A stretch of 64,000 nucleotides of DNA. Source: Methylomonas sp. Lineage in GTDB: Bacteria > Pseudomonadota > Gammaproteobacteria > Methylococcales > Methylomonadaceae. A program made the position numbers and the translations under genes. Shown piece by piece: positions 1-64,000 of this stretch; position 1 is the stretch's first letter, and each line of letters starts with the position of its first letter. The stretch lies in contig PERU01000002.1 of assembly GCA_002928965.1 (NCBI GenBank), positions 124,001 through 188,000 of the forward strand, in the 5' to 3' direction. Below the pieces are notes generated by a model. It was not told the origin of the DNA. It did no database searches and saw nothing but the letters and a program-made list of their open reading frames with translations.

Positions 1-1127
1 ATTATAAGCAGGCATTAGATATTAATCCTGCTAATATTCAGGCTTTTATACCTATTTTCAATTCATATTTAAAAGCTAATCAGAAAGAAAATGCGCGAGA
101 AATTTTAATTAAAGCGTTGAATATTAAGCCTAATAATGTCGTTTTATTAAATTACAAAGCAGATCTAGATATTGCTGAGGGGAAATGGGAAGAAGCACAA
201 GAGGTTGTGCAAAAAATTGCATTATTTTCAAAAGATAAGGATGTGCCGACTTACTTTCAAGCAAATATATTTCAAGGCAAAGCACAATATAGTGATGCCA
301 TAAAGTTGTATGAAACTTTGCTAAAGAAAATCCCAAATCACCTTGATTCTATGGTTAATTTGGTTCGGTCATATGAGGCTATAAATCAGAGAGATAAAGC
401 AATAGTTTATCTTGAGAAACATTATACTATTCACAAAGAAGAGATGAATATCGTTGGTGTACTAAGTGATTTGTACATGGTTAATAAGGATTATAGTAAA
501 GCTAAACAATTTTTGGAAAATCAAATTAAAATTACTCCTAACAGGTCTGTCGCCTTATATTTAGCATTAGCGAAAGTAGAAGCGAATTTACAAAAGAACC
601 CTGCGGCTGCAATAAAGATTTACCAAAATGCAATAATTGATAATCCAGACAACGAACAACTGTTAAATGCGCTAGCAAGCCTTTATGAGCAGTTAGGTAA
701 TAAGCAGGATGCACGTAAAATTTATGAAAGAATTCTCGATAAAAACCCTAATTTAACTTTATCGATCAATAATCTTGCAGCTTTACTGTTAGAATCAGAG
801 GTAATTGAAGATATTCAAAAGGCTTTAGTCCTGGTTGAAGGATTTGAAAAACTAGATAATAGTTTTCTTAAAGATACTTATGCTTGGGCTTTGATTAGAA
901 ATGGCAAAACTAAAGAAGGATTGGTAATTTTAGAATCGTTGATCCTCAAAGAACCTAAAATGCCTGACCTTCGTTATCATCTAGGCGTTGCTCATTTGAA
1001 CACTGGGAATAAAGCTACAGCATTAGTAGAGTTAAAACAGGCAATGTCATTAGCTGAAAAACAGAATCGTACGTTTGCTGGCAAAGAAAAATGTGCTCAA
1101 TTAATTAAAGAACTTGAGCATTATTGA
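1..1127 (+). CDS. prsT: PrsT-like TPR protein of the XrtA/PEP-CTERM system, 3' part
   Basis: The reading frame is open from base 3 to the stop at 1125-1127 with no in-frame stop, so this is the C-terminal part (about 374 residues) of a gene that starts before the window. The TTG at 117 is internal. The protein is a run of tetratricopeptide repeats; helix pairs with the pattern A..(Y/L)..(L/I)....P recur about every 34 residues, for example around AIKLYETLLKKIPNH and AIKIYQNAIIDNPDN. A TPR protein immediately before the export lipoprotein is the usual position of PrsT (TPR lipoprotein family of PEP-CTERM systems, TIGR02917 from memory). PrsT is thought to act in the periplasm in EPS or protein export. 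The lipoprotein signal would lie upstream and is not visible, so the exact family is inferred from context plus repeats. Confidence 0.8.
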   Translation, partial: YKQALDINPANIQAFIPIFNSYLKANQKENAREILIKALNIKPNNVVLLNYKADLDIAEGKWEEAQEVVQKIALFSKDKDVPTYFQANIFQGKAQYSDAIKLYETLLKKIPNHLDSMVNLVRSYEAINQRDKAIVYLEKHYTIHKEEMNIVGVLSDLYMVNKDYSKAKQFLENQIKITPNRSVALYLALAKVEANLQKNPAAAIKIYQNAIIDNPDNEQLLNALASLYEQLGNKQDARKIYERILDKNPNLTLSINNLAALLLESEVIEDIQKALVLVEGFEKLDNSFLKDTYAWALIRNGKTKEGLVILESLILKEPKMPDLRYHLGVAHLNTGNKATALVELKQAMSLAEKQNRTFAGKEKCAQLIKELEHY

Positions 1128-1156
1128 AATAAATTTAGTTAAAGGAATTAGTAAGA

Positions 1157-1870
1157 ATGGCAATTTTTAAAAATTTCACTAGATACTTAAGAATAGTTTC
1201 TGCAGTTTTGCTAGCTGGCTTGATTGGTTGCTCTCAGCCACTTTTAGAGGATGTAAAACAGGCGTCGGATTATACTTACAAAATAGGACCTGGTGATAAT
1301 GTTAATATTTTTGTATGGGGAAATCCTGAATTGTCTACCTCTGCAGCAGTGAGGCCTGATGGAAAAATTACTGTGCCACTAGTTGAAGAGTTGTTGGCTA
1401 GTGGTAAATCACCATTTCATCTAGCCAGAGATATAGAGAAAGTTTTATCCACATATGTTAAAAGTCCCCAGGTCGTCGTGATGGTTTCTGGGTTTAAAGG
1501 AGTAAGAGATCAGCAAATTCGTGTTATTGGCCGAATCGGTGGCGGTGGCGGAATGGGCGGCGGCGGAATGGGCGGCGGCGGAATGGGCGGCGGCGGAATG
1601 GGCGGTGGTGGAATGGGCGGTGGCGGTATTGGCCGATATCAAGGACAATCATTACCGTATGAGCGTGGCATGACTTTATTGGATGTTGTTATACATATCG
1701 GTTTAAATCAATTTGCGGATGGCAACAGAGCAAGTGTAATTCGTGAGGTGGATGGTGATTTAAAATCATATCGTGTCAGAATTGATGATTTAATAGATGA
1801 CGCTGATTTGTCCGCAAATGTTTTAATGATGCCGGGCGACATATTAATTATTCCTGATGCTTATTTTTAA
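1157..1870 (+). CDS. Wza-like polysaccharide export lipoprotein, XrtA-associated
   Basis: This is an outer-membrane polysaccharide export protein of the Wza/GumB type. Residues 1-25 form a lipoprotein signal ending in the lipobox LIGC, with Cys25 as the lipidated residue. Residues 40-110 match the poly-export domain (YKIGPGDNVNIFVWGNPELS, then VRPDGKITVPLVEEL). Residues 120-237 match a soluble-ligand-binding beta-grasp (SLBB) domain ending in MMPGDILIIPDAYF. The family normally runs straight from VIG into a SLPY segment; here residues 127-159 are a Gly-Met tandem repeat. ATG at 1157 follows AAAGGAATT. The chain-length gene begins 36 bp downstream, so one operon is likely. It matches the short export protein of XrtA loci (TIGR03027 from memory). 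Confidence 0.92.
   Translation: MAIFKNFTRYLRIVSAVLLAGLIGCSQPLLEDVKQASDYTYKIGPGDNVNIFVWGNPELSTSAAVRPDGKITVPLVEELLASGKSPFHLARDIEKVLSTYVKSPQVVVMVSGFKGVRDQQIRVIGRIGGGGGMGGGGMGGGGMGGGGMGGGGMGGGGIGRYQGQSLPYERGMTLLDVVIHIGLNQFADGNRASVIREVDGDLKSYRVRIDDLIDDADLSANVLMMPGDILIIPDAYF
1538..1633 (+). repeat. 15-bp in-frame tandem repeat encoding GGGGM units
   Basis: The unit GGCGGCGGAATGGGC (15 bp, phase variants with GGT) repeats about five times, followed by a variant ending in Ile. It encodes GGGGM five times then GGGGI within the export lipoprotein. Because the unit is a multiple of 3, copy-number change would alter the loop length without breaking the frame. Two copies are identical, others differ by one or two third-position changes. 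Confidence 0.95.
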
Positions 1871-1906
1871 AATCAGTTTTAACTTTTATCTTTAACACAT
1901 GAAAAG

Positions 1907-3436
1907 ATGCAGCAAGAACTAAGTGAAGTTTATTTTTACCTGAAAGGGACTTTAAAATATAAACGAGTGGCCATGGTGATAGCCTTTCTGGTTTCTATAT
2001 GTGGTTGGGTTTATGTATTCACTATGCCTGACAAGTTTGAGTCAAAAGCCAAAGTGCATATTGATTCTTCAACAGTCATTAGGCCATTGATGAGGGGAAT
2101 GGTTATTGAGCCTGACGTTTCTGCCTTGATTAGAATTATTCAGCAATTGATGTTTACTAGACCGAATTTAGAAAAAATTATTGATCTAGCACATTTGAAT
2201 GCCGATAAATCAGGTGCTGTTGTCAGTTTAGATTTTATTGAAAAGCTAAAAAAAGATATTACTATTTCTGGGGCAAAAGATAGAGATATATTTGATATTG
2301 GTTATTCTTCACCAGACCCTGAAAAAGCTAAAATTGTAGTCCAAGCAGTGCTTACTGTATTTTCAGAACAAGCTCAAGGTAAAGCCATGGCAGACGCCTC
2401 TGATGCTCAAAAATTTATTGAGCAACAACTTAGAGATTACGAAATTAGATTACAGGATGCTGAAAAATCCAAAGAAGATTTTAAACGAGCTAATATGGAA
2501 GTTTTAGCAAATGAGTCTGGACAGTTTCAATTGTTAAATCAGTTGAATGAACAATTAACTGCTGCAAATGCTGCATTGGATCAGGCGCTAGCCAAAAAAA
2601 ATGTACTTGGTGAGCAAGTTAAAAATATCAAGGAGTCTGATGAAGATTGGGGTGTAACAAACTTAACAGATGAAGTATCTGAAGAAGATTCACGAATATC
2701 CTCTTTAAATGACAAAAAAACTGAATTGTTAATTAAATATACTCCTAATCATCCTGAAATTCTGGCAATCGAAAGGTTAATAGAAACTTTAAATGACCAA
2801 AAACAGAAAAGTAAAGATAAGGCTGTTGTCGAAACAGATACAATTGGACCTCAAAAGATGTCTAATCCCTATGTACAGACTCTAAAGTCTGCTTTTGATA
2901 ATGCAGAAGCTGAAGTTGCTTCGGTAAATGCACTAATAAATTCAATCAAATTGAGAATACATAAAATTGATCAAGGTTTAAACGAAAGACTTGCAGTTGA
3001 AACTGAAATGAAAAATCTTAATAGAGATTATGAGACAATTAGTAGTAAATATTCTGAGTTACTTGAGAGACGCGAGCAAGCACACATAACTGAACGTGTG
3101 GACGACCAGACATCAAGTTTGAAATTCAAAATTGCTGATCCACCCTCAAAGCCTACAAAACCATCATCTCCAAATCGAATTCTACTGTATTCTGCAATTT
3201 TAGCAGGAAGTATAATTTCCGGATTTGCTGTTGCTTTCTTGATTTATTTTATTAGACCAGTTTATATGTCTACTAGGCAAGTAAGAGTCGTAACCGGATT
3301 ACCCTCACTTGGGAGTGTTTCAATGACCAATCTGGGTATTAGCAATTCAAAACATAACGATTGGTTATTGCTGATTACAATAGCTCTTTTAATTATTGGG
3401 TATGTTTGCATTATGTTGTTTGAGATATTCAAATAA
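1907..3436 (+). CDS. XrtA-type polysaccharide chain-length determinant (Wzc/GumC N-domain)
   Basis: This inner-membrane Wzz/PCP-type protein sets EPS chain length and links polymerisation to the export channel. Residues about 21-42 are a transmembrane segment (VAMVIAFLVSICGWVYVFTM). A long periplasmic coiled coil spans roughly 160-390. The conserved proline-rich segment KIADPPSKPTKPSSPNR comes before the second transmembrane helix (about 425-448). A third hydrophobic helix lies at the very C-terminus (about 486-506), as in the XrtA subfamily (TIGR03007 from memory). There is no kinase domain; the separate tyrosine kinase is the next gene, 15 bp downstream. ATG 1907 is chosen because it opens the conserved N-terminus; an ATG at 1899 is out of frame. 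Confidence 0.92.
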   Translation: MQQELSEVYFYLKGTLKYKRVAMVIAFLVSICGWVYVFTMPDKFESKAKVHIDSSTVIRPLMRGMVIEPDVSALIRIIQQLMFTRPNLEKIIDLAHLNADKSGAVVSLDFIEKLKKDITISGAKDRDIFDIGYSSPDPEKAKIVVQAVLTVFSEQAQGKAMADASDAQKFIEQQLRDYEIRLQDAEKSKEDFKRANMEVLANESGQFQLLNQLNEQLTAANAALDQALAKKNVLGEQVKNIKESDEDWGVTNLTDEVSEEDSRISSLNDKKTELLIKYTPNHPEILAIERLIETLNDQKQKSKDKAVVETDTIGPQKMSNPYVQTLKSAFDNAEAEVASVNALINSIKLRIHKIDQGLNERLAVETEMKNLNRDYETISSKYSELLERREQAHITERVDDQTSSLKFKIADPPSKPTKPSSPNRILLYSAILAGSIISGFAVAFLIYFIRPVYMSTRQVRVVTGLPSLGSVSMTNLGISNSKHNDWLLLITIALLIIGYVCIMLFEIFK

Positions 3437-3451
3437 CATTGGGTATAGTTT

Positions 3452-4345
3452 ATGAGCATTATTGAAAACGCTTTAAAAAAAGCCAATAAGCAGAACTCGG
3501 TAGAAAAATCTGATGAGTTGTCAGTCCTATCTGCTCAACCAAAAAATACGTTAGAAATACAAAAAGAGGATAAACAACCAACTTCCGATGATTTGAAAAT
3601 AGCCAAGGAAAACTATGTTTCTATAGATTGGACCTCGTTGGCAAAAGAAGGTTTCTTGGATCAAAATGATACCAAATCTCAATTAGCAGAAGAGTTTAGA
3701 GTAATAAAGCGTCCGCTGGTAAATAACATGCAAGGCGGTGATGTTAATGGTATTAAACGATCAAATCTTATCCTTATTTGTAGTAGCCTTCCAGGGGAAG
3801 GAAAAACATTTGTTTCGATAAACTTGGCACTGAGTATAGCTAACGAATTGGATAAAAGTGTTTTATTGATTGATGCTGATGTTGAAAAACCGAGTATTTC
3901 CAAACAATTAGGGATAAAACAATACCCTGGATTAATCGAGTATCTGGAAAATGATCAGATTACTTTTTCTGATATTCTTCTTAAAACGGATTTACCCAAT
4001 TTAAATGTAATACCTGCTGGCAAGCGCCATAAGTATTCAACTGAATTATTATCCAGTCAGCGGATGTATCTGTTTGCTGAGGAAGTTAGTCGGAGATATA
4101 AAGACAGGATAGTGGTTTTTGACTCCCCTCCGCTTTTAGTTGCTACACAAGCGCAAATATTGGCTGAATTAGTTGGGCAAGTTGTTTTAGTTATTGCTGC
4201 AGAAGAAACGCCTCAAACTGTTGTTAATGAGTCGATAGCAAAATTAACAAAATGCGATGTTGTTATGACTCTTTTAAACAAAACCAAAAAAGATTTTGAT
4301 CTATACGGATATAACTATGGTTATGGAAAGTATGGACACACATAA
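3452..4345 (+). CDS. XrtA-associated tyrosine autokinase (CpsD/Wzc kinase domain)
   Basis: A cytoplasmic BY-kinase that partners the preceding chain-length protein. It carries Walker A SSLPGEGKTF (residues 111-120), Walker A' VLLIDADVEKP (137-147) and Walker B IVVFDSPPLL (220-229). The last 15 residues hold five tyrosines (DLYGYNYGYGKYGHT), the usual autophosphorylation cluster. Residues 1-60 are a polar linker beginning MSIIENALKKA, a hallmark of the XrtA-linked kinases (TIGR03018 from memory). The gene overlaps the start of the next one by about 14 bp. A low-molecular-weight phosphatase that could reverse the phosphorylation lies at 55361-55948. Confidence 0.93.
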   Translation: MSIIENALKKANKQNSVEKSDELSVLSAQPKNTLEIQKEDKQPTSDDLKIAKENYVSIDWTSLAKEGFLDQNDTKSQLAEEFRVIKRPLVNNMQGGDVNGIKRSNLILICSSLPGEGKTFVSINLALSIANELDKSVLLIDADVEKPSISKQLGIKQYPGLIEYLENDQITFSDILLKTDLPNLNVIPAGKRHKYSTELLSSQRMYLFAEEVSRRYKDRIVVFDSPPLLVATQAQILAELVGQVVLVIAAEETPQTVVNESIAKLTKCDVVMTLLNKTKKDFDLYGYNYGYGKYGHT

Positions 4346-5903
4346 ACGCTACTTTATTTTACATGGCTTGAAATTCCAGGCTTATATTTTATTTTTATCT
4401 GGTTTAGTTATAACTAATGACGTCTTTGCGTTTGATTGGCGTTTGAGGCCTAGTTTGTCTATGAGTGAGGTGTTCACTGATAATTTGCAATTATCTGAAA
4501 ATGCCAAAAAGAGTGGCTTTATTTCTGAAGTAGCTCCTGGTATTTCAATGCAAGGTATTTCACCATGGAGTAATATGGATCTAAATTATAGATTACAAGG
4601 TCTTTATAATGCGGGCGGCAGAGATGCTGTCGATATTAATCACCAATTACAATTCAATTCACTGTACCAAGCATTACGCAATACCCTATTTTTGCAAACT
4701 AACAGTTCAATAAGTCAGCAAAATTCAACTAATTCATTTATAGCTACAGACAATTTGACCGGCAATAATAACAGAGTTGAAACCAAAAACTTTAGTGTTT
4801 CGCCTTATTGGACTCCCCGTTTTGGTCAATATGCGAGTGGTTTATTTAAAATAGGATATAACAAATCCACATTTGATAATGTAAATTCAAGTCTAGGTGC
4901 AAATACTGATTTAGCTATTTCGGATTCGGAATCATTCATAAGACAAGCTAATTTATCTAGCGGTAGTAAGTTTAACACGGTTAGATGGAATCTTGGCTAT
5001 TCTTCAAATGAACAAAGTAGAACTACTGGTAATGATGTGCTTTTCGAACAATATCAAGGGGATGCTCGTTATTTCATCAATAGAAAATACAATGTCTTTT
5101 TTCAAGGCGGTTATGAAAATAATGATTATCAAACTCTAAATAACTCTATTAGCAATGGGTTCTTTTATACGTTTGGTGGTCAGTGGAGTCCCAGTCAATA
5201 TTATTCTTTAGAAGCTGGGTATGGTAATAATAGACATGTAACTGTTCGTTACAATCCTTCTACAAATCTAACCTCAAATATTACTTATCGAAATAAAAGT
5301 GTAGGATTGAACGAGGGGGATTCATGGGATGCAAATTTTAATTACCGAATAAAGCAAGCGATTATAAACTTTACATATTCACAGGAAACCACTACAGTTC
5401 AAAATCAATTGCTGCAGCTTTCCGAACAGTTTAGGGTGTTTGATCAAAATAATATTGACCCTTTAAATCCTTTGTTGAATTTAAACTCACCCAATTTTGT
5501 TGATTCTGTCATTATCAGTAAGAATGCCAGACTAGGCCTTAATTATGCTACAGGTAAAAGTACCTATAATGCCGCTATTTACAATACTCGGCGAAGTTAT
5601 GAGCTAAGCGCTAATGATCAACAAGATGATGTCTACGGCGCAAGTGCTGGTTGGCAATGGCAGTTTCAGCCTAGGGTGAATTTCTATTTGCAACCTACTT
5701 GGCAAACTATTGATAATTCTACATCAAGTAATCAACGTTATGATATTGCACTGGGATTGTCTCGTGCTATTCCTATTAATTTAGGACGTCCTTTGACAAT
5801 GAATACACGACTTGAATTTAGACATATTAATCAAAAGTCTGATTTATCTACTAACGATTTTATGGAAAATCGTGCAACAGCAAATTTTGCAGTTCTTTTT
5901 TAA
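4332..5903 (+). CDS. XrtA-associated outer-membrane beta-barrel protein
   Basis: A predicted outer-membrane beta-barrel of the XrtA locus (TIGR03016 from memory), probably part of the EPS secretion route. After a short signal peptide (hydrophobic run around AYILFLSGLVI, cleavage near VFA-FDW) the protein is a succession of amphipathic strands rich in Asn, Ser, Tyr and aromatic pairs, ending in FAVLF with the typical C-terminal Phe. The frame is open from TTG 4296; ATGs at 4317, 4323 and 4332 are all possible. I chose 4332 because it gives a normal signal peptide, though the purine-rich GGAAAG just before it is very close, so 4323 cannot be excluded. It overlaps the kinase stop. Confidence 0.85.
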   Translation: MDTHKRYFILHGLKFQAYILFLSGLVITNDVFAFDWRLRPSLSMSEVFTDNLQLSENAKKSGFISEVAPGISMQGISPWSNMDLNYRLQGLYNAGGRDAVDINHQLQFNSLYQALRNTLFLQTNSSISQQNSTNSFIATDNLTGNNNRVETKNFSVSPYWTPRFGQYASGLFKIGYNKSTFDNVNSSLGANTDLAISDSESFIRQANLSSGSKFNTVRWNLGYSSNEQSRTTGNDVLFEQYQGDARYFINRKYNVFFQGGYENNDYQTLNNSISNGFFYTFGGQWSPSQYYSLEAGYGNNRHVTVRYNPSTNLTSNITYRNKSVGLNEGDSWDANFNYRIKQAIINFTYSQETTTVQNQLLQLSEQFRVFDQNNIDPLNPLLNLNSPNFVDSVIISKNARLGLNYATGKSTYNAAIYNTRRSYELSANDQQDDVYGASAGWQWQFQPRVNFYLQPTWQTIDNSTSSNQRYDIALGLSRAIPINLGRPLTMNTRLEFRHINQKSDLSTNDFMENRATANFAVLF

Positions 5904-5917
5904 CTATAATTTTCAAA

Positions 5918-6937
5918 ATGTACGACGGATTTTATAACCTAAGCCAAAAGCCTTTTCAACTCAGTGCAGATCCTGATTTTTTCTTTCAAAGTTCTGTGCA
6001 TAAGCGTGCTTTAGCTTATATGCAATATGGTTTGACGCAGGGTGAGGGGTTTGTTTTGGTTACTGGGTCACCAGGTACTGGAAAAACCATGTTGGTTAAA
6101 AGTCTGGTCAAAAATCTTAATAAAGATAAATTACTAATTGGTGTCATGATGACATCTCAAGTTGGACCGGAGGACACTCTACGTTTGATTGCTTCTACTT
6201 TCGGTTTTCAATATTTACATAATGATAAAGCTAGTTTACTCAACAGTTTTGAGAAATTTATTGTTGAGAAAGCCAGGGAAGGCAGAAGATTATTATTGAT
6301 TATCGATGAAGCTCAAAATCTTCCTAAGCAGTCGCTTGAAGAATTGCGTATGTTGACTAATTTGGATGTCAACGGAACGCCAGTGTTTCAGGTGTTTTTG
6401 GTGGGTCAGCCAGAGCTGAAACGAACAATATACTCGACTGACATGGAACAGTTAAAACAAAGAATTGTTTCGACCTATCATCTTGATCCATTAGATGAAG
6501 AGGAAACAAAAGAATATATTCTATTTCGACTACAAACAGCTGGTTGGCAAGGTAAGCCAGAGTTTGATCCGCAGGTGTTTGCTGATATTCATGATTTTTC
6601 TGCGGGCACCCCTCGTCGAATAAACTCATTGTGTGATCGACTTTTGTTATTTGGTTATCTTGAAGAGCTGACTATCTTAAACAGTCAAGCCGTAGAAAAA
6701 GTTATTTCTGAAGTTAATGAAGAAATGCAGCTTGAAATTCGAGAAGAACATAACACCACAATGAATAATTCACCGCTGCGTTATTCCGATGTTGAACAAG
6801 GTTCTTTCGAAGAACGATTGTTACGCTTAGAGCAAGAGGTTGCTAATTTGCACAATATTACGAGTAAGGAAAAAACTTTACTAAGAAAAGCCATTTTAAT
6901 TCAGCTTGATATGGATTCTGCTTATGACCACAAATAA
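5918..6937 (+). CDS. XrtA-associated ATPase (ExeA/GspA-like AAA)
   Basis: An AAA/MCM-type ATPase related to ExeA/GspA and found in most XrtA EPS loci (TIGR03015 from memory). Residues 1-24 give the conserved N-terminus MYDGFYNLSQKPFQLSADPD. Walker A is GSPGTGKT (50-57) and Walker B is LLLIIDEAQ (125-133), followed by the sensor region VFLVGQPEL. After about residue 255 comes a charged coiled-coil tail (EERLLRLEQEVANLHN). No transmembrane helix is seen. It probably energises assembly of the export complex; the precise partner is not known from sequence. It starts 14 bp after the beta-barrel gene and its end overlaps wecB by 14 bp. Confidence 0.9.
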   Translation: MYDGFYNLSQKPFQLSADPDFFFQSSVHKRALAYMQYGLTQGEGFVLVTGSPGTGKTMLVKSLVKNLNKDKLLIGVMMTSQVGPEDTLRLIASTFGFQYLHNDKASLLNSFEKFIVEKAREGRRLLLIIDEAQNLPKQSLEELRMLTNLDVNGTPVFQVFLVGQPELKRTIYSTDMEQLKQRIVSTYHLDPLDEEETKEYILFRLQTAGWQGKPEFDPQVFADIHDFSAGTPRRINSLCDRLLLFGYLEELTILNSQAVEKVISEVNEEMQLEIREEHNTTMNNSPLRYSDVEQGSFEERLLRLEQEVANLHNITSKEKTLLRKAILIQLDMDSAYDHK

Positions 6938-8069
6938 TCTGGTTTATCCTAAAACATTGATTTGTGTCGTGGGCGCACGTCCGAATTTTATGAAAATGGC
7001 GCCAATTATCCGTGAATTGAAGAAATTTAATAATTTAATCACGCCATACCTGGTTCATACCGGACAACATTACGATCAAGCTATGAAAGATACTTTCTTT
7101 CAACAATTAGGCATACCTGAGCCTGATAATGATTTAGGTGTTGGTTCTGGATCTCATGCAGTTCAAGCGGCTAACATTATGCTTAAATTTGAGCCTGTAT
7201 TAGACGAAATTAAACCTTTTGCCGTTTTAGTGGTAGGTGATGTCAACTCAACCATTGCCTGTGGATTGGTGGCTGTAAAAAAGCAGATACCGTTGATTCA
7301 TGTTGAGGCGGGTTTACGCAGTTATGATAGGGAAATGCCTGAAGAAATTAATCGGATTTTAACTGATCAATTGTCAGATTTATTGTTAACAACGGAACGT
7401 TCTGCGGCGGATAATTTATTGAAAGAAGGTATTGCTGCTGAGCGTATTCAGTTTGCCGGTAACGTTATGATCGACAGTTTGTTAACCAATTGTAAACAAG
7501 CGGTTTCTATTAACCAAACTCTGCAGAATTATGGCTGTACACAGACTATCGTTGAATCAAACTATGCTTTGCTAACTTTGCATAGGCCTTCAAATGTGGA
7601 TGATTCGGAAACATTAGTTAGGTTGATGGAAGTTATTTCGGATGTGAGTTTCAAATTACCCATTATTTTCCCTGTTCATCCGCGTACCCAACAAAAAATA
7701 TCTGCTGCAGGACTGCTTACAAAATTATCGCCTGAACGGGTAATAATGTTACCACCCGTCAGTTATCTGGAAATGTTAGGCTTGATGCAGTCGGCTAAAC
7801 TTGTTTTGACTGATTCAGGTGGTTTGCAGGAAGAGACCACAGCTTTAGGTGTACCTTGTATAACATTGCGTGAAAACACCGAACGTCCCATCACTGTTAC
7901 AGAGGGTACAAATACCATTGTGGGTACAGATCCTGACAAAATAATGGAATGTGTGGACGAAGTATTACTGAACGGCGGTAAAAGTGGCAGGGTGCCGGAA
8001 TATTGGGATGGTGATGCAGCAAAGCGGATTGTCTCTGAAATCATAAGCCGTTATTTACCAACTGAATAA
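6924..8069 (+). CDS. wecB: UDP-N-acetylglucosamine 2-epimerase (non-hydrolysing)
   Basis: Interconverts UDP-GlcNAc and UDP-ManNAc in the cytoplasm and so supplies ManNAc-type sugars to the EPS repeat. Signatures seen: GARPNFMKMAPIIREL near the N-terminus, HTGQHYD, HVEAGLRSYDREMPEEINR, HRPSNVDD, LTDSGGLQEE and RENTERP, covering both Rossmann domains of the WecB/GT-B-like fold. The frame opens at TTG 6906, but ATG 6924 gives the expected start (MTTNNLVYPKTLICVVGARP) and 381 residues, the normal family size. It overlaps the ATPase gene by 14 bp, suggesting coupled translation. Confidence 0.95.
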   Translation: MTTNNLVYPKTLICVVGARPNFMKMAPIIRELKKFNNLITPYLVHTGQHYDQAMKDTFFQQLGIPEPDNDLGVGSGSHAVQAANIMLKFEPVLDEIKPFAVLVVGDVNSTIACGLVAVKKQIPLIHVEAGLRSYDREMPEEINRILTDQLSDLLLTTERSAADNLLKEGIAAERIQFAGNVMIDSLLTNCKQAVSINQTLQNYGCTQTIVESNYALLTLHRPSNVDDSETLVRLMEVISDVSFKLPIIFPVHPRTQQKISAAGLLTKLSPERVIMLPPVSYLEMLGLMQSAKLVLTDSGGLQEETTALGVPCITLRENTERPITVTEGTNTIVGTDPDKIMECVDEVLLNGGKSGRVPEYWDGDAAKRIVSEIISRYLPTE

Positions 8070-8075
8070 ATTATC

Positions 8076-8939
8076 ATGGCAAATATATCGGTAGTGAATG
8101 CTATGACAGTGGATGTTGAGGATTATTTTCAAGTATCAGCATTTGAGAAACATATATCCAAATCTGATTGGGATGTTCTCCAACACCGTGTGAATGAAAA
8201 TACCAATCGTATTTTAGATTTATTTGCCCAACATGATATTAAAGCTACTTTCTTTACCTTGGGTTGGGTAGCAGAACGTTATCCTCAGTTGATAAAACGT
8301 ATTGTTACAGAGGGTCACGAATTGGCATCGCATGGGTATGAACATATTCGTGTGACTGAGCAAAGTCCGGATCAATTTCGTGCCGATATTAGAAAAACCA
8401 AACACATTCTGGAAGATTTGGGTGGGCAGGCCATTATTGGTTACCGTGCTGCGAGTTATTCTATAGGCGCAACCAATTTATGGGCACTGCAGGTACTGGA
8501 AGAAGAAGGGCATTTGTACAGCTCCAGTATTTATCCGGTTAAACACGATTTATATGGTATGCCCTCAGCCCCTAGATTTTGTTTTCATCCGGAAAATACT
8601 CAGCATCTATTGGAAATTCCCATTACCACATTACATATACTTAATAAGAATTTGCCCTGTGGAGGGGGCGGTTTTTTTAGGTTATACCCTTATTTATTGT
8701 CAAAGACAGCCTATAACTATCTGAATGTGATTGAAAAACAGCCTGGGATATTTTATTTTCATCCTTGGGAAATAGACCCGGATCAGCCACGCCAGCAAAA
8801 TTTATCCTTTAAAACCCGATTTCGGCATTATTTGAATCTTCAACGGGTTGAAAATCGTTTGACTAACTTACTCAATGATTTTGCCTGGGATACCATGCAG
8901 AACGTCTTTTTAAGTAATAACACTGCCAAAATGTCATGA
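8076..8939 (+). CDS. XrtA-type polysaccharide deacetylase (NodB, DUF3473)
   Basis: A NodB-fold carbohydrate esterase family 4 enzyme that removes acetyl groups from amino sugars of the glycan. It shows the metal-site Asp in MTVDVEDYFQVSAF, ATFFTLGWVAERYP, the His-containing motif ELASHGYEH and the arginine motif GYRAASYSI. The C-terminal part (FYFHPWEIDPDQPRQ) belongs to the DUF3473 extension typical of the XrtA deacetylase (TIGR03006 from memory). No signal peptide is visible, so it probably acts in the cytoplasm. The stop overlaps the next start in ATGA. Confidence 0.92.
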   Translation: MANISVVNAMTVDVEDYFQVSAFEKHISKSDWDVLQHRVNENTNRILDLFAQHDIKATFFTLGWVAERYPQLIKRIVTEGHELASHGYEHIRVTEQSPDQFRADIRKTKHILEDLGGQAIIGYRAASYSIGATNLWALQVLEEEGHLYSSSIYPVKHDLYGMPSAPRFCFHPENTQHLLEIPITTLHILNKNLPCGGGGFFRLYPYLLSKTAYNYLNVIEKQPGIFYFHPWEIDPDQPRQQNLSFKTRFRHYLNLQRVENRLTNLLNDFAWDTMQNVFLSNNTAKMS

Positions 8940-9955
8940 TTAAAGTACTCGAGCCGGTCGATTATCAGCGTTGGGATCAATTCGTTCGAGAATCTGATGT
9001 GGCTACTTTCTTTCATTTGTCAGCATGGCAACAGGTAATACAGCAAGCTTTTTCGCATAAAACCTATTACGTTTTTACCGAGCATGAAGGGCGCATATCT
9101 GGAATTTTGCCGTTGGTGCATATCAATAGTTTGTTATTTGGCAATACATTAATTTCCAATGCTTTTTGCGTATATGGCGGAATCGTTGCAAGTAATGTTG
9201 AAGCTTTTGAGGCTTTGAGAAATTACGCTCAATTACTGGCGCGTGAATTAGATGTCGATTGTCTTGAAATGCGCAATCGTCAGCAACAACATTTGGATTG
9301 GCCGCACAAGCAGCTCTACGTGATATTTCGTAAAGAACTGGATGCGGACCATGAGAAAAATATGGCTGCCATCCCCCGTAAACAACGGGCCATGGTGCGA
9401 GCAGGCATAAAGGCGGGTTTATCCAGTGTGGTCGAAAGTTCTATAGATCGCTTTTATCAGGCTTACTCAGAAAGTGTGCGGAATTTGGGAACGCCGGTTT
9501 TTCCTAAACGTTTTTTTCAAGTCTTGAAACAAGTGTTTGCCGATGATTGCGAGATTTTGATAATAGAGCATGAAGGTCGATTGGTGGCTGGTGTAATGAG
9601 TTTTTACTATAAGGACGAAGTATTGCCCTATTATGGAGGCGGCAATGATTTAGCCCGTGATTTGAAAGGCAATGATTTTATGTACTGGGAAGTCATGCGC
9701 CGCGCTGTTGATAGAGGCTGTAAAGTATTCGATTATGGGCGGAGCAAGGAAGGGACTGGATCATATCGTTTCAAAAAACATTGGGGATTCGAGCCACAGC
9801 CTTTGTATTATGAGATTGATTTGGTCAATGCCAAACAGATTCCGGAGATCAATCCGCTAAATCCAAAATATCAGATTTTTATTGCGGCTTGGAAGCGTCT
9901 TCCACTGTCAGTCAGCCATATTGTCGGGCCTTGGCTGGCTAAAGATTTGGGCTGA
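8936..9955 (+). CDS. FemAB-like XrtA-associated protein (GNAT fold)
   Basis: A protein of the FemAB/acetyltransferase superfamily linked to XrtA loci (TIGR03019 from memory). FemAB relatives transfer an amino acid or acyl group to an amine. The sequence has the family's paired GNAT-like halves, with the conserved segments IPRKQRAMVRAGIKAGL in the middle and DYGRSKEGTGSYRFKKHWG near residue 265. It begins by ATGA overlap with the deacetylase, fitting an order of reactions in which deacetylation frees an amine that is then re-decorated. Donor and acceptor cannot be told from sequence. Confidence 0.88.
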   Translation: MIKVLEPVDYQRWDQFVRESDVATFFHLSAWQQVIQQAFSHKTYYVFTEHEGRISGILPLVHINSLLFGNTLISNAFCVYGGIVASNVEAFEALRNYAQLLARELDVDCLEMRNRQQQHLDWPHKQLYVIFRKELDADHEKNMAAIPRKQRAMVRAGIKAGLSSVVESSIDRFYQAYSESVRNLGTPVFPKRFFQVLKQVFADDCEILIIEHEGRLVAGVMSFYYKDEVLPYYGGGNDLARDLKGNDFMYWEVMRRAVDRGCKVFDYGRSKEGTGSYRFKKHWGFEPQPLYYEIDLVNAKQIPEINPLNPKYQIFIAAWKRLPLSVSHIVGPWLAKDLG

Positions 9956-9961
9956 TGCGTT

Positions 9962-11152
9962 ATGAAAAAGCTGCTGTATTTAGTCCACCGTATTCCCTTC
10001 CCGCCAAACAAAGGCGACAAAATTCGTTCTTTTCATTTTCTTAAAGCCCTATCGGCAGAATATGAGATTTACCTGGGAACGTTTATTGACGATCCCGAAG
10101 ATAGGCAGTACGTTGATGCTTTGAAACCTTATTGTAAAGACTGCTTCTGTGTGGATTTACAGCCTAAATTGGCTAAATTACTTAGCCTTAGTGGTTTTTT
10201 GAGTAACCAAGCCTTAAGTTTGCCTTATTATCGAAGTCAAGCCCTGCAAGCTTGGGTCGATCAGGTAATTGACACTCATCATATCGATCAGGCGATGATT
10301 TTTTCTTCTCCCATGGCTCAATATTTAGTCAAGCATCCTCATGTGGATTTAGTGGCTGATTATGTCGATGTGGATTCTGACAAGTGGCAACAGTATTCCA
10401 AAAGCAAAAACTGGCCGGCGAGTTGGGTTTACGAGCGAGAGGCGCATAAATTGCTGGATTATGAAACCAATATGGCTGGGCGGGCAAAATCCACGTTATT
10501 TGTTTCTGAACAAGAATCTCGGCTTTTCAAGCATTTAGCTCCCTCTGTGGCTGAAAAAATTGATTATGTCAATAACGGCGTCGATACGGTTTTTTTTGAT
10601 CCCGCGTTGACTTACGAATCGCCATTTTCACCAACGGAAATGGCGATTGTGTTTACAGGTGCCATGGACTATTGGGCCAATGTGGATGCAGTAATCTGGT
10701 TTGCCCAGCAGGTATTTCCATTGGTAAAAAAACACTGTGCTGATGCCCGCTTTTACATTGTGGGCTCCAAGCCGACTAAACAAGTACTGCAGTTGGCAGA
10801 AGCAGATGATGCGATGATTGTTACCGGACGCGTGGATGATGTCAGGAATTATGTCGCGCATGCCGCTGTGGTGGTCGCACCCTTGCGAATTGCCAGGGGC
10901 ATCCAAAACAAAGTGCTGGAAGCCATGGCGATGGCTAAACCTGTCGTGGTGACACCTGCTGCAATGGAAGGTATCGATATGACAGAGACAATTCAAGTGG
11001 TTGTCGCTGAAGCGCCGAGTGAGTTTGCTGAGCAGGTTTGCAAATTCTTAAATGCATCTGATTCGATTGCGTTAGAGAATCGCCGTTATGTGCAGGCTGA
11101 ATTTAGCTGGCAACAGAATGGCAAACGCTTATGTGGAATTCTTGAGAGATGA
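9962..11152 (+). CDS. Glycosyltransferase, XrtA-associated family 1 (GT4-like)
   Basis: A GT-B glycosyltransferase of the group found at XrtA loci (TIGR03087 type from memory). It opens with LVHRIPFPPNKGDKIRSFH, a hallmark of this subfamily, and has the C-terminal nucleotide-sugar site with ARGIQNKVLEAMAMAKPVV, where the Glu is the usual GT4 donor-binding residue. It is cytoplasmic, adding a sugar to the lipid-linked intermediate. It starts 6 bp after the FemAB-like gene and overlaps the next glycosyltransferase by 4 bp. The transferred sugar is unknown. Confidence 0.9.
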   Translation: MKKLLYLVHRIPFPPNKGDKIRSFHFLKALSAEYEIYLGTFIDDPEDRQYVDALKPYCKDCFCVDLQPKLAKLLSLSGFLSNQALSLPYYRSQALQAWVDQVIDTHHIDQAMIFSSPMAQYLVKHPHVDLVADYVDVDSDKWQQYSKSKNWPASWVYEREAHKLLDYETNMAGRAKSTLFVSEQESRLFKHLAPSVAEKIDYVNNGVDTVFFDPALTYESPFSPTEMAIVFTGAMDYWANVDAVIWFAQQVFPLVKKHCADARFYIVGSKPTKQVLQLAEADDAMIVTGRVDDVRNYVAHAAVVVAPLRIARGIQNKVLEAMAMAKPVVVTPAAMEGIDMTETIQVVVAEAPSEFAEQVCKFLNASDSIALENRRYVQAEFSWQQNGKRLCGILER

Positions 11153-12291
11153 ATGTCGTAACCGAGCAGCCGCCTTTAATCGTACATATCATTTATCGTT
11201 TGGGTGTAGGCGGGCTAGAAAACGGCTTGGTTAATCTGATTAATCACATTCCTGTTGAACAGTATCGGCATGCGATTATCTGTTTGACTGACAGTACAGA
11301 CTTTAGCAAACGCATTCAGCGCAATGACGTTAATGTTTACGAAGTTCATAAAAGACCAGGGCATGACGCGCAATCTTTTGTAAAAGTTTTTAAACTGCTA
11401 AAACAACTCAAGCCAGATATCGTTCATACCCGTAATCTCGCTGCCATTGAATATCAAGTTTGTGCATTGCTAGCAGGTGTTCGGTTTCGAATTCAGGGTG
11501 AGCATGGTTGGGACGTGTTTGATCCCGATGGAAGTGTTGTCAAATATCGTCGGTTAAGATTTATTTTAGGTTTTGTAATTCACAGATTTATTCCATTATC
11601 CAAACAATTGCAGGATTATTTACAGTTTAAAGTGGGTATTGCTGAGGATAAAATCACACGTATTTGTAATGGTGTTGACACTAAACTGTTTTATCCTGCA
11701 GATACTGCTCGCCAAGCGTCAATGGGTTGCCCGTTGGACTTGAGCGATAAATTAGTCATTGGTACCGTTGGTCGCATGCATGGCGTTAAGGATCAATTGA
11801 CTTTAGTGAAAGCTTATATATTGGCTTGTCAACAGACTGCAGCGTTTACAGAAAAAGCAAGGTTGATATTGATTGGCGATGGACCTTTAAGGGAAATAGC
11901 AATTAAGCTACTTGAAGACTCTGGTTTAGCAGACAACGCTTGGTTACCGGGTGAGCGTAAAGACATTGCGCTCATCATGAGGAGTTTCGATGTGTTTGTG
12001 TTGCCATCAAAAGCAGAAGGGATATCCAATACCATTTTAGAGGCTATGGCCACTGGTTTGCCTGTTATAGCCACAAGGGTTGGAGGCAATCCTGAATTAA
12101 TTGTTGATAAAGTAACCGGCTTATTGGTTGAAAAAGAAAATGACACCGAAATGGCCGCAGCTATGCAGGATTTAGTTGCGGACGATTACAAACGCAAGCA
12201 ATTTGCAAGGGCGGCTTTGCAAAGGGCACAGCAGGAATTTTCAATCGATAACATGGTAGTGCGCTATTTAGCAGTATATGACAGGCATTAA
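11149..12291 (+). CDS. Glycosyltransferase, XrtA-associated family 2 (GT4)
   Basis: A second GT-B, GT4-family glycosyltransferase of XrtA loci (TIGR03088 type from memory). The N-terminus HIIYRLGVGGLENGLVNLI gives the acceptor-side glycine loop. The C-terminal half has VGRMHGVKDQLTLVKAY, then AEGISNTILEAMATGLPVIA with the donor-binding Glu and the VGGNPELI loop. ATGA overlap with the preceding gene implies translational coupling. Sugar specificity is not visible. Confidence 0.9.
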   Translation: MNVVTEQPPLIVHIIYRLGVGGLENGLVNLINHIPVEQYRHAIICLTDSTDFSKRIQRNDVNVYEVHKRPGHDAQSFVKVFKLLKQLKPDIVHTRNLAAIEYQVCALLAGVRFRIQGEHGWDVFDPDGSVVKYRRLRFILGFVIHRFIPLSKQLQDYLQFKVGIAEDKITRICNGVDTKLFYPADTARQASMGCPLDLSDKLVIGTVGRMHGVKDQLTLVKAYILACQQTAAFTEKARLILIGDGPLREIAIKLLEDSGLADNAWLPGERKDIALIMRSFDVFVLPSKAEGISNTILEAMATGLPVIATRVGGNPELIVDKVTGLLVEKENDTEMAAAMQDLVADDYKRKQFARAALQRAQQEFSIDNMVVRYLAVYDRH

Positions 12292-12312
12292 TTTGAACCC
12301 TAGGAAATCGAT

Positions 12313-14205
12313 ATGTGCGGCATAGTGGGTATTTTTGACATTCACGGTAAATCTGACATTGACCGTGAATTATTGAGTCGAATGAATGAATCACAATTTC
12401 ATCGCGGCCCCGACGAAGGTGGTCTGCATACCGAACCAGGTTTGGGATTTGGTCATCGTCGATTGTCTATTATTGATTTAACCAGCGGTCAACAACCGAT
12501 GCATAGCCAGGATGGCAATGTGGTACTGACGTATAACGGCGAGGTTTACAATTTTCCTGAATTGCGTGAAGAATTACAGTCGCTTGGCTACACATTCAAA
12601 ACCCATTGCGACACTGAAGTCATTCTATATGCTTGGCAAGCATGGGGCGAGGCTTGTGTTGAGAAATTACGCGGTATGTTTGCCTTTGCTATTTGGGATA
12701 GACAGCAGCAAGTCTTATTCTTGGCCAGGGATCGTTTAGGCGTAAAGCCATTGTTTTACGCACAATTATCGAATGGACATTTCATTTTTGGTTCCGAACT
12801 GAAAGCGCTGAAACAACATCCTTTATTACCTAAAACCATTGATCCGACTGCTATTGAAGATTATTTTGGATTTGGTTACATCCCCGACCCTAAAACCATT
12901 TACCAAGGCGTTTACAAATTAGAGCCAGGATATTGTTTAAGTATTCAATCAGGCCAGCAATCTTGGCAGCCACGTCAATATTGGGACGTTAAGTTTGAGG
13001 TAACTCAAGCTGGCGACATCAAAGATGTAGGTGAAGAACTCATCGAACGTTTGCGACAAGCCGTGAAAATTCGCATGGTAGCTGACGTACCATTGGGGGC
13101 ATTTTTGTCCGGTGGCGTGGATTCAAGTGCAGTAGTGGCCATGATGGCGGGTTTGTCGCCGGACCCTGTTAATACGTGTTCCATCTCTTTTGGGGATCCC
13201 AAATTCAACGAATCTGCATTTGCAGCCCAAGTCGCAGAGCGTTATCACACGGCTCATCGCGTTGAACAAGTTGACCCTGATGATTTTAGTTTGATTGATC
13301 AATTATCTAGCTTATACGATGAGCCTTATGCTGATAGCTCGGCATTGCCTACCTACCGTGTTTGCGAATTGGCCAAAAAACAAGTCACGGTAGTGCTATC
13401 CGGTGACGGCGGTGATGAAAACCTAGCGGGTTACCGTCGACATCGCTGGCATACCTACGAAGATCGGATGCGAGCTTTACTGCCGGATGTTGTGCGCGTA
13501 CCGTTATTTTCGACACTGGGTCGGCTGTATCCCAAACTGGACTGGGCGCCCAAGTTTTTGCGGGCTAAATCAACTTTGGAATCGATTGGTCGTGATTCAA
13601 TGGCAGGCTATTTCCATAGTGTGTCTATTATGTCGAACGAGATGCGTGATCAACTGTTTAGTGACGGGCTAAAAAGTCAATTGCAAGGTTATCAGGCCAT
13701 TGAGGTATTTAAGCGCTATAAAGATAAAGCCCCTAAAGATGCATTGTCTATGGTGCAATATCTGGATTTAAAAACCTATCTGCCGGGTGATATCCTCACC
13801 AAAGTGGATAGGGCTAGTATGGCGCATGCCCTGGAAGTCAGGGTGCCGTTGTTGGATCATAAACTGGTGGAATGGATGGCGACATTGCCGCCGGATTTAA
13901 AGCTTAACGGGCGAGAAGGTAAGTTTGTGTTCAAGAAATCGCTGGAATCTTATTTGCCTAACGACATTCTATACCGGCCGAAAATGGGTTTTGCCGTGCC
14001 GCTGAGTAGCTGGTTCAGAGGGCCTTTAAAACAACGTGTGCAGGAAGCTTTGTTAGGGGATACACTGAAAAAAACCGGCTGGTTCAAGCAAGACTTTTTA
14101 CAGCACATTGTCACTCAGCATCAAGCCGGATTGCGCGACTACAGTGCGCCAATTTGGTCGTTGTTGATGTTTGAGGCTTTTTTGAGAAACAATCTTGATG
14201 CGTAA
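12313..14205 (+). CDS. Asparagine-synthetase-like amidotransferase 1, XrtA-associated
   Basis: A glutamine-dependent amidotransferase of the AsnB family. The N-terminal Ntn glutaminase is complete: Cys2 is directly after Met (MCGIVGIFD), with HRGPDEGG and YNGEVYN. The synthetase half has the PPi loop SGGVDSS (266-272) and the GDGGDENLAGYRRHR segment. XrtA loci carry a special AsnB paralogue (TIGR03108 from memory), presumed to amidate a sugar carboxyl or similar group rather than make free asparagine. It starts 21 bp after the glycosyltransferase and closes the first tight gene run. Compare the gene at 20884, which lacks Cys2. Confidence 0.93.
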   Translation: MCGIVGIFDIHGKSDIDRELLSRMNESQFHRGPDEGGLHTEPGLGFGHRRLSIIDLTSGQQPMHSQDGNVVLTYNGEVYNFPELREELQSLGYTFKTHCDTEVILYAWQAWGEACVEKLRGMFAFAIWDRQQQVLFLARDRLGVKPLFYAQLSNGHFIFGSELKALKQHPLLPKTIDPTAIEDYFGFGYIPDPKTIYQGVYKLEPGYCLSIQSGQQSWQPRQYWDVKFEVTQAGDIKDVGEELIERLRQAVKIRMVADVPLGAFLSGGVDSSAVVAMMAGLSPDPVNTCSISFGDPKFNESAFAAQVAERYHTAHRVEQVDPDDFSLIDQLSSLYDEPYADSSALPTYRVCELAKKQVTVVLSGDGGDENLAGYRRHRWHTYEDRMRALLPDVVRVPLFSTLGRLYPKLDWAPKFLRAKSTLESIGRDSMAGYFHSVSIMSNEMRDQLFSDGLKSQLQGYQAIEVFKRYKDKAPKDALSMVQYLDLKTYLPGDILTKVDRASMAHALEVRVPLLDHKLVEWMATLPPDLKLNGREGKFVFKKSLESYLPNDILYRPKMGFAVPLSSWFRGPLKQRVQEALLGDTLKKTGWFKQDFLQHIVTQHQAGLRDYSAPIWSLLMFEAFLRNNLDA

Positions 14206-14270
14206 GTTTTTTCTTTGGCTTACCTTGTACAATCGTGCAATGGACATTTAGTCCGAAATTGTTTAGATTG

Positions 14271-14282
14271 TGAACTAGTTCA
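14271..14282. promoter_or_regulatory. 12-bp perfect palindrome upstream of the twin-arginine protein gene
   Basis: TGAACTAGTTCA is a perfect palindrome 21 bp before the ATG at 14304, between the end of the amidotransferase gene and an AGGGAG ribosome-binding site. Its 11-bp core TGAACTAGTTC recurs at 15196-15206, at the start of the HprK-related kinase gene. It could be an operator; nothing in the sequence names a regulator. Confidence 0.35.
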
Positions 14283-14303
14283 AATATATTAGGGAGATTC
14301 GTA

Positions 14304-14909
14304 ATGAATGTAAAAGACAGCAAGATAGTTGAGTCGGACGAAAGCCAAAATATTAGACAGCCAATGGATAAATCCCGGCGGTCGTTTGCCAAGAAAAGTG
14401 CGGCTATCGCGCCTGTCATTATGACATTGGCTAACCGCTCGGCATGGGGTGGGACAAATATGTGTTCTCAGTCAGGATTTCAGTCGTTCGCTGCCCCCGG
14501 GGCAGTGCTTTCTAATGTGGCTCATGTCAAAAATACCAATTGGAAAACACCCGCCGCTTGGGCTAATGAACCTAGCTGGCCACAAGCATCTGGATTAGGA
14601 CAAGCGACTTTGAAGTCGAACAATTTTGAGTCACCATTATGGAATGGACAGAAATTATTAAGACAAGTTAAAGATTTTGAATCTTTGAATAAGATAATTG
14701 TTTTACGTCAAACTTTTAACGGAAATACTAATACTAATACTGTAACCGTGCTAGCTGCATTATCTTTATCTTCGAGCGATCAAGAAAAATTAAAGGCATT
14801 TCAAATTGCAACGGTTTTAAACAATGCCGTTTCTCCAGTACCTAGTTATTTTTTAACAAGTACTGTAACTTTGTCAGAGTTTCAAACGTTTTATGCTAAC
14901 TGTGTTTAA
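14304..14909 (+). CDS. Hypothetical secreted protein with twin-arginine-like leader
   Basis: I do not recognise a named function. The 201-residue protein has a polar N-terminus, then SRRSFAKKSAAIAPVIMTLA (about residues 24-43) followed by NRSAWGG, which resembles a twin-arginine (Tat) export signal with Arg25-Arg26. The mature part has only two cysteines, Cys54 (TNMCSQSGF) and Cys200 (ANCV at the C-terminus), and a Trp-rich stretch at 80-92 (WKTPAAWANEPSW). There is no PEP-CTERM anchor. The start is well supported by AGGGAG 7-8 bp upstream of ATG 14304. It is immediately followed by PqqD-like, HprK-like and nucleotidyltransferase genes, and small Tat-leader proteins in this position suggest it is the substrate of that cassette. 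That role is inference. Confidence 0.75.
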   Translation: MNVKDSKIVESDESQNIRQPMDKSRRSFAKKSAAIAPVIMTLANRSAWGGTNMCSQSGFQSFAAPGAVLSNVAHVKNTNWKTPAAWANEPSWPQASGLGQATLKSNNFESPLWNGQKLLRQVKDFESLNKIIVLRQTFNGNTNTNTVTVLAALSLSSSDQEKLKAFQIATVLNNAVSPVPSYFLTSTVTLSEFQTFYANCV

Positions 14910-14919
14910 ACGTATGTAG

Positions 14920-15180
14920 ATGGTGAATTATAAATTACAAAAATTTATTTCAGTTGCTGTTTGGGATAATGAGATTACTATACTTCATGAACTGTCTGGT
15001 GATACTTATTTCTATACCGGTTTAGAGCAAAAAATTTTATCTTTATTATTGCAAAATAAGTCCCTTTCAAAGGCTCAATTAGTGACGATGTCTCATGATA
15101 CCTCTATGACTAAAGTTGAGTGGATTGACTATATTGACTCAGCCATTGAGTCTTTCGTTAAAAATGACCTGCTGATTTAG
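14920..15180 (+). CDS. PqqD-like protein of the HPr-rel-A type (RRE fold)
   Basis: An 86-residue PqqD-family protein. PqqD proteins are small winged-helix peptide-binding modules (RiPP recognition elements) that present a leader peptide to an enzyme. The beta hairpin followed by helices is readable in ISVAVWDNEITILHELSGDTYFYTGLEQKIL, here quoted in two overlapping halves: ISVAVWDNEITILHELSGD and TYFYTGLEQKIL. The small size and position between a Tat-leader protein and an HprK-related kinase match the PqqD branch of the HPr-rel-A system (TIGR04353 from memory). ATG 14920 lies 11 bp after the previous stop. The gene ends in TAG at 15178-15180, right against the kinase reading frame. Confidence 0.75.
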   Translation: MVNYKLQKFISVAVWDNEITILHELSGDTYFYTGLEQKILSLLLQNKSLSKAQLVTMSHDTSMTKVEWIDYIDSAIESFVKNDLLI

Positions 15181-15190
15181 AGGTGCCATT

Positions 15191-16114
15191 ATTAATGAAC
15201 TAGTTCCGGTAATTAGTCAGGTTAAAAATGCATTAGATTCTGGGTTAATTGTACATTCTGGGCCTTTTAATTTTTGTGTTAAAAGTAGTATTTCTTCAGT
15301 TGCCGAGAATATAGTTTGCCTATACAGTGAGTCTATAGATTTAGATCAATTAGCCTGCTATCCCTTTGTGGATTTTCACATTACTCTCGATACGCCTAAT
15401 ATTCTGCGGAGATTAATTCATCAGCAGGTTCAGTTTTATCTGGATAATCAGATTGTTTTTAATCCATTTCCTTTGCGCCATGCTACCGCCATGCTCGAAT
15501 GGGGCATGAATTGGTGTGTCTCCACTCAAATTCACACTTTTCTGATTATTCATGCTGCTGTCGTAGAGAAAAATGGATTTGCTGCTGTGCTTCCTGCACC
15601 CCCTGGTTCGGGAAAAAGCACGCTCTGTGCAAGTCTGGTTCAGGAAGGCTGGAGACTGCTGTCGGATGAATTGACTCTGATCAATCTCACGACTGCCGAG
15701 GCTGTACCTGTGCCACGGCCAATCGGCTTGAAAAACCAATCTATAGACATTATCCGACAACGTTATCCGCAAGCGGTGTTTGGGGTGTTGTCGTCCGATA
15801 CTTTGAAAGGCAGTGTTTGCCATTTAAAACCACCGATGCAAAGCATACAAAAACAAATCATTGAATGCCCAATTGGCTGGATTGTTTTTCCAAAGTATGA
15901 AGCCGATGCAGCTACTGAATTACTGCCAAAGTCCAAAGGGCAAGCTTTTATGGAAGTCGCCAATAATGCTTTTAATTACAGCGTCTTGGGTGTGGATGGG
16001 TTCGAGATACTGAAAAAAGTAGTCGATCGGGCGGATTGTTATAGCTTTAAATATAGCAACCTTGATGAGGCGATTGCGGTATTTAATCAATTGGAAGCGC
16101 CGCGTGAAGTCTAG
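15191..16114 (+). CDS. HprK-related kinase A, with a probable non-canonical (ATT) start
   Basis: A P-loop kinase related to HPr kinase/phosphorylase: PAPPGSGKSTLCASL is the P-loop (about residues 136-150 counted from ATT 15191) and LLSDELTLI the HprK-type acidic motif. The first ATG/GTG/TTG in frame is GTG 15368, but the frame is open from 15176. The upstream 59 codons read as a sensible N-terminal domain (NALDSGLIVHSGPFNFCVKS) that fits the family's usual start, so the true gene begins earlier. ATT 15191, 5 bp after GAGGTG (15180-15185), is the best site; ATT 15188 or a +1 shift out of the pqqD-like frame are alternatives. Target probably the cassette's protein or a sugar; unknown. It overlaps the next gene by 11 bp. 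Confidence 0.8.
   Translation: MNELVPVISQVKNALDSGLIVHSGPFNFCVKSSISSVAENIVCLYSESIDLDQLACYPFVDFHITLDTPNILRRLIHQQVQFYLDNQIVFNPFPLRHATAMLEWGMNWCVSTQIHTFLIIHAAVVEKNGFAAVLPAPPGSGKSTLCASLVQEGWRLLSDELTLINLTTAEAVPVPRPIGLKNQSIDIIRQRYPQAVFGVLSSDTLKGSVCHLKPPMQSIQKQIIECPIGWIVFPKYEADAATELLPKSKGQAFMEVANNAFNYSVLGVDGFEILKKVVDRADCYSFKYSNLDEAIAVFNQLEAPREV
15196..15206. promoter_or_regulatory. Second copy of the TGAACTAGTTC palindromic core
   Basis: GAACTAGTTC (15197-15206) is a perfect 10-bp palindrome inside the first codons of the HprK-related kinase. With the preceding T it repeats 11 bp of the 14271-14282 site about 925 bp upstream. Recurrence of the same palindrome at two gene starts of one cassette is suggestive, but two sites could be chance. 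Confidence 0.3.
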
Positions 16115-17189
16115 CTGGCCTCTATTGATTACGGTGTTGCGCAAGGAAAAAGGCTTTGACTCATTATCTTTGCCAGAATGGGATTTGTTGCTGCGTCAAG
16201 CCCGGCGTTGTCAGTTGGTCGGTCATTTATTTTATCGGCTTGAAGCATTGGATTTACTCGCTACAACCCCAGTTGGGCCTCTCAGACATCTGCAATCGGC
16301 TAAAGTCCAGACATCCAAACAACTTCGAGATTTTTTATGGGAAGTGGGAAAGCTTGTACAGGCCTTTTCCAACACAGGCTGCGCATTATTACTATTGAAA
16401 GGCGGTGCGTATGCGATAGCAGAGTTGGCTCCGCACAAAGGCCGCTTGTTTTCTGACATAGATTTACTAGTGCCTTTTGAGGTGATCAACGACATTGAAC
16501 GGTCTTTGTTGATTCATGGTTGGTTGCCTGAAACTACTGCCGATTACGACCAGCAATACTACCGCCACTGGATGCATGAAATTCCGCCGTTACAGCATGT
16601 TAAACGTGGCAGTGTGGTCGATTTACACCACAATATCCTGCCCAGAACCGCCAAAGCCTGTCCGGATCCGACATTATTGCTTGAAGCAGCCGTTGAGTTG
16701 CAGGGCGAGCATCAGGGGATAAAAGTACTGTCTCCGCTGGATAGAATCATCCACAGCGCTACGCATTTATTCTATGAAGGTGAATTTGATAAGGGGTTAC
16801 GTGATTTGGTAGATTTGGACGGATTGATTGCAGAATTGGGTGCAGAAGCCCGCTTGCAATTGGTTGACCGAGCACAACAGATCGGGTTGCAGCGTCCTGT
16901 CTATTACGCTTTGCGTTATCTAAGTCTGATCCTCAACACAAAAGGGCTTGAAGACGCCATGCATAAAATGCAAGTTTTGGGTTTTGTGCCAAACTATATC
17001 AAGCTGATGGATGGTTTATTCCTGAGAGCCTTAATGCCGGATCATTTGAGCTGTGATGACGGATTTACCGCCCTTGCACGTTGGTTGCTGTATGTACGTT
17101 CGCATTGGTTAAAAATGCCATTGCACTTACTTATTCCGCATTTAACTAGAAAGCTTTGGATGCGCGTGACAGGCCAGGAACAACATTAA
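16104..17189 (+). CDS. Nucleotidyltransferase-family protein of the HPr-rel-A cassette
   Basis: A member of the large NTP_transf_5/fukutin-like nucleotidyltransferase group (PF14907 type). The active-site pattern is visible as LLLKGGAYAIAELAP followed by RLFSDIDLLVPF, with the two metal-binding Asp of the DxD in SDIDLLV (about residues 117-123), and later VVDLHHNILPR. The frame opens at TTG 16062, but GTG 16104 has GGAAG at a good distance and overlaps the kinase stop by 11 bp, so I take it as the start (361 residues). HprK-related kinase, PqqD-like and this enzyme usually travel together; relatives also sit in lasso-peptide clusters. Substrate unknown. Confidence 0.82.
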   Translation: MKSSWPLLITVLRKEKGFDSLSLPEWDLLLRQARRCQLVGHLFYRLEALDLLATTPVGPLRHLQSAKVQTSKQLRDFLWEVGKLVQAFSNTGCALLLLKGGAYAIAELAPHKGRLFSDIDLLVPFEVINDIERSLLIHGWLPETTADYDQQYYRHWMHEIPPLQHVKRGSVVDLHHNILPRTAKACPDPTLLLEAAVELQGEHQGIKVLSPLDRIIHSATHLFYEGEFDKGLRDLVDLDGLIAELGAEARLQLVDRAQQIGLQRPVYYALRYLSLILNTKGLEDAMHKMQVLGFVPNYIKLMDGLFLRALMPDHLSCDDGFTALARWLLYVRSHWLKMPLHLLIPHLTRKLWMRVTGQEQH

Positions 17190-17227
17190 TTTATCGGTAG
17201 ATATTTTAAGACTGAACTTATCAACAC

Positions 17228-18445
17228 ATGAAGATTCTGCATATTCTTGACCATTCCATTCCGCTGCATAGTGGCTACACCTTCCGGACTCTAAGTATCC
17301 TGGCAGAACAACACAAATTAAGCTGGGAGACTTTTCATGTCACGTCTGCCAAACATTTGGGTACACGAGCAGCGATTGAAACTGTTGATGAATTGACGTT
17401 TTATCGTTCGATTCCGCCGGAAGGCATATTTGCCAGTTTACCGGTTCTTAACCAGTGGGCTATCGTACAAAGCCTGGAAAGACGGCTGGATGAAATCATC
17501 CCAGAAATCAAACCGGATATTTTGCATGCTCATTCACCGGCATTAAATGGGCTGGCGGCTTTAAATGTATCCAAAAAATATAATATCCCTTTGGTTTATG
17601 AATGCAGAGCCTTTTGGGAAGACGCCGCTGTTGATCACGGTACCACCCAAGAAGGCAGTTTGCGTTATCGGCTGACTAAAATGTTGGAAACGTATATTTT
17701 CAAGAACGCGAATGCTGTCACCACGATTTGCGAGGGTTTGCGAAAAGATATTATTAGTCGTGGGGTTTCGGCTGACAAAATCACGGTTATTCCAAACGCA
17801 GTCGATATTGAAAAGTTTACCTTTGGCGAGCAACCCTCTCCAGCATTGCTGGAAAAATTGAATCTTGTAGATCAAACGGTATTGGGTTTTATCGGTTCAT
17901 TCTATGCCTACGAAGGCTTGCTTCTATTGTTGGATGCTCTCCCTGAGATTATTCAGCATAATCCAAGTGTTCGATTGCTCTTGGTTGGTGGCGGGCCACA
18001 GGATAAACAAATTAGAAGTAAAGTTGCTGCAATGGGATTACAAGATAGTGTCGTTTTGACGGGGCGTGTCCCTCATGACCAAGTCCAGCAATACTACAAT
18101 TTAGTGGATGTTTTTGTATATCCAAGACTATCCATGCGACTCACTGATCTTGTGACCCCTTTAAAACCACTGGAAGCCATGGCACAGGGTAGAGTGCTGA
18201 TTGCCTCAGATGTGGGGGGGCATCATGAGCTTATTCAGGACAAGGTTACCGGTTACTTGTTTAAAGCAGGGGATAGAACATCATTGGCGGAAACCGTGAG
18301 TTATGCCATTAATGATCGAGCTAATTGGGATAAATTGCGCTTGGCTGGTAGGCAGTATGTAGAAGGAGAGCGTAATTGGTCGGTCAGTGTGAATCTCTAT
18401 AAGGCTGTTTATGAAAAGTGCAATAACCGAACCCAGAGCAAATAA
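17228..18445 (+). CDS. Glycosyltransferase, exosortase A-associated (GT4)
   Basis: A GT-B fold, GT4-family glycosyltransferase. The N-terminus HILDHSIPLHSGYTFRT is characteristic of an XrtA-linked subfamily (TIGR04063 from memory). Donor-site features are GFIGSFYAYEGL in the second domain and TDLVTPLKPLEAMAQGRVL with the usual Glu, then VGGHHEL. It follows the nucleotidyltransferase by 38 bp and overlaps the next glycosyltransferase by 35 bp. Sugar transferred unknown. Confidence 0.9.
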   Translation: MKILHILDHSIPLHSGYTFRTLSILAEQHKLSWETFHVTSAKHLGTRAAIETVDELTFYRSIPPEGIFASLPVLNQWAIVQSLERRLDEIIPEIKPDILHAHSPALNGLAALNVSKKYNIPLVYECRAFWEDAAVDHGTTQEGSLRYRLTKMLETYIFKNANAVTTICEGLRKDIISRGVSADKITVIPNAVDIEKFTFGEQPSPALLEKLNLVDQTVLGFIGSFYAYEGLLLLLDALPEIIQHNPSVRLLLVGGGPQDKQIRSKVAAMGLQDSVVLTGRVPHDQVQQYYNLVDVFVYPRLSMRLTDLVTPLKPLEAMAQGRVLIASDVGGHHELIQDKVTGYLFKAGDRTSLAETVSYAINDRANWDKLRLAGRQYVEGERNWSVSVNLYKAVYEKCNNRTQSK

Positions 18446-19520
18446 TAGCTTGAGCATTGGCTTAGTGGGGCCTTTACCTCCACCGTTTGGTGGGATGGCT
18501 AATCAAACCAATCAATTAGCCAGTTTGCTAAAGTCAGAAGGGATTCAGGTTGTTTTGGTGCAAACCAATCCCCCTTATCCAAATCTATTGTTGTCAAAAA
18601 TCAAAGGTGTCAGAGCCTTGCTGCGCTTACCTTTGTATGTTCGTGAGCTTTGGAAGGTAACGGCACAAGTTGATTGCTTACATGTCATGGCAAATTCAGG
18701 TTGGTCATGGCAATTATTTGCAGCACCTGCAATATGGATTGGCTGGCTAAGAGGTGTACCAGTAGTGGTTAATTATCGTGGAGGAGAAGCAGCGGTCTAT
18801 CTCAAAAAATCTATAAGGTTCGTTTCGCCGACATTAAATAAATGTTCGGCTTTAATCGTGCCATCTCCTTTTTTAAAAGGAGTCTTTGAGCGATTCGGGT
18901 TTTCTGCCGAGGTAATCCCCAATGTTGTTGATTTGAATAGATTTACTTTTAATGCGCGCAGAAATGTCCATGATATTAAATCTCCCATTATTGTAATTAC
19001 ACGTAACTTAGAGGAAATTTACGGTATTGAAGTAGCCATTAATGCAATAGCTATAGTTAGAAATAAATTTCCCGGTATTAAAGTATTTATTGCCGGAAGT
19101 GGGCCTCTTGAAAAAAAGCTTATAGCTCTTGCTGAGGATAAAGGTCTGGTGTCAAATATTGTTTTTACTGGCAAGTTAACACCGGATGAGGTATCTGAGT
19201 TATATAGAAAAGCAGACATAATGTTAAATCCGACTACAGTAGATAATATGCCAAATTCTGTACTTGAGGCATTGGCCTGTGGCTTAGCTGTTGTTTCCAC
19301 TAATGTGGGTGGGATTCCATATATTGTGCAAAATGAGTACACGGCGTTATTGGTTGAAATTAATGATTTTGAAATGATGGCCGACAAGATAGAGCAATTG
19401 ATTAATGATCCAAAACTATATGAAAAATTGGTTTTCAATGGACGGAGCTATGTAGAACAATACGGTTGGAATATTGTTAAAGATCAATGGCTTGATTTAT
19501 ATAACAGGCTTATCGCATGA
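18411..19520 (+). CDS. Glycosyltransferase family 4 protein
   Basis: A GT4 glycosyltransferase of 369 residues: acceptor-side motif GPLPPPFGGMANQTNQL near residue 20, donor-site FIAGSGPLEKKL, then NMPNSVLEALACGLAVVSTN with the catalytic-region Glu and VGGIPYI. ATG 18411 lies inside the end of the previous gene with AAGG just upstream; an in-frame TTG at 18450 is a less likely start. Its end overlaps the adenylating-enzyme gene in ATGA. From about 18900 the codon use becomes more AT-rich than in the neighbouring genes. Sugar unknown. Confidence 0.88.
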   Translation: MKSAITEPRANNSLSIGLVGPLPPPFGGMANQTNQLASLLKSEGIQVVLVQTNPPYPNLLLSKIKGVRALLRLPLYVRELWKVTAQVDCLHVMANSGWSWQLFAAPAIWIGWLRGVPVVVNYRGGEAAVYLKKSIRFVSPTLNKCSALIVPSPFLKGVFERFGFSAEVIPNVVDLNRFTFNARRNVHDIKSPIIVITRNLEEIYGIEVAINAIAIVRNKFPGIKVFIAGSGPLEKKLIALAEDKGLVSNIVFTGKLTPDEVSELYRKADIMLNPTTVDNMPNSVLEALACGLAVVSTNVGGIPYIVQNEYTALLVEINDFEMMADKIEQLINDPKLYEKLVFNGRSYVEQYGWNIVKDQWLDLYNRLIA

Positions 19521-20875
19521 CATTCGGTATTTACACAGTTTTTTGCTCAAATGTGCTGTTTCCATTACACGAAGCATTAAAAAAACATAGTACGGTTCGC
19601 GTACGTCGCGAAATGGAACAGAATCAATGGCTGACTCCAGAGCAAATTAAACAGTTGCAATTAGACAAGTTGAAAACGTTCCTGGTTGATGTAAATCAGC
19701 ATGTGCCTTTTTATCAGCAACTATTTGCCAATATTGATTTTGATCCCAACAAATTGCAGGATTTAGCTGAATTAGCCCGATTACCTTTATTGGATAAGGC
19801 TACCATCAGAGCCAATACTGAGGCGTTCAAAGCCCATGATGCTCAGGGCTTGGCTCGGTTCAATACGGGAGGCTCCAGTGGGGAACCGTTAATTTTTTAT
19901 ATTGGCCGAAAGCGTGTCAGTCATGATGTGGCGGCCAAGTGGCGGGCCACCCGCTGGTGGAATGTTGATATTGGTGATCCTGAAGCTGTCATTTGGGGAT
20001 CGCCGATTGAACTGGGTTCTCAAGATAAAATTCGTTTGTTACGCGACAAGTTTTTAAGAACGCATCTGATACCCGCTTTCGAAATGTCGTCTGAAAAGCT
20101 TGATGGTTTTATTCAGCAGATTCAGCGTATCAAACCAAAGATGCTGTTTGGCTATCCTTCTGCGTTAGCGCATATAGCTGCACACGCTGAGAAAAACAAT
20201 ATTGTTTTGAATAATTTGGGTATCAAAGTCGCTTTTGTTACCTCCGAGCGACTTTACGATCACCAGCGCGAAAAAATCCAAAGCATTTTTGGGTGTCCTG
20301 TTGCCAATGGTTATGGCGGTCGAGATGCGGGCTTTATTGCTCATCAATGTCCTCAAGGTGGTATGCACATTACCGCTGACGATATTATCGTGGAAATTGT
20401 TGACTCAAATGGGCAAGCTTTGCCGGTTGGAGAGCTAGGTGAAATTGTCGTTACTCATTTGGCTACCCGGGATTTCCCCTTCATTCGTTATCGTACCGGT
20501 GATATGGGTGTATTGTCCGCTAAGGTTTGTGGCTGTGGCCGGGGGCTGCCGCTTTTGGCAGAAGTCCAGGGACGCACAACCGACTTTGTGGTGGCTCAGG
20601 ATGGCACAGTTTTGCATGGTTTATCCCTTATCTACGTATTGCGTGATTTGGAAGGGGTGGATGCATTCAAGATTACCCAGGAAAGTTTGGAATTGACCAA
20701 AGTGCAAATCGTTAAAGCAATGGGTTACCAGCAAGAGCTTGCAGAAGCCAGAATTACTAACGAGTTTAAAAAACGCTTGGGATCAACCGTTAACATTGTG
20801 ATCGAATACCCTGATCAGATTAGTAAAGAGAAATCAGGAAAATTCAGATACGTTATCAGTCACGTCAAACCCTAA
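19517..20875 (+). CDS. PaaK/CapK-like adenylate-forming enzyme
   Basis: A member of the phenylacetate-CoA ligase / CapK branch of adenylate-forming enzymes, which activate a carboxylic acid as acyl-AMP. Seen are the phosphate-binding loop FNTGGSSGEPLIFYIG (about residue 115), NGYGGRDAGFIAHQCPQGG (adenine/acyl region), IRYRTGDMG (ribose-binding Asp) and a C-terminal Lys-containing segment KEKSGKFRYVI. At 452 residues it is a complete single-domain enzyme. No carrier protein is adjacent. It is ATGA-coupled to the glycosyltransferase and 8 bp from the Cys-less asparagine-synthetase-like gene, suggesting that acyl activation and amide formation are linked steps. The acid is unknown. Confidence 0.85.
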   Translation: MTFGIYTVFCSNVLFPLHEALKKHSTVRVRREMEQNQWLTPEQIKQLQLDKLKTFLVDVNQHVPFYQQLFANIDFDPNKLQDLAELARLPLLDKATIRANTEAFKAHDAQGLARFNTGGSSGEPLIFYIGRKRVSHDVAAKWRATRWWNVDIGDPEAVIWGSPIELGSQDKIRLLRDKFLRTHLIPAFEMSSEKLDGFIQQIQRIKPKMLFGYPSALAHIAAHAEKNNIVLNNLGIKVAFVTSERLYDHQREKIQSIFGCPVANGYGGRDAGFIAHQCPQGGMHITADDIIVEIVDSNGQALPVGELGEIVVTHLATRDFPFIRYRTGDMGVLSAKVCGCGRGLPLLAEVQGRTTDFVVAQDGTVLHGLSLIYVLRDLEGVDAFKITQESLELTKVQIVKAMGYQQELAEARITNEFKKRLGSTVNIVIEYPDQISKEKSGKFRYVISHVKP

Positions 20876-20883
20876 ACAAAACC

Positions 20884-22665
20884 ATGACTCTATTTGCCGG
20901 CTGGATGAGTGGCGACACGCGCCATGACAATCAAAATGTATTAAATAAAATGAATTCAGCAGCTGGACTAGCTGTGTTTAAAGGCTCTGGATACGCATTG
21001 AATGTGTCAGAAAGCCTCACTCAGCAAGCGGGCGAGTGCGTTTTAACGGCTTTAAATACCACGGTTAAAACAGCACAGATTTTGGCTGGTTTGAATACTT
21101 ATCAGCAGCGAGGCATTGAGTTTCTGGCGTTGCCAGACTCAATGTTTGGCTTGGTCTTGATTGATCCTCAGCGAAAATCAACAGTTTTGGCTACTGATCC
21201 GCTGGGGGTATGCCATATCTACTATGCGCAGACCAATAATGGAATTGTATTCGGCTCCAGTGCCGATTTTGTAATTCGCCATCCCGATGTCAGTGACGAA
21301 ATATCCGCACAATCGGTTTATGATTACTTTTACTTCCACCATTGTCCCAGCCCCAATACCATCTATCAGCAGGTCAAAAAACTGGAGGGTGGGCAATATC
21401 TGCTCTATCAAAATGGCCAGATAACCTTGAAGCGTTATTGGCAACCGCGTTTTCAGGAGCAAATGTCGGGCAATCTTCAGCAGGCAGGCCAGGAATTACA
21501 GCAATTGTTGGTTGATGCCGTCAAAGGTATGGTTGACACTGAGGATAATACCGGCGCATTTTTAAGTGGTGGTTTGGATAGTTCGAGCGTGGCTGGGGCA
21601 TTGTCTAAAGTTTTTCCGGGCAAAGCCAAAACCTTTTCGATGGGCTTTCCGGTAGAAGGCTATAACGAAATCGAATACGCCAACATTGCCGTCAAACATT
21701 TCAATACTCGGCAACATGAATATTACGTGACGCCGGAAGATACGGTTAGCGCGGTGCCGTTAATAGCTAACTATTATGATGAGCCTTTTGGCAATTCGTC
21801 TGCGTTGGCCGCCTATTACTGCGCTAAATTGGCCAAAGAAAATGGCGTGAGTCGTTTAATGGCGGGTGATGGTGGCGATGAGATTTTTGCGGGTAACGAG
21901 CGTTACGCCAAGCAAATGTTGTTTGAACATTACCATCGCTTGCCAGGATTTGCGAAATCCGCTCTGGAAGCAGGTTTAAATTACTTACCAGACTCACTAA
22001 CCAAAACCAAATTGCCCTTTAAAGCCAAGCGCTATATCGATCAAGCCAATGCAGCCATGCCTGATCGTTTGCAGGACTATAATTTTCTGCATCGGCATGA
22101 TGTTAAGGATATTTTTTTGGCCGATTTTCTGGGAAAAATTGATACGGGCGAACCTTTGAAACTGTTACGAGAGTGTTATCAAAGACCGGAACACGCCAGC
22201 ACCTTAAATCGCATGCTCTACATGGACTGGAAAACCACTTTGCATGACAATGATCTGGTCAAGGTCAATCGTATGTGCGAACTGGCTGGGGTCGAAGTTT
22301 GTTATCCCTTGCTCGACCAGCGGATTGTGGATTTATCTTGCCGGATTCCTTCCAGCAGCAAACTGAATGGTCAAAAATTACGTTGGTTTTATAAACAGGC
22401 AATGGCTGATTACCTGCCGGAGCAAATTATCAATAAATCCAAACATGGCTTCGGTTTGCCGTTCGGAATCTGGCTGAAGGATCACCAGCCTTTAAAAGAG
22501 TTGGCTTATGATGCCATCCATAACTTAAAAAAACGCGACTTCTTCCAGCCCAAATTTCTCGATCATGCGATTGAGATGCATCAAAGCATCCATGCAGCCT
22601 ATTACGGTGAATTGATCTGGGTTCTGATGATGCTGGAATTATGGTTTGCCGGTAAAGGCCGTTGA
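20884..22665 (+). CDS. Asparagine-synthetase-like protein lacking the glutaminase Cys
   Basis: An AsnB-family protein of 593 residues with both domains, but it begins MTLFAGWMSGD: the catalytic Cys2 of the glutaminase is absent, and the N-terminal half is divergent though still AsnB-like (DPLGVCHIYYAQ, FGSSADFVIRHPD). The synthetase half is intact: SGGLDSS (228-234), GDGGDEIFAGNERYAK, and KVNRMCELAGVEVCYPLLDQ. Relatives without the Cys (beta-lactam synthetase, lasso-peptide cyclase) adenylate a carboxylate and form an amide with an amine other than ammonia from glutamine. I infer a similar job here. Its stop abuts hemJ on the other strand with no spacer. Confidence 0.88.
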   Translation: MTLFAGWMSGDTRHDNQNVLNKMNSAAGLAVFKGSGYALNVSESLTQQAGECVLTALNTTVKTAQILAGLNTYQQRGIEFLALPDSMFGLVLIDPQRKSTVLATDPLGVCHIYYAQTNNGIVFGSSADFVIRHPDVSDEISAQSVYDYFYFHHCPSPNTIYQQVKKLEGGQYLLYQNGQITLKRYWQPRFQEQMSGNLQQAGQELQQLLVDAVKGMVDTEDNTGAFLSGGLDSSSVAGALSKVFPGKAKTFSMGFPVEGYNEIEYANIAVKHFNTRQHEYYVTPEDTVSAVPLIANYYDEPFGNSSALAAYYCAKLAKENGVSRLMAGDGGDEIFAGNERYAKQMLFEHYHRLPGFAKSALEAGLNYLPDSLTKTKLPFKAKRYIDQANAAMPDRLQDYNFLHRHDVKDIFLADFLGKIDTGEPLKLLRECYQRPEHASTLNRMLYMDWKTTLHDNDLVKVNRMCELAGVEVCYPLLDQRIVDLSCRIPSSSKLNGQKLRWFYKQAMADYLPEQIINKSKHGFGLPFGIWLKDHQPLKELAYDAIHNLKKRDFFQPKFLDHAIEMHQSIHAAYYGELIWVLMMLELWFAGKGR

Positions 22666-23091
22666 TTAAAACGGTTTCATGACTGCCAGCCAGATGATGG
22701 CAATCAGAAAGATCACCGGCACCTCATTCATCCATCGATAGTAAACATGACTGCGTTGATTGCGGTCATGTTTAAAATCCAGCAGCCATTTGCCACACCA
22801 GATGTGGTAAATCACCATCACAACCAATAACGAAAGTTTTACATGCAACCAGCCTGCGGTTGAATACATGGCCCAGGCGTAATCGGCCAGCATCCAGATG
22901 CCAAATGCCAACGTACAAATCATCCCAGGGGTCATAATCCCGTAATACAGCTTGCGTTCCATGACTTTAAAACGTTCGTTGCTAATATCATCGTCGCTCA
23001 TGGCATGGTAAACATACAGCCTTGGCAGATAAAACAAGCCTGCAAACCAGGTCACCATAAATATCAAATGTATTGCTTTCAGCCACAGCAC
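22666..23091 (-). CDS. hemJ: HemJ protoporphyrinogen IX oxidase (CopD-like membrane protein)
   Basis: A 141-residue inner-membrane protein of the HemJ/UPF0093 family, which oxidises protoporphyrinogen IX to protoporphyrin IX in haem synthesis. It has four or five hydrophobic helices, the N-terminal MLWLKAIHLIFMVTWFAGLF with the conserved His8, FYLPRLYVYHA, and a C-terminal RWMNEVPVIFLI segment, all family hallmarks. Full length. It is a housekeeping gene convergent with the EPS genes: its stop codon and that of the upstream gene are directly adjacent. Confidence 0.92.
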   Translation of the reverse strand: MLWLKAIHLIFMVTWFAGLFYLPRLYVYHAMSDDDISNERFKVMERKLYYGIMTPGMICTLAFGIWMLADYAWAMYSTAGWLHVKLSLLVVMVIYHIWCGKWLLDFKHDRNQRSHVYYRWMNEVPVIFLIAIIWLAVMKPF

Positions 23092-23382
23092 GGATGATCT
23101 CCTTAGATTATTGATTAGTTCTTTGTCAGCTTCGATAAGCTACCCGTCATTCCGGCAGACCTTTGTGGTCACAAGGGAATTGCCGGAATCCAGGTCTCAG
23201 GTATACCCACTTCCCGGCGGGCATCACGGCCGTGTCAATAGGACAAAGTAGATTTAGGTCATTTGTTTTTAAAGCGTTAGCTTTGCACAAAGCCAACCTG
23301 CCATTAAGCAGCCTGCATCCTGTCTAACGCTTTTTAAAGTAGCTGCTATTCTTGCATAAATAGTTTGATGATGGAGATCTTG
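23092..23382. repeat. Intergenic region with hairpin-forming repeat elements
   Basis: This 291-bp divergent gap holds no gene. TTAGTTCTTTGTCA (23115-23128) also occurs at 31550-31563. ATTCCGGCA (23149-23157) and TGCCGGAAT (23181-23189) form a perfect 9-bp inverted repeat with further internal pairing around CCTTTGTG/CACAAGGG. CACGGCCGTG (23225-23234) is a 10-bp palindrome. AAAGCGTTAG (23271-23280) pairs with its complement at 23324-23333. The first part looks like a dispersed REP-type element of the kind beginning CGTCATTCCGG; the last inverted repeat could lie in the leader of the following operon. No clear -35/-10 pair stands out. Confidence 0.5.
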
Positions 23383-24066
23383 ATGCGTCGATGTTCTACA
23401 AATCTGTTCGTGATGACTGCTGCGGAATCAGAGGCTTCCGGGCCTTTTATGGATCATGAAGCAATTTTTTTCGAATCTTCAAACCTCAGCACCCTGGTTT
23501 TGAAAGTGCGCAGAAAGCCCGATGATTTAATGGCGCATGTGCGTCGCATTTATTTTTGTTATCTACATGCCTTATCCGATCCACTCTATGCGGCTTTATT
23601 GGACTTGTTGATCGTATTGGATGACAAAGGTCACGATCTGAGCCGGCGATTGATAACCGGATGTCGTTCACAGCTGGGTTCTGAGCAGTTACTGGCCCTC
23701 AATACCACAAGCCATGACGTGCAACAGGTGCAGGGGAACAAATATTCTTTATTTACCAAGGGACTGATCGGCACATTGCACTTACTACAATCCAGGGATC
23801 AACAGCAAATTCATCATGATGCCTTGGCTTTGGCGCAAGACTTTATTGAGTACAGCCAACTTGAAGAGGCTATGCTCACGCTTGAGCAAGCGCTGATGCG
23901 TGAATCGGCCAGACCGGACATTCAGATGTTGCTATTAGAGCTTTATCAATCCACTTCAAGCAGTGAACGGTTTCGGCAGCAATATGGCAGCATGACTGAA
24001 AAGGGTGTGCCTTTAATCGATGCCTGGGGTGCGCTCGCAGAGGTTTTTGCAGGCAAAACCCTATGA
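23383..24066 (+). CDS. Hypothetical protein, first gene of the GTPase-roadblock operon
   Basis: I do not recognise this family. The 227-residue protein starts at ATG 23383, which has GGAG 8 bp upstream; the frame is also open to TTG 23365. It has no signal peptide. The middle (MAHVRRIYFCYLHALSDPL) is helical with many Arg and aromatic residues, and the C-terminal third (FIEYSQLEEAMLTLEQALM, then LLLELYQ) looks like two or three TPR-type helices, somewhat like the FimV C-terminal domain. It overlaps the next gene by 4 bp and heads an operon of signalling proteins, so an adaptor role is plausible. Confidence 0.7.
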   Translation: MRRCSTNLFVMTAAESEASGPFMDHEAIFFESSNLSTLVLKVRRKPDDLMAHVRRIYFCYLHALSDPLYAALLDLLIVLDDKGHDLSRRLITGCRSQLGSEQLLALNTTSHDVQQVQGNKYSLFTKGLIGTLHLLQSRDQQQIHHDALALAQDFIEYSQLEEAMLTLEQALMRESARPDIQMLLLELYQSTSSSERFRQQYGSMTEKGVPLIDAWGALAEVFAGKTL

Positions 24067-25235
24067 AAAAATCCGGGCCGGTTGCCATCAAAGTGGCACT
24101 CTACGGTATGGATACGCGCAGCTATAAAACCTTGGAATTATTCCTGAAAGGACCCTGTCGCGCTATTGCCGAGGTGGTGTCAGATACCGACGCTGAAATT
24201 GATATTATCGATGCGGATTTTGCAACGGCTGGCGATATTCTTGAAAATTGCCGGCAGCAACATCCCGAGCGACCAATTGTGTTGCTGTCTTTACAGACTT
24301 TGAGAATAGCCAATACTCACTTTGTCCAAAAACCGGTTACGGTTGAACAGCTGACGGCTGTTTTAACCCAGACGGGCACTAAAAAGCAGTTGCCTGAAGC
24401 AAGGGCTGAGGTTATCGATAAACCGCTTACCGAACCCAATCAATCTGCTCAGCCAAGCGTTCAGTCCGTAAACACAGCGCCACTGCCAAAACCAGTCGAC
24501 AAAAAACGCAGTGCATTCGAAGCGAATGAAGGTGGTTACACCACGTTTCTAGGTCATTTATCGGATATTGACTTTTCCGATCCCAGCCAACTGCTAAACG
24601 CCAGCTTCGAGCCCAAAAATTATTTACTCAGTTACGTGTTGTCCGCTTACAAAGTGGCTGGACATCAAGGTACTGCCCAACAACTCAATTCCATGTGGAA
24701 ACCGTTACTGATATTTCCCCAAATACGGAAAATCTGGCTGGATGCCGACGATAAGCAACTCAGAGTATTTGCCGGTATGGAGCAGAACAAACTGTTTGCC
24801 GGAAATATCAGTTTGTCACCTGTCAGCACTGACATGAGCCAACTTGAGCGAGCTGCAGATAAATTTCAGGAGATGGAGGCATTCATCTGGAAATTAAGCA
24901 TTTGGACGTCTAAAGGCCGATTTCCTGTACATATTGATCCCAATGCCCCGGTTTTTTTAAAGCATTGGCCAAACTTCACCCGTCTGATGCTGATTCCTGA
25001 TGCCCTGCGCATGGCGGCATTGCTAGCCAATGGTCCCAGGACACCTTTGGACATGGTTAAGCTTTTACACATCCGGCCTCAGTATGTGTTCGCCTTTGTT
25101 TCAGCCTGCCATAGTCTGGGGCTTTTGGGGCAATGTCAGCGTCAAGCGGACATTATTGTGCAGCCTGAACCGCCCAAGCCCAATAAAAAGCAGAATCTGT
25201 TCAGTAAGATTTTGCATAAATTACGCGGCGATTAA
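24063..25235 (+). CDS. Hypothetical receiver-like signalling protein
   Basis: No family recognised with certainty. Residues 1-115 read like a degenerate response-receiver fold: an early VALYGMDTRSYKTLELFL, the acidic DIIDADFA, a strand RPIVLLSL, and FVQKPVTVEQL, where a Lys-Pro pair sits as in CheY-like domains. A variable Pro/Gln linker follows (about 120-155). The C-terminal part (about 160-390) ends in a helical segment, ALLANGPRTPLDMVKLLHI, that resembles a winged helix, as in PatA-like regulators. No transmembrane segments. ATGA overlap with the preceding gene; the GTPase starts 15 bp later. Confidence 0.68.
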   Translation: MKKSGPVAIKVALYGMDTRSYKTLELFLKGPCRAIAEVVSDTDAEIDIIDADFATAGDILENCRQQHPERPIVLLSLQTLRIANTHFVQKPVTVEQLTAVLTQTGTKKQLPEARAEVIDKPLTEPNQSAQPSVQSVNTAPLPKPVDKKRSAFEANEGGYTTFLGHLSDIDFSDPSQLLNASFEPKNYLLSYVLSAYKVAGHQGTAQQLNSMWKPLLIFPQIRKIWLDADDKQLRVFAGMEQNKLFAGNISLSPVSTDMSQLERAADKFQEMEAFIWKLSIWTSKGRFPVHIDPNAPVFLKHWPNFTRLMLIPDALRMAALLANGPRTPLDMVKLLHIRPQYVFAFVSACHSLGLLGQCQRQADIIVQPEPPKPNKKQNLFSKILHKLRGD

Positions 25236-25250
25236 TCGTTAAGGAGTGAC

Positions 25251-25790
25251 ATGAGTCAATACAAGATTATTTTTACCGGCCCGGTAGGTGCCGGTAAAAC
25301 CACCGCCATCAGCAGTATCAGCGATACGCCGCCGGTGAAAACGGATGCAACAGCCAGTGACATGACCAAGAGTCGCAAAGCGTCCACGACTGTGGCGATG
25401 GACTACGGCGTGATGAATTTACCGGGCGGTGAAAAAGTACATTTGTACGGAACGCCTGGACAGGAACGCTTTGATTTTATGTGGGACATTTTAACCGCCG
25501 GCGGGATCGGCTTGATCTTGCTGCTGGATAACAGTCGAGCAGATCCTTTTCAAGACATGCGTTTTTTTCTGGAAGCCTTCGGCAGGTTTATTAAAGATAC
25601 GGCGGTCGCGATTGGTGTCACACAGATGGATGTTAGTCATCAGCCCACCATTAATGACTATCATAAACAATTACAGGCTTTGGGCTTGAAACCGCCGGTA
25701 TTTGCAGTGGATGCGCGTGAGCATAACGATGTGTCATTACTGGTGCAGGCTTTGTTGTACTCTCTGGACCCCGGTTTGGTAGGTGAATGA
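25251..25790 (+). CDS. Small Ras-like GTPase (MglA/COG2229-like)
   Basis: A stand-alone bacterial Ras-superfamily GTPase of 179 residues. G1 is GPVGAGKTT (10-18), switch I lies around STTVAMDYG (45-53), G3 is GTPGQERF (67-74) and G4 is TQMD (124-127), an unusual version of NKxD. The TPGQERF form places it with the MglA/Rag-like small GTPases that work with roadblock/LC7 proteins. Two roadblock-like genes follow directly, which supports a GTPase plus activator or scaffold module. AAGGAGTG sits well before ATG 25251. It overlaps the next gene by 4 bp. Likely role: cytoplasmic switch controlling surface behaviour or EPS output (inference). Confidence 0.9.
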   Translation: MSQYKIIFTGPVGAGKTTAISSISDTPPVKTDATASDMTKSRKASTTVAMDYGVMNLPGGEKVHLYGTPGQERFDFMWDILTAGGIGLILLLDNSRADPFQDMRFFLEAFGRFIKDTAVAIGVTQMDVSHQPTINDYHKQLQALGLKPPVFAVDAREHNDVSLLVQALLYSLDPGLVGE

Positions 25791-26437
25791 TGAGCGAATT
25801 AACATTAATTGAAGGGCTATGCCTTTATCCTACACCGGCTGGTGCATATCAGGCCATAGCGGCACCGGAAGCGGATAAACCCAGACGCTTTTTGCAGCGT
25901 TTACTGCAACAACCGCAAACGCCGGCATTGACCTTGCCCCAGCTTGCTAGGTTGACAGACAGTGACGATGATACTAAAGCCCTGGAGTTACTGCTGCATT
26001 GCCAAAAACTGGGTTGGGTACAAGGCGTTGAACAACCCTTAACTGCACCGCAGGGTGCGTTGGAAACTTTGTTACCTGAACTGTTAAGCCAGATTTCCGA
26101 AACCGGTAAAGTATTGCTGGCTGACGATCAGGGGTTTTATCTGGCCTGTAGTGGTTTTGCCCATGAAGCCGCTGAAGAACTGTCTGCCTTGAGCGCCGAT
26201 TTGGCTACAGTACATAAGCGTCGAAGTGGTCTATTGATCAGGAATCTGGGTATTGCCAGTCATGCTTGGGCCATCGTCGATGCTTTTGGTTGCAGCCAAA
26301 TCGGTTTTTGGCCGTTATTCGTCGGCAGTCAGCAATTTGTATTGGTGATTGCCGGTGTGCCGCACTTCAATCAACCGGAGTTCGTGACATTGGTGTGGGC
26401 TTTAAGTTTACGTTACACAAAAATGGACCCGTCTTGA
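25787..26437 (+). CDS. Roadblock/LC7-like protein with N-terminal extension
   Basis: A 216-residue protein. The C-terminal half (about 100-210) has the roadblock pattern of a strand, ADDQGFYLACSGF, then helix AAEELSALSADLATVHK, then further strands, similar to the domain at 26482 although divergent. The N-terminal half (about 1-85) is unrecognised and partly helical. Roadblock proteins regulate small GTPases such as MglA; the GTPase gene overlaps this one by 4 bp. ATG 25787 and 25790 are both possible. Whether the degenerate domain still binds the GTPase cannot be judged. Confidence 0.68.
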   Translation: MMSELTLIEGLCLYPTPAGAYQAIAAPEADKPRRFLQRLLQQPQTPALTLPQLARLTDSDDDTKALELLLHCQKLGWVQGVEQPLTAPQGALETLLPELLSQISETGKVLLADDQGFYLACSGFAHEAAEELSALSADLATVHKRRSGLLIRNLGIASHAWAIVDAFGCSQIGFWPLFVGSQQFVLVIAGVPHFNQPEFVTLVWALSLRYTKMDPS

Positions 26438-26481
26438 GTAAGACGCAGCAATTTGGATTAATTTGGTAAGAGGTACCTATT

Positions 26482-26844
26482 ATGAAAGCAGAACTGCTTA
26501 CCTCGGTTTTAACCGAGCTTAACGGAACGTCGGCGGATATTGAAGCATCCGGGGTGATTTCCACCGATGGACTAATGATGGCTTCAGTATTGCCGGCCGG
26601 AATGGATGAAGACAGGGTAGGGGCGATGAGTGCTGCCATGCTGTCATTAGGCGATAGGACTGCGCAGGAGCTCAATCGCGGGCATCTGGAACAAGTATTG
26701 ATCAAAGGTAGACACGGTTATGTGTTGATGACTTATGCCGGGGAAGAAGCGGTGTTGACCGTGCTGGCAAAGCCCAACGCCAAACTGGGATTGATATTTC
26801 TGGATGTGCGCCGCGCTGCGGAAAGTATCGCCGAGATGTTGTAA
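26482..26844 (+). CDS. Roadblock/LC7 domain protein (MglB-like)
   Basis: A 120-residue single-domain roadblock/LC7 protein. The fold is clear: an N-terminal helix (MKAELLTSVLTELNGTSAD), strand ASGVISTDGLMMASVLP, helix VGAMSAAMLSLGDRTAQEL, then strands HGYVLMTYAGEEAVLTVLA and the last helix. MglB-like proteins act as GTPase-activating partners of MglA. Here it sits 45 bp after the larger roadblock-like gene and 25 bp before the PAS gene, with AAGAGG before ATG. Probably the direct partner of the GTPase at 25251. Confidence 0.88.
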   Translation: MKAELLTSVLTELNGTSADIEASGVISTDGLMMASVLPAGMDEDRVGAMSAAMLSLGDRTAQELNRGHLEQVLIKGRHGYVLMTYAGEEAVLTVLAKPNAKLGLIFLDVRRAAESIAEML

Positions 26845-26868
26845 CACTAAACGCTGCCGGAGTAAGTC

Positions 26869-27345
26869 ATGATTGCCGATATGAAAGTGGAAGATATTGT
26901 GGGCGACTATCAGGAAGTCAGCCTGCAATTATACGGCTCCATTACACGTAAAATTCTTTATACCCAGATTGAAACCTCTTATCCGGATGGCAAACTGATT
27001 GTGTCAACAACAGATCCCGCTGGCATCATTACTCATGTCAATCGATCGTTTGTGGAAATGTCGGGTTATCGTGAGGATGAATTGCTTGGCGCGCCGCATT
27101 CGATTCTCAGGCACCCGGACATGCCGCCAGTTGCCTTCAAGGATTTGTGGGATACCGTGCAGCGTGGTGAAAAGTGGCAGGGCTTCGTCAAAAATCTGCG
27201 CAAGGACGGTGGCTTTTATTGGGTAAAAGCCACGGTGATTCCGAATGTCCGAGCTGGCAAAGTGGTGGGATTTACCTCGGTGCGGCGAAAGCCCTCCCGC
27301 ACCAAGGTTGACGAGTGCAGCAAACTTTATCCGACACTTTTTTAA
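26869..27345 (+). CDS. Stand-alone PAS domain protein (Aer-type sensor)
   Basis: A 158-residue cytoplasmic protein made of one PAS domain (about residues 40-140) of the kind seen in Aer-like redox receptors: STTDPAGIITHVNRSFVEM, then SGYREDELLGAPHSILRHPD, MPPVAFKDLWDTVQRGEKW and GGFYWVKATVIPN. Such domains often hold FAD or haem; the Trp and Asn in the Aer-like pattern fit FAD, but that is inference. There is no transmitter or HAMP domain, so its output must go through partners, most simply the roadblock/GTPase proteins encoded just upstream. Confidence 0.88.
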   Translation: MIADMKVEDIVGDYQEVSLQLYGSITRKILYTQIETSYPDGKLIVSTTDPAGIITHVNRSFVEMSGYREDELLGAPHSILRHPDMPPVAFKDLWDTVQRGEKWQGFVKNLRKDGGFYWVKATVIPNVRAGKVVGFTSVRRKPSRTKVDECSKLYPTLF

Positions 27346-27357
27346 CAGGGGACGCTC

Positions 27358-28104
27358 ATGTCGTTTCAATTTACTGTCAGTCCCGATTTCACCCCCGATC
27401 ATCTTTCCGGTTGGTATATCTTCAATACCTGGTTGCAAAAACAAACCGGTTTGGCGATTCATCTGGAAATGTACAACGATTTTCACAGTCAGCGATCAGC
27501 CATTCAGGCCAATCACGTTGATCTGATTTACGCCAATCCCTTTGATGCAGCAATGCTGGTCAGAGAAAGAGGGTTCCTGCCCCTGGTTAAAGCCGAAGGG
27601 GCCTCTGACGAAGCTTTGATTGTGGTGAATGCGGCCAACCCTGTAATCGATGTCGCCGAATTACAATCTGGTACGCGAGTGGCGTTCACCGAAGATCCCG
27701 ATGTGCGGCTGATGGGGATGATCATGCTGGAACCTGCCGATTTGGATAACGGCAATATCGTTCCGATCAGTGCGGACAATTATGTGTTGGTAGCGAAACA
27801 GCTGTTAAAAAATCAGGCGGATGTGGGGATTTTCCTGGCTGAAGCCTATGATGATTTATCGGCGATGATCAAGAGCCAGCTGAAGGTTTTGGTCAGAAGT
27901 CAGATCAGTGTGATTCATCATGCGCTGATGATAGGACCCAAATTGCAGGACCAGCGCGAAGATATTCAAAATTTACTGATGAGTATGTCTGCAGATGAAA
28001 AGGGGCAGGGTGTTCTGAAAAATCTGGGTTTCAGCAGTTGGCAAATAGTAGATGATGAAGAAATGGAATTTATGATTGATTTGATGGACACCCTGAATAC
28101 TTGA
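27358..28104 (+). CDS. PhnD-like periplasmic-binding fold protein without signal peptide
   Basis: A 248-residue protein of the phosphate/phosphite/phosphonate-binding (PhnD/type 2 periplasmic-binding) family: SPDFTPDHLSGWYIFNTWL, the ligand-loop DLIYANPFDAAMLV, and LQSGTRVAFTEDPDVRLMG. It starts MSFQFTVSPDF with no signal sequence and no lipobox, so it should remain in the cytoplasm, unlike the usual ABC transporter component. No permease or ATPase gene is nearby. It is 12 bp from the PAS gene, at the end of the GTPase operon, so it may be a ligand sensor domain. Ligand unknown. Confidence 0.82.
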   Translation: MSFQFTVSPDFTPDHLSGWYIFNTWLQKQTGLAIHLEMYNDFHSQRSAIQANHVDLIYANPFDAAMLVRERGFLPLVKAEGASDEALIVVNAANPVIDVAELQSGTRVAFTEDPDVRLMGMIMLEPADLDNGNIVPISADNYVLVAKQLLKNQADVGIFLAEAYDDLSAMIKSQLKVLVRSQISVIHHALMIGPKLQDQREDIQNLLMSMSADEKGQGVLKNLGFSSWQIVDDEEMEFMIDLMDTLNT

Positions 28105-28118
28105 TTAAATCATCCCCC

Positions 28119-28715
28119 ATGCAACAAACGGTTGTGGATTTTTTGCGTCACGGCGAAGTCAAGGGTGCGGCATGCTTTCGCGGCATCACTGATGATCCCT
28201 TGAGTGAACTCGGTTGGCAGCAAATGATGCAACAATGTCAAGGCGGACAGTGGCAGGTTATCGTCAGTTCGCCTCTGCGGCGCTGTCTGGATTTTGCAAG
28301 TCATTTGGCCCTTACAACCCATGTTGAATTGGTCACTGAAATGGGCTGGGTTGAAATGAATTTTGGTGACTGGGAGGGGCTTACCGCTGCACAAATTGGT
28401 CAACAAGATCCTGATGCCTTACATCGGTTTTACTCAGATCCCGTCAGCTTTACGCCCCCCAGAGCGGAAAGTTATCCGCGGTTTATCAACCGGATAGCGA
28501 CCGCCTGGGAACAACTCATTGAAATGTATTCAGGAAAAAACCTGCTGGTTGTGACTCATGCCGGCGTCATACGCACAATCTACACGCAACTGTTGCATTT
28601 ATCAGCGCGACACAGTTTTCAAATCGAGGTGCCGCATGCTTGTTTGACACGATTTAGCTGTTTTGATGATGCAAACGGCAGATTTGTGCAGCTTAACTTC
28701 CATAAGCCGCTCTGA
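28119..28715 (+). CDS. Histidine phosphatase family protein (CobC-like)
   Basis: A phosphoglycerate-mutase-like histidine phosphatase. The catalytic LRHGEV comes near the N-terminus, followed by the CobC-style FRGITDDPLSELGWQQ; the second part has EMNFGDWEGLTAAQI and the second catalytic His in VVTHAGVIRTI. It resembles alpha-ribazole-5'-phosphate phosphatase of cobalamin assembly, but the substrate cannot be fixed from sequence and no other cobalamin gene is here. ATG 28119 gives MQQTVVDFLRHGEV; a TTG at 28101 overlapping the previous stop is the alternative. Confidence 0.82.
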   Translation: MQQTVVDFLRHGEVKGAACFRGITDDPLSELGWQQMMQQCQGGQWQVIVSSPLRRCLDFASHLALTTHVELVTEMGWVEMNFGDWEGLTAAQIGQQDPDALHRFYSDPVSFTPPRAESYPRFINRIATAWEQLIEMYSGKNLLVVTHAGVIRTIYTQLLHLSARHSFQIEVPHACLTRFSCFDDANGRFVQLNFHKPL

Positions 28716-28757
28716 TTACCTATACTGGAAAACCGTTTGTTTTTTGCAGGATAAGGT

Positions 28758-31553
28758 TTGAGCTCCCGCTTTCCTCCCATACATTTAGGCGCACCCGGCG
28801 AAGATATCGGTAAAAAGGATTTATACGATATAGGCTTGCGCTTTAAACATTTTAATCAAAGCCGCCTGCAACGCATGAAAGAGTTTTTGCAGCCGCGCCA
28901 ATATGATTTTTTATACCTTTTACCGCTGCTGTTTCACCAGAATCATCCCTTGATGCCGGGGTTTGTGTCGTCTGAAACACCCGCCGGCATTCAGGATTAT
29001 TCCCCGACCAAACAGACGGTTGATACTGCCAGACAGTTTTCCAAAGGCTATACCTATAAACGGCAAATCTTGAGGACCTATCCCATTCAGGCACTGTTTT
29101 TAATGGGTAGCGTTGGCAGCATGGCTTATTCCAAAGAAAGTGATATTGATATTTGGGTGTGTCATGAACCCAGTTTGTCAACCGCAGAACTCAAGGAATT
29201 ACAGCAAAAAAATCTATTGATAGAAAAGTGGGCGGCATCCTTAAAACTGGAAGTGCATTTCTTTTTGGTCAACAGTGAGCAATTCCGGCAGGGCGTGAAT
29301 ACTCCCATTTCCAAAGAAAGTAGCGGTGAAACCCAACATTATTTGCTATTGGAAGAGTTTTATCGCACGTCGATTTACATTGCCGGTCGCATGCCATTAT
29401 GGTGGATGGTGCCGGCACATCAGGAGAAAAATTACAGCCAATATGTAGCGCATTTGCTGGAAAATCGTTTTGTGTTTGAAAACGAAGTGCTGGATTTTGG
29501 TGGCCTGGAAACCATGCCTCAGTCGGAATTTGTCAGTGCCACACTCTGGCATTTATACAAATCCTTAAGTTCGCCGCACAAAGCGCTGCTAAAGCTGTTT
29601 TTGATGGAAAGCTACGCGGCGGAGTTTCCCGATCCGCAATGGCTTTGCGTAGCCATGAAGCGGCAGATTTATGAAGGCGACTTCGCAGTTGACAGTCTGG
29701 ACCCCTATTTGCTGATTTATGACAAGGTTGATAGCTATTTGCATCAAGCGGGTTCCTCCCAGCGGCTTGATTTGGCCAGAGAATGTTTTCACATCAAAAT
29801 CATGGGCTCATCCGTCGCTTCTCTGGACAGCAAAACCCGCCAATTGCACGATGCATTTATGGGCATGATTGCCAAACGTTGGCATTGGCCCCATGATTTA
29901 CTGACCAATCTGGGTAGCCAGAAATTCTGGGACATCAAAAAAGCCAGTATTGAGCATACGGTGATCCGTGATCAATTGCAGCAGTGTTTGCGGATTATTT
30001 TAAAAATCACCGGAAATCCGTTGGATCATCCCGATCAAAATGCCGATTTAAAACTGTTGAGTCGTAAACTCAGAGCCGCTCTGGATCTACGTCCAGGTAA
30101 GATCGAAGTATTGACCACACGGAGCATGGTGCAGACCAAACCCGACTTGTGGTCGATCGTAGACCTGCCATTGACCGATATGGACAGTATCTGGTGTTTA
30201 TTCGATGGCCGATTGCCTGCAAAACCGATACGGCCTGAACAAGCGATCAAATCTTGTGAAAGCTTGCTGGAGTTATTGGTATGGGCGGTGGTTAATGAGT
30301 TGTATAAGCGCAATGTCAAAGTGCAGATAAACTCAAACACTTACAAAATTCCCGAAACGGATATTTATCAGCTTTTGGCTGAACTGAATACATTTCTGTC
30401 CATGTTTCTGAATGGCAAAAACGCCAATCTGAATGTTTATAAACAGCCTAATCGGTTAATGGCTTCCATGCTGCTGATTAACCTGGGTGAGGCGTTATCA
30501 ATTGATGATAACCAACAGCAATTCATGATGAGCGAACGTTCAGACCCATTGAGTTATGGTGAGAGCCGCCACTGCTTTGTGCAAGGTTTGCAAAAATTGT
30601 CAGTTTCCAGCTGGAGTGAAGTGACTCTGCAACAATTCAATGGTTTGGAAGGAATTTTTTCCTGCCTGATCGATATTTTTAACGATTCTCCGGGGCATTT
30701 ATCAGCCGACAACCTGCGGGTGCTTTGTTATAACCGAGTGCGTGGGCGGAGTATTGCCTTAAGAATCGAGACAATTTTTAACCGTTTACTGGCAAATTTT
30801 GCCGATCCCGCCCAAAAAGCCAATCGTTATATCGTGCCTGCCGCGACCGGATTTTGTTGTTTCAAGTTTCACAATGACGCCTTGGGCTTTTATTTTCTGG
30901 AGCAGCAAGTTCAATTGTTCCAGGAGTTATCCAGCCCCCAGAATCAGTTTTCACCGATAATGTTCGACGATTTTGTGTTTGAACATAGTTACCTTCCATT
31001 TTTGTATCAACATAATTTGCCGGATGCATTACAAATTTTTTACCATGCTACCCGTAAATCGGTGACGGTCTATATTCTCGATGAGAAAGGTTCTCTGTTC
31101 GTCAGGCAGCATGATAATGCGAATCCACGGCATATTCTGGATCACTACTATGTGTTTATTAAAACCCTGCAATTGCAGACCAAACTGCCGGAAAGCATAG
31201 TTATCAAAGGCTATGAAATACAAAAGAATTCGACCGGTGTGGTGTCCTGTCATCCAGCCACTATCAAACAAGGTAATACGGCACTGGATTTGCGGATACG
31301 CATTGTGCTGGATCGCGTAAAAGGTCTGGTGATTTACTGCAACGAACGCAAATTTGATATGGTGGATGCCGATGCGATTCGTGCCTTGAAAAGTCATATT
31401 TTGGGGTTTAGAAAAAGTCATGAAGACTACCCGTTTCATATCACCGAAATCGACGCACCCTTTGAATTATTAGGCATGCAACGCTGCGATCAGGCCCAAA
31501 GTTTGTATTATTTAAACTACAAACAAAAAATTGAGGAAAAATTAAATATTTAG
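28758..31553 (+). CDS. cyaA: Class I adenylate cyclase
   Basis: A 931-residue class I (enterobacterial-type) adenylate cyclase, making cAMP from ATP in the cytoplasm. The N-terminal catalytic domain of the nucleotidyltransferase fold is clear: FLMGSVGSMAYSKESDIDIW with GSVGS at 117-121 and the metal-binding Asp129 and Asp131. The large C-terminal regulatory part follows (to about residue 930), as in E. coli CyaA; length is normal or a little long. TTG 28758 is the start, with AGGATAAGG upstream. It follows the phosphatase gene after 42 bp. It suggests cAMP control near EPS and GTPase genes, though the link is only positional. Confidence 0.95.
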   Translation: MSSRFPPIHLGAPGEDIGKKDLYDIGLRFKHFNQSRLQRMKEFLQPRQYDFLYLLPLLFHQNHPLMPGFVSSETPAGIQDYSPTKQTVDTARQFSKGYTYKRQILRTYPIQALFLMGSVGSMAYSKESDIDIWVCHEPSLSTAELKELQQKNLLIEKWAASLKLEVHFFLVNSEQFRQGVNTPISKESSGETQHYLLLEEFYRTSIYIAGRMPLWWMVPAHQEKNYSQYVAHLLENRFVFENEVLDFGGLETMPQSEFVSATLWHLYKSLSSPHKALLKLFLMESYAAEFPDPQWLCVAMKRQIYEGDFAVDSLDPYLLIYDKVDSYLHQAGSSQRLDLARECFHIKIMGSSVASLDSKTRQLHDAFMGMIAKRWHWPHDLLTNLGSQKFWDIKKASIEHTVIRDQLQQCLRIILKITGNPLDHPDQNADLKLLSRKLRAALDLRPGKIEVLTTRSMVQTKPDLWSIVDLPLTDMDSIWCLFDGRLPAKPIRPEQAIKSCESLLELLVWAVVNELYKRNVKVQINSNTYKIPETDIYQLLAELNTFLSMFLNGKNANLNVYKQPNRLMASMLLINLGEALSIDDNQQQFMMSERSDPLSYGESRHCFVQGLQKLSVSSWSEVTLQQFNGLEGIFSCLIDIFNDSPGHLSADNLRVLCYNRVRGRSIALRIETIFNRLLANFADPAQKANRYIVPAATGFCCFKFHNDALGFYFLEQQVQLFQELSSPQNQFSPIMFDDFVFEHSYLPFLYQHNLPDALQIFYHATRKSVTVYILDEKGSLFVRQHDNANPRHILDHYYVFIKTLQLQTKLPESIVIKGYEIQKNSTGVVSCHPATIKQGNTALDLRIRIVLDRVKGLVIYCNERKFDMVDADAIRALKSHILGFRKSHEDYPFHITEIDAPFELLGMQRCDQAQSLYYLNYKQKIEEKLNI

Positions 31554-32174
31554 TTCTTTGTCAAATTTAAAAACTGCCGTCATGCTCGCCGAGAAGCAGG
31601 CATCCAGTGCCAAGGAGGGTAAGCTTTAATCCATCCCAGAGTACCTGGATTGATTCGCTTCGCGGTCTTCGGCTCCGGTAATCCCCTCGGACCCCATAGG
31701 GTATGTCTGAATGACGAGCGCCTGCCGAAGCTGTCAAATAAGAATTAGGAAAAGGACATAATGACTTCCCAGAATTCGGCTTTTCCGTAGCAGGTTCTCT
31801 ATTCTCGGACAGGCTCCTAGGGGTGATACATTTGAATGAATGTCCCTTTTTCAAAGAAGGATGTTATTTTTGACTATCCCAAGTGAACCACGCTGGGTGC
31901 CAGCATGGTGAGGGGCATTCAGACGGTGAAGTCCATCTCAATCTGCTTGCGCGGCCATTTGCTGGAAGCCGATCTGATCCTGGGCTATGGGTCAATTCTG
32001 GTGATGCAATGGGTCGTCTTTCCGGTTGCCGGTTTCCTTTTAACAGCAATGCCCTGGATAAATTAACCGTTCGGAGGGGTGTTCCTCTGTTAAAATCCAG
32101 CGCGAACTGAGGTTTATCCCTCAACCTATACTTCAATCTTCATTGCCGGAAATAGTCCGTTATCTAAACAAATA
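31554..32174. repeat. 621-bp intergenic region with dispersed-repeat sequence
   Basis: No convincing gene. It begins with the 14-bp TTAGTTCTTTGTCA (31550-31563, overlapping the cyaA stop) shared with 23115-23128, and the next 150 bp have the CGTCAT...GGCATCCAG...ATGACG layout of a REP/MITE-like element: CGTCAT at about 31589 is mirrored by ATGACG near 31711. From about 31860 to 32110 there is a denser GC stretch with short open frames on both strands that I could not assign; it may be a remnant of a mobile element or an unknown RNA. The WecA-like gene begins at 32175. Confidence 0.4.
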
Positions 32175-33206
32175 GTGTTGCTTTACTTCTTATCAATAAC
32201 ACTCGTGGCTTTTTTGTTGACGGGTTTAATCCGTTATTACGCCTTAAAACGTAAGGTTCTGGATATCCCCAATCAGCGCAGTTCGCATACCATCCCCACG
32301 CCACGTGGTGGTGGCTTGGCGATTGTGTTAACCATGATGTTTGCAGTGTTGTCGTTAACATTAACCCAACAAATTGATCAGCGGATATTAGCGCTGTGTA
32401 TGGCCTCAATATTGGTGGCAGGGATAGGTTTTTGTGATGACCATAAACCTGTACCCGCAAAATGGCGATTTTTAACGCATTTAGTGACGGCGTTTTTGAT
32501 TGTCCGGTTATTGGGCGGATTTCCTTTGTTGTTAGTGCCCAGCCCTATGGATGGTTTTTTAAAACGTTTCTTTATCGATCTGAGCTGGATAGGCTATCCC
32601 CTGGCTATTGTTTGGTTAGTCTGGTTTTTAAACTTGTTTAATTTCATGGATGGTACTGATGGCATTGCCGCATCAGAATCTTTGTTTATGTCTTTAGCCT
32701 TGGCGGGCTACAGTTATTATCTGGATCAAACTTTGTTTAATTTGTGTATCTGTTTGGCAGCCGCTACTTTGGGTTTTTTAGTCTGGAACTGGCCCAAAGC
32801 CGGGATATTTATGGGCGATGTCGGCAGTGGTTTTTTGGGATTGTTGCTTGGCGTTTTGATTTTGCTGGCAGCTCAACAAGCCGCAGTGATGTTGTTTTGT
32901 GGTTTGATTTTATTCGGTATTTTTTTTGTCGATGCAAGCTATACCTTGCTGGTGAGAATGTTGAGCAGGCAAAAGTGGTACGACGCCCATTGTTCCCATA
33001 CTTATCAGCGTGCGGCTAAGCAATATGGGCATTTGCCGGTGTTGTTGGCGTGTTGGCTGATTAATCTGCTTTGGTTATTGCCATTGTCTTATTGGGTATT
33101 TTTACATCCCAGTCATGGGTTGGTTGGTTTGTTTATAGCCTACGCGCCTTTACTATTCATGGCTTTTCGCTTTAAAGCCGGTCAGAGGGATTCTGTTAAC
33201 GTATGA
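32175..33206 (+). CDS. Polyprenyl-phosphate sugar-1-phosphate transferase (WecA/WbpL-like)
   Basis: An integral-membrane transferase of the MraY/WecA/WbpL family, which moves a HexNAc-1-phosphate from UDP onto undecaprenyl phosphate and so begins the lipid-linked glycan. Conserved loops are present: TPRGGGLAIV, FCDDHKPVPAKWRF (Asp pair 88-89), NLFNFMDGTDGIAASE and MGDVGSGFLG. About ten hydrophobic helices, 343 residues. GTG 32175 is chosen; TTG 32178 is the next codon. The next gene overlaps in ATGA. Together they look like a WbpL-WbpM pair, which would favour a 2-acetamido-trideoxy sugar as the first residue. Confidence 0.92.
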   Translation: MLLYFLSITLVAFLLTGLIRYYALKRKVLDIPNQRSSHTIPTPRGGGLAIVLTMMFAVLSLTLTQQIDQRILALCMASILVAGIGFCDDHKPVPAKWRFLTHLVTAFLIVRLLGGFPLLLVPSPMDGFLKRFFIDLSWIGYPLAIVWLVWFLNLFNFMDGTDGIAASESLFMSLALAGYSYYLDQTLFNLCICLAAATLGFLVWNWPKAGIFMGDVGSGFLGLLLGVLILLAAQQAAVMLFCGLILFGIFFVDASYTLLVRMLSRQKWYDAHCSHTYQRAAKQYGHLPVLLACWLINLLWLLPLSYWVFLHPSHGLVGLFIAYAPLLFMAFRFKAGQRDSVNV

Positions 33207-35032
33207 GGATTAAATTTCGCTCCCGCACTTCGATATTTTTGCATGATTTACTGATGGTGCCATTAGCCTGGATGGGGGCTTATTGGTTGCGGTTTAATCT
33301 GGATGTAATTCCGGATGAGTATTTTTTCTCAGCTATGTTGTTTTTGCCATTGGTCATCGCCATCCAGGTATCGGCATTCTGGACTTTTGGTTTGTATCGG
33401 GGGGTGTGGCGGTTTTCTTCGATGCCGGATTTGGTGCGCATTGCCAAAGCCGTATCAGCCGGGATGTTTTTTATTGCCGGGTTATTGTTTCTGTATAACC
33501 GCCTGGAAGGTTTTCCGCGTTCGGTGATGCCTTTATACATGTTAATGCTGCTGGCGTTGCTGTGCATTCCGCGGTTTGTTTATCGGTTTTGGAAAGAGCG
33601 GGCCATCCATGAACGGATTGGGCAACGGGCATTGATTATTGGCGCCGGTTCAGCCGGTGAAATGCTGGTCAGGGATTTGTTAGGCAATCTCAATAGTGGC
33701 TATATTCCAGTGGTGTTTGCCGATGATCAGCCGAACAAGTACAAACGCGAAATTCGTGGCATTCGTATCGGCGGCAAAGTCGATCAATTACCTGATTTAA
33801 TTCAACAATGGGACGTTGAAGTGGTGCTGATTGCGGTGCCTTCGGCCACGGATAGTCAGATGCGGCGAATTGTGGAAATCTGTGAATCGTGTGCCGTGCC
33901 ATTTCAGACTTTACCATCCGTAAAAGAACTGCTCAGCGGTGCGGTAACCAAAGCTAACCTCAGAGAAGTATCCATCATGGATATTTTAGGGCGTGCACCG
34001 GTGCCGCTGGATTGGAAGCGCATACAAGCCAGTTTGCATGATAAAACCATTCTTGTGACCGGCGGCGGCGGTTCTATTGGTTCCGAACTTTGCAAGCAAT
34101 TAGCCAAAGCGCAGCCGCGTAAATTGATTATTCTCGATCAGTGTGAATTTAATCTTTACAAAATCGATGCCGAGTTAACCAGACTGTATCAACAGATAGA
34201 TCACTTAGCTGTTTTAGGCGATGTAACAGATACGTTGGCGGTACAGCAGCTGATTAATGCCGAGCAACCGCAGATGATTTTTCATGCGGCGGCGTATAAG
34301 CATGTGCCTTTGCTGGAAGGGCAAGTCCGCGAGGCGGTGCATAACAATCTGATGGGCACTAAAATCGTTGCCGAGGCGGCTATCGCAGCGGGTGTCGGTC
34401 GTTTCGTGCTGATTTCTACCGATAAGGCTGTTAATCCTACCAATGTCATGGGTGCAACCAAACGAGCTGCGGAGATTTTGTGTCAAAATCTGGATAGAAC
34501 CAGTGCCACTCGTTTTACTACCGTGCGTTTTGGCAATGTGCTGGATTCTGCAGGCAGTGTGGTGCCGTTGTTTCGGGAGCAAATCAAAGCCGGTGGGCCC
34601 ATTACCGTCACTCACCCTGATATTACCCGTTATTTCATGACCATCCCGGAAGCGTGTCAATTGATCATGCAGGCCGAGGCAGTGGGTGAGGGCGGTGAAG
34701 TGTTTGTGCTGGATATGGGTGAACCGGTGAAAATTGTGTATCTGGCCGAACAGATGATTCGTTTGAGCGGCAAAAGACCGGGCAAAGACATTGCTATTGA
34801 GTTTGTCGGTTTGCGCCCCGGTGAAAAATTATACGAAGAGCTGTTTCACGACGAAGAGCAATTAATGGAAACCGGCTTTAAAAAATTACGTTTGGCCAAA
34901 GCCAGAGTTTACGATAATGATGTTTGGGCAGGTAAAATTGACGCGTTGACTTCGGCCTGTCAAAGCCAGGATTCACCTGCTGTATTGTCGTTATTGAAAG
35001 AATTGGTGCCCGAATTTAACCAATCTTCATGA
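33203..35032 (+). CDS. NDP-sugar 4,6-dehydratase/epimerase, WbpM/PglF type
   Basis: A membrane-bound UDP-GlcNAc C4,6-dehydratase-type enzyme of 609 residues. About four N-terminal helices (1-115) are followed by a first nucleotide-binding region ALIIGAGSAGEMLV (about 144) and a second Rossmann domain, ILVTGGGGSIGSELC (about 283). Then comes LISTDKAVNPTNVMGATKR, where TDK replaces the usual Tyr-Lys, typical of WbpM/PglF/CapD long forms. It makes the 4-keto-6-deoxy precursor of QuiNAc, FucNAc or bacillosamine-type sugars. ATGA overlap with the transferase suggests the two provide and transfer the first sugar. Confidence 0.93.
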   Translation: MRIKFRSRTSIFLHDLLMVPLAWMGAYWLRFNLDVIPDEYFFSAMLFLPLVIAIQVSAFWTFGLYRGVWRFSSMPDLVRIAKAVSAGMFFIAGLLFLYNRLEGFPRSVMPLYMLMLLALLCIPRFVYRFWKERAIHERIGQRALIIGAGSAGEMLVRDLLGNLNSGYIPVVFADDQPNKYKREIRGIRIGGKVDQLPDLIQQWDVEVVLIAVPSATDSQMRRIVEICESCAVPFQTLPSVKELLSGAVTKANLREVSIMDILGRAPVPLDWKRIQASLHDKTILVTGGGGSIGSELCKQLAKAQPRKLIILDQCEFNLYKIDAELTRLYQQIDHLAVLGDVTDTLAVQQLINAEQPQMIFHAAAYKHVPLLEGQVREAVHNNLMGTKIVAEAAIAAGVGRFVLISTDKAVNPTNVMGATKRAAEILCQNLDRTSATRFTTVRFGNVLDSAGSVVPLFREQIKAGGPITVTHPDITRYFMTIPEACQLIMQAEAVGEGGEVFVLDMGEPVKIVYLAEQMIRLSGKRPGKDIAIEFVGLRPGEKLYEELFHDEEQLMETGFKKLRLAKARVYDNDVWAGKIDALTSACQSQDSPAVLSLLKELVPEFNQSS

Positions 35033-35223
35033 ATCCAAAAGCCATTCAGCACGATCTGATATTTATCTTCATTTGGCGAGGGAGTAAACACTTGTTTCTG
35101 GCGGGTGCTCAATAGTTACGCCATTTACACTTAAGTTTCGGCGCATCTGTTCCCTCGCCCTCCGGGAGGGAGATGGAATCAAAAAACCGAAATTTGAAGT
35201 GCTATAGCTTTATGTTACGTTCT
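35033..35223. repeat. Intergenic gap with REP-like stem TCCCTC/GAGGGA
   Basis: A 191-bp convergent gap between the dehydratase and the minus-strand 162-residue gene. TCCCTC (35151-35156) pairs with GAGGGA (35166-35171) over a GC-rich loop, of the class of dispersed bacterial repeats rich in CCCTC and GGAGGG. It may also terminate transcription. A related element lies at 50720-50745. No gene seen. Confidence 0.45.
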
Positions 35224-35712
35224 TCAATCAAACACATCGCCCCAATCGGGTTCCGGTGGCGTATCGGGATTATCTGGTTGAGATGCTTCCGTTGGTGCTG
35301 TTTCCACTGTCTTTTCTTCATTAGCTGGTTTGTTGGCATCAACCTGTGAGTTTTTAAGGCCAATAAGCTGATTAAAATAAGTATCCAGTAATTCGCAAAG
35401 TTGTTCGTATAATCGTTCATTGGGTGTTTGCTGTAACAGCTGTTCCATCATCTGTTGCAAAAACAGCTTTTCAGCGGCGATTAGCTGTTCGGCGATAGGT
35501 TGAGCATCGCTTTGCTGAAGATTCAACTTGTCGGTAAAGCGGCGCAGCAATCTGGTTTTACGTTTACTTTGTTGGTCGGTAATGTCATCCAATATCTCGA
35601 CCAGTTGTAAATGAATACGCTGTTTTTTACGCCAGTGAAAGTACAAAATAATGCCTATGCCCAACAAAACCAAAGTCGTGAGAATGATGCTCAGTAACAA
35701 AATGGGAGACAT
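35224..35712 (-). CDS. Hypothetical membrane-anchored coiled-coil protein
   Basis: Unrecognised, 162 residues. Residues 3-24 (PILLLSIILTTLVLLGIGII) are a membrane anchor, followed by basic YFHWRKKQRIHLQ, then an acidic, Gln/Leu-rich helical region (LIAAEKLFLQQMMEQLLQQ) that probably forms a coiled coil, and a disordered acidic C-terminal tail ending PPEPDWGDVFD. Together with the next upstream gene of the same architecture and the VWA gene it forms a three-gene minus-strand operon, 8 bp between this and its neighbour. Confidence 0.7.
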   Translation of the reverse strand: MSPILLLSIILTTLVLLGIGIILYFHWRKKQRIHLQLVEILDDITDQQSKRKTRLLRRFTDKLNLQQSDAQPIAEQLIAAEKLFLQQMMEQLLQQTPNERLYEQLCELLDTYFNQLIGLKNSQVDANKPANEEKTVETAPTEASQPDNPDTPPEPDWGDVFD

Positions 35713-35720
35713 TGAGCGGC

Positions 35721-36332
35721 CTATTCTTGTGGATGCAAGATTTTGTGTTCAGTTTCTTGAAAGATCTGCATCATTTTTTTGCGGCTGTTTTCCAATTCCA
35801 GCGCGGTCTGATTGCCGCTGAACACACGGGTATATTCAGCGGTGATGTCGTCTATGGTTTGCATGGCGGTATTCAGTTGCCTGACTAATTGTTGATTAAT
35901 AAACTCAAGGCCCTGATCGCTGGAAATTGAAGTGGATGTGCCGGAAGAGGCATGATGCATTTTGCTGAGTAACTGGCAATAAGGCTCTGATAAATTATTG
36001 ATTTTTTCATCGATCTCGCCTAATAAACCAATTTCGCGCTGTAAAAAAAGTTTGATGATGATTTGTAACAGGGCTTTTTCAGAGTCGGTAATTTCCTGTA
36101 ATGCCGTATCGACTGTCGCGCGGTCCAGACCACATTTGTCTGATAACAAATGATCCAGAGGCTGATTTTTGGATAAGGTGTTTTCATTTAGTTGAGTAAT
36201 ATAGTCATCAATAGCCTGGATTTCGGTATTACGTTTGTTTCTGGCTATCAAAAAAAATCCCACGCAGGCCAATGTCAACACGCCAAGCGCTTCCAAACTC
36301 AATATTGCCAAAGCGGTGTCTATTCCCATCAT
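35721..36332 (-). CDS. Hypothetical membrane-anchored helical protein
   Basis: Unrecognised, 203 residues. An N-terminal helix (ALAILSLEALGVLTLACVGFF) anchors it, followed by basic LIARNKRNTE and a long amphipathic region (YITQLNENTLSKNQ, then ALLQIIIKLFLQREIG). It resembles the downstream protein in layout: anchor, basic stop-transfer, coiled coil. It begins inside the last codons of the VWA gene (overlap 36329-36332), so translation is probably coupled. Function unknown; a scaffold for the VWA protein is a guess. Confidence 0.7.
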   Translation of the reverse strand: MMGIDTALAILSLEALGVLTLACVGFFLIARNKRNTEIQAIDDYITQLNENTLSKNQPLDHLLSDKCGLDRATVDTALQEITDSEKALLQIIIKLFLQREIGLLGEIDEKINNLSEPYCQLLSKMHHASSGTSTSISSDQGLEFINQQLVRQLNTAMQTIDDITAEYTRVFSGNQTALELENSRKKMMQIFQETEHKILHPQE

Positions 36333-38113
36333 GCCAAACGCTCCAGTAATTGTTGCTGTCTTTTTAGGTTGGCTTTTTTAAGGGCTTTGTAGCCAAAAAA
36401 ACCGATAACGCATAGTAAAAAGTTTATACCCAATACCGCGCCAATTATCATAGCCCAGTTTTTTTCTGCTTCTACTGCTGGTTCTGTGTCTTTTTGATGT
36501 GTGGCAGCGGTGGTATCTGCCGAGGATTCATGCGATTCAGAATGTGCGGAAGCCGAGGATATTGGCTCTTCAGTAGCTTTAGCTGTTGCCGGGCTTGTAA
36601 ACAGGCTGTCATCAAGTTTGACTGGGGCTAAAGCAGGATTGATAGTTTTACCATCCAGCGTATTGGCCGTTACTTCAAAATGAACAGATACTGTCTCACC
36701 CACAGCTAACGGTTCCAGTTTTAATAACCATTCGCCATGGGCGTCTTCAACCGACTTGGATATCGCAGGATTGTTGGCGTGCTGGATTTGGGCGGTAATG
36801 TGCAGATGAGCGGTATCAATGATGGCAATATCGGGTTCAAATTTTAAGGTAATAGCCCGATGTTCAATATCGACTACAGGTTTTACAGTGATTGGCGAAG
36901 CAATCACTTCCAACTCTTTGCTGACTTCACGCTTAAAAGTCTTTCCATCAGCAACGATACTGAGCACGTGTTTACCTGGGGGAAGCTCGTTTAAGGTATG
37001 GCCGAAATAGCCGGACTCGTTAGTCAGAGCAGGCAATTGAATTGCCGCTTTCTTATCGATGCTGAAACTGACTGTGACTAAGTTTAGAAAATCGGTGCGG
37101 CTGATTAAGTCGTTTTTCTCAGTAAAATACAGCTTTAACGGCAGTTGTTGTTTTTCGCCGATAAAATTGGGCAGGTCATTTAAATGCATTTTCAAATCGG
37201 TCAGAATCATTACCTGATTATCAGGATCGATAGCCGCTTCTATCTGCCAGTTTCCGGGCATGGGTTGTTTAACCGTGATCAAATCATAGCCTGTGGTTTC
37301 CAGCCATGAAACGTTATTAGCTGCATTGTTTTTGCTGATTTTTTGCTGATCGGGCGCCCTTAATTGGGTAGCGGCAGCGTCAGGTTTTTTAAACACCAGC
37401 AAGGAAAACTCCTGAATGCTGCTGTCGACATTAAATTGATTGTTGACTAATGGCAGGGTGTCTTTCGGAGCCACTTTTTGAGCGGTTTTTAGAAACATTC
37501 GTTGTAATTGGTCTGCAGATTCGGCAGTCTCATGCCAGCCACTGCTTTCAATGGCCAGTCTTTCCAGCAATTCTTTATCAACCTGATTTGATAAGCCTAT
37601 GGTTTGGACTTTGATGTTTCGTTCACGTAGTCTGGGTAACCATTCGCTGAGAATGCGTTCACGTGAGTCGGCGCTGACCATAATGTCTTTGGAAATGTCC
37701 ACCATGCCATCGGTCAGAATAATCAAATTTTTGTTGCCATTGCCGTTGAATCCTTTTTCCAAAGTGGTTTTAATCGCCTCTTCGATGTTGGTGAAAACCC
37801 CGTGAGAATGGATGTTTTTACTTGCTTTAATGGCAGACATCCGCCAATTGTTATCGACAGCGTCCGAATGGGATAAAAGTGTGGTTTGTTCCGCAAATAA
37901 CCACAACGACGCATTAGCCTTGTCAGGTAGCAGATTGATCAATAATTGCGTGGCATCCACCCGTAAATTTTGCCGGTCGTTTTGTTTCATGCTGCCTGAC
38001 ACGTCGATCAACACTTGAATTTCTTCATTAGAGGGTTGGCTGGAATTGGAATTCCCAGCAAAACTGGCAGAATGGGCAAAACAAAGTATTATCAGTGCGG
38101 CAAACGTTTTCAT
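36329..38113 (-). CDS. VWA-domain membrane protein with periplasmic sensor-like body
   Basis: A 594-residue protein. Signal peptide at residues 1-19 (ALIILCFAHSASFAG). A von Willebrand factor A domain covers about 30-220 with the MIDAS motif DVSGSM (37-42), a Thr in VFTNIEEAI, and ILTDGMVD, so it should bind a divalent metal. Two or three immunoglobulin-like segments follow (about 300-510), then a Ser/Thr/Glu-rich linker and a single C-terminal membrane helix (about WAMIIGAVLGINFLLCVIGF) with a basic cytoplasmic tail. The topology suggests a periplasmic adhesion or sensing protein. First gene of the minus-strand trio; target unknown. Confidence 0.82.
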   Translation of the reverse strand: MKTFAALIILCFAHSASFAGNSNSSQPSNEEIQVLIDVSGSMKQNDRQNLRVDATQLLINLLPDKANASLWLFAEQTTLLSHSDAVDNNWRMSAIKASKNIHSHGVFTNIEEAIKTTLEKGFNGNGNKNLIILTDGMVDISKDIMVSADSRERILSEWLPRLRERNIKVQTIGLSNQVDKELLERLAIESSGWHETAESADQLQRMFLKTAQKVAPKDTLPLVNNQFNVDSSIQEFSLLVFKKPDAAATQLRAPDQQKISKNNAANNVSWLETTGYDLITVKQPMPGNWQIEAAIDPDNQVMILTDLKMHLNDLPNFIGEKQQLPLKLYFTEKNDLISRTDFLNLVTVSFSIDKKAAIQLPALTNESGYFGHTLNELPPGKHVLSIVADGKTFKREVSKELEVIASPITVKPVVDIEHRAITLKFEPDIAIIDTAHLHITAQIQHANNPAISKSVEDAHGEWLLKLEPLAVGETVSVHFEVTANTLDGKTINPALAPVKLDDSLFTSPATAKATEEPISSASAHSESHESSADTTAATHQKDTEPAVEAEKNWAMIIGAVLGINFLLCVIGFFGYKALKKANLKRQQQLLERLA

Positions 38114-38345
38114 GGCTTACACAAAAAATAGGTTGTGATGAACTATAGACCAATGGACATTCAAAACGAAATCCTGAATGCTCAAATCAGAAATTTAACC
38201 CAAGGCAGTAAGATTTCGACTAAACTCAAATCTTCTTCTCATGCTCAATTTTCGATAGAGTAAATAGCAACTGCAGGCGTTGTTTTGGCTTGCAAGTAAA
38301 GTACGCTGAGCAATCACAAAACAACTCACACTGGTAAAGGAATAA
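38114..38345. other. Divergent intergenic region (VWA trio / deacetylase operon)
   Basis: 232 bp between divergently transcribed genes must contain promoters in both directions. I see AGGAATAA as the ribosome-binding site of the deacetylase gene, but no convincing operator, palindrome or standard -35/-10 pair. Confidence 0.35.
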
Positions 38346-39311
38346 ATGATAGAAACATTTTTGCTCAGTCTGTTACAGCCATTTGCTACCCTTGCCAGTG
38401 GTATCGGCAATCAAAAAAAATTGCTGATCATGATTTACCACCGCGTATTGGATGAGCCGGATTTCATGCGTCCTGGTGAAGTTGATAAAGCCGCCTTTAC
38501 TTGGCAGATGCAACTTTTAGCCAAACATTTTAATGTTTTGCCATTAGCGGAAGCATTAGAACGAATGCAAAATAACACTCTCCCGCCGCGAGCCGTGTGC
38601 ATTACTTTCGACGATGGATACGCGGACAATTACACTAATGCCTTGCCGATCCTTCAACGGTTTGACTTGAAAGCCACATTCTTTATTGCCAGCGGTTTTT
38701 TGGATGGTGGCAGAATGTGGAATGACACTGTGATCGAAGCCGTGCGTAATATTACCACTGCATCGTTGGACTTGAATAAAGCAGGTTTGGGCGTATTCGA
38801 AACCAGCACACACAGCCAAAAGTGCCAATCTGCCCAAGAAATCATAAAAAAAATTAAACATCTGGATCTTAGCGAACGCACCCGATATGTGGAAGTCATC
38901 GCCGCCAAATCCCAGGATTTACCCAACGACTTGATGCTGACCAGCGAACAGCTAAAAGAGCTCCACCAAAGTGGCATGGAAATCGGCGGTCACACGGTCA
39001 ATCATCCTATATTGGCAAAATTAGATGAAACCACTTCCAAAAGAGAAATTAAAGAAAATAAGATATTTCTAGAGGAGTTGCTTGGCGTGACGCTCCAGTT
39101 CTTTGCCTATCCCAATGGAAAACCTGAAATAGATTATCTTCGACAACATGCTGAATGGGTTAAACAAGCTGGCTTTTCAGCAGCTGTTTCTACGCAATGG
39201 GGTGTTGCAACGAAAGACAGTAGTTTAATGGAGTTGCCTCGTTTTACCCCTTGGGATGGTGAACCTCTGAAATTTATGCTACGCATAATAATGCTATCTG
39301 CCAAATTTTAA
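38346..39311 (+). CDS. Polysaccharide deacetylase (NodB domain)
   Basis: A second CE4-type deacetylase, 321 residues. It shows MIYHRVLDEPDFMRPGE, ITFDDGYADN with the catalytic and metal Asp residues, ATFFIASGFLDGG, IGGHTVNHPILAKL with the metal His residues and FFAYPNGKPEIDY. No signal peptide is evident, although the N-terminus is hydrophobic (FLLSLLQPFATLASGI) and could associate with the membrane. It removes acetyl groups from HexNAc. It starts the 38346-42073 run with the O-antigen-ligase-like and flippase genes; the deacetylase at 8076 belongs to a different subfamily (DUF3473). Confidence 0.9.
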   Translation: MIETFLLSLLQPFATLASGIGNQKKLLIMIYHRVLDEPDFMRPGEVDKAAFTWQMQLLAKHFNVLPLAEALERMQNNTLPPRAVCITFDDGYADNYTNALPILQRFDLKATFFIASGFLDGGRMWNDTVIEAVRNITTASLDLNKAGLGVFETSTHSQKCQSAQEIIKKIKHLDLSERTRYVEVIAAKSQDLPNDLMLTSEQLKELHQSGMEIGGHTVNHPILAKLDETTSKREIKENKIFLEELLGVTLQFFAYPNGKPEIDYLRQHAEWVKQAGFSAAVSTQWGVATKDSSLMELPRFTPWDGEPLKFMLRIIMLSAKF

Positions 39312-39335
39312 TTATACTAAACTAAATATCCAGCG

Positions 39336-40607
39336 ATGCGCGATATAGCCATTACCCTTATAGTGATGATAGGGTGTTTTTATACTTTCAAGAAACCATA
39401 CATTGGCGTTCTTTTATGGTCTTGGCTTAGCTATATGAATCCGCATAGAATGGCTTACGGGTTTGCATACTCTATGCCTTATGCTCAAGTAACAGCTATT
39501 GTATTATTGCTCGCTACATTTTTTACTAAACAAAAACAAGCTTTGCCTTTAAATAGCATTACCCTGCCATGGATATTATTCATCAGCTTCATGGGTGTAA
39601 CGACATTATTTGCATTTTATCCAGATTATGCGTTAATTCAATGCATCAAAGTTGTGAAAATACAATTAATTGTATTTTTAACAATGTTATTGATAACGGA
39701 TTTTGAGAAGTTGAAGCAGTTGATTTGGGTAATTGTATTTTCTATTGGATATTTTAGCGTAAAAGGTGGAGTTTTTACGTTATTGACAGGAGGTGGATAT
39801 AGAGTTTGGGGGCCTCCTGAAAGTTTCATCGAAGATAATAATGGATTGGCTATTGCGGTGTTAATGATTATCCCGCTTATGATTTTTCTAAGGCAAACTT
39901 CTGACAAGCGATGGGTAAAACATGGTTTAACATTCGCAATAATCACTAGCTTATTTACTGTTGTAGGCTCTCAATCTAGAGGTGCATTATTAGCCATCAT
40001 TGCTGTTGGTGGGTTTTATTGGTTAAAGACAGAAGGTAAGATAGTTTCTGGTTTTTTCATTGCTATATTAGCAATAGTGATAATGGCGTTTATGCCGGAA
40101 TCCTGGTATACGCGTATGGATACTATTAACACTTATGAAGAAGATGCATCAGCAATGGGTAGGCTGAATGCATGGGAATACGCATACAATGCGGCAAACC
40201 ATAATATTCTAGGTATGGGTTTCGAGTCTTGGTCGGAAATTACCTTTGCAATGTATGCGCCTGACCCTTTAGATGTCCATGCAGCACACAGTATATATTT
40301 TACTGTCCTAGCTGATCATGGGTGGCTTGGATTGAGTATGTTTTTGTCTATATTTTTTATGACTTGGCGAACACTTTCAGAGGTTGTAAAAAATACAAAA
40401 GAGTTAGGAGATCTTAGAGACATTAATTTATTGGCTAGAATGTTACAGGTCGGGTTAATTGCCTATATGGTAGGTGGGGCTTTTTTAAGTTTATCTTATT
40501 TTGATTTGCCGTGGCATTTGATTAGTTTTGTTGTGCTTATTGAAAAATACCTTAATCAGTCACTAGCAAATAATGCTGACTCTCAAAAGACTGCAAAATA
40601 CTATTAA
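39336..40607 (+). CDS. O-antigen ligase/Wzy-like protein, exosortase A-associated
   Basis: A polytopic membrane protein of the Wzy/WaaL family, 423 residues, about ten or more hydrophobic helices. The N-terminus FKKPYIGVLLWSWLSYMNPH is a hallmark of the XrtA-associated O-ligase/polymerase (TIGR03097 from memory). The large periplasmic loop contains AMGRLNAWEYAYNAANHN and VHAAHSIYFTVLADHGWLGL, with the His and Arg residues typical of the family. It probably polymerises or ligates the EPS at the periplasmic face. A flippase gene follows after 2 bp. Confidence 0.9.
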   Translation: MRDIAITLIVMIGCFYTFKKPYIGVLLWSWLSYMNPHRMAYGFAYSMPYAQVTAIVLLLATFFTKQKQALPLNSITLPWILFISFMGVTTLFAFYPDYALIQCIKVVKIQLIVFLTMLLITDFEKLKQLIWVIVFSIGYFSVKGGVFTLLTGGGYRVWGPPESFIEDNNGLAIAVLMIIPLMIFLRQTSDKRWVKHGLTFAIITSLFTVVGSQSRGALLAIIAVGGFYWLKTEGKIVSGFFIAILAIVIMAFMPESWYTRMDTINTYEEDASAMGRLNAWEYAYNAANHNILGMGFESWSEITFAMYAPDPLDVHAAHSIYFTVLADHGWLGLSMFLSIFFMTWRTLSEVVKNTKELGDLRDINLLARMLQVGLIAYMVGGAFLSLSYFDLPWHLISFVVLIEKYLNQSLANNADSQKTAKYY

Positions 40608-40609
40608 TT

Positions 40610-42073
40610 ATGGAAAATATCTCTAATAAAATGGCAAAAGGCGCAGCCTGGATGGTCGGCTTTAAAATGGTAGAGCGAGGCATCGGTCTTGTCAGTACCA
40701 TAGTATTGGCGCGTTTACTTGAGCCGGGAGATTTTGGCTTGGTTGCCATGGCCACAGCTTTCTTAGGCCTGCTGGCATTATTAACCAGTTTCAGTTTTGA
40801 TGTCGCCTTAATTCAAAAACAGGATGCCGACAGGCATTTATACGACACCGCCTGGACTTTCAACGTCATTTTTGGATTGTTGTTGTCATTGACACTGGCG
40901 ATTTCCGCGATACCACTTGCTGAGTTTTACAATGAAGCGCGGCTAGAAAAAATACTCTATGTCTTAGCGTTTAGTACCTTTGTGGGAGGGTTCGGAAATA
41001 TAGGCCCGGTAGCATTTAGAAAAGACCTGCAATTCCACAAGGAGTTTTATTTTTTACTGGCCAAGAAACTGATGGGGTTTACCGTGTGCATGGTATTGGC
41101 ATTTACCTTGCGCAATTATTGGGCTTTGGTGTGGGGAACTTTCGCAGGCAATATGTTGGCGTTATTGCTTAGTTATAAAGTGCATCCATATCGCCCCCGT
41201 TTTTGTCTCAGCGGCCGTAAGGAATTATTTGGTTTTTCTATGTGGCTGTTTATTAATAACACTATATTTTTTAGTTATCACCGCACGGCCGACTTTATAA
41301 TCAGCAAGGTTCTGGGCAGTCACGCACTCGGGGTTTATACCATCGCCTATGAACTATCCAATTTGCCAACTACCGAATTGGTCGCCCCGATCAATCGCGC
41401 GGTGCTCCCTGGTTATTCTAAAATGGCTAATGATCCTGCCGCCATGCGCCAAGGTTTTTTGAATGTCTTGTCGATGATTGCCTTATGCGCAATACCGGCT
41501 GGAGTGGGAATTGCCTTGGTTGCAGATTTAATGGTTACTGTGGTATTAGGCGATAAATGGCGCGAGGCAATACCTTTAATCCAGATGCTCGCTGTATCCG
41601 GTGTGGTTGTAGCACTACAAACCAATACAGGTTCGCTGTATATGGCGTTAGGAAAGCCGCGTTATTTAACGATGTTATCGTTATTTCATGTTTTTATACT
41701 ATTTATTCCGCTTTTAATCATTTTGTTAAATCAGAACGGCTTAATAGGTATAGCCGAAGCTTATTTGCTGAGTAACCTTACTATTTGGCCAATAAATTAT
41801 TTTATCGTTTCACGTCTGATAAAATTAAAATGGTCAGCTATGCTTTCCGTATTATGGAGACCTTTTTTAGCTTGCGGCCTTATGGTTCTAAGTTTTCTTT
41901 ATGCTAGGGAGATTATACCAGCAAATATGATTCACCTAGATTCAATCCGTTTACTGTTTGACGTGGGTTTCGGTGCGTTTACTTACATAAGCAGTATTTT
42001 AATTTTTTGGTCGTTAAGTCGGTTTCCAGACGGAGCAGAAAGATTTGTAATTCGAAAGTTAAAATTGATTTAG
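40610..42073 (+). CDS. Wzx-like polysaccharide flippase (MOP superfamily)
   Basis: A 487-residue transporter with about 12-14 hydrophobic helices and the polysaccharide-synthesis N-terminus (NKMAKGAAWMVGFKMVERGI, LARLLEPGDFGLVAMA). It moves the lipid-linked repeat across the inner membrane. It starts 2 bp after the O-ligase gene. GATTTAGA (42067-42074) and its complement TCTAAATC (42099-42106) form an 8-bp inverted repeat at and after the stop codon; a possible terminator but no clear T-run follows. Confidence 0.9.
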   Translation: MENISNKMAKGAAWMVGFKMVERGIGLVSTIVLARLLEPGDFGLVAMATAFLGLLALLTSFSFDVALIQKQDADRHLYDTAWTFNVIFGLLLSLTLAISAIPLAEFYNEARLEKILYVLAFSTFVGGFGNIGPVAFRKDLQFHKEFYFLLAKKLMGFTVCMVLAFTLRNYWALVWGTFAGNMLALLLSYKVHPYRPRFCLSGRKELFGFSMWLFINNTIFFSYHRTADFIISKVLGSHALGVYTIAYELSNLPTTELVAPINRAVLPGYSKMANDPAAMRQGFLNVLSMIALCAIPAGVGIALVADLMVTVVLGDKWREAIPLIQMLAVSGVVVALQTNTGSLYMALGKPRYLTMLSLFHVFILFIPLLIILLNQNGLIGIAEAYLLSNLTIWPINYFIVSRLIKLKWSAMLSVLWRPFLACGLMVLSFLYAREIIPANMIHLDSIRLLFDVGFGAFTYISSILIFWSLSRFPDGAERFVIRKLKLI

Positions 42074-42155
42074 ATTTTTTAAATAGTTTTAATCAGTTTC
42101 TAAATCGGAAAAACATTGATCATCTAATAATATAATTAATTTGGATTTTTGAAAA

Positions 42156-43229
42156 ATGAAAAAAGCACGTGTCATTGCTCTTTATTTGCCACAGTTTCAT
42201 CCTATTCCTGAAAACGATGAATGGTGGGGAGTTGGCTTTACTGAATGGACAAATACAGCAAAAGCTAAACCGTTATTCAAGGACCATTATCAGCCTCATG
42301 TACCTAGTGATTTAGGATTTTATGATTTAAGAGTATCAGAAACAAGACATGATCAAGCTGAGTTAGCAAAGGCATATGGTATAGAAGGATTTTGTTATTA
42401 TCACTATTGGTTTGCAGGTGAGCGTTTGTTGGAAAGGCCATTTAATGAAGTCCTTGCAAGTGGATCACCTGATTTTCCATTTTGTTTATGTTGGGCGAAT
42501 CAGACTTGGTCTGGAATTTGGCATGGTGCACCTAATAGAATTTTGAAAGAACAGACATATCCTGGTAAAGAAGATCACATAAAGCATTTTCAGTATTTAT
42601 TAAATGCATTTAAGGACGATAGATATATAAAGGTGGATGGCAAACCTTTTTTTGCTATATTTAAACCTGAAGAAATTCCTAATATAAAAGATGTTCTTGC
42701 ATTATGGAGAAGTCTTGCAGTCGAATCTGGATTAGAAGGCATTCATTTTGTTGGCGTAGGTAGTGCAGCTTTGGGCGATAATTGGAAACCAGAATCACTT
42801 GGTTTTGATGCTTCTTTTACGCCTAGACTTCCTGCAAAAGAAGACTGGGTATCAAGAAGAAATATTATAAATTGGCTTTATTTTCAATGGAAGAAACTTA
42901 AAGGTTATCCATCAGTCCATGATCATAATAAAGTAATTCATGAAATACTACCAAAGAGTGTTGATGGGGTTGTTGATTACCCATGTATTATTCCAAATTG
43001 GGATAATACTCCAAGAAGCGGAAAGAATGGTTTGGTGTTGACTAATTCAACTCCAGAATTATTAAAACTTCAAATTAAAAAATCGTTAGAGATTCTTGAC
43101 GATTATTCAGTGTCAAACAAAATTATCATATTGAAGTCATGGAATGAGTGGGCGGAAGGAAATTATGTTGAACCTGATTTGAAGTACGGAAGGTCTTATT
43201 TAGAAGCAATCAAGGAAGAGATTTCTTGA
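42156..43229 (+). CDS. WbsX-like glycosyl-hydrolase-99-fold glycan protein
   Basis: A 357-residue protein of the WbsX family (GH99-like fold), common in O-antigen and EPS clusters. Seen are the start VIALYLPQFHPIPENDEWWG, VGFTEWTNTAKAKPLF, GFCYYHYWFAGERLLERP, LCWANQTWSGIWHG and LKSWNEWAEGNYVEPD near the end, which carries the family's Trp-Asn-Glu-Trp motif. Its exact reaction is not established; a glycosyltransfer or hydrolysis role is presumed. It starts the AT-rich variable region after an 82-bp gap. TTTTTGAAAA precedes the ATG with a weak ribosome-binding site. Confidence 0.88.
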   Translation: MKKARVIALYLPQFHPIPENDEWWGVGFTEWTNTAKAKPLFKDHYQPHVPSDLGFYDLRVSETRHDQAELAKAYGIEGFCYYHYWFAGERLLERPFNEVLASGSPDFPFCLCWANQTWSGIWHGAPNRILKEQTYPGKEDHIKHFQYLLNAFKDDRYIKVDGKPFFAIFKPEEIPNIKDVLALWRSLAVESGLEGIHFVGVGSAALGDNWKPESLGFDASFTPRLPAKEDWVSRRNIINWLYFQWKKLKGYPSVHDHNKVIHEILPKSVDGVVDYPCIIPNWDNTPRSGKNGLVLTNSTPELLKLQIKKSLEILDDYSVSNKIIILKSWNEWAEGNYVEPDLKYGRSYLEAIKEEIS

Positions 43230-43257
43230 TATTTTATTAATTAAAATAAATTTATTT

Positions 43258-43914
43258 ATGAATTCTGATTTGTATGATAGCAAAACAGCCGAAAATTATT
43301 TCTCTAATCCTAGAAAAGAAATGCTCGTTTTTTTACCCGAAAAGTGCACTCGATTGTTAGATGTGGGTTGTGGAGGCGGAGATTTCGGTGCGTTGGTAAA
43401 GGCAGAAAAAAAAGCTGAGGTATGGGGTGTCGATTTGAGCTCTCGAGCCATTGAATCAGCTATAGGCAAACTGGATCATGCGATTTTGGGGGAGTTCTCG
43501 CCGGCCACAGCTTTGCCTGATAATTATTTTGATGTAATTACCTTTAATGACAGTCTTGAACATTTTCCCGACCCGATGCCTGCACTGCAATTATGCAAAG
43601 CTAAATTAGCGCCAGGTGGCTGTATTATTTGTTCGCTACCGAATGTGCGGTATATCGACAACGTTATGCATTTTCTTATTGATATGGATTGGAAATATCA
43701 AGATGCAGGGATTTTGGATTATACACATTTAAGATTTTTTACCAAAAAGAGCATGGAACGTTGGTTTGTTGATGCTGGATACAAGATTGAATCTATTACC
43801 GGTATTAAGCCGCATTATTGGTCAGGAAAAAAAATATTTTTGCTTCGTTTGTTTTTTGGAAAATATGTAGAAGATATGAAATATCTTAATTATGTAGTTA
43901 TTGCAAAACTTTAA
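43258..43914 (+). CDS. Class I SAM-dependent methyltransferase
   Basis: A 218-residue Rossmann-fold methyltransferase with the SAM-binding motif LLDVGCGGGDFGALV (about residue 37), the acidic post-II residue VWGVDLSSRA, and ITFNDSLEHFPDPMPAL. It probably methylates a sugar of the EPS; acceptor unknown. Its stop overlaps the next start as TAATG, indicating coupled translation. Confidence 0.87.
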   Translation: MNSDLYDSKTAENYFSNPRKEMLVFLPEKCTRLLDVGCGGGDFGALVKAEKKAEVWGVDLSSRAIESAIGKLDHAILGEFSPATALPDNYFDVITFNDSLEHFPDPMPALQLCKAKLAPGGCIICSLPNVRYIDNVMHFLIDMDWKYQDAGILDYTHLRFFTKKSMERWFVDAGYKIESITGIKPHYWSGKKIFLLRLFFGKYVEDMKYLNYVVIAKL

Positions 43915-45095
43915 TGCTTAATATGAATGATGTTTCACGAACATGGCTATTTATCTTGCCATGGGATATAGGTTATCCAGGGGGTGTTAATCAGGTTGTT
44001 GTTAATTTAATTAATACCTTTCAAAAAACACGAACTATTCAGCCAAAACTGCTTATTGATCAAGCCGAAGGCGGTATAAATAATGTAGCCAATATATCTA
44101 TTGATTATTTCCCATTAACAAATCCTTGTTGGTCATCAGGTTGTTTTGGTATTTTAAAATATTTAGTCAAGCTACCTTTTTTATTTTTTCGCTTGCACCG
44201 ATATATTGGCAAAGGTGTCAAATGTATTAATGCTCATTACCCTTCACTCAATATCATTAATTTTGTTCTGTATAAAAAAATTGGTTTTTATACAGGGAGA
44301 ATCATTTTATCCTTCCATGGTACCGACATTGTCTCAATAAAAAAAACTACTGGACTTGAAAAATTCTTGTGGGATTTTATTTTTAGAAATGTCGACTTCA
44401 TGGTCTGCTGCTCGCATAAGTTGGCTGACGAATTGATTGAGTATATCGATAGTTCAACGATCACTCATAAAATAAAGGTTATACATAATGGTATTGACGA
44501 ACAGATTATGAATAATAGTCTCGTCAATACCGATCGATTACCAAGTGAGATTGGAAAGTCACGTTTTATTTTAAATGTTGCCACGTTCGAACATAAAAAA
44601 GGCCAGGATATACTTATTCGCGCATTTGATAAAATAAAATCATCAAGCCCAGTAAAGCTTGTTTTGATAGGTCGCAGTAGCTATGAGTTAGTTAAATATC
44701 ATCAATTAGTTCAGCAATTGGATTGTGAGACCGATGTTATTTTTATTGAAAACTTGAATCATCAAGCTGTTTTAAGTTTTTTTCAACGAGCCGATATTTT
44801 TTGCTTGCCCTCACGTTACGAACCATTTGGTATTGTATTATTGGAAGCAGGTTTTTTTTCTTGCCCGGTAATTGCGTCCAATGTAGGCGGCATACCTGAA
44901 ATTATAGAGGACGGATACGATGGCTATCTTGTCGAGCCAGAAAATGTCGATGAATTAGCCAATCAGCTTGAAAATTTACTGAATGATAATGACATGGCAA
45001 AGCTGATGGGGGAACGATTAAAAAATAAGGTAACCAGTATTTATACATGGGATGTTGCTTCATCCAAATATTCCAACTTATTACACGAGAATTAG
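43914..45095 (+). CDS. Glycosyltransferase family 4 protein
   Basis: A GT-B, GT4-type glycosyltransferase of 393 residues: acceptor loop DIGYPGGVNQVVVNLI, middle FHGTDIVSIKKTTGLEKF, donor-site VATFEHKKGQDILIRAF, and YEPFGIVLLEAGFFSCPVIA with the donor-binding Glu followed by VGGIPEI. Very AT-rich. A second ATG at 43923 is possible. Sugar unknown. It converges on the TPR gene, 27 bp away. Confidence 0.88.
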   Translation: MLNMNDVSRTWLFILPWDIGYPGGVNQVVVNLINTFQKTRTIQPKLLIDQAEGGINNVANISIDYFPLTNPCWSSGCFGILKYLVKLPFLFFRLHRYIGKGVKCINAHYPSLNIINFVLYKKIGFYTGRIILSFHGTDIVSIKKTTGLEKFLWDFIFRNVDFMVCCSHKLADELIEYIDSSTITHKIKVIHNGIDEQIMNNSLVNTDRLPSEIGKSRFILNVATFEHKKGQDILIRAFDKIKSSSPVKLVLIGRSSYELVKYHQLVQQLDCETDVIFIENLNHQAVLSFFQRADIFCLPSRYEPFGIVLLEAGFFSCPVIASNVGGIPEIIEDGYDGYLVEPENVDELANQLENLLNDNDMAKLMGERLKNKVTSIYTWDVASSKYSNLLHEN

Positions 45096-45145
45096 GTGTA
45101 TCCGAAATGACATATTACATTATTAATCGTTCCAAACACCTAATT
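45090..45145. terminator. 10-bp inverted repeat in a convergent gene junction
   Basis: AATTAGGTGT (45090-45099) is the reverse complement of ACACCTAATT (45136-45145), flanking the junction between the plus-strand glycosyltransferase (stop 45093-45095) and the minus-strand TPR gene (stop 45123-45125). The 36-bp loop and lack of GC make it a weak bidirectional terminator candidate. Confidence 0.3.
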
Positions 45146-45788
45146 TCTCTAGCTTTTGTTTCAACCCTTTAGGTGTATCTCTTCGCTTGTATGCAATTTT
45201 TGCGTATTTTACAGCATCTTCATAACGCTTCATATCAATGAGCAAAAGACTATAAGAATAGGAGAACTTAGCATTTTCCGGGTCTAGTTTTAAGGCTTTT
45301 TCGTAGTATTCAATAGCTTTTTCAATAAAACCTATTTTATGAAGATAGTGACCATATAAGGAATTATTTACGGCGTCTTGAGGGCTAAAATGAAGTGCGC
45401 GTTGAATATAGCATTCCGCAGGTGACTGCAGTTTGCCAGATCTGAGTTTGTTTTTTACTTCCAGTTGAAACCGGATTACGGATAACAGTGCTCGGTGATG
45501 ATTTGGCCATGCCCTGAGAGTGTAGTCCAGATCTTGGAGAAGGTTTCCTGCATTACCTTTGATTAAATTTTCAACCTCGTATGTAAAGTGAGCTGTTTCT
45601 ACCAGTTCGAGTTCTTTCTTAAAGTGGCTTTTTTGTAAATAATCGAAAGGCCCGTACCCTTGTGCCCCACCTGAACAGGCATTATTATTTAAATCATTTC
45701 CAACCCATGGTGCTGAAGCAGATTGAGCGCTCTGAGTATAAAAAATTATGAATATTTGTAAAAGTGAATAAAGTAATGTCAACTTCAT
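45123..45788 (-). CDS. Secreted TPR protein
   Basis: A 221-residue protein with a signal peptide (LLYSLLQIFIIFYTQSAQSA, cleavage near SASA) followed by a helical region and two to three TPR repeats (GFIEKAIEYYEKALKLDPEN, then MKRYEDAVKYAKIAYKRRD). It also has GNDLNNNACSGGAQGYGPFD with one conserved-looking Cys. Periplasmic adaptor is likely; function unknown. Its start overlaps the end of the next upstream gene (45785-45788), so it is co-translated as the last gene of a six-gene minus-strand operon. Confidence 0.78.
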   Translation of the reverse strand: MKLTLLYSLLQIFIIFYTQSAQSASAPWVGNDLNNNACSGGAQGYGPFDYLQKSHFKKELELVETAHFTYEVENLIKGNAGNLLQDLDYTLRAWPNHHRALLSVIRFQLEVKNKLRSGKLQSPAECYIQRALHFSPQDAVNNSLYGHYLHKIGFIEKAIEYYEKALKLDPENAKFSYSYSLLLIDMKRYEDAVKYAKIAYKRRDTPKGLKQKLEKLGVWND

Positions 45789-46789
45789 AATAAAATTTTA
45801 CGTTTTAAGTAGTTCAGTAGATTTAATGGAATATTTAATAAAAACTGCGGATGTAGCGAGAAGTACTTAAGTAAGATTGTTAGATTTAATTTTCCACTGC
45901 TCTTGATTATATGGAATAGCGATGATAAGAATGTTTCTTCTATAGTTTTAATTTTGTTTGTTAGGTACTTCTTAGAGTATTCTGAAGTATTGAATTCTTG
46001 AAGAATTATTTTTCTATATTTGGTTTCGTAGAACATTAACTCTAAGCTTTCCGGTGTGCCATATTGTGTTCCGCTGTATATATTTACTCCTTTTCCGCAA
46101 ATAACTTCTGGTTTTGATGAAAATGCTATTTTATTATTTTCTTGACAGAATGATAGCCAAAATAAATAGTCTTCACCGGCTTTTATCAAGTCTTCTCTAA
46201 AACGCAGGGTTGGATTGGCTTGGTATCGATAAACCACCGAAGGTGTTCCAATTATATTCCCTACGATTATTTGCTCAGCCATATCACCTGTATAGTGGTG
46301 CAGAAATGAACAGCCAAGCAATATATGTGGATGCTCATCTATATTAATTCTTTTTGCTCGATTAAAAGCTGAAATGTCCTGCCCAAGTTGATAAATGTCT
46401 GAGAAATAAAAATCATAGCCAGCTTCTAATGCGGCTACTGCATTTTCTATATGATCTGGAGTCCATTCATCGTCAGAGTCTAAAAATGCTACATAGCAAG
46501 TATCATGGGTTATTGAATCCAGCCCTTTGTTGCGCGCACCTGCTGGTCCAGCGTTTTTTTGTCTTATAATTTTTAATGGAATCTTAGCGTCGTTCTGGCT
46601 TTGGCAAACTTCTTCATTTGCGTCAATTGGTGACTCGTCATCCACAATAATAATTTCTAAGGAATATTTATATGTCTGATTGTAAACAGAGTTTAGGCAT
46701 CTACCCAAAATGCCTTCTTCTTTTTGATAATAAGGAATTATGACGGAGATTTTTGGCGGTGTTTGTTTAAGGGAAATGATGTTAGTCAT
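45785..46789 (-). CDS. Glycosyltransferase family 2 protein
   Basis: A GT-A fold, GT2 glycosyltransferase of 334 residues: KISVIIPYYQKEEGILGRCL, EIIIVDDESPID, GPAGARNKGLD and the metal-binding FLDSDDEWTPDH. No membrane helix apart from a basic, hydrophobic C-terminus. AT-rich. It begins 5 bp after the neighbouring GT2 gene. Sugar unknown. Confidence 0.88.
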   Translation of the reverse strand: MTNIISLKQTPPKISVIIPYYQKEEGILGRCLNSVYNQTYKYSLEIIIVDDESPIDANEEVCQSQNDAKIPLKIIRQKNAGPAGARNKGLDSITHDTCYVAFLDSDDEWTPDHIENAVAALEAGYDFYFSDIYQLGQDISAFNRAKRINIDEHPHILLGCSFLHHYTGDMAEQIIVGNIIGTPSVVYRYQANPTLRFREDLIKAGEDYLFWLSFCQENNKIAFSSKPEVICGKGVNIYSGTQYGTPESLELMFYETKYRKIILQEFNTSEYSKKYLTNKIKTIEETFLSSLFHIIKSSGKLNLTILLKYFSLHPQFLLNIPLNLLNYLKRKILL

Positions 46790-46794
46790 TAAGG

Positions 46795-47706
46795 TTACCT
46801 TTTAATGTCAAGGACGCATCTGACAAAATACGTTTTAAGGTAGTTCAGGTTTGTGGGGTCTAATTTAATTGCTTGTCTAAAAAAAGGCTCAGCGGCTTTG
46901 TTATCATTATCATGCGTGATTCTTTGATAGCCACGCCCAAATAATTCCGAGGCAAGTTTCTGTTTGATTCCTGGTAGATTTCTCCATTTTTCCTTACTTA
47001 AATGATGTTTCTGGATTGAGAGAATTTCAGTGTTTAATTCGCGAATATTATCTGATCCTGAAATTGTATCAGGCGACTCGTATACTGATCCTAAAGGGCC
47101 TGGTATGTGGAAAAAATCGAATTGTTCGGCAATTCGTAGCCACATGTCGTAATCTGCTGCAATTTTATAATTGGTCTCAAAAAAACCTAACGTATCGTGA
47201 ATTGACTTTCTCCACATTGGTTGACCACCAGTCATGCACCTAAGAATGAGTTCTTCAGGCGCATAATTAGGTAAGTGTCGAATATTTGCCGCTCGCTTTT
47301 GACATTGTTCAAATGTTTCATTTTCAATTGTGCTGATATATTGCTCGGAATAGACTAACCCTATTTCTGACCTGTTTTCCAATGTATTCGCCATAATTTC
47401 CATGAAATTGGGACTATGTCTATCATCCGTGTTGGCATTGGTTAGATATTTGCCTTTGGCAATATGTATAGCGCGATTCCAAGCAGTGTAAAGAGGTTCT
47501 CTTTCTGTTCTAATTAAAGTGATTTGTTTATGTTTTTTAGCAAAACTTTCGCAAATCGCGCTTTCATTTTGAGTAGAACCGCTATCTATTATTAATATTT
47601 CTAACTCATCAAATATCGTTTGTGCAATTAAATCTTCAATACAACCCTTTATGAATATTTCAGCATTATAGGTTGATACAATTGCTGTGATTAATGGTTG
47701 TGACAA
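46795..47706 (-). CDS. Glycosyltransferase family 2 protein with short TPR-like tail
   Basis: A 303-residue GT2 enzyme. LITAIVSTYNAEIFIKGCI, ILIIDSGSTQNES and TNANTDDRHSP form the nucleotide and metal sites (the last motif replaces the usual DxD). The C-terminus (ITHDNDNKAAEPFFRQAIKL then DPTNLNYLKTYF) reads as one TPR repeat. Sugar unknown. Confidence 0.87.
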   Translation of the reverse strand: MSQPLITAIVSTYNAEIFIKGCIEDLIAQTIFDELEILIIDSGSTQNESAICESFAKKHKQITLIRTEREPLYTAWNRAIHIAKGKYLTNANTDDRHSPNFMEIMANTLENRSEIGLVYSEQYISTIENETFEQCQKRAANIRHLPNYAPEELILRCMTGGQPMWRKSIHDTLGFFETNYKIAADYDMWLRIAEQFDFFHIPGPLGSVYESPDTISGSDNIRELNTEILSIQKHHLSKEKWRNLPGIKQKLASELFGRGYQRITHDNDNKAAEPFFRQAIKLDPTNLNYLKTYFVRCVLDIKR

Positions 47707-47731
47707 GATGTGGCTCCGAGTAAGTTAAATT

Positions 47732-48358
47732 TTATTTTGTGGCTTCCAGATTTAAACTTATTGGCATTTTTTTATCTGCAACTGTTATATATCGTCCTGA
47801 CCAATCTGGTAGCGAGTGCAAGTGATCTTTGCCAAAGGTCCATTCTTCTACAGTTTTGAATCCAGCTTCTAATAATATATTAGTTAAAGACACATTATTG
47901 AAAGTTGTAAAATGAAAATTGAATGGGTAATCCTGTCCTCCAAACAAAGGTGGTAATATGAAGTTTACATTATTATTCTGTTCTCGATAAATATTTATAA
48001 TTAAATCGAAATCAGGCACTGATAGGCATAGTTTCCCTTGTGGTTGTAGCGCTCTTAACCATTCTCGTAAAATTGCAAGTGTTTGAGAACGTGGGAAATG
48101 CTCCAGCGTGTGCGAGGAGTAAATAAACTTAATGCTATTGTCTTTAAATTGTTTAAGATTGGTGATGGATTGCACAAAATGCACATGAGGATAGTCTATT
48201 CCATCAATATTAATGAAACCGGGGTGATCTATATGCCCGCAGCCTAGGTGAATATAATATTCGCCTTCTGGAATAGGTTTGGGATTGACGATGCGCAGTA
48301 TTCGACCTATAAATTGCCGGACATAAAACTTGGCTTTCAAATAAGTATTGTCAATCAT
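47732..48358 (-). CDS. SAM-dependent methyltransferase-like protein
   Basis: A 208-residue methyltransferase. YYIHLGCGHIDHPGFINIDG is the SAM-binding motif I of the glycan-cluster methyltransferases, with IYSSHTLEHFPRS and LCLSVPDFDLI later. Acceptor unknown. It lies between the GT2 gene (25 bp) and the GNAT-like gene (26 bp) on the minus strand. Confidence 0.85.
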   Translation of the reverse strand: MIDNTYLKAKFYVRQFIGRILRIVNPKPIPEGEYYIHLGCGHIDHPGFINIDGIDYPHVHFVQSITNLKQFKDNSIKFIYSSHTLEHFPRSQTLAILREWLRALQPQGKLCLSVPDFDLIINIYREQNNNVNFILPPLFGGQDYPFNFHFTTFNNVSLTNILLEAGFKTVEEWTFGKDHLHSLPDWSGRYITVADKKMPISLNLEATK

Positions 48359-48384
48359 GGTGTGCTTTTATATAGATGAGTTTT

Positions 48385-49359
48385 TTAGGTTACTCGTTTA
48401 TTTATATGAAAAAGCATTCTGATTTCTTCACTCCATTTCGTATGCCAATCCATTACCTTCCCATAAAACTCAATTTTCTCGACTAATTGATTGTCAAAAA
48501 TATATTGAAATGCATCCTGCCGCATTAGCATGGCCGGTGAGGATGTGGTTATGCTTTCGTCATATGTTGTTTTCAAAATAATTAGGGTTCGATTATCCTT
48601 GATGCATAGGTCTGTGGCGACTAATTTGTCGTCATAGCAATATTGAAATATCAGTGTATTATTCGTTTGGCTGAAATTCTTCAGCATGTCGCGATAAAAC
48701 TTCCCCTGATTATTTTCTATGTGAATTGCGGTCCCGCCTGTGCTTTTCCATCCAGCGGATTCGAGTTGACCGTAAGCGACTATCGCGGCTTCTATATCCT
48801 CTGATGCCTGGATTATCCTCAATGTGGTTTTAACCCCTTCTCGTTCCAATCGATTTCTTTGTCGATTGAGATTCTGCCGTAGATTTTTACCACGTTGCGA
48901 CCAGTAGTCGGTAAAACTGCCGTCAAGGGTTACTCGCGCCGTCTGAATGTAGTCGAGTGTGCTTAAGCCTTTTTCGTGATGCGGGCGAGGTAATAGGTCG
49001 GGGTCTTGCTGGGTAACGCCGACTAATAAGCAAGGAAACGGCAACGATTTTCGTAAGTTTGCCAGTAATATGGCTGTGGAGATTTCGGTATTTTGTAGCC
49101 ATAAACCGACCGGGGCTTGCGAAGGTTGAAGGGTTTCCCAAACGGCAAATTTTGGTTTGGTCAGGATGGTCAAGGCTTCGGGGTGCTCAAGCCGACTACC
49201 ATAGACGGCGAGTTTTTCTTTTCCCGAACTAAAGTACTCAAGCAGTGGGGATACGAAGTCGCTGCTTAACAAGGGTGAGTCGGCCCCTTGACAGTTTAAG
49301 TCATCCCAGCTTTGGCGGAATTCTTTAAAACGGGTTATTGGGTAGAAATGCCAGGTCAT
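48385..49359 (-). CDS. GNAT/BioF2-like acyltransferase (FemAB superfamily)
   Basis: A 324-residue protein of the BioF2-like acetyltransferase group (PF13480 type), related to FemAB. The recognisable segment is KNLRQNLNRQRNRLEREG at about residue 155, followed by ESAGWKSTGGTAIHI and a C-terminal EFYGKVMDWHTKWS. It probably adds an acyl or amino-acyl group to an amino sugar. It starts 2 bp after the aminotransferase gene, so the pair likely aminates then acylates a sugar. Confidence 0.82.
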   Translation of the reverse strand: MTWHFYPITRFKEFRQSWDDLNCQGADSPLLSSDFVSPLLEYFSSGKEKLAVYGSRLEHPEALTILTKPKFAVWETLQPSQAPVGLWLQNTEISTAILLANLRKSLPFPCLLVGVTQQDPDLLPRPHHEKGLSTLDYIQTARVTLDGSFTDYWSQRGKNLRQNLNRQRNRLEREGVKTTLRIIQASEDIEAAIVAYGQLESAGWKSTGGTAIHIENNQGKFYRDMLKNFSQTNNTLIFQYCYDDKLVATDLCIKDNRTLIILKTTYDESITTSSPAMLMRQDAFQYIFDNQLVEKIEFYGKVMDWHTKWSEEIRMLFHINKRVT

Positions 49360-49361
49360 GA

Positions 49362-50546
49362 TTATTTAGTAAATATGTGCTTGATTTCATTGAGCATCCA
49401 GTCGAGTTCGTCCGGTTGCAGTGATTGGTGGCATGGGAATTGGAATATATGTTTGGAGTATTCAATACTAACTGCACAAACTTCCGGTGTTATTGCAGGG
49501 TCTAGGAACTCCGCAAACCGCCAAACCGGTATACCTTGCATTTTCAGCAACGGGAAATATTTTTCGGGATGTTTAACATAAACCGGAAATACCCACGGTA
49601 CGGTATGTTCTGGTAAATTCTCGAACAAGACCCTGCAATTAGGTAGATCTGCCAAAGCAGTTTGTATGGCTTGATAATTATTGCGGCGTTTTTCGGCTAT
49701 CTCGTCCATTGGTGCGTGTCTTAAAATCCAATATGAGAAGTAAGACATGCTTTTATATATCCAGGCTTCGTCCAGGCCAAAGCCGCCATCGGATGAAGAG
49801 GGGCCAAGGCTCTCGTTGCTGCTGATTCCGGTCCGTTTAATCGTTTGCCACAACGTATCTTTGATCTTCAATAAGAAATTTATGAGGCGACCAAAGCTGC
49901 CAAGGCGATGAAATTTTAATGATGTTTCTAATGCGTTGACTGTTGATTTGGCTTGGAACCTTAGTGATGGTTTTGTTAACTCGATGGATTTTAGGTTTCT
50001 ATTAGACGAGCAAAGCATCCCTCCCTCGTAAATAGGTAAAAACTTCATGCAACTGCCGATGGCATAGTCGCCGGTAGTACCGATTGGTTGGCCTGACGAC
50101 AAGCCGAACATTGCGTGGGCACAATCTTCAATTAAAATGATATTGTGCTCAATACAAAGCTTTTTAATCGGTTGTAAATCTTGTTCGAAGCCGAAATAGT
50201 GTGTAACGATAATAACTCGGGTATTTGAAGTAATTTTTGTTTCGACGTCTTTTAGGTCGACTTTGGTGTCGGATTTAATGCGGTAGAAGACAATTTTACT
50301 CTGACGCCATTTGGCGGGTGCTACCATGGCTTCACAGTGGTAAGCCGGTATCAGGATCTCATCCTGGGGTGTGATTTGGGCGTCTGCAAGGGCTAAAGCA
50401 ATTGATGCTCGACCGCTGGTAGTGAAGATACTGTTTTTTACGTCTAGAATGCTTGGTATTGCGGTTTTTTCTACAGTCCCAAAGAAACTTGAATCCAGTA
50501 GCGCGGACGGTGGAATTTTTGCTGGTGGGAAATGCTGGGCGGTCAT
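49362..50546 (-). CDS. DegT/DnrJ/EryC1-family PLP aminotransferase
   Basis: A sugar aminotransferase-type PLP enzyme of 394 residues. TSGRASIALALADAQI gives the cofactor-anchoring loop, ILIPAYHCEAMVAP, LIEDCAHAMFGL with the pyridine-N Asp, and GSCMKFLPIYEGGML with the Schiff-base Lys. It would convert a keto sugar to an amino sugar. The frame is open to a TTG at 50600, but ATG 50546 opens a more normal N-terminus (MTAQHFPPAKIPPSALLDSS), so I use it. It heads the six-gene minus-strand operon down to 45123. Confidence 0.85.
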   Translation of the reverse strand: MTAQHFPPAKIPPSALLDSSFFGTVEKTAIPSILDVKNSIFTTSGRASIALALADAQITPQDEILIPAYHCEAMVAPAKWRQSKIVFYRIKSDTKVDLKDVETKITSNTRVIIVTHYFGFEQDLQPIKKLCIEHNIILIEDCAHAMFGLSSGQPIGTTGDYAIGSCMKFLPIYEGGMLCSSNRNLKSIELTKPSLRFQAKSTVNALETSLKFHRLGSFGRLINFLLKIKDTLWQTIKRTGISSNESLGPSSSDGGFGLDEAWIYKSMSYFSYWILRHAPMDEIAEKRRNNYQAIQTALADLPNCRVLFENLPEHTVPWVFPVYVKHPEKYFPLLKMQGIPVWRFAEFLDPAITPEVCAVSIEYSKHIFQFPCHQSLQPDELDWMLNEIKHIFTK

Positions 50547-50861
50547 AAATTGCGCTTTATCTAGTATTAGTTGGGTAGATGTTGAGATAATTGTAAGCAA
50601 AGTTTAGCTTAAAATTTAAACGTGACTTTATGAGCATCTTGCGGCTGCTGTCAATGTCGGGTTAAACATCACAAACCGATAGTAATTATTTTTTGTAACT
50701 ATTAAGTATTGATGAATTATCCCTTCTCCCAAAGGAGAAGGCTAGGGTGAAGGGAGACTTTGCGATTTTTGAGTCACCTCAACCTACCTGCGCCCCTTGG
50801 AGGGGGATAGTATTGCTTCGTGCTGAATAGATACCTGTTTTTTTTGTTTTTTTGAGAATTT
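50547..50861. repeat. Divergent intergenic region with a REP-like hairpin
   Basis: CTTCTCC (50723-50729) and GGAGAAG (50734-50740) form a perfect 7-bp stem with loop CAAA, followed by AGGGTGAAGGG and, at about 50792-50805, CCCCTTGGAGGGGG. This is the layout of dispersed CCCTTCTCC-type repeats and resembles the element at 35151. The rest is AT-rich leader for the acyl carrier protein gene. No gene seen. Confidence 0.5.
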
Positions 50862-51119
50862 ATGATGAATTTACCGCAACAAGTTTCAGAGATCATTTCT
50901 AACACATTGCAAATTGACCAGTCTGCACGGACTTTGGATCAAGAAACGGCTTTAATAGGTGCGATTCCCGAGTTTGATTCTATGGCAGTGGTGTCTATTA
51001 TCACAGCTTTGGAAGAGCGATTTGGCTTTACCGTCGACGATGACGAGATTGATGCATCGATTTTTGAAACAGTGGGAACGCTAGTAACCTTCGTTGAAGG
51101 CAAATTGCAGGCCGGTTGA
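50862..51119 (+). CDS. Acyl carrier protein
   Basis: An 85-residue acyl carrier protein. The phosphopantetheine site is the Ser of IPEFDSMAVVSIITALEERF (Asp-Ser-Met replaces the usual Asp-Ser-Leu), with helices either side and the acidic C-terminal helix. In XrtA loci such a carrier accompanies the acyl-CoA ligase, decarboxylase and two hydrolases, here at 51777, 53194, 59276 and 60520. ATG 50862 and 50865 both possible. Confidence 0.93.
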   Translation: MMNLPQQVSEIISNTLQIDQSARTLDQETALIGAIPEFDSMAVVSIITALEERFGFTVDDDEIDASIFETVGTLVTFVEGKLQAG

Positions 51120-51161
51120 GTCGATTTTACTGTTTGTGGCTTTAACGAAGGATGCAAGTTT

Positions 51162-51758
51162 ATGAATCTGAAATATCAATTCGATTATTTGTCGGCTCAG
51201 GATTATCTGGAAGGAGAACTGCATAGTGCGATCAAGCATGAATACATCGATGGTCAGGCTTATGCGATGGCGGGGGCTAGTAGCAGTCATAACCGGATTG
51301 TTGCCAATCTAAACCGGGAGTTTGGCAATTACTTAAGAAATACACCCTGCGAACCCTTTGCATCGGACATGAAAGTACAGGTGGATGACAATTTTTTTTA
51401 TCCCGATGTTTTGGTGGCCTGTCATCATCAAGGTAACGACTATGGGGTGACTGATTCACCGTTGATTATCGTGGAAGTGTTGTCCAAACCAACCCGTAAA
51501 ATTGACCATACGTTTAAGCGACTTGCCTACCAACGTTTAGCCAGTTTGCAGGAATATGTGATTATCGAACAGGATATTGCGGATATTGAAGTGTGTCGGC
51601 GGAATAACCATTGGCAGTCTGAGCACTATTTTCTAGGGGATGATGTGTGGTTTGAATCGATCGATGTTCGTTTGCCGGTAAGCACAATTTACGAGCGGGT
51701 TGAAAATGAAGATGTGCTAGTCTATTTGAGACTGCAGCAAGAAACAAACACAGCCTGA
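51162..51758 (+). CDS. Uma2-family (DUF820) putative nuclease, copy 1
   Basis: A 198-residue PD-(D/E)XK-fold protein of the Uma2/DUF820 family. Conserved parts seen: YLSAQDYLEGELHSAIKHEY, IDGQAYAMAGASSSHNRI, then FYPDVLVAC and LIIVEVLSKPTRKIDH, giving the D...E.K-like catalytic set (Asp in PDV, Glu in VEV, Lys in KPT). Uma2 proteins are widespread and their role is not settled; endonuclease is the family prediction. It lies between the acyl carrier protein and hydrolase 2 and is clearly paralogous to 52586-53194. Confidence 0.88.
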   Translation: MNLKYQFDYLSAQDYLEGELHSAIKHEYIDGQAYAMAGASSSHNRIVANLNREFGNYLRNTPCEPFASDMKVQVDDNFFYPDVLVACHHQGNDYGVTDSPLIIVEVLSKPTRKIDHTFKRLAYQRLASLQEYVIIEQDIADIEVCRRNNHWQSEHYFLGDDVWFESIDVRLPVSTIYERVENEDVLVYLRLQQETNTA

Positions 51759-51776
51759 CTTAGAGATTCTAAATTC

Positions 51777-52595
51777 ATGATTCCTTTTTTTCTCGAAAGT
51801 TGCGCAGGACCTTTGTTTGCTGTTTATTGGCCACCGGCGAATCAATCCATAAAGCATGCGGTTCTGCATGTTCCTGCATTTGCTGAAGAAATGAACAAGT
51901 CCAGGCGCATGGTGGCCTTGCAGGCTAGGGCGATGGCCGACCAAGGTTGCGCGGTATTGGTGCTGGATTTGTTCGGTACTGGAGACAGTAGCGGTGATTT
52001 TGGTGAGGCAAATTGGGCAATTTGGTTGCAAAATATCGCTGATGCCGTTGCTTGGCTTAAGCAGCAAGGCGCCCGGACGGCTACACTGTGGGGTTTACGG
52101 CTAGGTGCTTTGTTGGCGATGGATTTTGTCAACCGGCATGAGCATTCGATTGATCGGCTCATGCTCTGGCAGCCGGTTTTGAACGGTGATACGTCTGTGA
52201 CACAATTTCTGCGTTTACGGGTTGCGGCAGCCATGATGAACAATAACATGCCGAAAGAAACGACCTCCGATCTTAAGCGGCAATTGTTGGATGGGATAGG
52301 AGTTGAGGTTGCTGGTTATCGGTTGCATCCCGAGTTGATTAAGCCTTTAATTGCATTGCGTGCCGATCGCTTGTCTTTGTGTACTGTTAAAGAGATAGCC
52401 TTGTTCGAGGTGCTTGCCAATGCAGACACACCGGTATCGATGCCTGTTACACAATTTTTCAGCGCATTGCAGGAAACCCCTGTAAAGGTGTCGTTGACCA
52501 AGAGTGTTGGCGATTCTTTTTGGGCGAACCAGGAAATAACCGAAGCACAGGATTTAATTGAACTGAGTTGTGAATGGGTTAAGCAATGGCAGTGA
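51777..52595 (+). CDS. Hydrolase 2, exosortase A-associated (alpha/beta fold)
   Basis: An alpha/beta-hydrolase-fold protein of XrtA loci (TIGR03101 from memory), 272 residues: VLHVPAFAEEMNKSRRMVAL, LVLDLFGTGDSSGDFG and the nucleophile-elbow position TLWGLRLGALLAM. The elbow reads G-L-R-L-G, so the usual Ser is an Arg, and I see no clear catalytic His at the end (VGDSFWANQEI). It may therefore be non-hydrolytic and instead bind or shape an acyl intermediate. It overlaps the second Uma2 gene by 10 bp. Confidence 0.87.
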   Translation: MIPFFLESCAGPLFAVYWPPANQSIKHAVLHVPAFAEEMNKSRRMVALQARAMADQGCAVLVLDLFGTGDSSGDFGEANWAIWLQNIADAVAWLKQQGARTATLWGLRLGALLAMDFVNRHEHSIDRLMLWQPVLNGDTSVTQFLRLRVAAAMMNNNMPKETTSDLKRQLLDGIGVEVAGYRLHPELIKPLIALRADRLSLCTVKEIALFEVLANADTPVSMPVTQFFSALQETPVKVSLTKSVGDSFWANQEITEAQDLIELSCEWVKQWQ

Positions 52596-53194
52596 ATGTT
52601 GCAATAAAACACGACATTAGCGAGGAAGACTATCTGCGAGGGGAGTTGCATTCCGATGTGAAGCATGAACTGATCGACGGCGAAGTTTATGCAATGGCGG
52701 GTGTCAGTAAGAATCATGAGCGTATCGCTGGCAACTTTTTTGTCAGACTGCATACACATTTACAAAACTCGCCCTGCGAACCTTTCTCCACAGATATGAA
52801 AGTCAAAGTTGGGCGCAACTTTTTCTATCCCGATGCGATGGTGGTTTGTAACGATCAAACCGATAACGAGTACTACACTGAGTCACCTTCGATTTTAGTC
52901 GAAGTGCTGTCAAAATCGACCCGACGTACTGACGAGACTATCAAACGCATGGCTTACCAGTCCATTCCGACCTTGCAGGAGTTTATCTTGATAGAGCAGG
53001 ACTTCGTTGATGTTGAGGTATGCCGTAGAATCGAGGGTTGGCTTTCTAAGCATTACTTTCTCGGTGATCAATTCTCCCTTGAATCCATTGGCATAAACCT
53101 ATCAGTGGAAGAGATTTATTATCGCGTCAAAAACGATGATGTGATGGCTTATCTGCACGAACAACAGGCTAGCGTTAACGCCGAACAACCCTAA
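52586..53194 (+). CDS. Uma2-family (DUF820) putative nuclease, copy 2
   Basis: A 202-residue paralogue of the 51162 protein with the same blocks: EEDYLRGELHSDVKHELIDG, YAMAGVSKNHERIAGN, FYPDAMVVC, ILVEVLSKSTRRTDE and LQEFILIEQDFVDVEVCRR. Catalytic Asp, Glu and Lys are retained. It is wedged between hydrolases 2 and 1, overlapping the first by 10 bp and the second by one base (TAATG), so it is co-translated with them. Tandem duplication with later divergence is the simplest origin. Confidence 0.88.
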   Translation: MAVNVAIKHDISEEDYLRGELHSDVKHELIDGEVYAMAGVSKNHERIAGNFFVRLHTHLQNSPCEPFSTDMKVKVGRNFFYPDAMVVCNDQTDNEYYTESPSILVEVLSKSTRRTDETIKRMAYQSIPTLQEFILIEQDFVDVEVCRRIEGWLSKHYFLGDQFSLESIGINLSVEEIYYRVKNDDVMAYLHEQQASVNAEQP

Positions 53195-54069
53195 TGCAAC
53201 ATCAACAAAGCACACTCGAAACCCCAGTTGTTTTTGATTGTCAGGATAATCAACTGCTTGGCATCATTCATCGAACCGATTCTGAGGCGAGCCTCGGTGT
53301 GTTATTGGTGGTTGGTGGCCCGCAATACCGGGCAGGCAGTCATCGGCAATTCGTATTACTGGCTCGGTATTTGGCGGGGCGTGGAATTCCAGCAATGCGC
53401 TTTGATGTTCGAGGTATGGGTGACTCCAATGGGGATGGAAAGCATTTTGATGAACTGGATGCTGATATACAAAGTGCTGTCGACTGTTTTATAACATCGG
53501 CTAATCTGAAGCGTGTGATTATTTGGGGGTTATGTGATGCGGCCTCGGCTGCCTTGTTTTATGCCTATCAAGATCACCGGGTCGCGGGTTTGGTGTTGCT
53601 AAACCCTTGGGTGTTTACCGAGCAAGGATCGGCCGAAACCTATCTTAAACATTACTACATTAAACGTATCGCAAGTCCGGATTTCTGGAGAAAGGTATTT
53701 TCTTTTAAATTCGATGTTGTGACTTCGTTTAATTCTTTATTCGTTATGTTGAAGAAATCCCGTTCGATTGCAGCGCCTCCAGGCGTTGTGGAGGGTGCGT
53801 CAATAGTTGATAAGGACTTGCCATTACCCGTCAAAATGCGGGAATGCTTTAAGCAATTTGGTAAACCGGTGTTGCTTATTTTAAGCGGAAGAGATTTGAC
53901 GGCTGATGAGTTCAAGCATGCCGTTGCTAATGATCCAGATTGGCAAAAATTACTGAGTAATCCGCTGGTAACAAAGCATGATTTTTTAGAAGCGGATCAT
54001 ACCTTTTCATCAGCGGTCTGGCGTGATCAAGTTGCCGAGTGGACCGCAAGTTGGGTTACTACATTATGA
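53194..54069 (+). CDS. Hydrolase 1, exosortase A-associated (alpha/beta fold, Cys nucleophile)
   Basis: A 291-residue alpha/beta hydrolase of XrtA loci (TIGR03100 from memory). LLVVGGPQYRAGSHRQFVLL, AMRFDVRGMGDSNGDGK and the elbow VIIWGLCDAASAALFYA, which reads G-L-C-D-A: Cys replaces the usual Ser nucleophile, a thioesterase/dienelactone-hydrolase-like choice. The Asp region LILSGRDLTADEF and a terminal His, EADHTFSSA, complete a Cys-His-Asp triad. Probably acts on an acyl-carrier or acyl-CoA intermediate. TAATG joins it to the second Uma2 gene; ATGA joins it to the glycosyltransferase. Confidence 0.88.
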   Translation: MQHQQSTLETPVVFDCQDNQLLGIIHRTDSEASLGVLLVVGGPQYRAGSHRQFVLLARYLAGRGIPAMRFDVRGMGDSNGDGKHFDELDADIQSAVDCFITSANLKRVIIWGLCDAASAALFYAYQDHRVAGLVLLNPWVFTEQGSAETYLKHYYIKRIASPDFWRKVFSFKFDVVTSFNSLFVMLKKSRSIAAPPGVVEGASIVDKDLPLPVKMRECFKQFGKPVLLILSGRDLTADEFKHAVANDPDWQKLLSNPLVTKHDFLEADHTFSSAVWRDQVAEWTASWVTTL

Positions 54070-55328
54070 AAAATATTTTGATGATCGCCTATCATTTTCC
54101 GCCGGTGCGCGTCAGTAGCGGTATTCAACGCACACTCAAATTTGCTACCTATTTGCTCGATCATGGCTGGTGTGCCCAGGTGTTAACGGTTAGCCCCAAT
54201 GCTTACGAGAAAATCAGTCCTGACCAGATGGGCGAAATTCCACAGCAAATATACGTTAAGCGCGCCTTTACATTGGATACCGCTAGGCATTTGTCATTTA
54301 AAGGCCGCTACTTGGGCTGGATGGCACTGCCTGACAGGTGGGTAAGTTGGTGTATAGGTGGTTTTTTGGCTGGTTTGGTAATGATTCGAAGTTATAAACC
54401 AAAAGTGATTTGGTCGACTTATCCCATTGCGTCAGCACATCTATTGGGGCTTATGTTGCATCGTATTAGTGGTATTCCTTGGGTAGCCGATTTTCGGGAT
54501 TCCATGACGGAAGATGAATATCCGGTCAATCCGACGCAGCGCAGGATTTACCGATGGATAGAGAAGCAGGCAGTAACACATTGTTTTCGAGCCGTGTTTA
54601 CCACCCCCGGTGCGATTCGTATGTATGCGCAACGCTATCCAGATATTCCATCTGAGCGTTGGGCTTTGATCCCCAATGGATTTGATGAAGAGAATTTTGT
54701 CAATGCGGAACGTTCTCAAGCTTTTTCAGTGGCTCTGAAAAACAAACCTCAAAAAATTGTATTACTACATAGCGGTGTTTTGTACCCATCAGAGCGCGAT
54801 CCAACGCAATTCTTCATGGCGCTGGCAGAACTGCTGCAAGAAAAAGTAATTGATTCGCAAGGTTTTAAAGTAATTTTGCGGGCGACTGGTCATGACGAGT
54901 TGCATCGTCAAGCGATTGATGAGTTCGGTCTGGGTGAAATTGTATTTTTAGAGCCCAGTGTCGACTATGAGTCTGCCTTGGCAGAAATGCTGGTTGTCGA
55001 TGGTTTGTTGGTTTTCCAGGCGACCAATTGTAATCACCAAATTCCTGCCAAGATTTACGAATATTTACGTGCCAAAAGGCCTATTCTGGCATTGACTGAT
55101 CTTCAAGGGGATACAGCCGTTATTTTGAAAGATGCTGGAATTTCTTCTATAGCGTCATTGGATGATAAAAACGCAATCAGTTTGCTAATTGCAGATTTTG
55201 TTAAAAGAGAAAATAAATCAATTGGCGCTATCGCCGACGAAGAGGTTGTCGCCGTGCATTCTAGACAATTTCAAGCTCAGCTGTTGGCCGAACTGTTGGC
55301 GGATATGACTTTAAACAAAACATTTTAG
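54066..55328 (+). CDS. Glycosyltransferase (GT4-like)
   Basis: A 420-residue GT-B glycosyltransferase: MIAYHFPPVRVSSGIQRTLK at the start, WVADFRDSMTEDEYPVNPTQ, VLLHSGVLYPSERDP and FQATNCNHQIPAKIYEYLRA for the donor site. The frame opens at GTG 54039, but ATG 54066 overlaps the hydrolase stop as ATGA and begins at the conserved start, so I use it. Sugar unknown. It ends 32 bp from the convergent phosphatase gene. Confidence 0.88.
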   Translation: MKNILMIAYHFPPVRVSSGIQRTLKFATYLLDHGWCAQVLTVSPNAYEKISPDQMGEIPQQIYVKRAFTLDTARHLSFKGRYLGWMALPDRWVSWCIGGFLAGLVMIRSYKPKVIWSTYPIASAHLLGLMLHRISGIPWVADFRDSMTEDEYPVNPTQRRIYRWIEKQAVTHCFRAVFTTPGAIRMYAQRYPDIPSERWALIPNGFDEENFVNAERSQAFSVALKNKPQKIVLLHSGVLYPSERDPTQFFMALAELLQEKVIDSQGFKVILRATGHDELHRQAIDEFGLGEIVFLEPSVDYESALAEMLVVDGLLVFQATNCNHQIPAKIYEYLRAKRPILALTDLQGDTAVILKDAGISSIASLDDKNAISLLIADFVKRENKSIGAIADEEVVAVHSRQFQAQLLAELLADMTLNKTF

Positions 55329-55360
55329 ATAGCAGATGTCGTTATGCCAAATAATGGTTA

Positions 55361-55948
55361 TCAATCTATTTTTGTTTTTGATGCATAGTAAGATTTAGCG
55401 AGGTTGGTAACTGAATTTTCAATAACACTGTAGCAATTTAAAAAGTAGGCGTCATTTAATGTCATTGGGTCGTGAATATGTGGTCTGGAGGGCTTCGACC
55501 ATAAACCTAGCAGCGAAATTTGAGCATTCGAGTCGCCTATGCGTGATCTTAGCTGTTTGATCTGGCGAACTTCCATAACTAATAATAAATCAGAGTCACG
55601 TAAGTGAAAATCGGAGAAGTTAGTAGTAATATGATTTGTAAGATCTCGTAGATTGATTCTCGCAGCATTTATCGCGTCGTTGTAGGCAGGTAAGCCGCTG
55701 GTTGTTGATAAGCCAACTGAAACTGCTGGCAAGCCTTTTTCATGAGCAATCAACTCGGCATACGGACTTCTACAAATATTTCCTAAGCAAACAAATACAA
55801 AGCGCTCTACTTTTTGCATATCGATCTTTTGTAAATCGTCAAGTCCGCCGTAGAATTGATATGCTTGTGCAAGCAGTAATCTGATTAAGCCACGGTAGGT
55901 GCCATATTTTGAATTTATGTGATTTAATATAGAGCTTAATGATTTCAT
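55361..55948 (-). CDS. Low-molecular-weight protein-tyrosine phosphatase (Wzb-like)
   Basis: An LMW-PTP of 195 residues with about 45 extra residues at the N-terminus before FVFVCLGNICRSPYAELIAH, the CX5R P-loop with Cys and Arg. The general-acid Asp is in HIHDPMTLND. Wzb-type members dephosphorylate BY-kinases in EPS assembly; the likely partner is the autokinase at 3452, some 51 kb away. Its other neighbours are glycan genes. Confidence 0.87.
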   Translation of the reverse strand: MKSLSSILNHINSKYGTYRGLIRLLLAQAYQFYGGLDDLQKIDMQKVERFVFVCLGNICRSPYAELIAHEKGLPAVSVGLSTTSGLPAYNDAINAARINLRDLTNHITTNFSDFHLRDSDLLLVMEVRQIKQLRSRIGDSNAQISLLGLWSKPSRPHIHDPMTLNDAYFLNCYSVIENSVTNLAKSYYASKTKID

Positions 55949-55964
55949 TGAAAATTTGATATTA

Positions 55965-57167
55965 TTATCGAATAAACTTTCTTGCGGCCAGATATAAATC
56001 CATTAGAAATGGTTTTGGATCTGTTGGCGCAAAGACGTAATAACTATTTTTTATTGAAAAAAAATCAGATATGAATTTAGCAAGCTCGAAAAAAGGATTG
56101 AATTTAATTGATTTATTCTGTATTTTTTCGGCTGAAAAAAGTATTCTCCCTAATCGTTTGATTTCTGGAAAAATAAAACGGCATTTTATCCCGGCTGAAT
56201 AAGAGGATGCTGGCATAGTTTTATTTTCTGCGATTAACATGTAATAAGCTAAAGCGAAGTGAGCTCTTGCGTGGTGAGCAAGTGGTAAGCTACCCCAAAA
56301 GCGACCATTGATCTCCATTAATACTGCCTTTTTCTTTTCAGAATCGTAGCGATATTCAACCATTGCTGGACCGCTCCAGTTAATTTCTTTAAGTAAAGCA
56401 ACAGATTTTTCCATTAAGGCTTCGTGAGTCCCTAGTGGTAGTGATTCACATACCGTAGAGAATCCCCCCTCTGGCGGCCATTCAGCTAAACGCTGATGCT
56501 GGAATTTTAAATGCACCTCACCTTCATGCATCAATATCATCTGACCAAGTCCTATCCCGCTGCAATATTCCTGAATAAGAGGAAATTCACTGATTTCATC
56601 AAAGTATTTTAGATAATTAACTAATTCGGTTTCGGTGTGTATGTATTTATACTTATCTAAAATTAAATTTCTTTTTGCTAACTCAATCATCACTCGATGA
56701 GGATTATCCCATTTTAGTACTAGGGGATAATTTAATTGGTTCAATATTTCATCTAGCTGATCTATGTTAGAAATATTCCAAGTTTTTGGAATATTAATGC
56801 CAATTTTCGCGGCGATAGAAAGAGTGTGTCTCTTGTCCAGAACTGCTTTTAACTGTTCAGTACCGGGAATGATTGGCTTAGGACGTAAAAAAGGGCGGTT
56901 ACGATCAAGAAGCATAATATCCGATTCGCTTACCGTCATAATCCAATCGCAATCATAATCAGTTGAAAGCTGATTGATTTGTTCGATCAACTCGCTATCA
57001 ACTTTACACCGAAAGTGACCGCTAGCTAGATATTTTGAATAAAGTCCTATGCTGTTTTTACTCCACCCTATACCGTGAACAGCTATTCCGAATCTACCAA
57101 GTTCGCGAATTATTGTTAAGCCTATTGGTGAATCTACACCCAGTAATATTACACTTCTGTTTCTCAT
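55965..57167 (-). CDS. ATP-grasp ligase
   Basis: A 400-residue ATP-grasp enzyme of the carboxylate-amine ligase type: ILLGVDSPIGLTIIRELGR at the start, YPLVLKWDNPHRVM for ATP binding, and VLMEINGRFWGSLPLAHHA with the Glu, Asn and Arg metal/phosphate residues. It joins a carboxylate to an amine at ATP cost, so it may attach an amino acid to a sugar acid or an amine to a carboxylate. AT-rich. Substrates unknown. Confidence 0.85.
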   Translation of the reverse strand: MRNRSVILLGVDSPIGLTIIRELGRFGIAVHGIGWSKNSIGLYSKYLASGHFRCKVDSELIEQINQLSTDYDCDWIMTVSESDIMLLDRNRPFLRPKPIIPGTEQLKAVLDKRHTLSIAAKIGINIPKTWNISNIDQLDEILNQLNYPLVLKWDNPHRVMIELAKRNLILDKYKYIHTETELVNYLKYFDEISEFPLIQEYCSGIGLGQMILMHEGEVHLKFQHQRLAEWPPEGGFSTVCESLPLGTHEALMEKSVALLKEINWSGPAMVEYRYDSEKKKAVLMEINGRFWGSLPLAHHARAHFALAYYMLIAENKTMPASSYSAGIKCRFIFPEIKRLGRILFSAEKIQNKSIKFNPFFELAKFISDFFSIKNSYYVFAPTDPKPFLMDLYLAARKFIR

Positions 57168-57219
57168 AATGAGATTTTCTCGCTATTTAAAGCTTAAACT
57201 TAACATAAAATAATCCATA

Positions 57220-58182
57220 CTATCTGTGGTTTTTAATTTTTTGTTCTAACATTCTATCAAATGTCCGAAATATGTTTGATCTAGGAATTGATTTTTGTTC
57301 TGTCATGGTTTTTGATTGAAGTTTACTCATATGACTTGATTGAAATTTATCTCTATTTTCACTCAAAAAATGGCAGAGTTTTATAAAACGATCGACTAAT
57401 AATTTATTGGGTCTGGATTTGTCGGGGGTAAGCAATTCAAAGCTATGTGATACTATAACTACTGAGTCCAATTGGTTTTCAAAAGCATGATTCAATATAA
57501 ATTCAATCTCTTTTGTAGAGCAGGCTGTTAATTGCAGAGGTCTATATTTATTGGGGCTTTTGTCTTCAAAGAAAGATACTGGATAAACGGTTACGGCTCC
57601 GAAGGTGAAGGGTTGTATTAAAGTCAAACCTGGCGCCATATCTTCGACGCCGACATCAGATGCATAATTATAGCTGCTATCTATAAAAATATTATTTTCT
57701 GCAAGAGCCTTAAGTGTATTATTATTTGCCGCGTAACTGCCTGCCCTGAAGCAACTAATCGGAGTCGATCCAGCTTGTTGTAATAATTCCTTTCCAATTG
57801 TTATTACTTTTTTTTGTTGCTCAAATGATAATAAGCTTAAACGCGGTATTTTATTGAATATGGCATTCAATATTGGTTTTTTTGCTTCATCTATCCACTC
57901 AGGGTGAGGATGTAAGCCAATTTCTTGCTTATGGGTTTGAATCATCCCGACTATATCTGATAAAGGTTGTTTGCCAAATCGTAGGCTAAATAAGGGCTCA
58001 ACAAAAAATATACCTTCAATGTCATAGTCGTCAAGAACTTTGAGTTGGAAAGGTAGTCCGTATTCTCCTTGAGGAGTTGAACCATAAATATATTTTTTAA
58101 ATGACGCTGGAAATTTATTATCAATGTCAATCCAGCCATCGCACCAAATTTCAGTGTCAATTGTTATGAAAACCTTAACCAT
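57220..58182 (-). CDS. Polysaccharide-deacetylase-like protein
   Basis: A NodB-fold protein of 320 residues: VKVFITIDTEIWCDGW (Asp-Glu pair), IFFVEPLFSLRFG, IGLHPHPEWIDEAK with the metal His residues and SCFRAGSYAANNNTLKALA with the arginine motif. The frame is open to 58218, but ATG 58182 begins MVKVFITIDTE and overlaps the acyltransferase stop by 8 bp. This is the third deacetylase-type gene of the window. Substrate unknown. Confidence 0.85.
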   Translation of the reverse strand: MVKVFITIDTEIWCDGWIDIDNKFPASFKKYIYGSTPQGEYGLPFQLKVLDDYDIEGIFFVEPLFSLRFGKQPLSDIVGMIQTHKQEIGLHPHPEWIDEAKKPILNAIFNKIPRLSLLSFEQQKKVITIGKELLQQAGSTPISCFRAGSYAANNNTLKALAENNIFIDSSYNYASDVGVEDMAPGLTLIQPFTFGAVTVYPVSFFEDKSPNKYRPLQLTACSTKEIEFILNHAFENQLDSVVIVSHSFELLTPDKSRPNKLLVDRFIKLCHFLSENRDKFQSSHMSKLQSKTMTEQKSIPRSNIFRTFDRMLEQKIKNHR

Positions 58183-59263
58183 TTCGTAAATATTTTTTAT
58201 GAATAAAATATAATGCAATTTTCTTATAAAGATGTTTCTTGTTTTCGCTGATCTTAGCTAGCAAATAAATTGATATACCGACACAGAACATTGTTTCAAG
58301 ATAAAATTGACTGCTTCTTGGGTTTCCGCTTATGGCGGCAGCAAATACAAGAATTAAAGGTTGATGGAACAAGTAAAGGGCAAATGTATGATTTGCCATT
58401 ATCCGAATGGTTGATGTAAAAAAATTAAACACAACGCCAAATCTATGGCTGATTGCCCGGAATCCTATGAAATTTATAAAAATTATTGATGAAAATATAT
58501 AGTCTGATAAAAAAAATTTTGAAAAAGTAAGCTGCTTGTACCATTCTGGACCAATTATGGATTCAGTGAAACTATTAAAATTATCGGCTATCTTGAAATA
58601 ATCAAATATAAAAAAAAGAAAAAAACTAGCTGCAAATGCTATCCAGCCACAAATTTCAGGTAACGATTTAAGGAGTTTGTTTTTGTAAATAAAAACTCCT
58701 AAACACCATATGGGGAAAAGTAATAATATTTTGGGACCTACAAAAAGCAATAAGCATGTAAGAATTAAAATTCTCTTTCTCCCTCGAGTGAAGACAAAAG
58801 CACCATAAATTACATAATACCAAACTTCATAGCAAAGGGACCAATATGGTACATTTGAAAATTCCATTATGGAAATAAACCATATTTCATTCAAAAAAAA
58901 TAGCCCTGCTAATATTCTTAAATACCAATAGTCATGAGTTGTTTTGCCAATATAAAAAGTATTATTCAAGCTTTCACCGAGAATATCCAAAAATGGCGTA
59001 ATAATTAATGCTGGTAGAGCAACAGAATATATTCTTGCAAATCGGCTGGTAGAATAAAGTAGAAGCGAGTCTTCTTTTTTGTTCGTAATATAGGAAATAA
59101 CATAGCCGGATAACACAAAAAAAACAATGACCGCAGAGTGGCCATAATTCGAAAGAGCAATAGGCTCAATAATTATATTTCGCATGTTAGAGTGGTATAT
59201 CAAAACTGCTAAACATGCTATGAACCTGATTAAATCAAAGTAGACTGATAGTTCTTTGTTCAT
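58175..59263 (-). CDS. Acyltransferase 3 family membrane protein
   Basis: A 362-residue polytopic O-acyltransferase with about ten hydrophobic helices. The catalytic-region His is in IRFIACLAVLIYHSN near the N-terminus and the Arg-containing GYVISYITNKKED follows. Such enzymes add acetyl or succinyl groups to surface polysaccharides. It is strikingly AT-rich, as are the next two genes in its direction. It begins 12 bp after the decarboxylase gene. Confidence 0.9.
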   Translation of the reverse strand: MNKELSVYFDLIRFIACLAVLIYHSNMRNIIIEPIALSNYGHSAVIVFFVLSGYVISYITNKKEDSLLLYSTSRFARIYSVALPALIITPFLDILGESLNNTFYIGKTTHDYWYLRILAGLFFLNEIWFISIMEFSNVPYWSLCYEVWYYVIYGAFVFTRGRKRILILTCLLLFVGPKILLLFPIWCLGVFIYKNKLLKSLPEICGWIAFAASFFLFFIFDYFKIADNFNSFTESIIGPEWYKQLTFSKFFLSDYIFSSIIFINFIGFRAISHRFGVVFNFFTSTIRIMANHTFALYLFHQPLILVFAAAISGNPRSSQFYLETMFCVGISIYLLAKISENKKHLYKKIALYFIHKKYLRNG

Positions 59264-59275
59264 ATGGTGTTTTTA

Positions 59276-60523
59276 TTAGGTCAATATCTCAACTGTATCC
59301 GGCTGACTCAGAAACTTGTTTGGGCTTGCTGTATAGCCGTAAGCCCCCGACTGAAAAATTACTACCAAATCCCCTATCTCTGCTTTAGGTAAGGCCATTT
59401 TGTCTGCCAAGATGTCGAGTGGTGTACACAATGGGCCAACGATATTAACTGTTTCCAGGTCTTGATGCCCCATTTTATTGCCGATACCCACCGGGTAGTT
59501 TTTGCGGATAACCTGACCAAAGTTGCCTGATGCAGCCAAGTGATGATGTAAACCGCCGTCAACCACTAAAAAAATCTGCCCACGGGAAACTTTCTTGTCT
59601 ATAACTCTGGTTACGTAAATGCCCGCTTCTCCGACCAGATAACGACCCAATTCTATGATGACTTCTGCTTCCGGTAGCGCAGATCTAGCTATAGTCATTT
59701 CCTTTCCCAGGGCATCACCGACTTGCTCGATTGCCAACGGGGTGTCGCCAGGGAAATAGGGAATTCCAAAGCCGCCGCCAATATTTAGTTTGCGAATGGC
59801 GGATGGGCAATGATCTGATAGGTTGATCGCGAGTTGCAGACTTTTTTGTTGCGCGTCAATGATGGATTCCGCTTTCAGATTTTGCGAGCCACTATAAATA
59901 TGAAAGCCCTGAAACTGTAAGCCAAGTGCTTTGATGCGCTGTAATACAACAGGCACTTGTTCTTCATCAATTCCAAATTGCTTGGCGCCGCCGCCCATTT
60001 TCATGCCAGAAGCTTTTAATTCAAAAGCTGGATTGATACGGACGGCTACTTTGGCATTGAGCCCCAAGCGTTCGCATTGTTTGGCAATCGTTTCCAATTC
60101 GAACTGCGATTCGATGTTAATGGTAACGCCCGCTGCAATGGCTTGGGATAATTCGGTTGGGCGCTTACCAGGACCCGCAAAACTGATGTGTTCAGCTGGC
60201 ATGGGTGTATCCAGAGCCACTTTCATTTCACCTGCCGAAGCCAAATCAAAACCATCTACCAGACTTGCCATGTGTTGCACTACGGCAGGCATGGGGTTGG
60301 CTTTCATGGCGTAATGGATTTTCAATTCTGCCGGCATCGCTTGCCGTAATGTCTGGACTCGTTGCGTCAGCACCTGCCGGTCATACGCATAAAAAGGAGT
60401 TTGGCCGATTTGTTCCGCCAGTCGGGTTAAAGGAATATCGCCTAGACTTAATTGACCGTTGGTGACAGCAAAGCCATGTTCGTTGGCGTGTTTGGGAGGG
60501 GGGGCTGGACTGGATAGGGTCAT
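59276..60523 (-). CDS. PLP-dependent decarboxylase, exosortase A-associated
   Basis: A 415-residue PLP enzyme of the ornithine/diaminopimelate decarboxylase fold, XrtA-linked (TIGR03099 from memory). The Schiff-base Lys is in KIHYAMKANPMPAVVQH, the phosphate-binding glycines in LNIGGGFGIPYFPGD and the ring region in IIELGRYLVGEAG. It probably converts an activated or carrier-bound amino acid to an amine. It overlaps the ligase gene in ATGA, so the two are consecutive steps. Confidence 0.92.
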   Translation of the reverse strand: MTLSSPAPPPKHANEHGFAVTNGQLSLGDIPLTRLAEQIGQTPFYAYDRQVLTQRVQTLRQAMPAELKIHYAMKANPMPAVVQHMASLVDGFDLASAGEMKVALDTPMPAEHISFAGPGKRPTELSQAIAAGVTINIESQFELETIAKQCERLGLNAKVAVRINPAFELKASGMKMGGGAKQFGIDEEQVPVVLQRIKALGLQFQGFHIYSGSQNLKAESIIDAQQKSLQLAINLSDHCPSAIRKLNIGGGFGIPYFPGDTPLAIEQVGDALGKEMTIARSALPEAEVIIELGRYLVGEAGIYVTRVIDKKVSRGQIFLVVDGGLHHHLAASGNFGQVIRKNYPVGIGNKMGHQDLETVNIVGPLCTPLDILADKMALPKAEIGDLVVIFQSGAYGYTASPNKFLSQPDTVEILT

Positions 60524-62109
60524 GATTGAAACAGATTTGCGAATTGATGGCTGAGCACTTTGCGGTCAATTTTACCGTTTGGATTACGTGGCAAGTCGGC
60601 CAATACTTCAATTTTTGCAGGTATCATGAAGTTAGGTAGATTGGCTTTGCAAATATCTATCAAGGCTTGTGGATTGAACTGGCTGTCGGGTTGCGGGCTT
60701 ACAATTGCCACCACAGCTTGTCCTAATGTGGCGTGTTCTATGCCGACAGCAGCGGCTTCTTTTACTAGCCCTGAGGCGTATATCACTTCTTCGATTTCAC
60801 TGGGACTGACACGATAACCGGATGTTTTGATCATGTCATCTCGACGTCCGACAAAATACAGATAGCCCTCTTCATCCATGGTAACCGTATCGCCTGACCA
60901 AACGGCAATTTCGGTTAGCGGCAAGCCGGATAACTGTCCTGGCGCAGGTTTGAAGCGTTCGGCTGTTTTGGCGATATCGTTCCAATATCCCAGACTGACC
61001 AATGAGCCGCGATGAACCAGTTCCCCAGGCTCATGGGCTGCACACGGGCTGCCATCTTCGCGAACCACCATGATTTCGGCATTGGGGATGGCCTTACCCA
61101 TGGAGTCCGGGCGAATATCGATTTGTTCAGGTGGTAAATAAGTTGAACGGAAAGCTTCTGTTAAACCGTACATCAGGAAAAATTGTGCATTTGGGGCTTT
61201 ATTTCGCAATTTTTGCAGGACTGCCTTAGGCATTTTGCCGCCGGAATTGGTCATATAACGTAAATGCTGATCTATCGATTCAGGCCAGTTTAGGTCGGCC
61301 AACTGAGCCCACAAAGGCGGGACAGCGGCCAGTCCGGTAATTTGAAATTTTTCCAATGCATTGATAACGTCTTTGGGCAGTAAGTAATCCATTAATACGC
61401 AGGTTGCACCTTTTAACAAACAGGTTGTGAGTTGGTTCAAGCCATAGTCGAAACTGAAGGGTAGAGCGGCTAATAATCGATCGCTATCCTGAATATTCAA
61501 GTATTCGGCTACACTTTCGGCACCTGCAATAATGTTACGGTGCGATAAAACTACCCCTTTGGGTTTGCCGGTGCTGCCCGAGGTATACAATATCGCAGCA
61601 ATGTCAGTATCTATTTGTGTAATAGGCTGCGGTTCAGGCGGGTTGGCGGCGCGTTCGAGATAGGTTTTCCAGGCTATGATGTCATAGGCTTGTCCAGTCA
61701 TATCGGCGGGTATGTCGTCGACAAGTATCACTGTGCGTAAATCGGTACAGTCATGCAATGCTGCTTGCAAGCCTATTAAGCGACTTTTGGATGTGATCAG
61801 AATTTTAACGTTACAATCCATCAGAATGTGGGCAACCTGAGGGGCTTTCAAGACGGGATTGACAGGAACAAAAACTCCGCCCGACTTTGAAACGGCTAAA
61901 AAGCTGCTGACTGTTTCAATTTGTTTGGGTAGAAAGATCGCCACCCGCTGTTGACGTTTTAAATCCAGGCTTTGCAGTGCAGCAGCTTGTTGCCGGACTT
62001 GAATCGCTAATTCTTGAAATGAAACACGGCTATCCTTGAGCACGATGGCAGCGGATTCCGAGGGTTGGTTGGGATTTTTGAACAATAAATGATGTAAACA
62101 GGTTGCCAT
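60520..62109 (-). CDS. Acyl-CoA ligase, AMP-forming, exosortase A-associated
   Basis: A 529-residue adenylate-forming enzyme of XrtA loci (TIGR03098 from memory). ILYTSGSTGKPKGVVLSH is the phosphate-binding loop (about residue 175); FLMYGLTEAFRSTYLPPEQI, the ribose-binding WSGDTVTMDEEGYLYF and KTSGYRVSPSEIEEVIY follow; the terminal NPNGKIDRKVLS holds the catalytic Lys. It activates a carboxylic or amino acid for loading onto the acyl carrier protein at 50862. First gene of the minus-strand run, with a 113-bp divergent gap to xrtA. Confidence 0.93.
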   Translation of the reverse strand: MATCLHHLLFKNPNQPSESAAIVLKDSRVSFQELAIQVRQQAAALQSLDLKRQQRVAIFLPKQIETVSSFLAVSKSGGVFVPVNPVLKAPQVAHILMDCNVKILITSKSRLIGLQAALHDCTDLRTVILVDDIPADMTGQAYDIIAWKTYLERAANPPEPQPITQIDTDIAAILYTSGSTGKPKGVVLSHRNIIAGAESVAEYLNIQDSDRLLAALPFSFDYGLNQLTTCLLKGATCVLMDYLLPKDVINALEKFQITGLAAVPPLWAQLADLNWPESIDQHLRYMTNSGGKMPKAVLQKLRNKAPNAQFFLMYGLTEAFRSTYLPPEQIDIRPDSMGKAIPNAEIMVVREDGSPCAAHEPGELVHRGSLVSLGYWNDIAKTAERFKPAPGQLSGLPLTEIAVWSGDTVTMDEEGYLYFVGRRDDMIKTSGYRVSPSEIEEVIYASGLVKEAAAVGIEHATLGQAVVAIVSPQPDSQFNPQALIDICKANLPNFMIPAKIEVLADLPRNPNGKIDRKVLSHQFANLFQS

Positions 62110-62222
62110 AATTAATTATCAAGTTTCACAAATGATTCGCTATATTAATAATCCTAGCAGAATATATTTGTATTACCGAATCTAAAACAGAGTTCATCAC
62201 ACTAAATTTGGGAGTCCCCTTC

Positions 62223-63722
62223 ATGCAGACAATCGACATAATACCGCTGTATTGGCGTAAGCCATTGGTGTTACTGCTGACTGTATTGGTCGTTTTTGTA
62301 CTGATGTTTCAAGATAGTTGGAATTCGATTGTCAGTATTTGGTCTCGATCAGAGACTTTTGCCCATGGTTATCTGGTGGCTCCTGCCAGCCTATGGCTGC
62401 TATGGACCCGAAAAGACTTTTATAAACAGCTTTGTCCTCAGCCAAGTTATTTAGGCTGTCTAGGTGTGTTAGCGTGCGGTTTTATTTGGTTGGTAGCTGA
62501 TTTGGCCCAGGTTTTGGTCGTTAACCAATTTGCTTTAGTGGGAATGCTGCTCTGTTTGATCTGGAGTTTGTTAGGCAATAAAGTTACAGGGAGCATGTTG
62601 TTTCCATTGTTTTTTCTGTTTTTGATGGTGCCATTTGGCGAAGACTTCGTGCCATTTTTGATGGAATACACCGCGAGTTTTGTGGTGGGTATGTTGCATT
62701 TAACTGGCGTCACTGTCTATCGGGAGGGTCTGCATTTCACACTGACTTCTGGAAATTGGTCAGTTGTTGAGGCTTGTAGTGGCATTCGTTATCTGATTGC
62801 CTCTATCACTTTGGGTTTGGTTTATGCCTATTTCAATTATTCAAGTTACCGAAAGCGTGTAGTATTTATTTTGGCTTCTGTTTTAGTGCCTATCGTTGCT
62901 AATGGTTTACGAGCCTATATGATTGTCATGATTGGCCATTTAAGCAGTATGAAATTGGCCACAGGGGTTGATCATATTGTCTACGGTTGGGTGTTTTTTG
63001 GCTTGGTAATGTTGTTGTTGTTTTATATTGGCTCTTTTTGGCATGATGAAGCTGTAAGCTCAATGACTAAAATAGATCAGACTATTCCCGTCGAGTTTCC
63101 TCGATATTTTTCCGTAACCTTGGGTGTGGTGGTTTTTGCATGTTTTTCGGTCTGGCCTTGGGTGGCATCTGAATTGCACGCCAAACAAGCAGTTAAGGCC
63201 ATTATTCCTGAGACATTGCTGCAAAAAATACCTGATGAACCGGCTTTATTGCCAGATTGGCAATGGCAACCGCATTTTAAAGGCACTGTTGCTGACAAGG
63301 CACGATTCGTAGAACAGGATGGAGCGGTTTTGGGTATCTATATCGCCAATTTTGGGGACGAAACACAGGGGGGGGAGTTGGTCAATTCTCAAAACACTCT
63401 GTTATCACATGAGGATAAGGATTGGAGATTGATTTTGAACCCTAGCTTGGCTATTAACTGGCCTGCTAAAGTTGTAAAAGTTGAGGAGGTAGCTTTAAAA
63501 AATGATGCCAATGACCTGTTGGTGCTGCGTTGGTATCGTATTGGTAGTGTCAATACCTCAAATGCTTATTATGCAAAGTGGTTGCAACTGCGTAAGCGTT
63601 TGACTGGGGATACTACACCTGAACTTATGATCGTGCTTTACACACAAGCTTCTCGTGGTGATTATTTACTTGCCCGAGAACGCTTGCAAAAAATTGCCTT
63701 AGCCTGTTGCTCAGCCAATTAA
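62223..63722 (+). CDS. xrtA: Exosortase A with EpsI-type C-terminal domain
   Basis: The transpeptidase/protease of the PEP-CTERM system, in the inner membrane. The N-terminal 270 residues have about eight hydrophobic helices and the catalytic set: Cys185 in VVEACSGIRYL, Arg230 in IVANGLRAYMIV and His251 in TGVDHIVYGWVFF. The C-terminal part (about 300-499) is a soluble EpsI-like domain, ending TQASRGDYLLARERLQKI. The fused form at 499 residues is normal for exosortase A. ATG 62223 lies downstream of GGGAG; the frame is open to TTG 62208. Divergent from the ligase gene. Confidence 0.95.
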   Translation: MQTIDIIPLYWRKPLVLLLTVLVVFVLMFQDSWNSIVSIWSRSETFAHGYLVAPASLWLLWTRKDFYKQLCPQPSYLGCLGVLACGFIWLVADLAQVLVVNQFALVGMLLCLIWSLLGNKVTGSMLFPLFFLFLMVPFGEDFVPFLMEYTASFVVGMLHLTGVTVYREGLHFTLTSGNWSVVEACSGIRYLIASITLGLVYAYFNYSSYRKRVVFILASVLVPIVANGLRAYMIVMIGHLSSMKLATGVDHIVYGWVFFGLVMLLLFYIGSFWHDEAVSSMTKIDQTIPVEFPRYFSVTLGVVVFACFSVWPWVASELHAKQAVKAIIPETLLQKIPDEPALLPDWQWQPHFKGTVADKARFVEQDGAVLGIYIANFGDETQGGELVNSQNTLLSHEDKDWRLILNPSLAINWPAKVVKVEEVALKNDANDLLVLRWYRIGSVNTSNAYYAKWLQLRKRLTGDTTPELMIVLYTQASRGDYLLARERLQKIALACCSAN

Positions 63723-63758
63723 GTGACTGAATTTTAATTTAGAAAAGGACACACTAAA

Positions 63759-64000
63759 ATGATACCTGTAATACTGTCAGGCGGCTCCGGTACGCGTTTG
63801 TGGCCATTGTCTCGCGGCCAATATCCCAAGCAATTTTTACCTTTGGTGTCCGGGCAGACCATGATCCAGGAGACGCTTCTGAGATTAAATGGTCTATCCG
63901 GTTTGCAGGCACCAATTGCGGTCTGCAATGAAGATCATCGTTTCATGATGGCCGAGCAATTGTGGGAAATTGGCAGTAAGCCGGCGTCGATCATTCTGGA
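63759..64000 (+). CDS. Mannose-1-phosphate guanylyltransferase, 5' part
   Basis: Begins MIPVILSGGSGTRLWPLSRG, the nucleotidyltransferase signature of ManC/CpsB/AlgA, continuing YPKQFLPLVSGQTMIQETLL with the conserved Lys of the substrate site. Only 80 codons lie in the window; the rest continues beyond 64000. It makes GDP-mannose, a precursor of mannose, fucose or rhamnose residues in EPS. AAAAGGA sits at a good distance before ATG 63759. Confidence 0.92.
   Translation, partial: MIPVILSGGSGTRLWPLSRGQYPKQFLPLVSGQTMIQETLLRLNGLSGLQAPIAVCNEDHRFMMAEQLWEIGSKPASIIL

Follow-up and report, generated by a model that had tools for sequence, protein, structure and literature searches.

A probable RiPP-like protein-tagging system at an HPr-rel-A locus of Methylomonas, with a Tat-leader partner protein as candidate substrate

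HPr-rel-A, represented by the TIGR04352 (HprK_rel_A) and TIGR04353 (PqqD) models, is a named system for which we found no substrate or function in the open-access literature or in the model names; the accessible text of PMC12710340 mentions neither HPr nor any kinase. The trio of PqqD-like protein, kinase, and nucleotidyltransferase is nonetheless widespread in bacteria; of 369 genomes from the class, 41 have a kinase over the TIGR04352 cut-off. In the LPP RiPPs of Bacillota, Ser3 of the core is the residue that the HprK-like kinase of an RRE/NTP-transferase cluster phosphorylates (Popov et al., 2026; PMC13381572). As stated there, LPPs are restricted to Bacillota and rely on a signal-peptidase-like protease of their own as well as an MsbA-like exporter; the LPP studied is a linear peptide of 45 residues. 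PsmK and PsmN add a phosphate and then a hexose to a serine, as described in the accessible sections of two reviews (PMC9266682; PMC8498205).

Here, we analyze an HPr-rel-A locus in a 64,000-nucleotide stretch of Methylomonas sp. DNA (the window; coordinates below are positions within it). All genes of the original prediction were present on the + strand in the order given: a Tat-leader protein, a PqqD-like protein, an HprK-related kinase, a nucleotidyltransferase, two glycosyltransferases, a PaaK-like adenylating enzyme, and an asparagine-synthetase paralogue. The kinase (HprK-related kinase A; about 15188..16114, + strand) scored 362.8 bits against TIGR04352, well over the curated cut-off of 200. 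Its reading frame is open from 15176, and the first ATG/GTG/TTG codon lies at 15368. Because the profile match begins upstream of that codon, near 15251, the kinase probably starts at ATT 15188 or 15191, which are preceded by an AGAGG-like site. A histidine, the Walker-A lysine, an aspartate, and a glutamate were invariant among 30 kinases. The NTP_transf_5 nucleotidyltransferase (about 16104..17189, + strand; PF14907, E 2.2e-48, 165.4 bits) overlaps the kinase stop codon, given GTG 16104 as its start, and has a GR..SDxD centre; in an alignment of 109 rows, the K-G, G-R, and D-x-D columns were at least 97% conserved. The PqqD-like protein (14920..15180, + strand) scored 19.4 bits against TIGR04353, below the curated cut-off of 35, and matched no Pfam family at E 0.1. 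Since this score is weak, its assignment as an RRE, divergently related to the PqqD family of HPr-rel-A, rests on its position, an SGDT motif, and the way it aligns with 17 relatives; a profile of the protein and these relatives matched lasso RRE (B1) structures. The cassette is embedded in an XrtA/PEP-CTERM polysaccharide cluster that begins upstream of 14271..22665, with XrtA itself at 62271-63047. One glycosyltransferase matched TIGR04063 at 624.3 bits in an NCBIfam scan, and the second belongs to GT4. Between 14100 and 17400, there were 12 promoter-like sites (shuffled mean 7.7) and 3 terminator-like sites (shuffled mean 2.5), and neither set was usable.

The kinase is a distant homologue of HPr kinase/phosphorylase, as might be expected if it belonged to a regulatory HprK/HPr-like phosphorelay with no relation to the Tat-leader protein. 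However, the match is confined to the P-loop region (19.7 bits), and the usual partners of the kinase are an RRE and an export-signal protein. We regard such a relay as very improbable.

The first gene of the cassette encodes the Tat-leader partner, a 201-residue putative substrate (14304..14909, + strand; E 1.8e-22 with a profile trained without it). The protein matched no Pfam or NCBIfam family, and no family matched more than one of 32 aligned members, the window protein included (best E 0.004). By reading, its leader is a Tat-type signal in which SRRSFAK leads into a hydrophobic segment with a signal-peptidase-like end (SRRSFAK...APVIMTLANRSAWGG). Sequence and leader comparison place SRRSFAK at residues 24-30 (14373..14393, + strand), followed by APVIMTL, the proposed RRE-binding region. 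Among aligned partners, the second arginine of the twin-arginine motif was present in 78 of 78 and the first in 77 of 78. Based on these leader features, the window partner is classed as a putative Tat substrate, and its export is predicted.

Two types of target-like motif occur among the partners. Type 1 follows the leader and reads C-x-x-S-G-x-x-S-G-N; in the window protein it is C54-S-Q-S57-G-F-Q-S61 (14463..14486, + strand), identified from sequence and homologue alignment. The serine aligned to S61 was present in all 78 homologues, and that aligned to S57 in 77, in an alignment chosen from the partners found so as to leave out leader-only and type-2 partners; across all 108 homologues found, the frequency of the motif serine was 0.97. 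Type 2 lies near the C terminus, where 46 of 49 candidate type-2 partners end in C-x-x-S-[FLI], a reading that depends on this one short motif. A minimal type-2 set is that of L251, whose core, judged by eye, has about 20 residues. Sorting of 183 partner sequences by motif rule left 22 unsortable and placed L108 in type 2, although it reads rather as type 1. Neither the PGYW motif nor the family's second conserved cysteine is present in the window partner, a point against the model favored below.

Several comparisons uphold the prediction that the Tat-leader protein is the usual partner of the cassette. First, a partner accompanied the kinase in 40 of 40 testable class genomes; of the 41 with a kinase, 35 were scored by profile (4 through matches confined to the leader), 5 by reading, and 1 was untestable. 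Second, 46 of 52 testable new genomes of the phylum had a partner, of which the profile recovered 35 and reading a further 10, and 1 was divergent, a count that leaves out L278 and L279 (contig ends) and G582 (kinase cut at the contig start); 15 partners across the class and phylum samples were called by eye. The PqqD profile had no match in 9 of the 52 testable phylum loci as first extracted, and the partner was nonetheless present in 4 of these (L263, L265, L267, L268). Third, among near relatives, the partner was found at 30 of 31 loci (G394 and G399 left out), the remaining locus being cut 115 nt upstream by a contig end. Fourth, the held-out profile placed a partner upstream of the kinase in 79 of 80 named loci, with no match elsewhere among 11,677 open segments (1.47 Mb). 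At least 4 of the named loci have partners identical to training rows (L002/L037, L008/L073, L005/L081, L020/L057), so this count is not entirely independent of the training set. Finally, the kinase, nucleotidyltransferase, and Tat-leader protein occur together on Vibrio and Sphingomonas plasmids (2 of 4 matching plasmid records examined), and in one genome of the same genus the neighbouring asnB and glycosyltransferase genes are present but the cassette between them is missing, an arrangement that points to gain or loss as a unit.

The exceptions run in both directions. That the cassette would not be found without the protein held throughout the class (0 of 40) and gave way in 6 of 52 phylum genomes, where no recognisable partner was found near the kinase, and at 1 of the 80 named loci. 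Conversely, 20 of 55 partner-profile matches in the 369 genomes lay away from an over-cut-off kinase; 12 of these were short or leader-only, 7 covered the C-terminal half only, and 1 was near full length (G296:C20). Among the 32 near-full-length matches, this was the sole one apart from the kinase, the rest being adjacent to it.

The six partner-less phylum genomes would fit a system in which kinase and nucleotidyltransferase have some other target (a sugar, a polysaccharide intermediate, or a different protein), with the Tat-leader protein as a co-regulated protein of the surface instead of the substrate. Genomic context speaks partly in the same direction: at 25 of 80 loci, XrtA-cluster genes occur within the available flanks of up to 10 kb, and XrtA is found in 35 of 41 kinase genomes compared to 38 of 328 others (raw counts, uncorrected for phylogeny). 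By contrast, 55 of the 80 loci have no XrtA-cluster gene in these flanks, and the partner persists despite the differing context. Moreover, RREs are known as binders of leader peptides, and the motif type of the partner goes with the position of its kinase in the kinase tree, on which it required 4 changes compared to a shuffled mean of ~35, with none of 500 shuffles as low. For this tree, removal of rows shorter than 200 residues and same-label near-copies reduced 189 rows to 156, of which 128 were labelled (L241 by hand); motif type follows this tree, although the tree was built quickly and shared clade history is by itself enough to cluster labels. We consider action on another molecule quite unlikely.

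We favor a RiPP-like protein-tagging system with the Tat-leader partner as its substrate, and think this reading probable. Because the trio of PqqD-like protein, kinase, and nucleotidyltransferase usually travels with an export-signal protein bearing a strongly conserved serine motif, it probably tags this partner before export. The observations underlying this proposal are gene presence, near-constant linkage, conserved motifs and enzyme centres, a motif type that matches the kinase tree, and XrtA co-occurrence; from them we infer binding, phosphorylation, a second step, export, function, and, overall, chemical modification of the partner by the trio. The twin-arginine signal would double as a leader peptide, whose hydrophobic APxI-type stretch would be bound by the PqqD-like RRE, and the RRE would present the unfolded partner to the kinase. 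We assume that modification takes place in the cytoplasm before folding and Tat export. The kinase would phosphorylate the post-leader motif serine, in this case S61 or, less likely, S57, and the nucleotidyltransferase would add a nucleotidyl or sugar-phosphate group to the serine phosphate. After export of the tagged partner by the Tat pathway, signal peptidase would cut off the leader, and the tag would end up close to the newly formed N terminus. The role of the system would be at the cell surface, and most of the bacteria that carry it also possess XrtA/PEP-CTERM polysaccharide machinery.

For the same substrate, it is quite possible that the tag finally formed is an AMP-like nucleotide or a plain oligophosphate instead of a sugar phosphate. 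PF14907 is named as a nucleotidyltransferase family, the kinases of lasso and LPP systems attach several phosphates (accessible parts of PMC9266682 and PMC13381572), and the available text of PMC9266682 leaves nucleotidylation by PsmN open; by contrast, knock-outs assign hexose addition on phosphoserine to PsmN in the accessible sections of the reviews (PMC9266682; PMC8498205). An unlikely elaboration is that surface polysaccharide has the exported partner as its protein-linked acceptor, with a phospho-sugar, made on the motif serine in the cytoplasm by kinase and nucleotidyltransferase, that would tether or prime XrtA/PEP-CTERM matrix polysaccharide after export, and with a fast-changing body that would display a strain-specific surface.

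The original prediction likened the locus to a lasso system and added the PaaK-like and Cys-less asparagine-synthetase genes to the cassette. Both proposals fell. A true lasso-peptide system would account for the match of the PqqD profile to B1 structures, and a kinase and a nucleotidyltransferase can occur in lasso clusters (accessible text of PMC8498205). However, the B2 leader protease (Transglut_core3) had no match in the organism's own genome, the putative substrate has 201 residues, and no lasso macrolactam cyclase exceeded its cut-off of 525 among the genes scanned, the paralogue scoring 130 bits and the neighbouring AsnB 264 bits. The paralogue, judged to lack Cys2 because its N terminus reads MTLFAG, was also found near only 3 of 80 loci. 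A lasso reading is barely credible. The adenylating enzyme (PaaK/DVU_1553-like, 162 bits compared to a cut-off of 300) occurred near 1 of 80 loci and also in a same-genus genome without the kinase. As PaaK lies ~4.4 kb downstream of the kinase in most same-genus kinase genomes, its apparent link to the kinase comes from one genus only.

With a partner that is nearly always present and carries a strongly conserved serine motif, HPr-rel-A becomes experimentally simple to approach. If the proposed tagging is correct, then the logic of RRE-guided kinase and nucleotidyltransferase RiPPs would reach beyond small peptides to Tat-exported proteins of ~200 residues, an export signal would serve as leader peptide, and the exosortase/PEP-CTERM polysaccharide world, home of most kinase genomes, would gain a new piece.

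How does this locus compare with known systems? The SynChlorMet ScmC/ScmD cassette (TIGR04249/TIGR04248) also pairs kinase-like and PqqD-like proteins and gives weak cross-matches, but the scores fall far below the cut-offs of those models. HPr-rel-A is matched by the over-cut-off kinase and by the adjoining PqqD-like and nucleotidyltransferase genes, the NTP_transf_5 gene being a feature drawn from the loci studied here and the original prediction rather than from model comments; the window PqqD differs in its sub-cut-off score. This analysis adds to HPr-rel-A a Tat-leader partner with two motif types and a link to XrtA; the open-access papers searched included none that joins exosortases to PqqD or to HprK. 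Paeninodin and pseudomycoidin, in the accessible parts of PMC9266682 and PMC8498205, share an HprK-type kinase acting on serine followed by a nucleotidyltransferase-like enzyme adding hexose, which is a proposal for our locus, and their C-terminal serine resembles that of type-2 partners; unlike in those systems, neither a lasso cyclase nor a B2 protease was found here. The LPP gene set, as given in the available text of PMC13381572, consists of a discrete RRE, HprK-like kinase, and NTP transferase, and is present here, with the RRE recognized via the profile of relatives. Polysaccharide-gene-rich surroundings and, as a proposal for our partner, a phosphorylated serine near the mature N terminus are further likenesses. 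Unlike in LPPs, the leader here is a Tat signal and the partner is usually protein-sized. General family scans of the genes in 12313-23091 gave no signal-peptidase-like protease or MsbA-like transporter. Of 181 partner leaders, the window's included, none has the aromatic residue of [YW]xxPx[LVIAFY], the RRE motif of lasso peptides and LPPs, a further point against the favored model; the motif was found in 7 of 8 short leaders, among which ORFs L142-L146 were chosen because the partner profile matched there. At 20 further loci with below-cut-off kinases (L204-L223), only L217 had a similar short leader, and L205 and L213 had an RR leader of another kind. The nearest precedents for the proposed tagging are the LPP RiPPs of Bacillota and pseudomycoidin.

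Four genes, centred on a kinase of the HPr-rel-A system (TIGR04352/TIGR04353), formed a single tight run on the + strand of the window. These encoded a 201-residue partner protein with a twin-arginine leader read from the sequence (14304-14909), a PqqD-like protein that matched TIGR04353 weakly (14920-15180; 19.4 bits, cut-off 35), an HprK-related kinase (HprK_rel_A, TIGR04352; 362.8 bits, cut-off 200) in a frame open from 15176 to a stop at 16114, and an NTP_transf_5 nucleotidyltransferase (PF14907, 165.4 bits) ending at 17189. The partner had zero family matches in library scans. Downstream lay two glycosyltransferase genes, then genes for an adenylating enzyme resembling PaaK and for a paralogue of asparagine synthetase that lacks Cys2. 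Between 15176 and 15368 the kinase frame has its first ATG, GTG, or TTG only at 15368, yet homology starts near 15251; most relatives' frames compared have a GTG, TTG, or ATG in the corresponding stretch. For the window kinase, the likely start codon is one of two ATT triplets, 15188 or 15191, each preceded by AGAGG, and automatic gene callers would shorten the protein.

The Tat-leader partner was a near-constant companion of the kinase. First, a kinase above the TIGR04352 cut-off occurred in 41 of 369 class genomes, and in 35 of these a partner profile built on a 32-row alignment (A2) had a match on the kinase strand, under 2.5 kb upstream of the kinase gene; in four of the 35 (G286, G057, G323, G314) the match covered little beyond the leader. 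Reading revealed an upstream Tat-leader ORF in five of the remaining six (G134, G015, G213, G091, G303); G259, whose contig begins just before the PqqD gene, was left out as untestable, giving 40 of 40 testable genomes. Second, in 80 named loci, out of 581 confirmed, a held-out profile trained on 29 other rows, window protein excluded, found the partner upstream in 79, a count that is not fully independent in that at least four loci have the same partner as training rows. This profile found no partner elsewhere in the 1.47 Mb (11,677 open segments) of these loci and matched the window protein with E 1.8e-22; an earlier iterated profile found partners in 108 of 110 loci (30 unnamed plus the 80 named). 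The original prediction of a substrate link between cassette and Tat-leader protein withstood a search for cassettes lacking such a protein, with none among the testable class genomes, one among the named loci, and six among the testable phylum genomes described next. Third, 58 of 349 phylum-sample genomes had a kinase above cut-off, 54 of them new; loci were taken from 53, one was cut by a contig end, and 46 of the 52 testable genomes had a partner (35 by profile at E 0.001 or better, some close to this limit, 10 by reading, and 1 in divergent orientation). No recognisable partner was found in the other six (G484, G496, G443, G535, G676, G622). Fourth, 32 of 61 near-relative genomes had a kinase above cut-off, and among 31 loci compared (from 30 of these genomes, plus locus L029) 30 had a partner; in the exception, L164, the sequence stops 115 nt upstream of the kinase. 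Finally, kinase, nucleotidyltransferase, and Tat-leader protein, the last annotated only as "hypothetical", occurred together on plasmids of Vibrio alfacsensis and Sphingomonas parapaucimobilis (2 of 4 matching records); a PqqD gene is annotated on the Sphingomonas plasmid and absent from the Vibrio annotation, whose gene table may be incomplete.

Across the 110 loci, PqqD was found in 108 (not in L036 or L099) and the nucleotidyltransferase lay downstream in 108; by reading, it lay upstream on the opposite strand in L025 and L027. In the phylum sample, 9 of the 52 testable loci as first taken gave no match to the PqqD profile; the partner was present in four of these, and wider flanks of the other five yielded no PqqD or partner. 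Five phylum-sample loci with a kinase and no PqqD or partner found (L281-L285) included a nucleotidyltransferase in four, with L283 weak.

The profile matched 55 times in the 369 class genomes, 35 times adjoining an above-cut-off kinase and 20 times not. Twelve of the 20 strays were short or leader-only, several adjoining below-cut-off kinase relatives, and seven were confined to the C-terminal half, in frames of up to 1352 residues, including one in the window's own genome (G000:C18). Because of these stray matches, the GYW...AALLNA part is not exclusive to the cassette; leader, serine motif, and body together nearly are. Among the 32 near-full-length matches, 1 (G296:C20, the last of the 20) lay away from an above-cut-off kinase.

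After the Tat leader, one Cys and three Ser were conserved in 108 partners (0.98, 0.95, 0.97, and 0.84, respectively), as were a PGYW stretch, WP, and AHxVAALLNA. In a chosen alignment of 78 partners with a mean column identity of only 14%, the second Arg of the Tat motif and the serine at window S61 (S65 of L033) were present in 78/78 and window S57 (S61 of L033) in 77/78. A motif rule sorted 183 distinct partners into 112 type 1 (C-x-x-S-G-x-x-S-G-N after the leader), 49 type 2 (among them L108, probably mis-sorted), and 22 unsorted. Type-2 partners came mostly from outside the window's class. Their leaders resembled those of type 1, but their bodies were unrelated and their C-x-x-S stood close to the C terminus, with F, L, or I as the next residue in 46/49; by eye, the core in L025 and L251 was only ~12-20 residues. 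On a quick kinase tree with 128 labelled rows, motif type changed 4 times, compared to a shuffled mean of ~35, and none of 500 shuffles was as low. A match between kinase and motif would produce such clustering, as would clade history by itself.

Among 22 same-genus loci, the partner body diverged more than the kinase did, and leader and motif were kept. Mean identities over the 231 pairs were 58% for leader plus motif, 28% for body (shuffled-body baseline 21%), and 49% for kinase; leader plus motif was 96% and body 44% identical where kinases were 80-90% alike (10 pairs), and body was 93% identical where kinases were >90% alike (7 pairs). The pairing of a constant tag with a rapidly diverging body suggests that the protein may be exposed at the cell surface.

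The PaaK-like enzyme and asparagine synthetase paralogue, originally predicted to belong to the cassette as an adenylating/amide-forming pair, were rejected as members: they occurred near 1/80 and 3/80 loci, respectively. In G395, which belongs to the same genus but has no TIGR04352 match, the same asnB and TIGR04063-type glycosyltransferase genes lie ~505 bp apart with no cassette gene between them, PaaK is still present after the glycosyltransferase, and the 14 kb of the locus hold no second asparagine synthetase. From this gap and these neighbour counts, the cassette therefore comprises four genes. Upstream of it in the window lies an XrtA/PEP-CTERM polysaccharide set (above cut-off: TIGR03027, 03007, 03018, 03016, 03015, 03006, 03019, 03087, 03108). 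Some 40 kb holding many other genes separate XrtA itself (62271-63047) from the first part of this cluster. XrtA scored above cut-off in 35/41 kinase genomes vs 38/328 others (odds ratio 44.5, Fisher 1.4e-22, ignoring relatedness). Local linkage was looser: within flanks of at most 10 kb, less where a contig ended, 25/80 loci had at least one XrtA-cluster gene and 21 had at least three. A trypsin-like/HtrA-type serine protease lay near the cassette in 22/80 named loci (e.g., L058 7307-8128; PF13365 in the single representative scanned), in L160 directly upstream of the partner gene, and is a possible processing enzyme.

The cassette enzymes look active, judged by their conserved centres. All 30 kinases compared, the window's among them, keep His, the Walker-A Lys, and the Asp and Glu of SDE, whereas the H-K-D-D set required by lasso kinases, as given in a review (PMC9266682), has Asp at the fourth position. 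Nucleotidyltransferase motifs KGxAY, GR, DxD, and YYRxWMHE were kept at ≥97% over 109 rows. The PqqD profile matched the lasso RRE structures TbiB1 and TfuB1 and a PqqD-family chaperone, and the kinase profile weakly matched HPr kinase/phosphorylase.

Short ORFs (~57-91 residues) with partner-like leaders adjoined below-cut-off kinase relatives in six loci: L142 (4576-4749), L143 (4346-4564), L144 (6976-7203; also with PqqD and NTP_transf_5), L145 (5653-5853), L146 (4434-4706), and L217 (5045-5218). L142-L146 were chosen through profile matches, and among 20 other below-cut-off loci only L217 had a similar leader. Two more leader ORFs in L158 (4640-4846, 5292-5516), where no kinase was seen, are possibly orphan precursors served in trans. 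Seven of these eight leaders, all except L217, contained exact [YW]xxPx[LVIAFY], the RRE motif described for leaders of lasso peptides and LPPs (PMC13381572). The short ORFs may encode small RiPPs whose Tat signal, except in L217, contains an RRE motif of the lasso type. Partner leaders had P followed two places on by I/L/V/M in 135/181 and the motif's aromatic residue in 0/181; the leader sequences suggest that the Tat signal may double as RRE-binding leader. Near a kinase relative and, by eye, a nucleotidyltransferase in L205, two tandem ORFs (1224-1586, 1804-2151) with RR leaders and threonine-rich tails are possibly another substrate class.

In the mechanism we propose, the RRE would bind the partner leader, the kinase would phosphorylate the motif serine, the nucleotidyltransferase would act on that phosphate, and Tat export and then leader removal would follow. 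We infer all of this chemistry from PsmK/PsmN, where a serine receives a phosphate and then one or two hexoses according to reviews (PMC9266682, PMC8498205), and from LppK, which is described as placing several phosphates on Ser3 (PMC13381572). HPr-rel-A thereby gains a candidate substrate and a candidate site, both testable. LPP clusters have their own dedicated protease and exporter (PMC13381572), whereas the four-gene cassette has neither among its genes, a difference that Tat export would account for. The nine phylum loci with no PqqD match and the profile-based choice of the short-leader examples slightly lower our confidence. We consider it fairly probable that the cassette applies RRE/HprK/NTP-transferase RiPP logic to a mostly protein-sized partner with a Tat leader, a combination that is new here.
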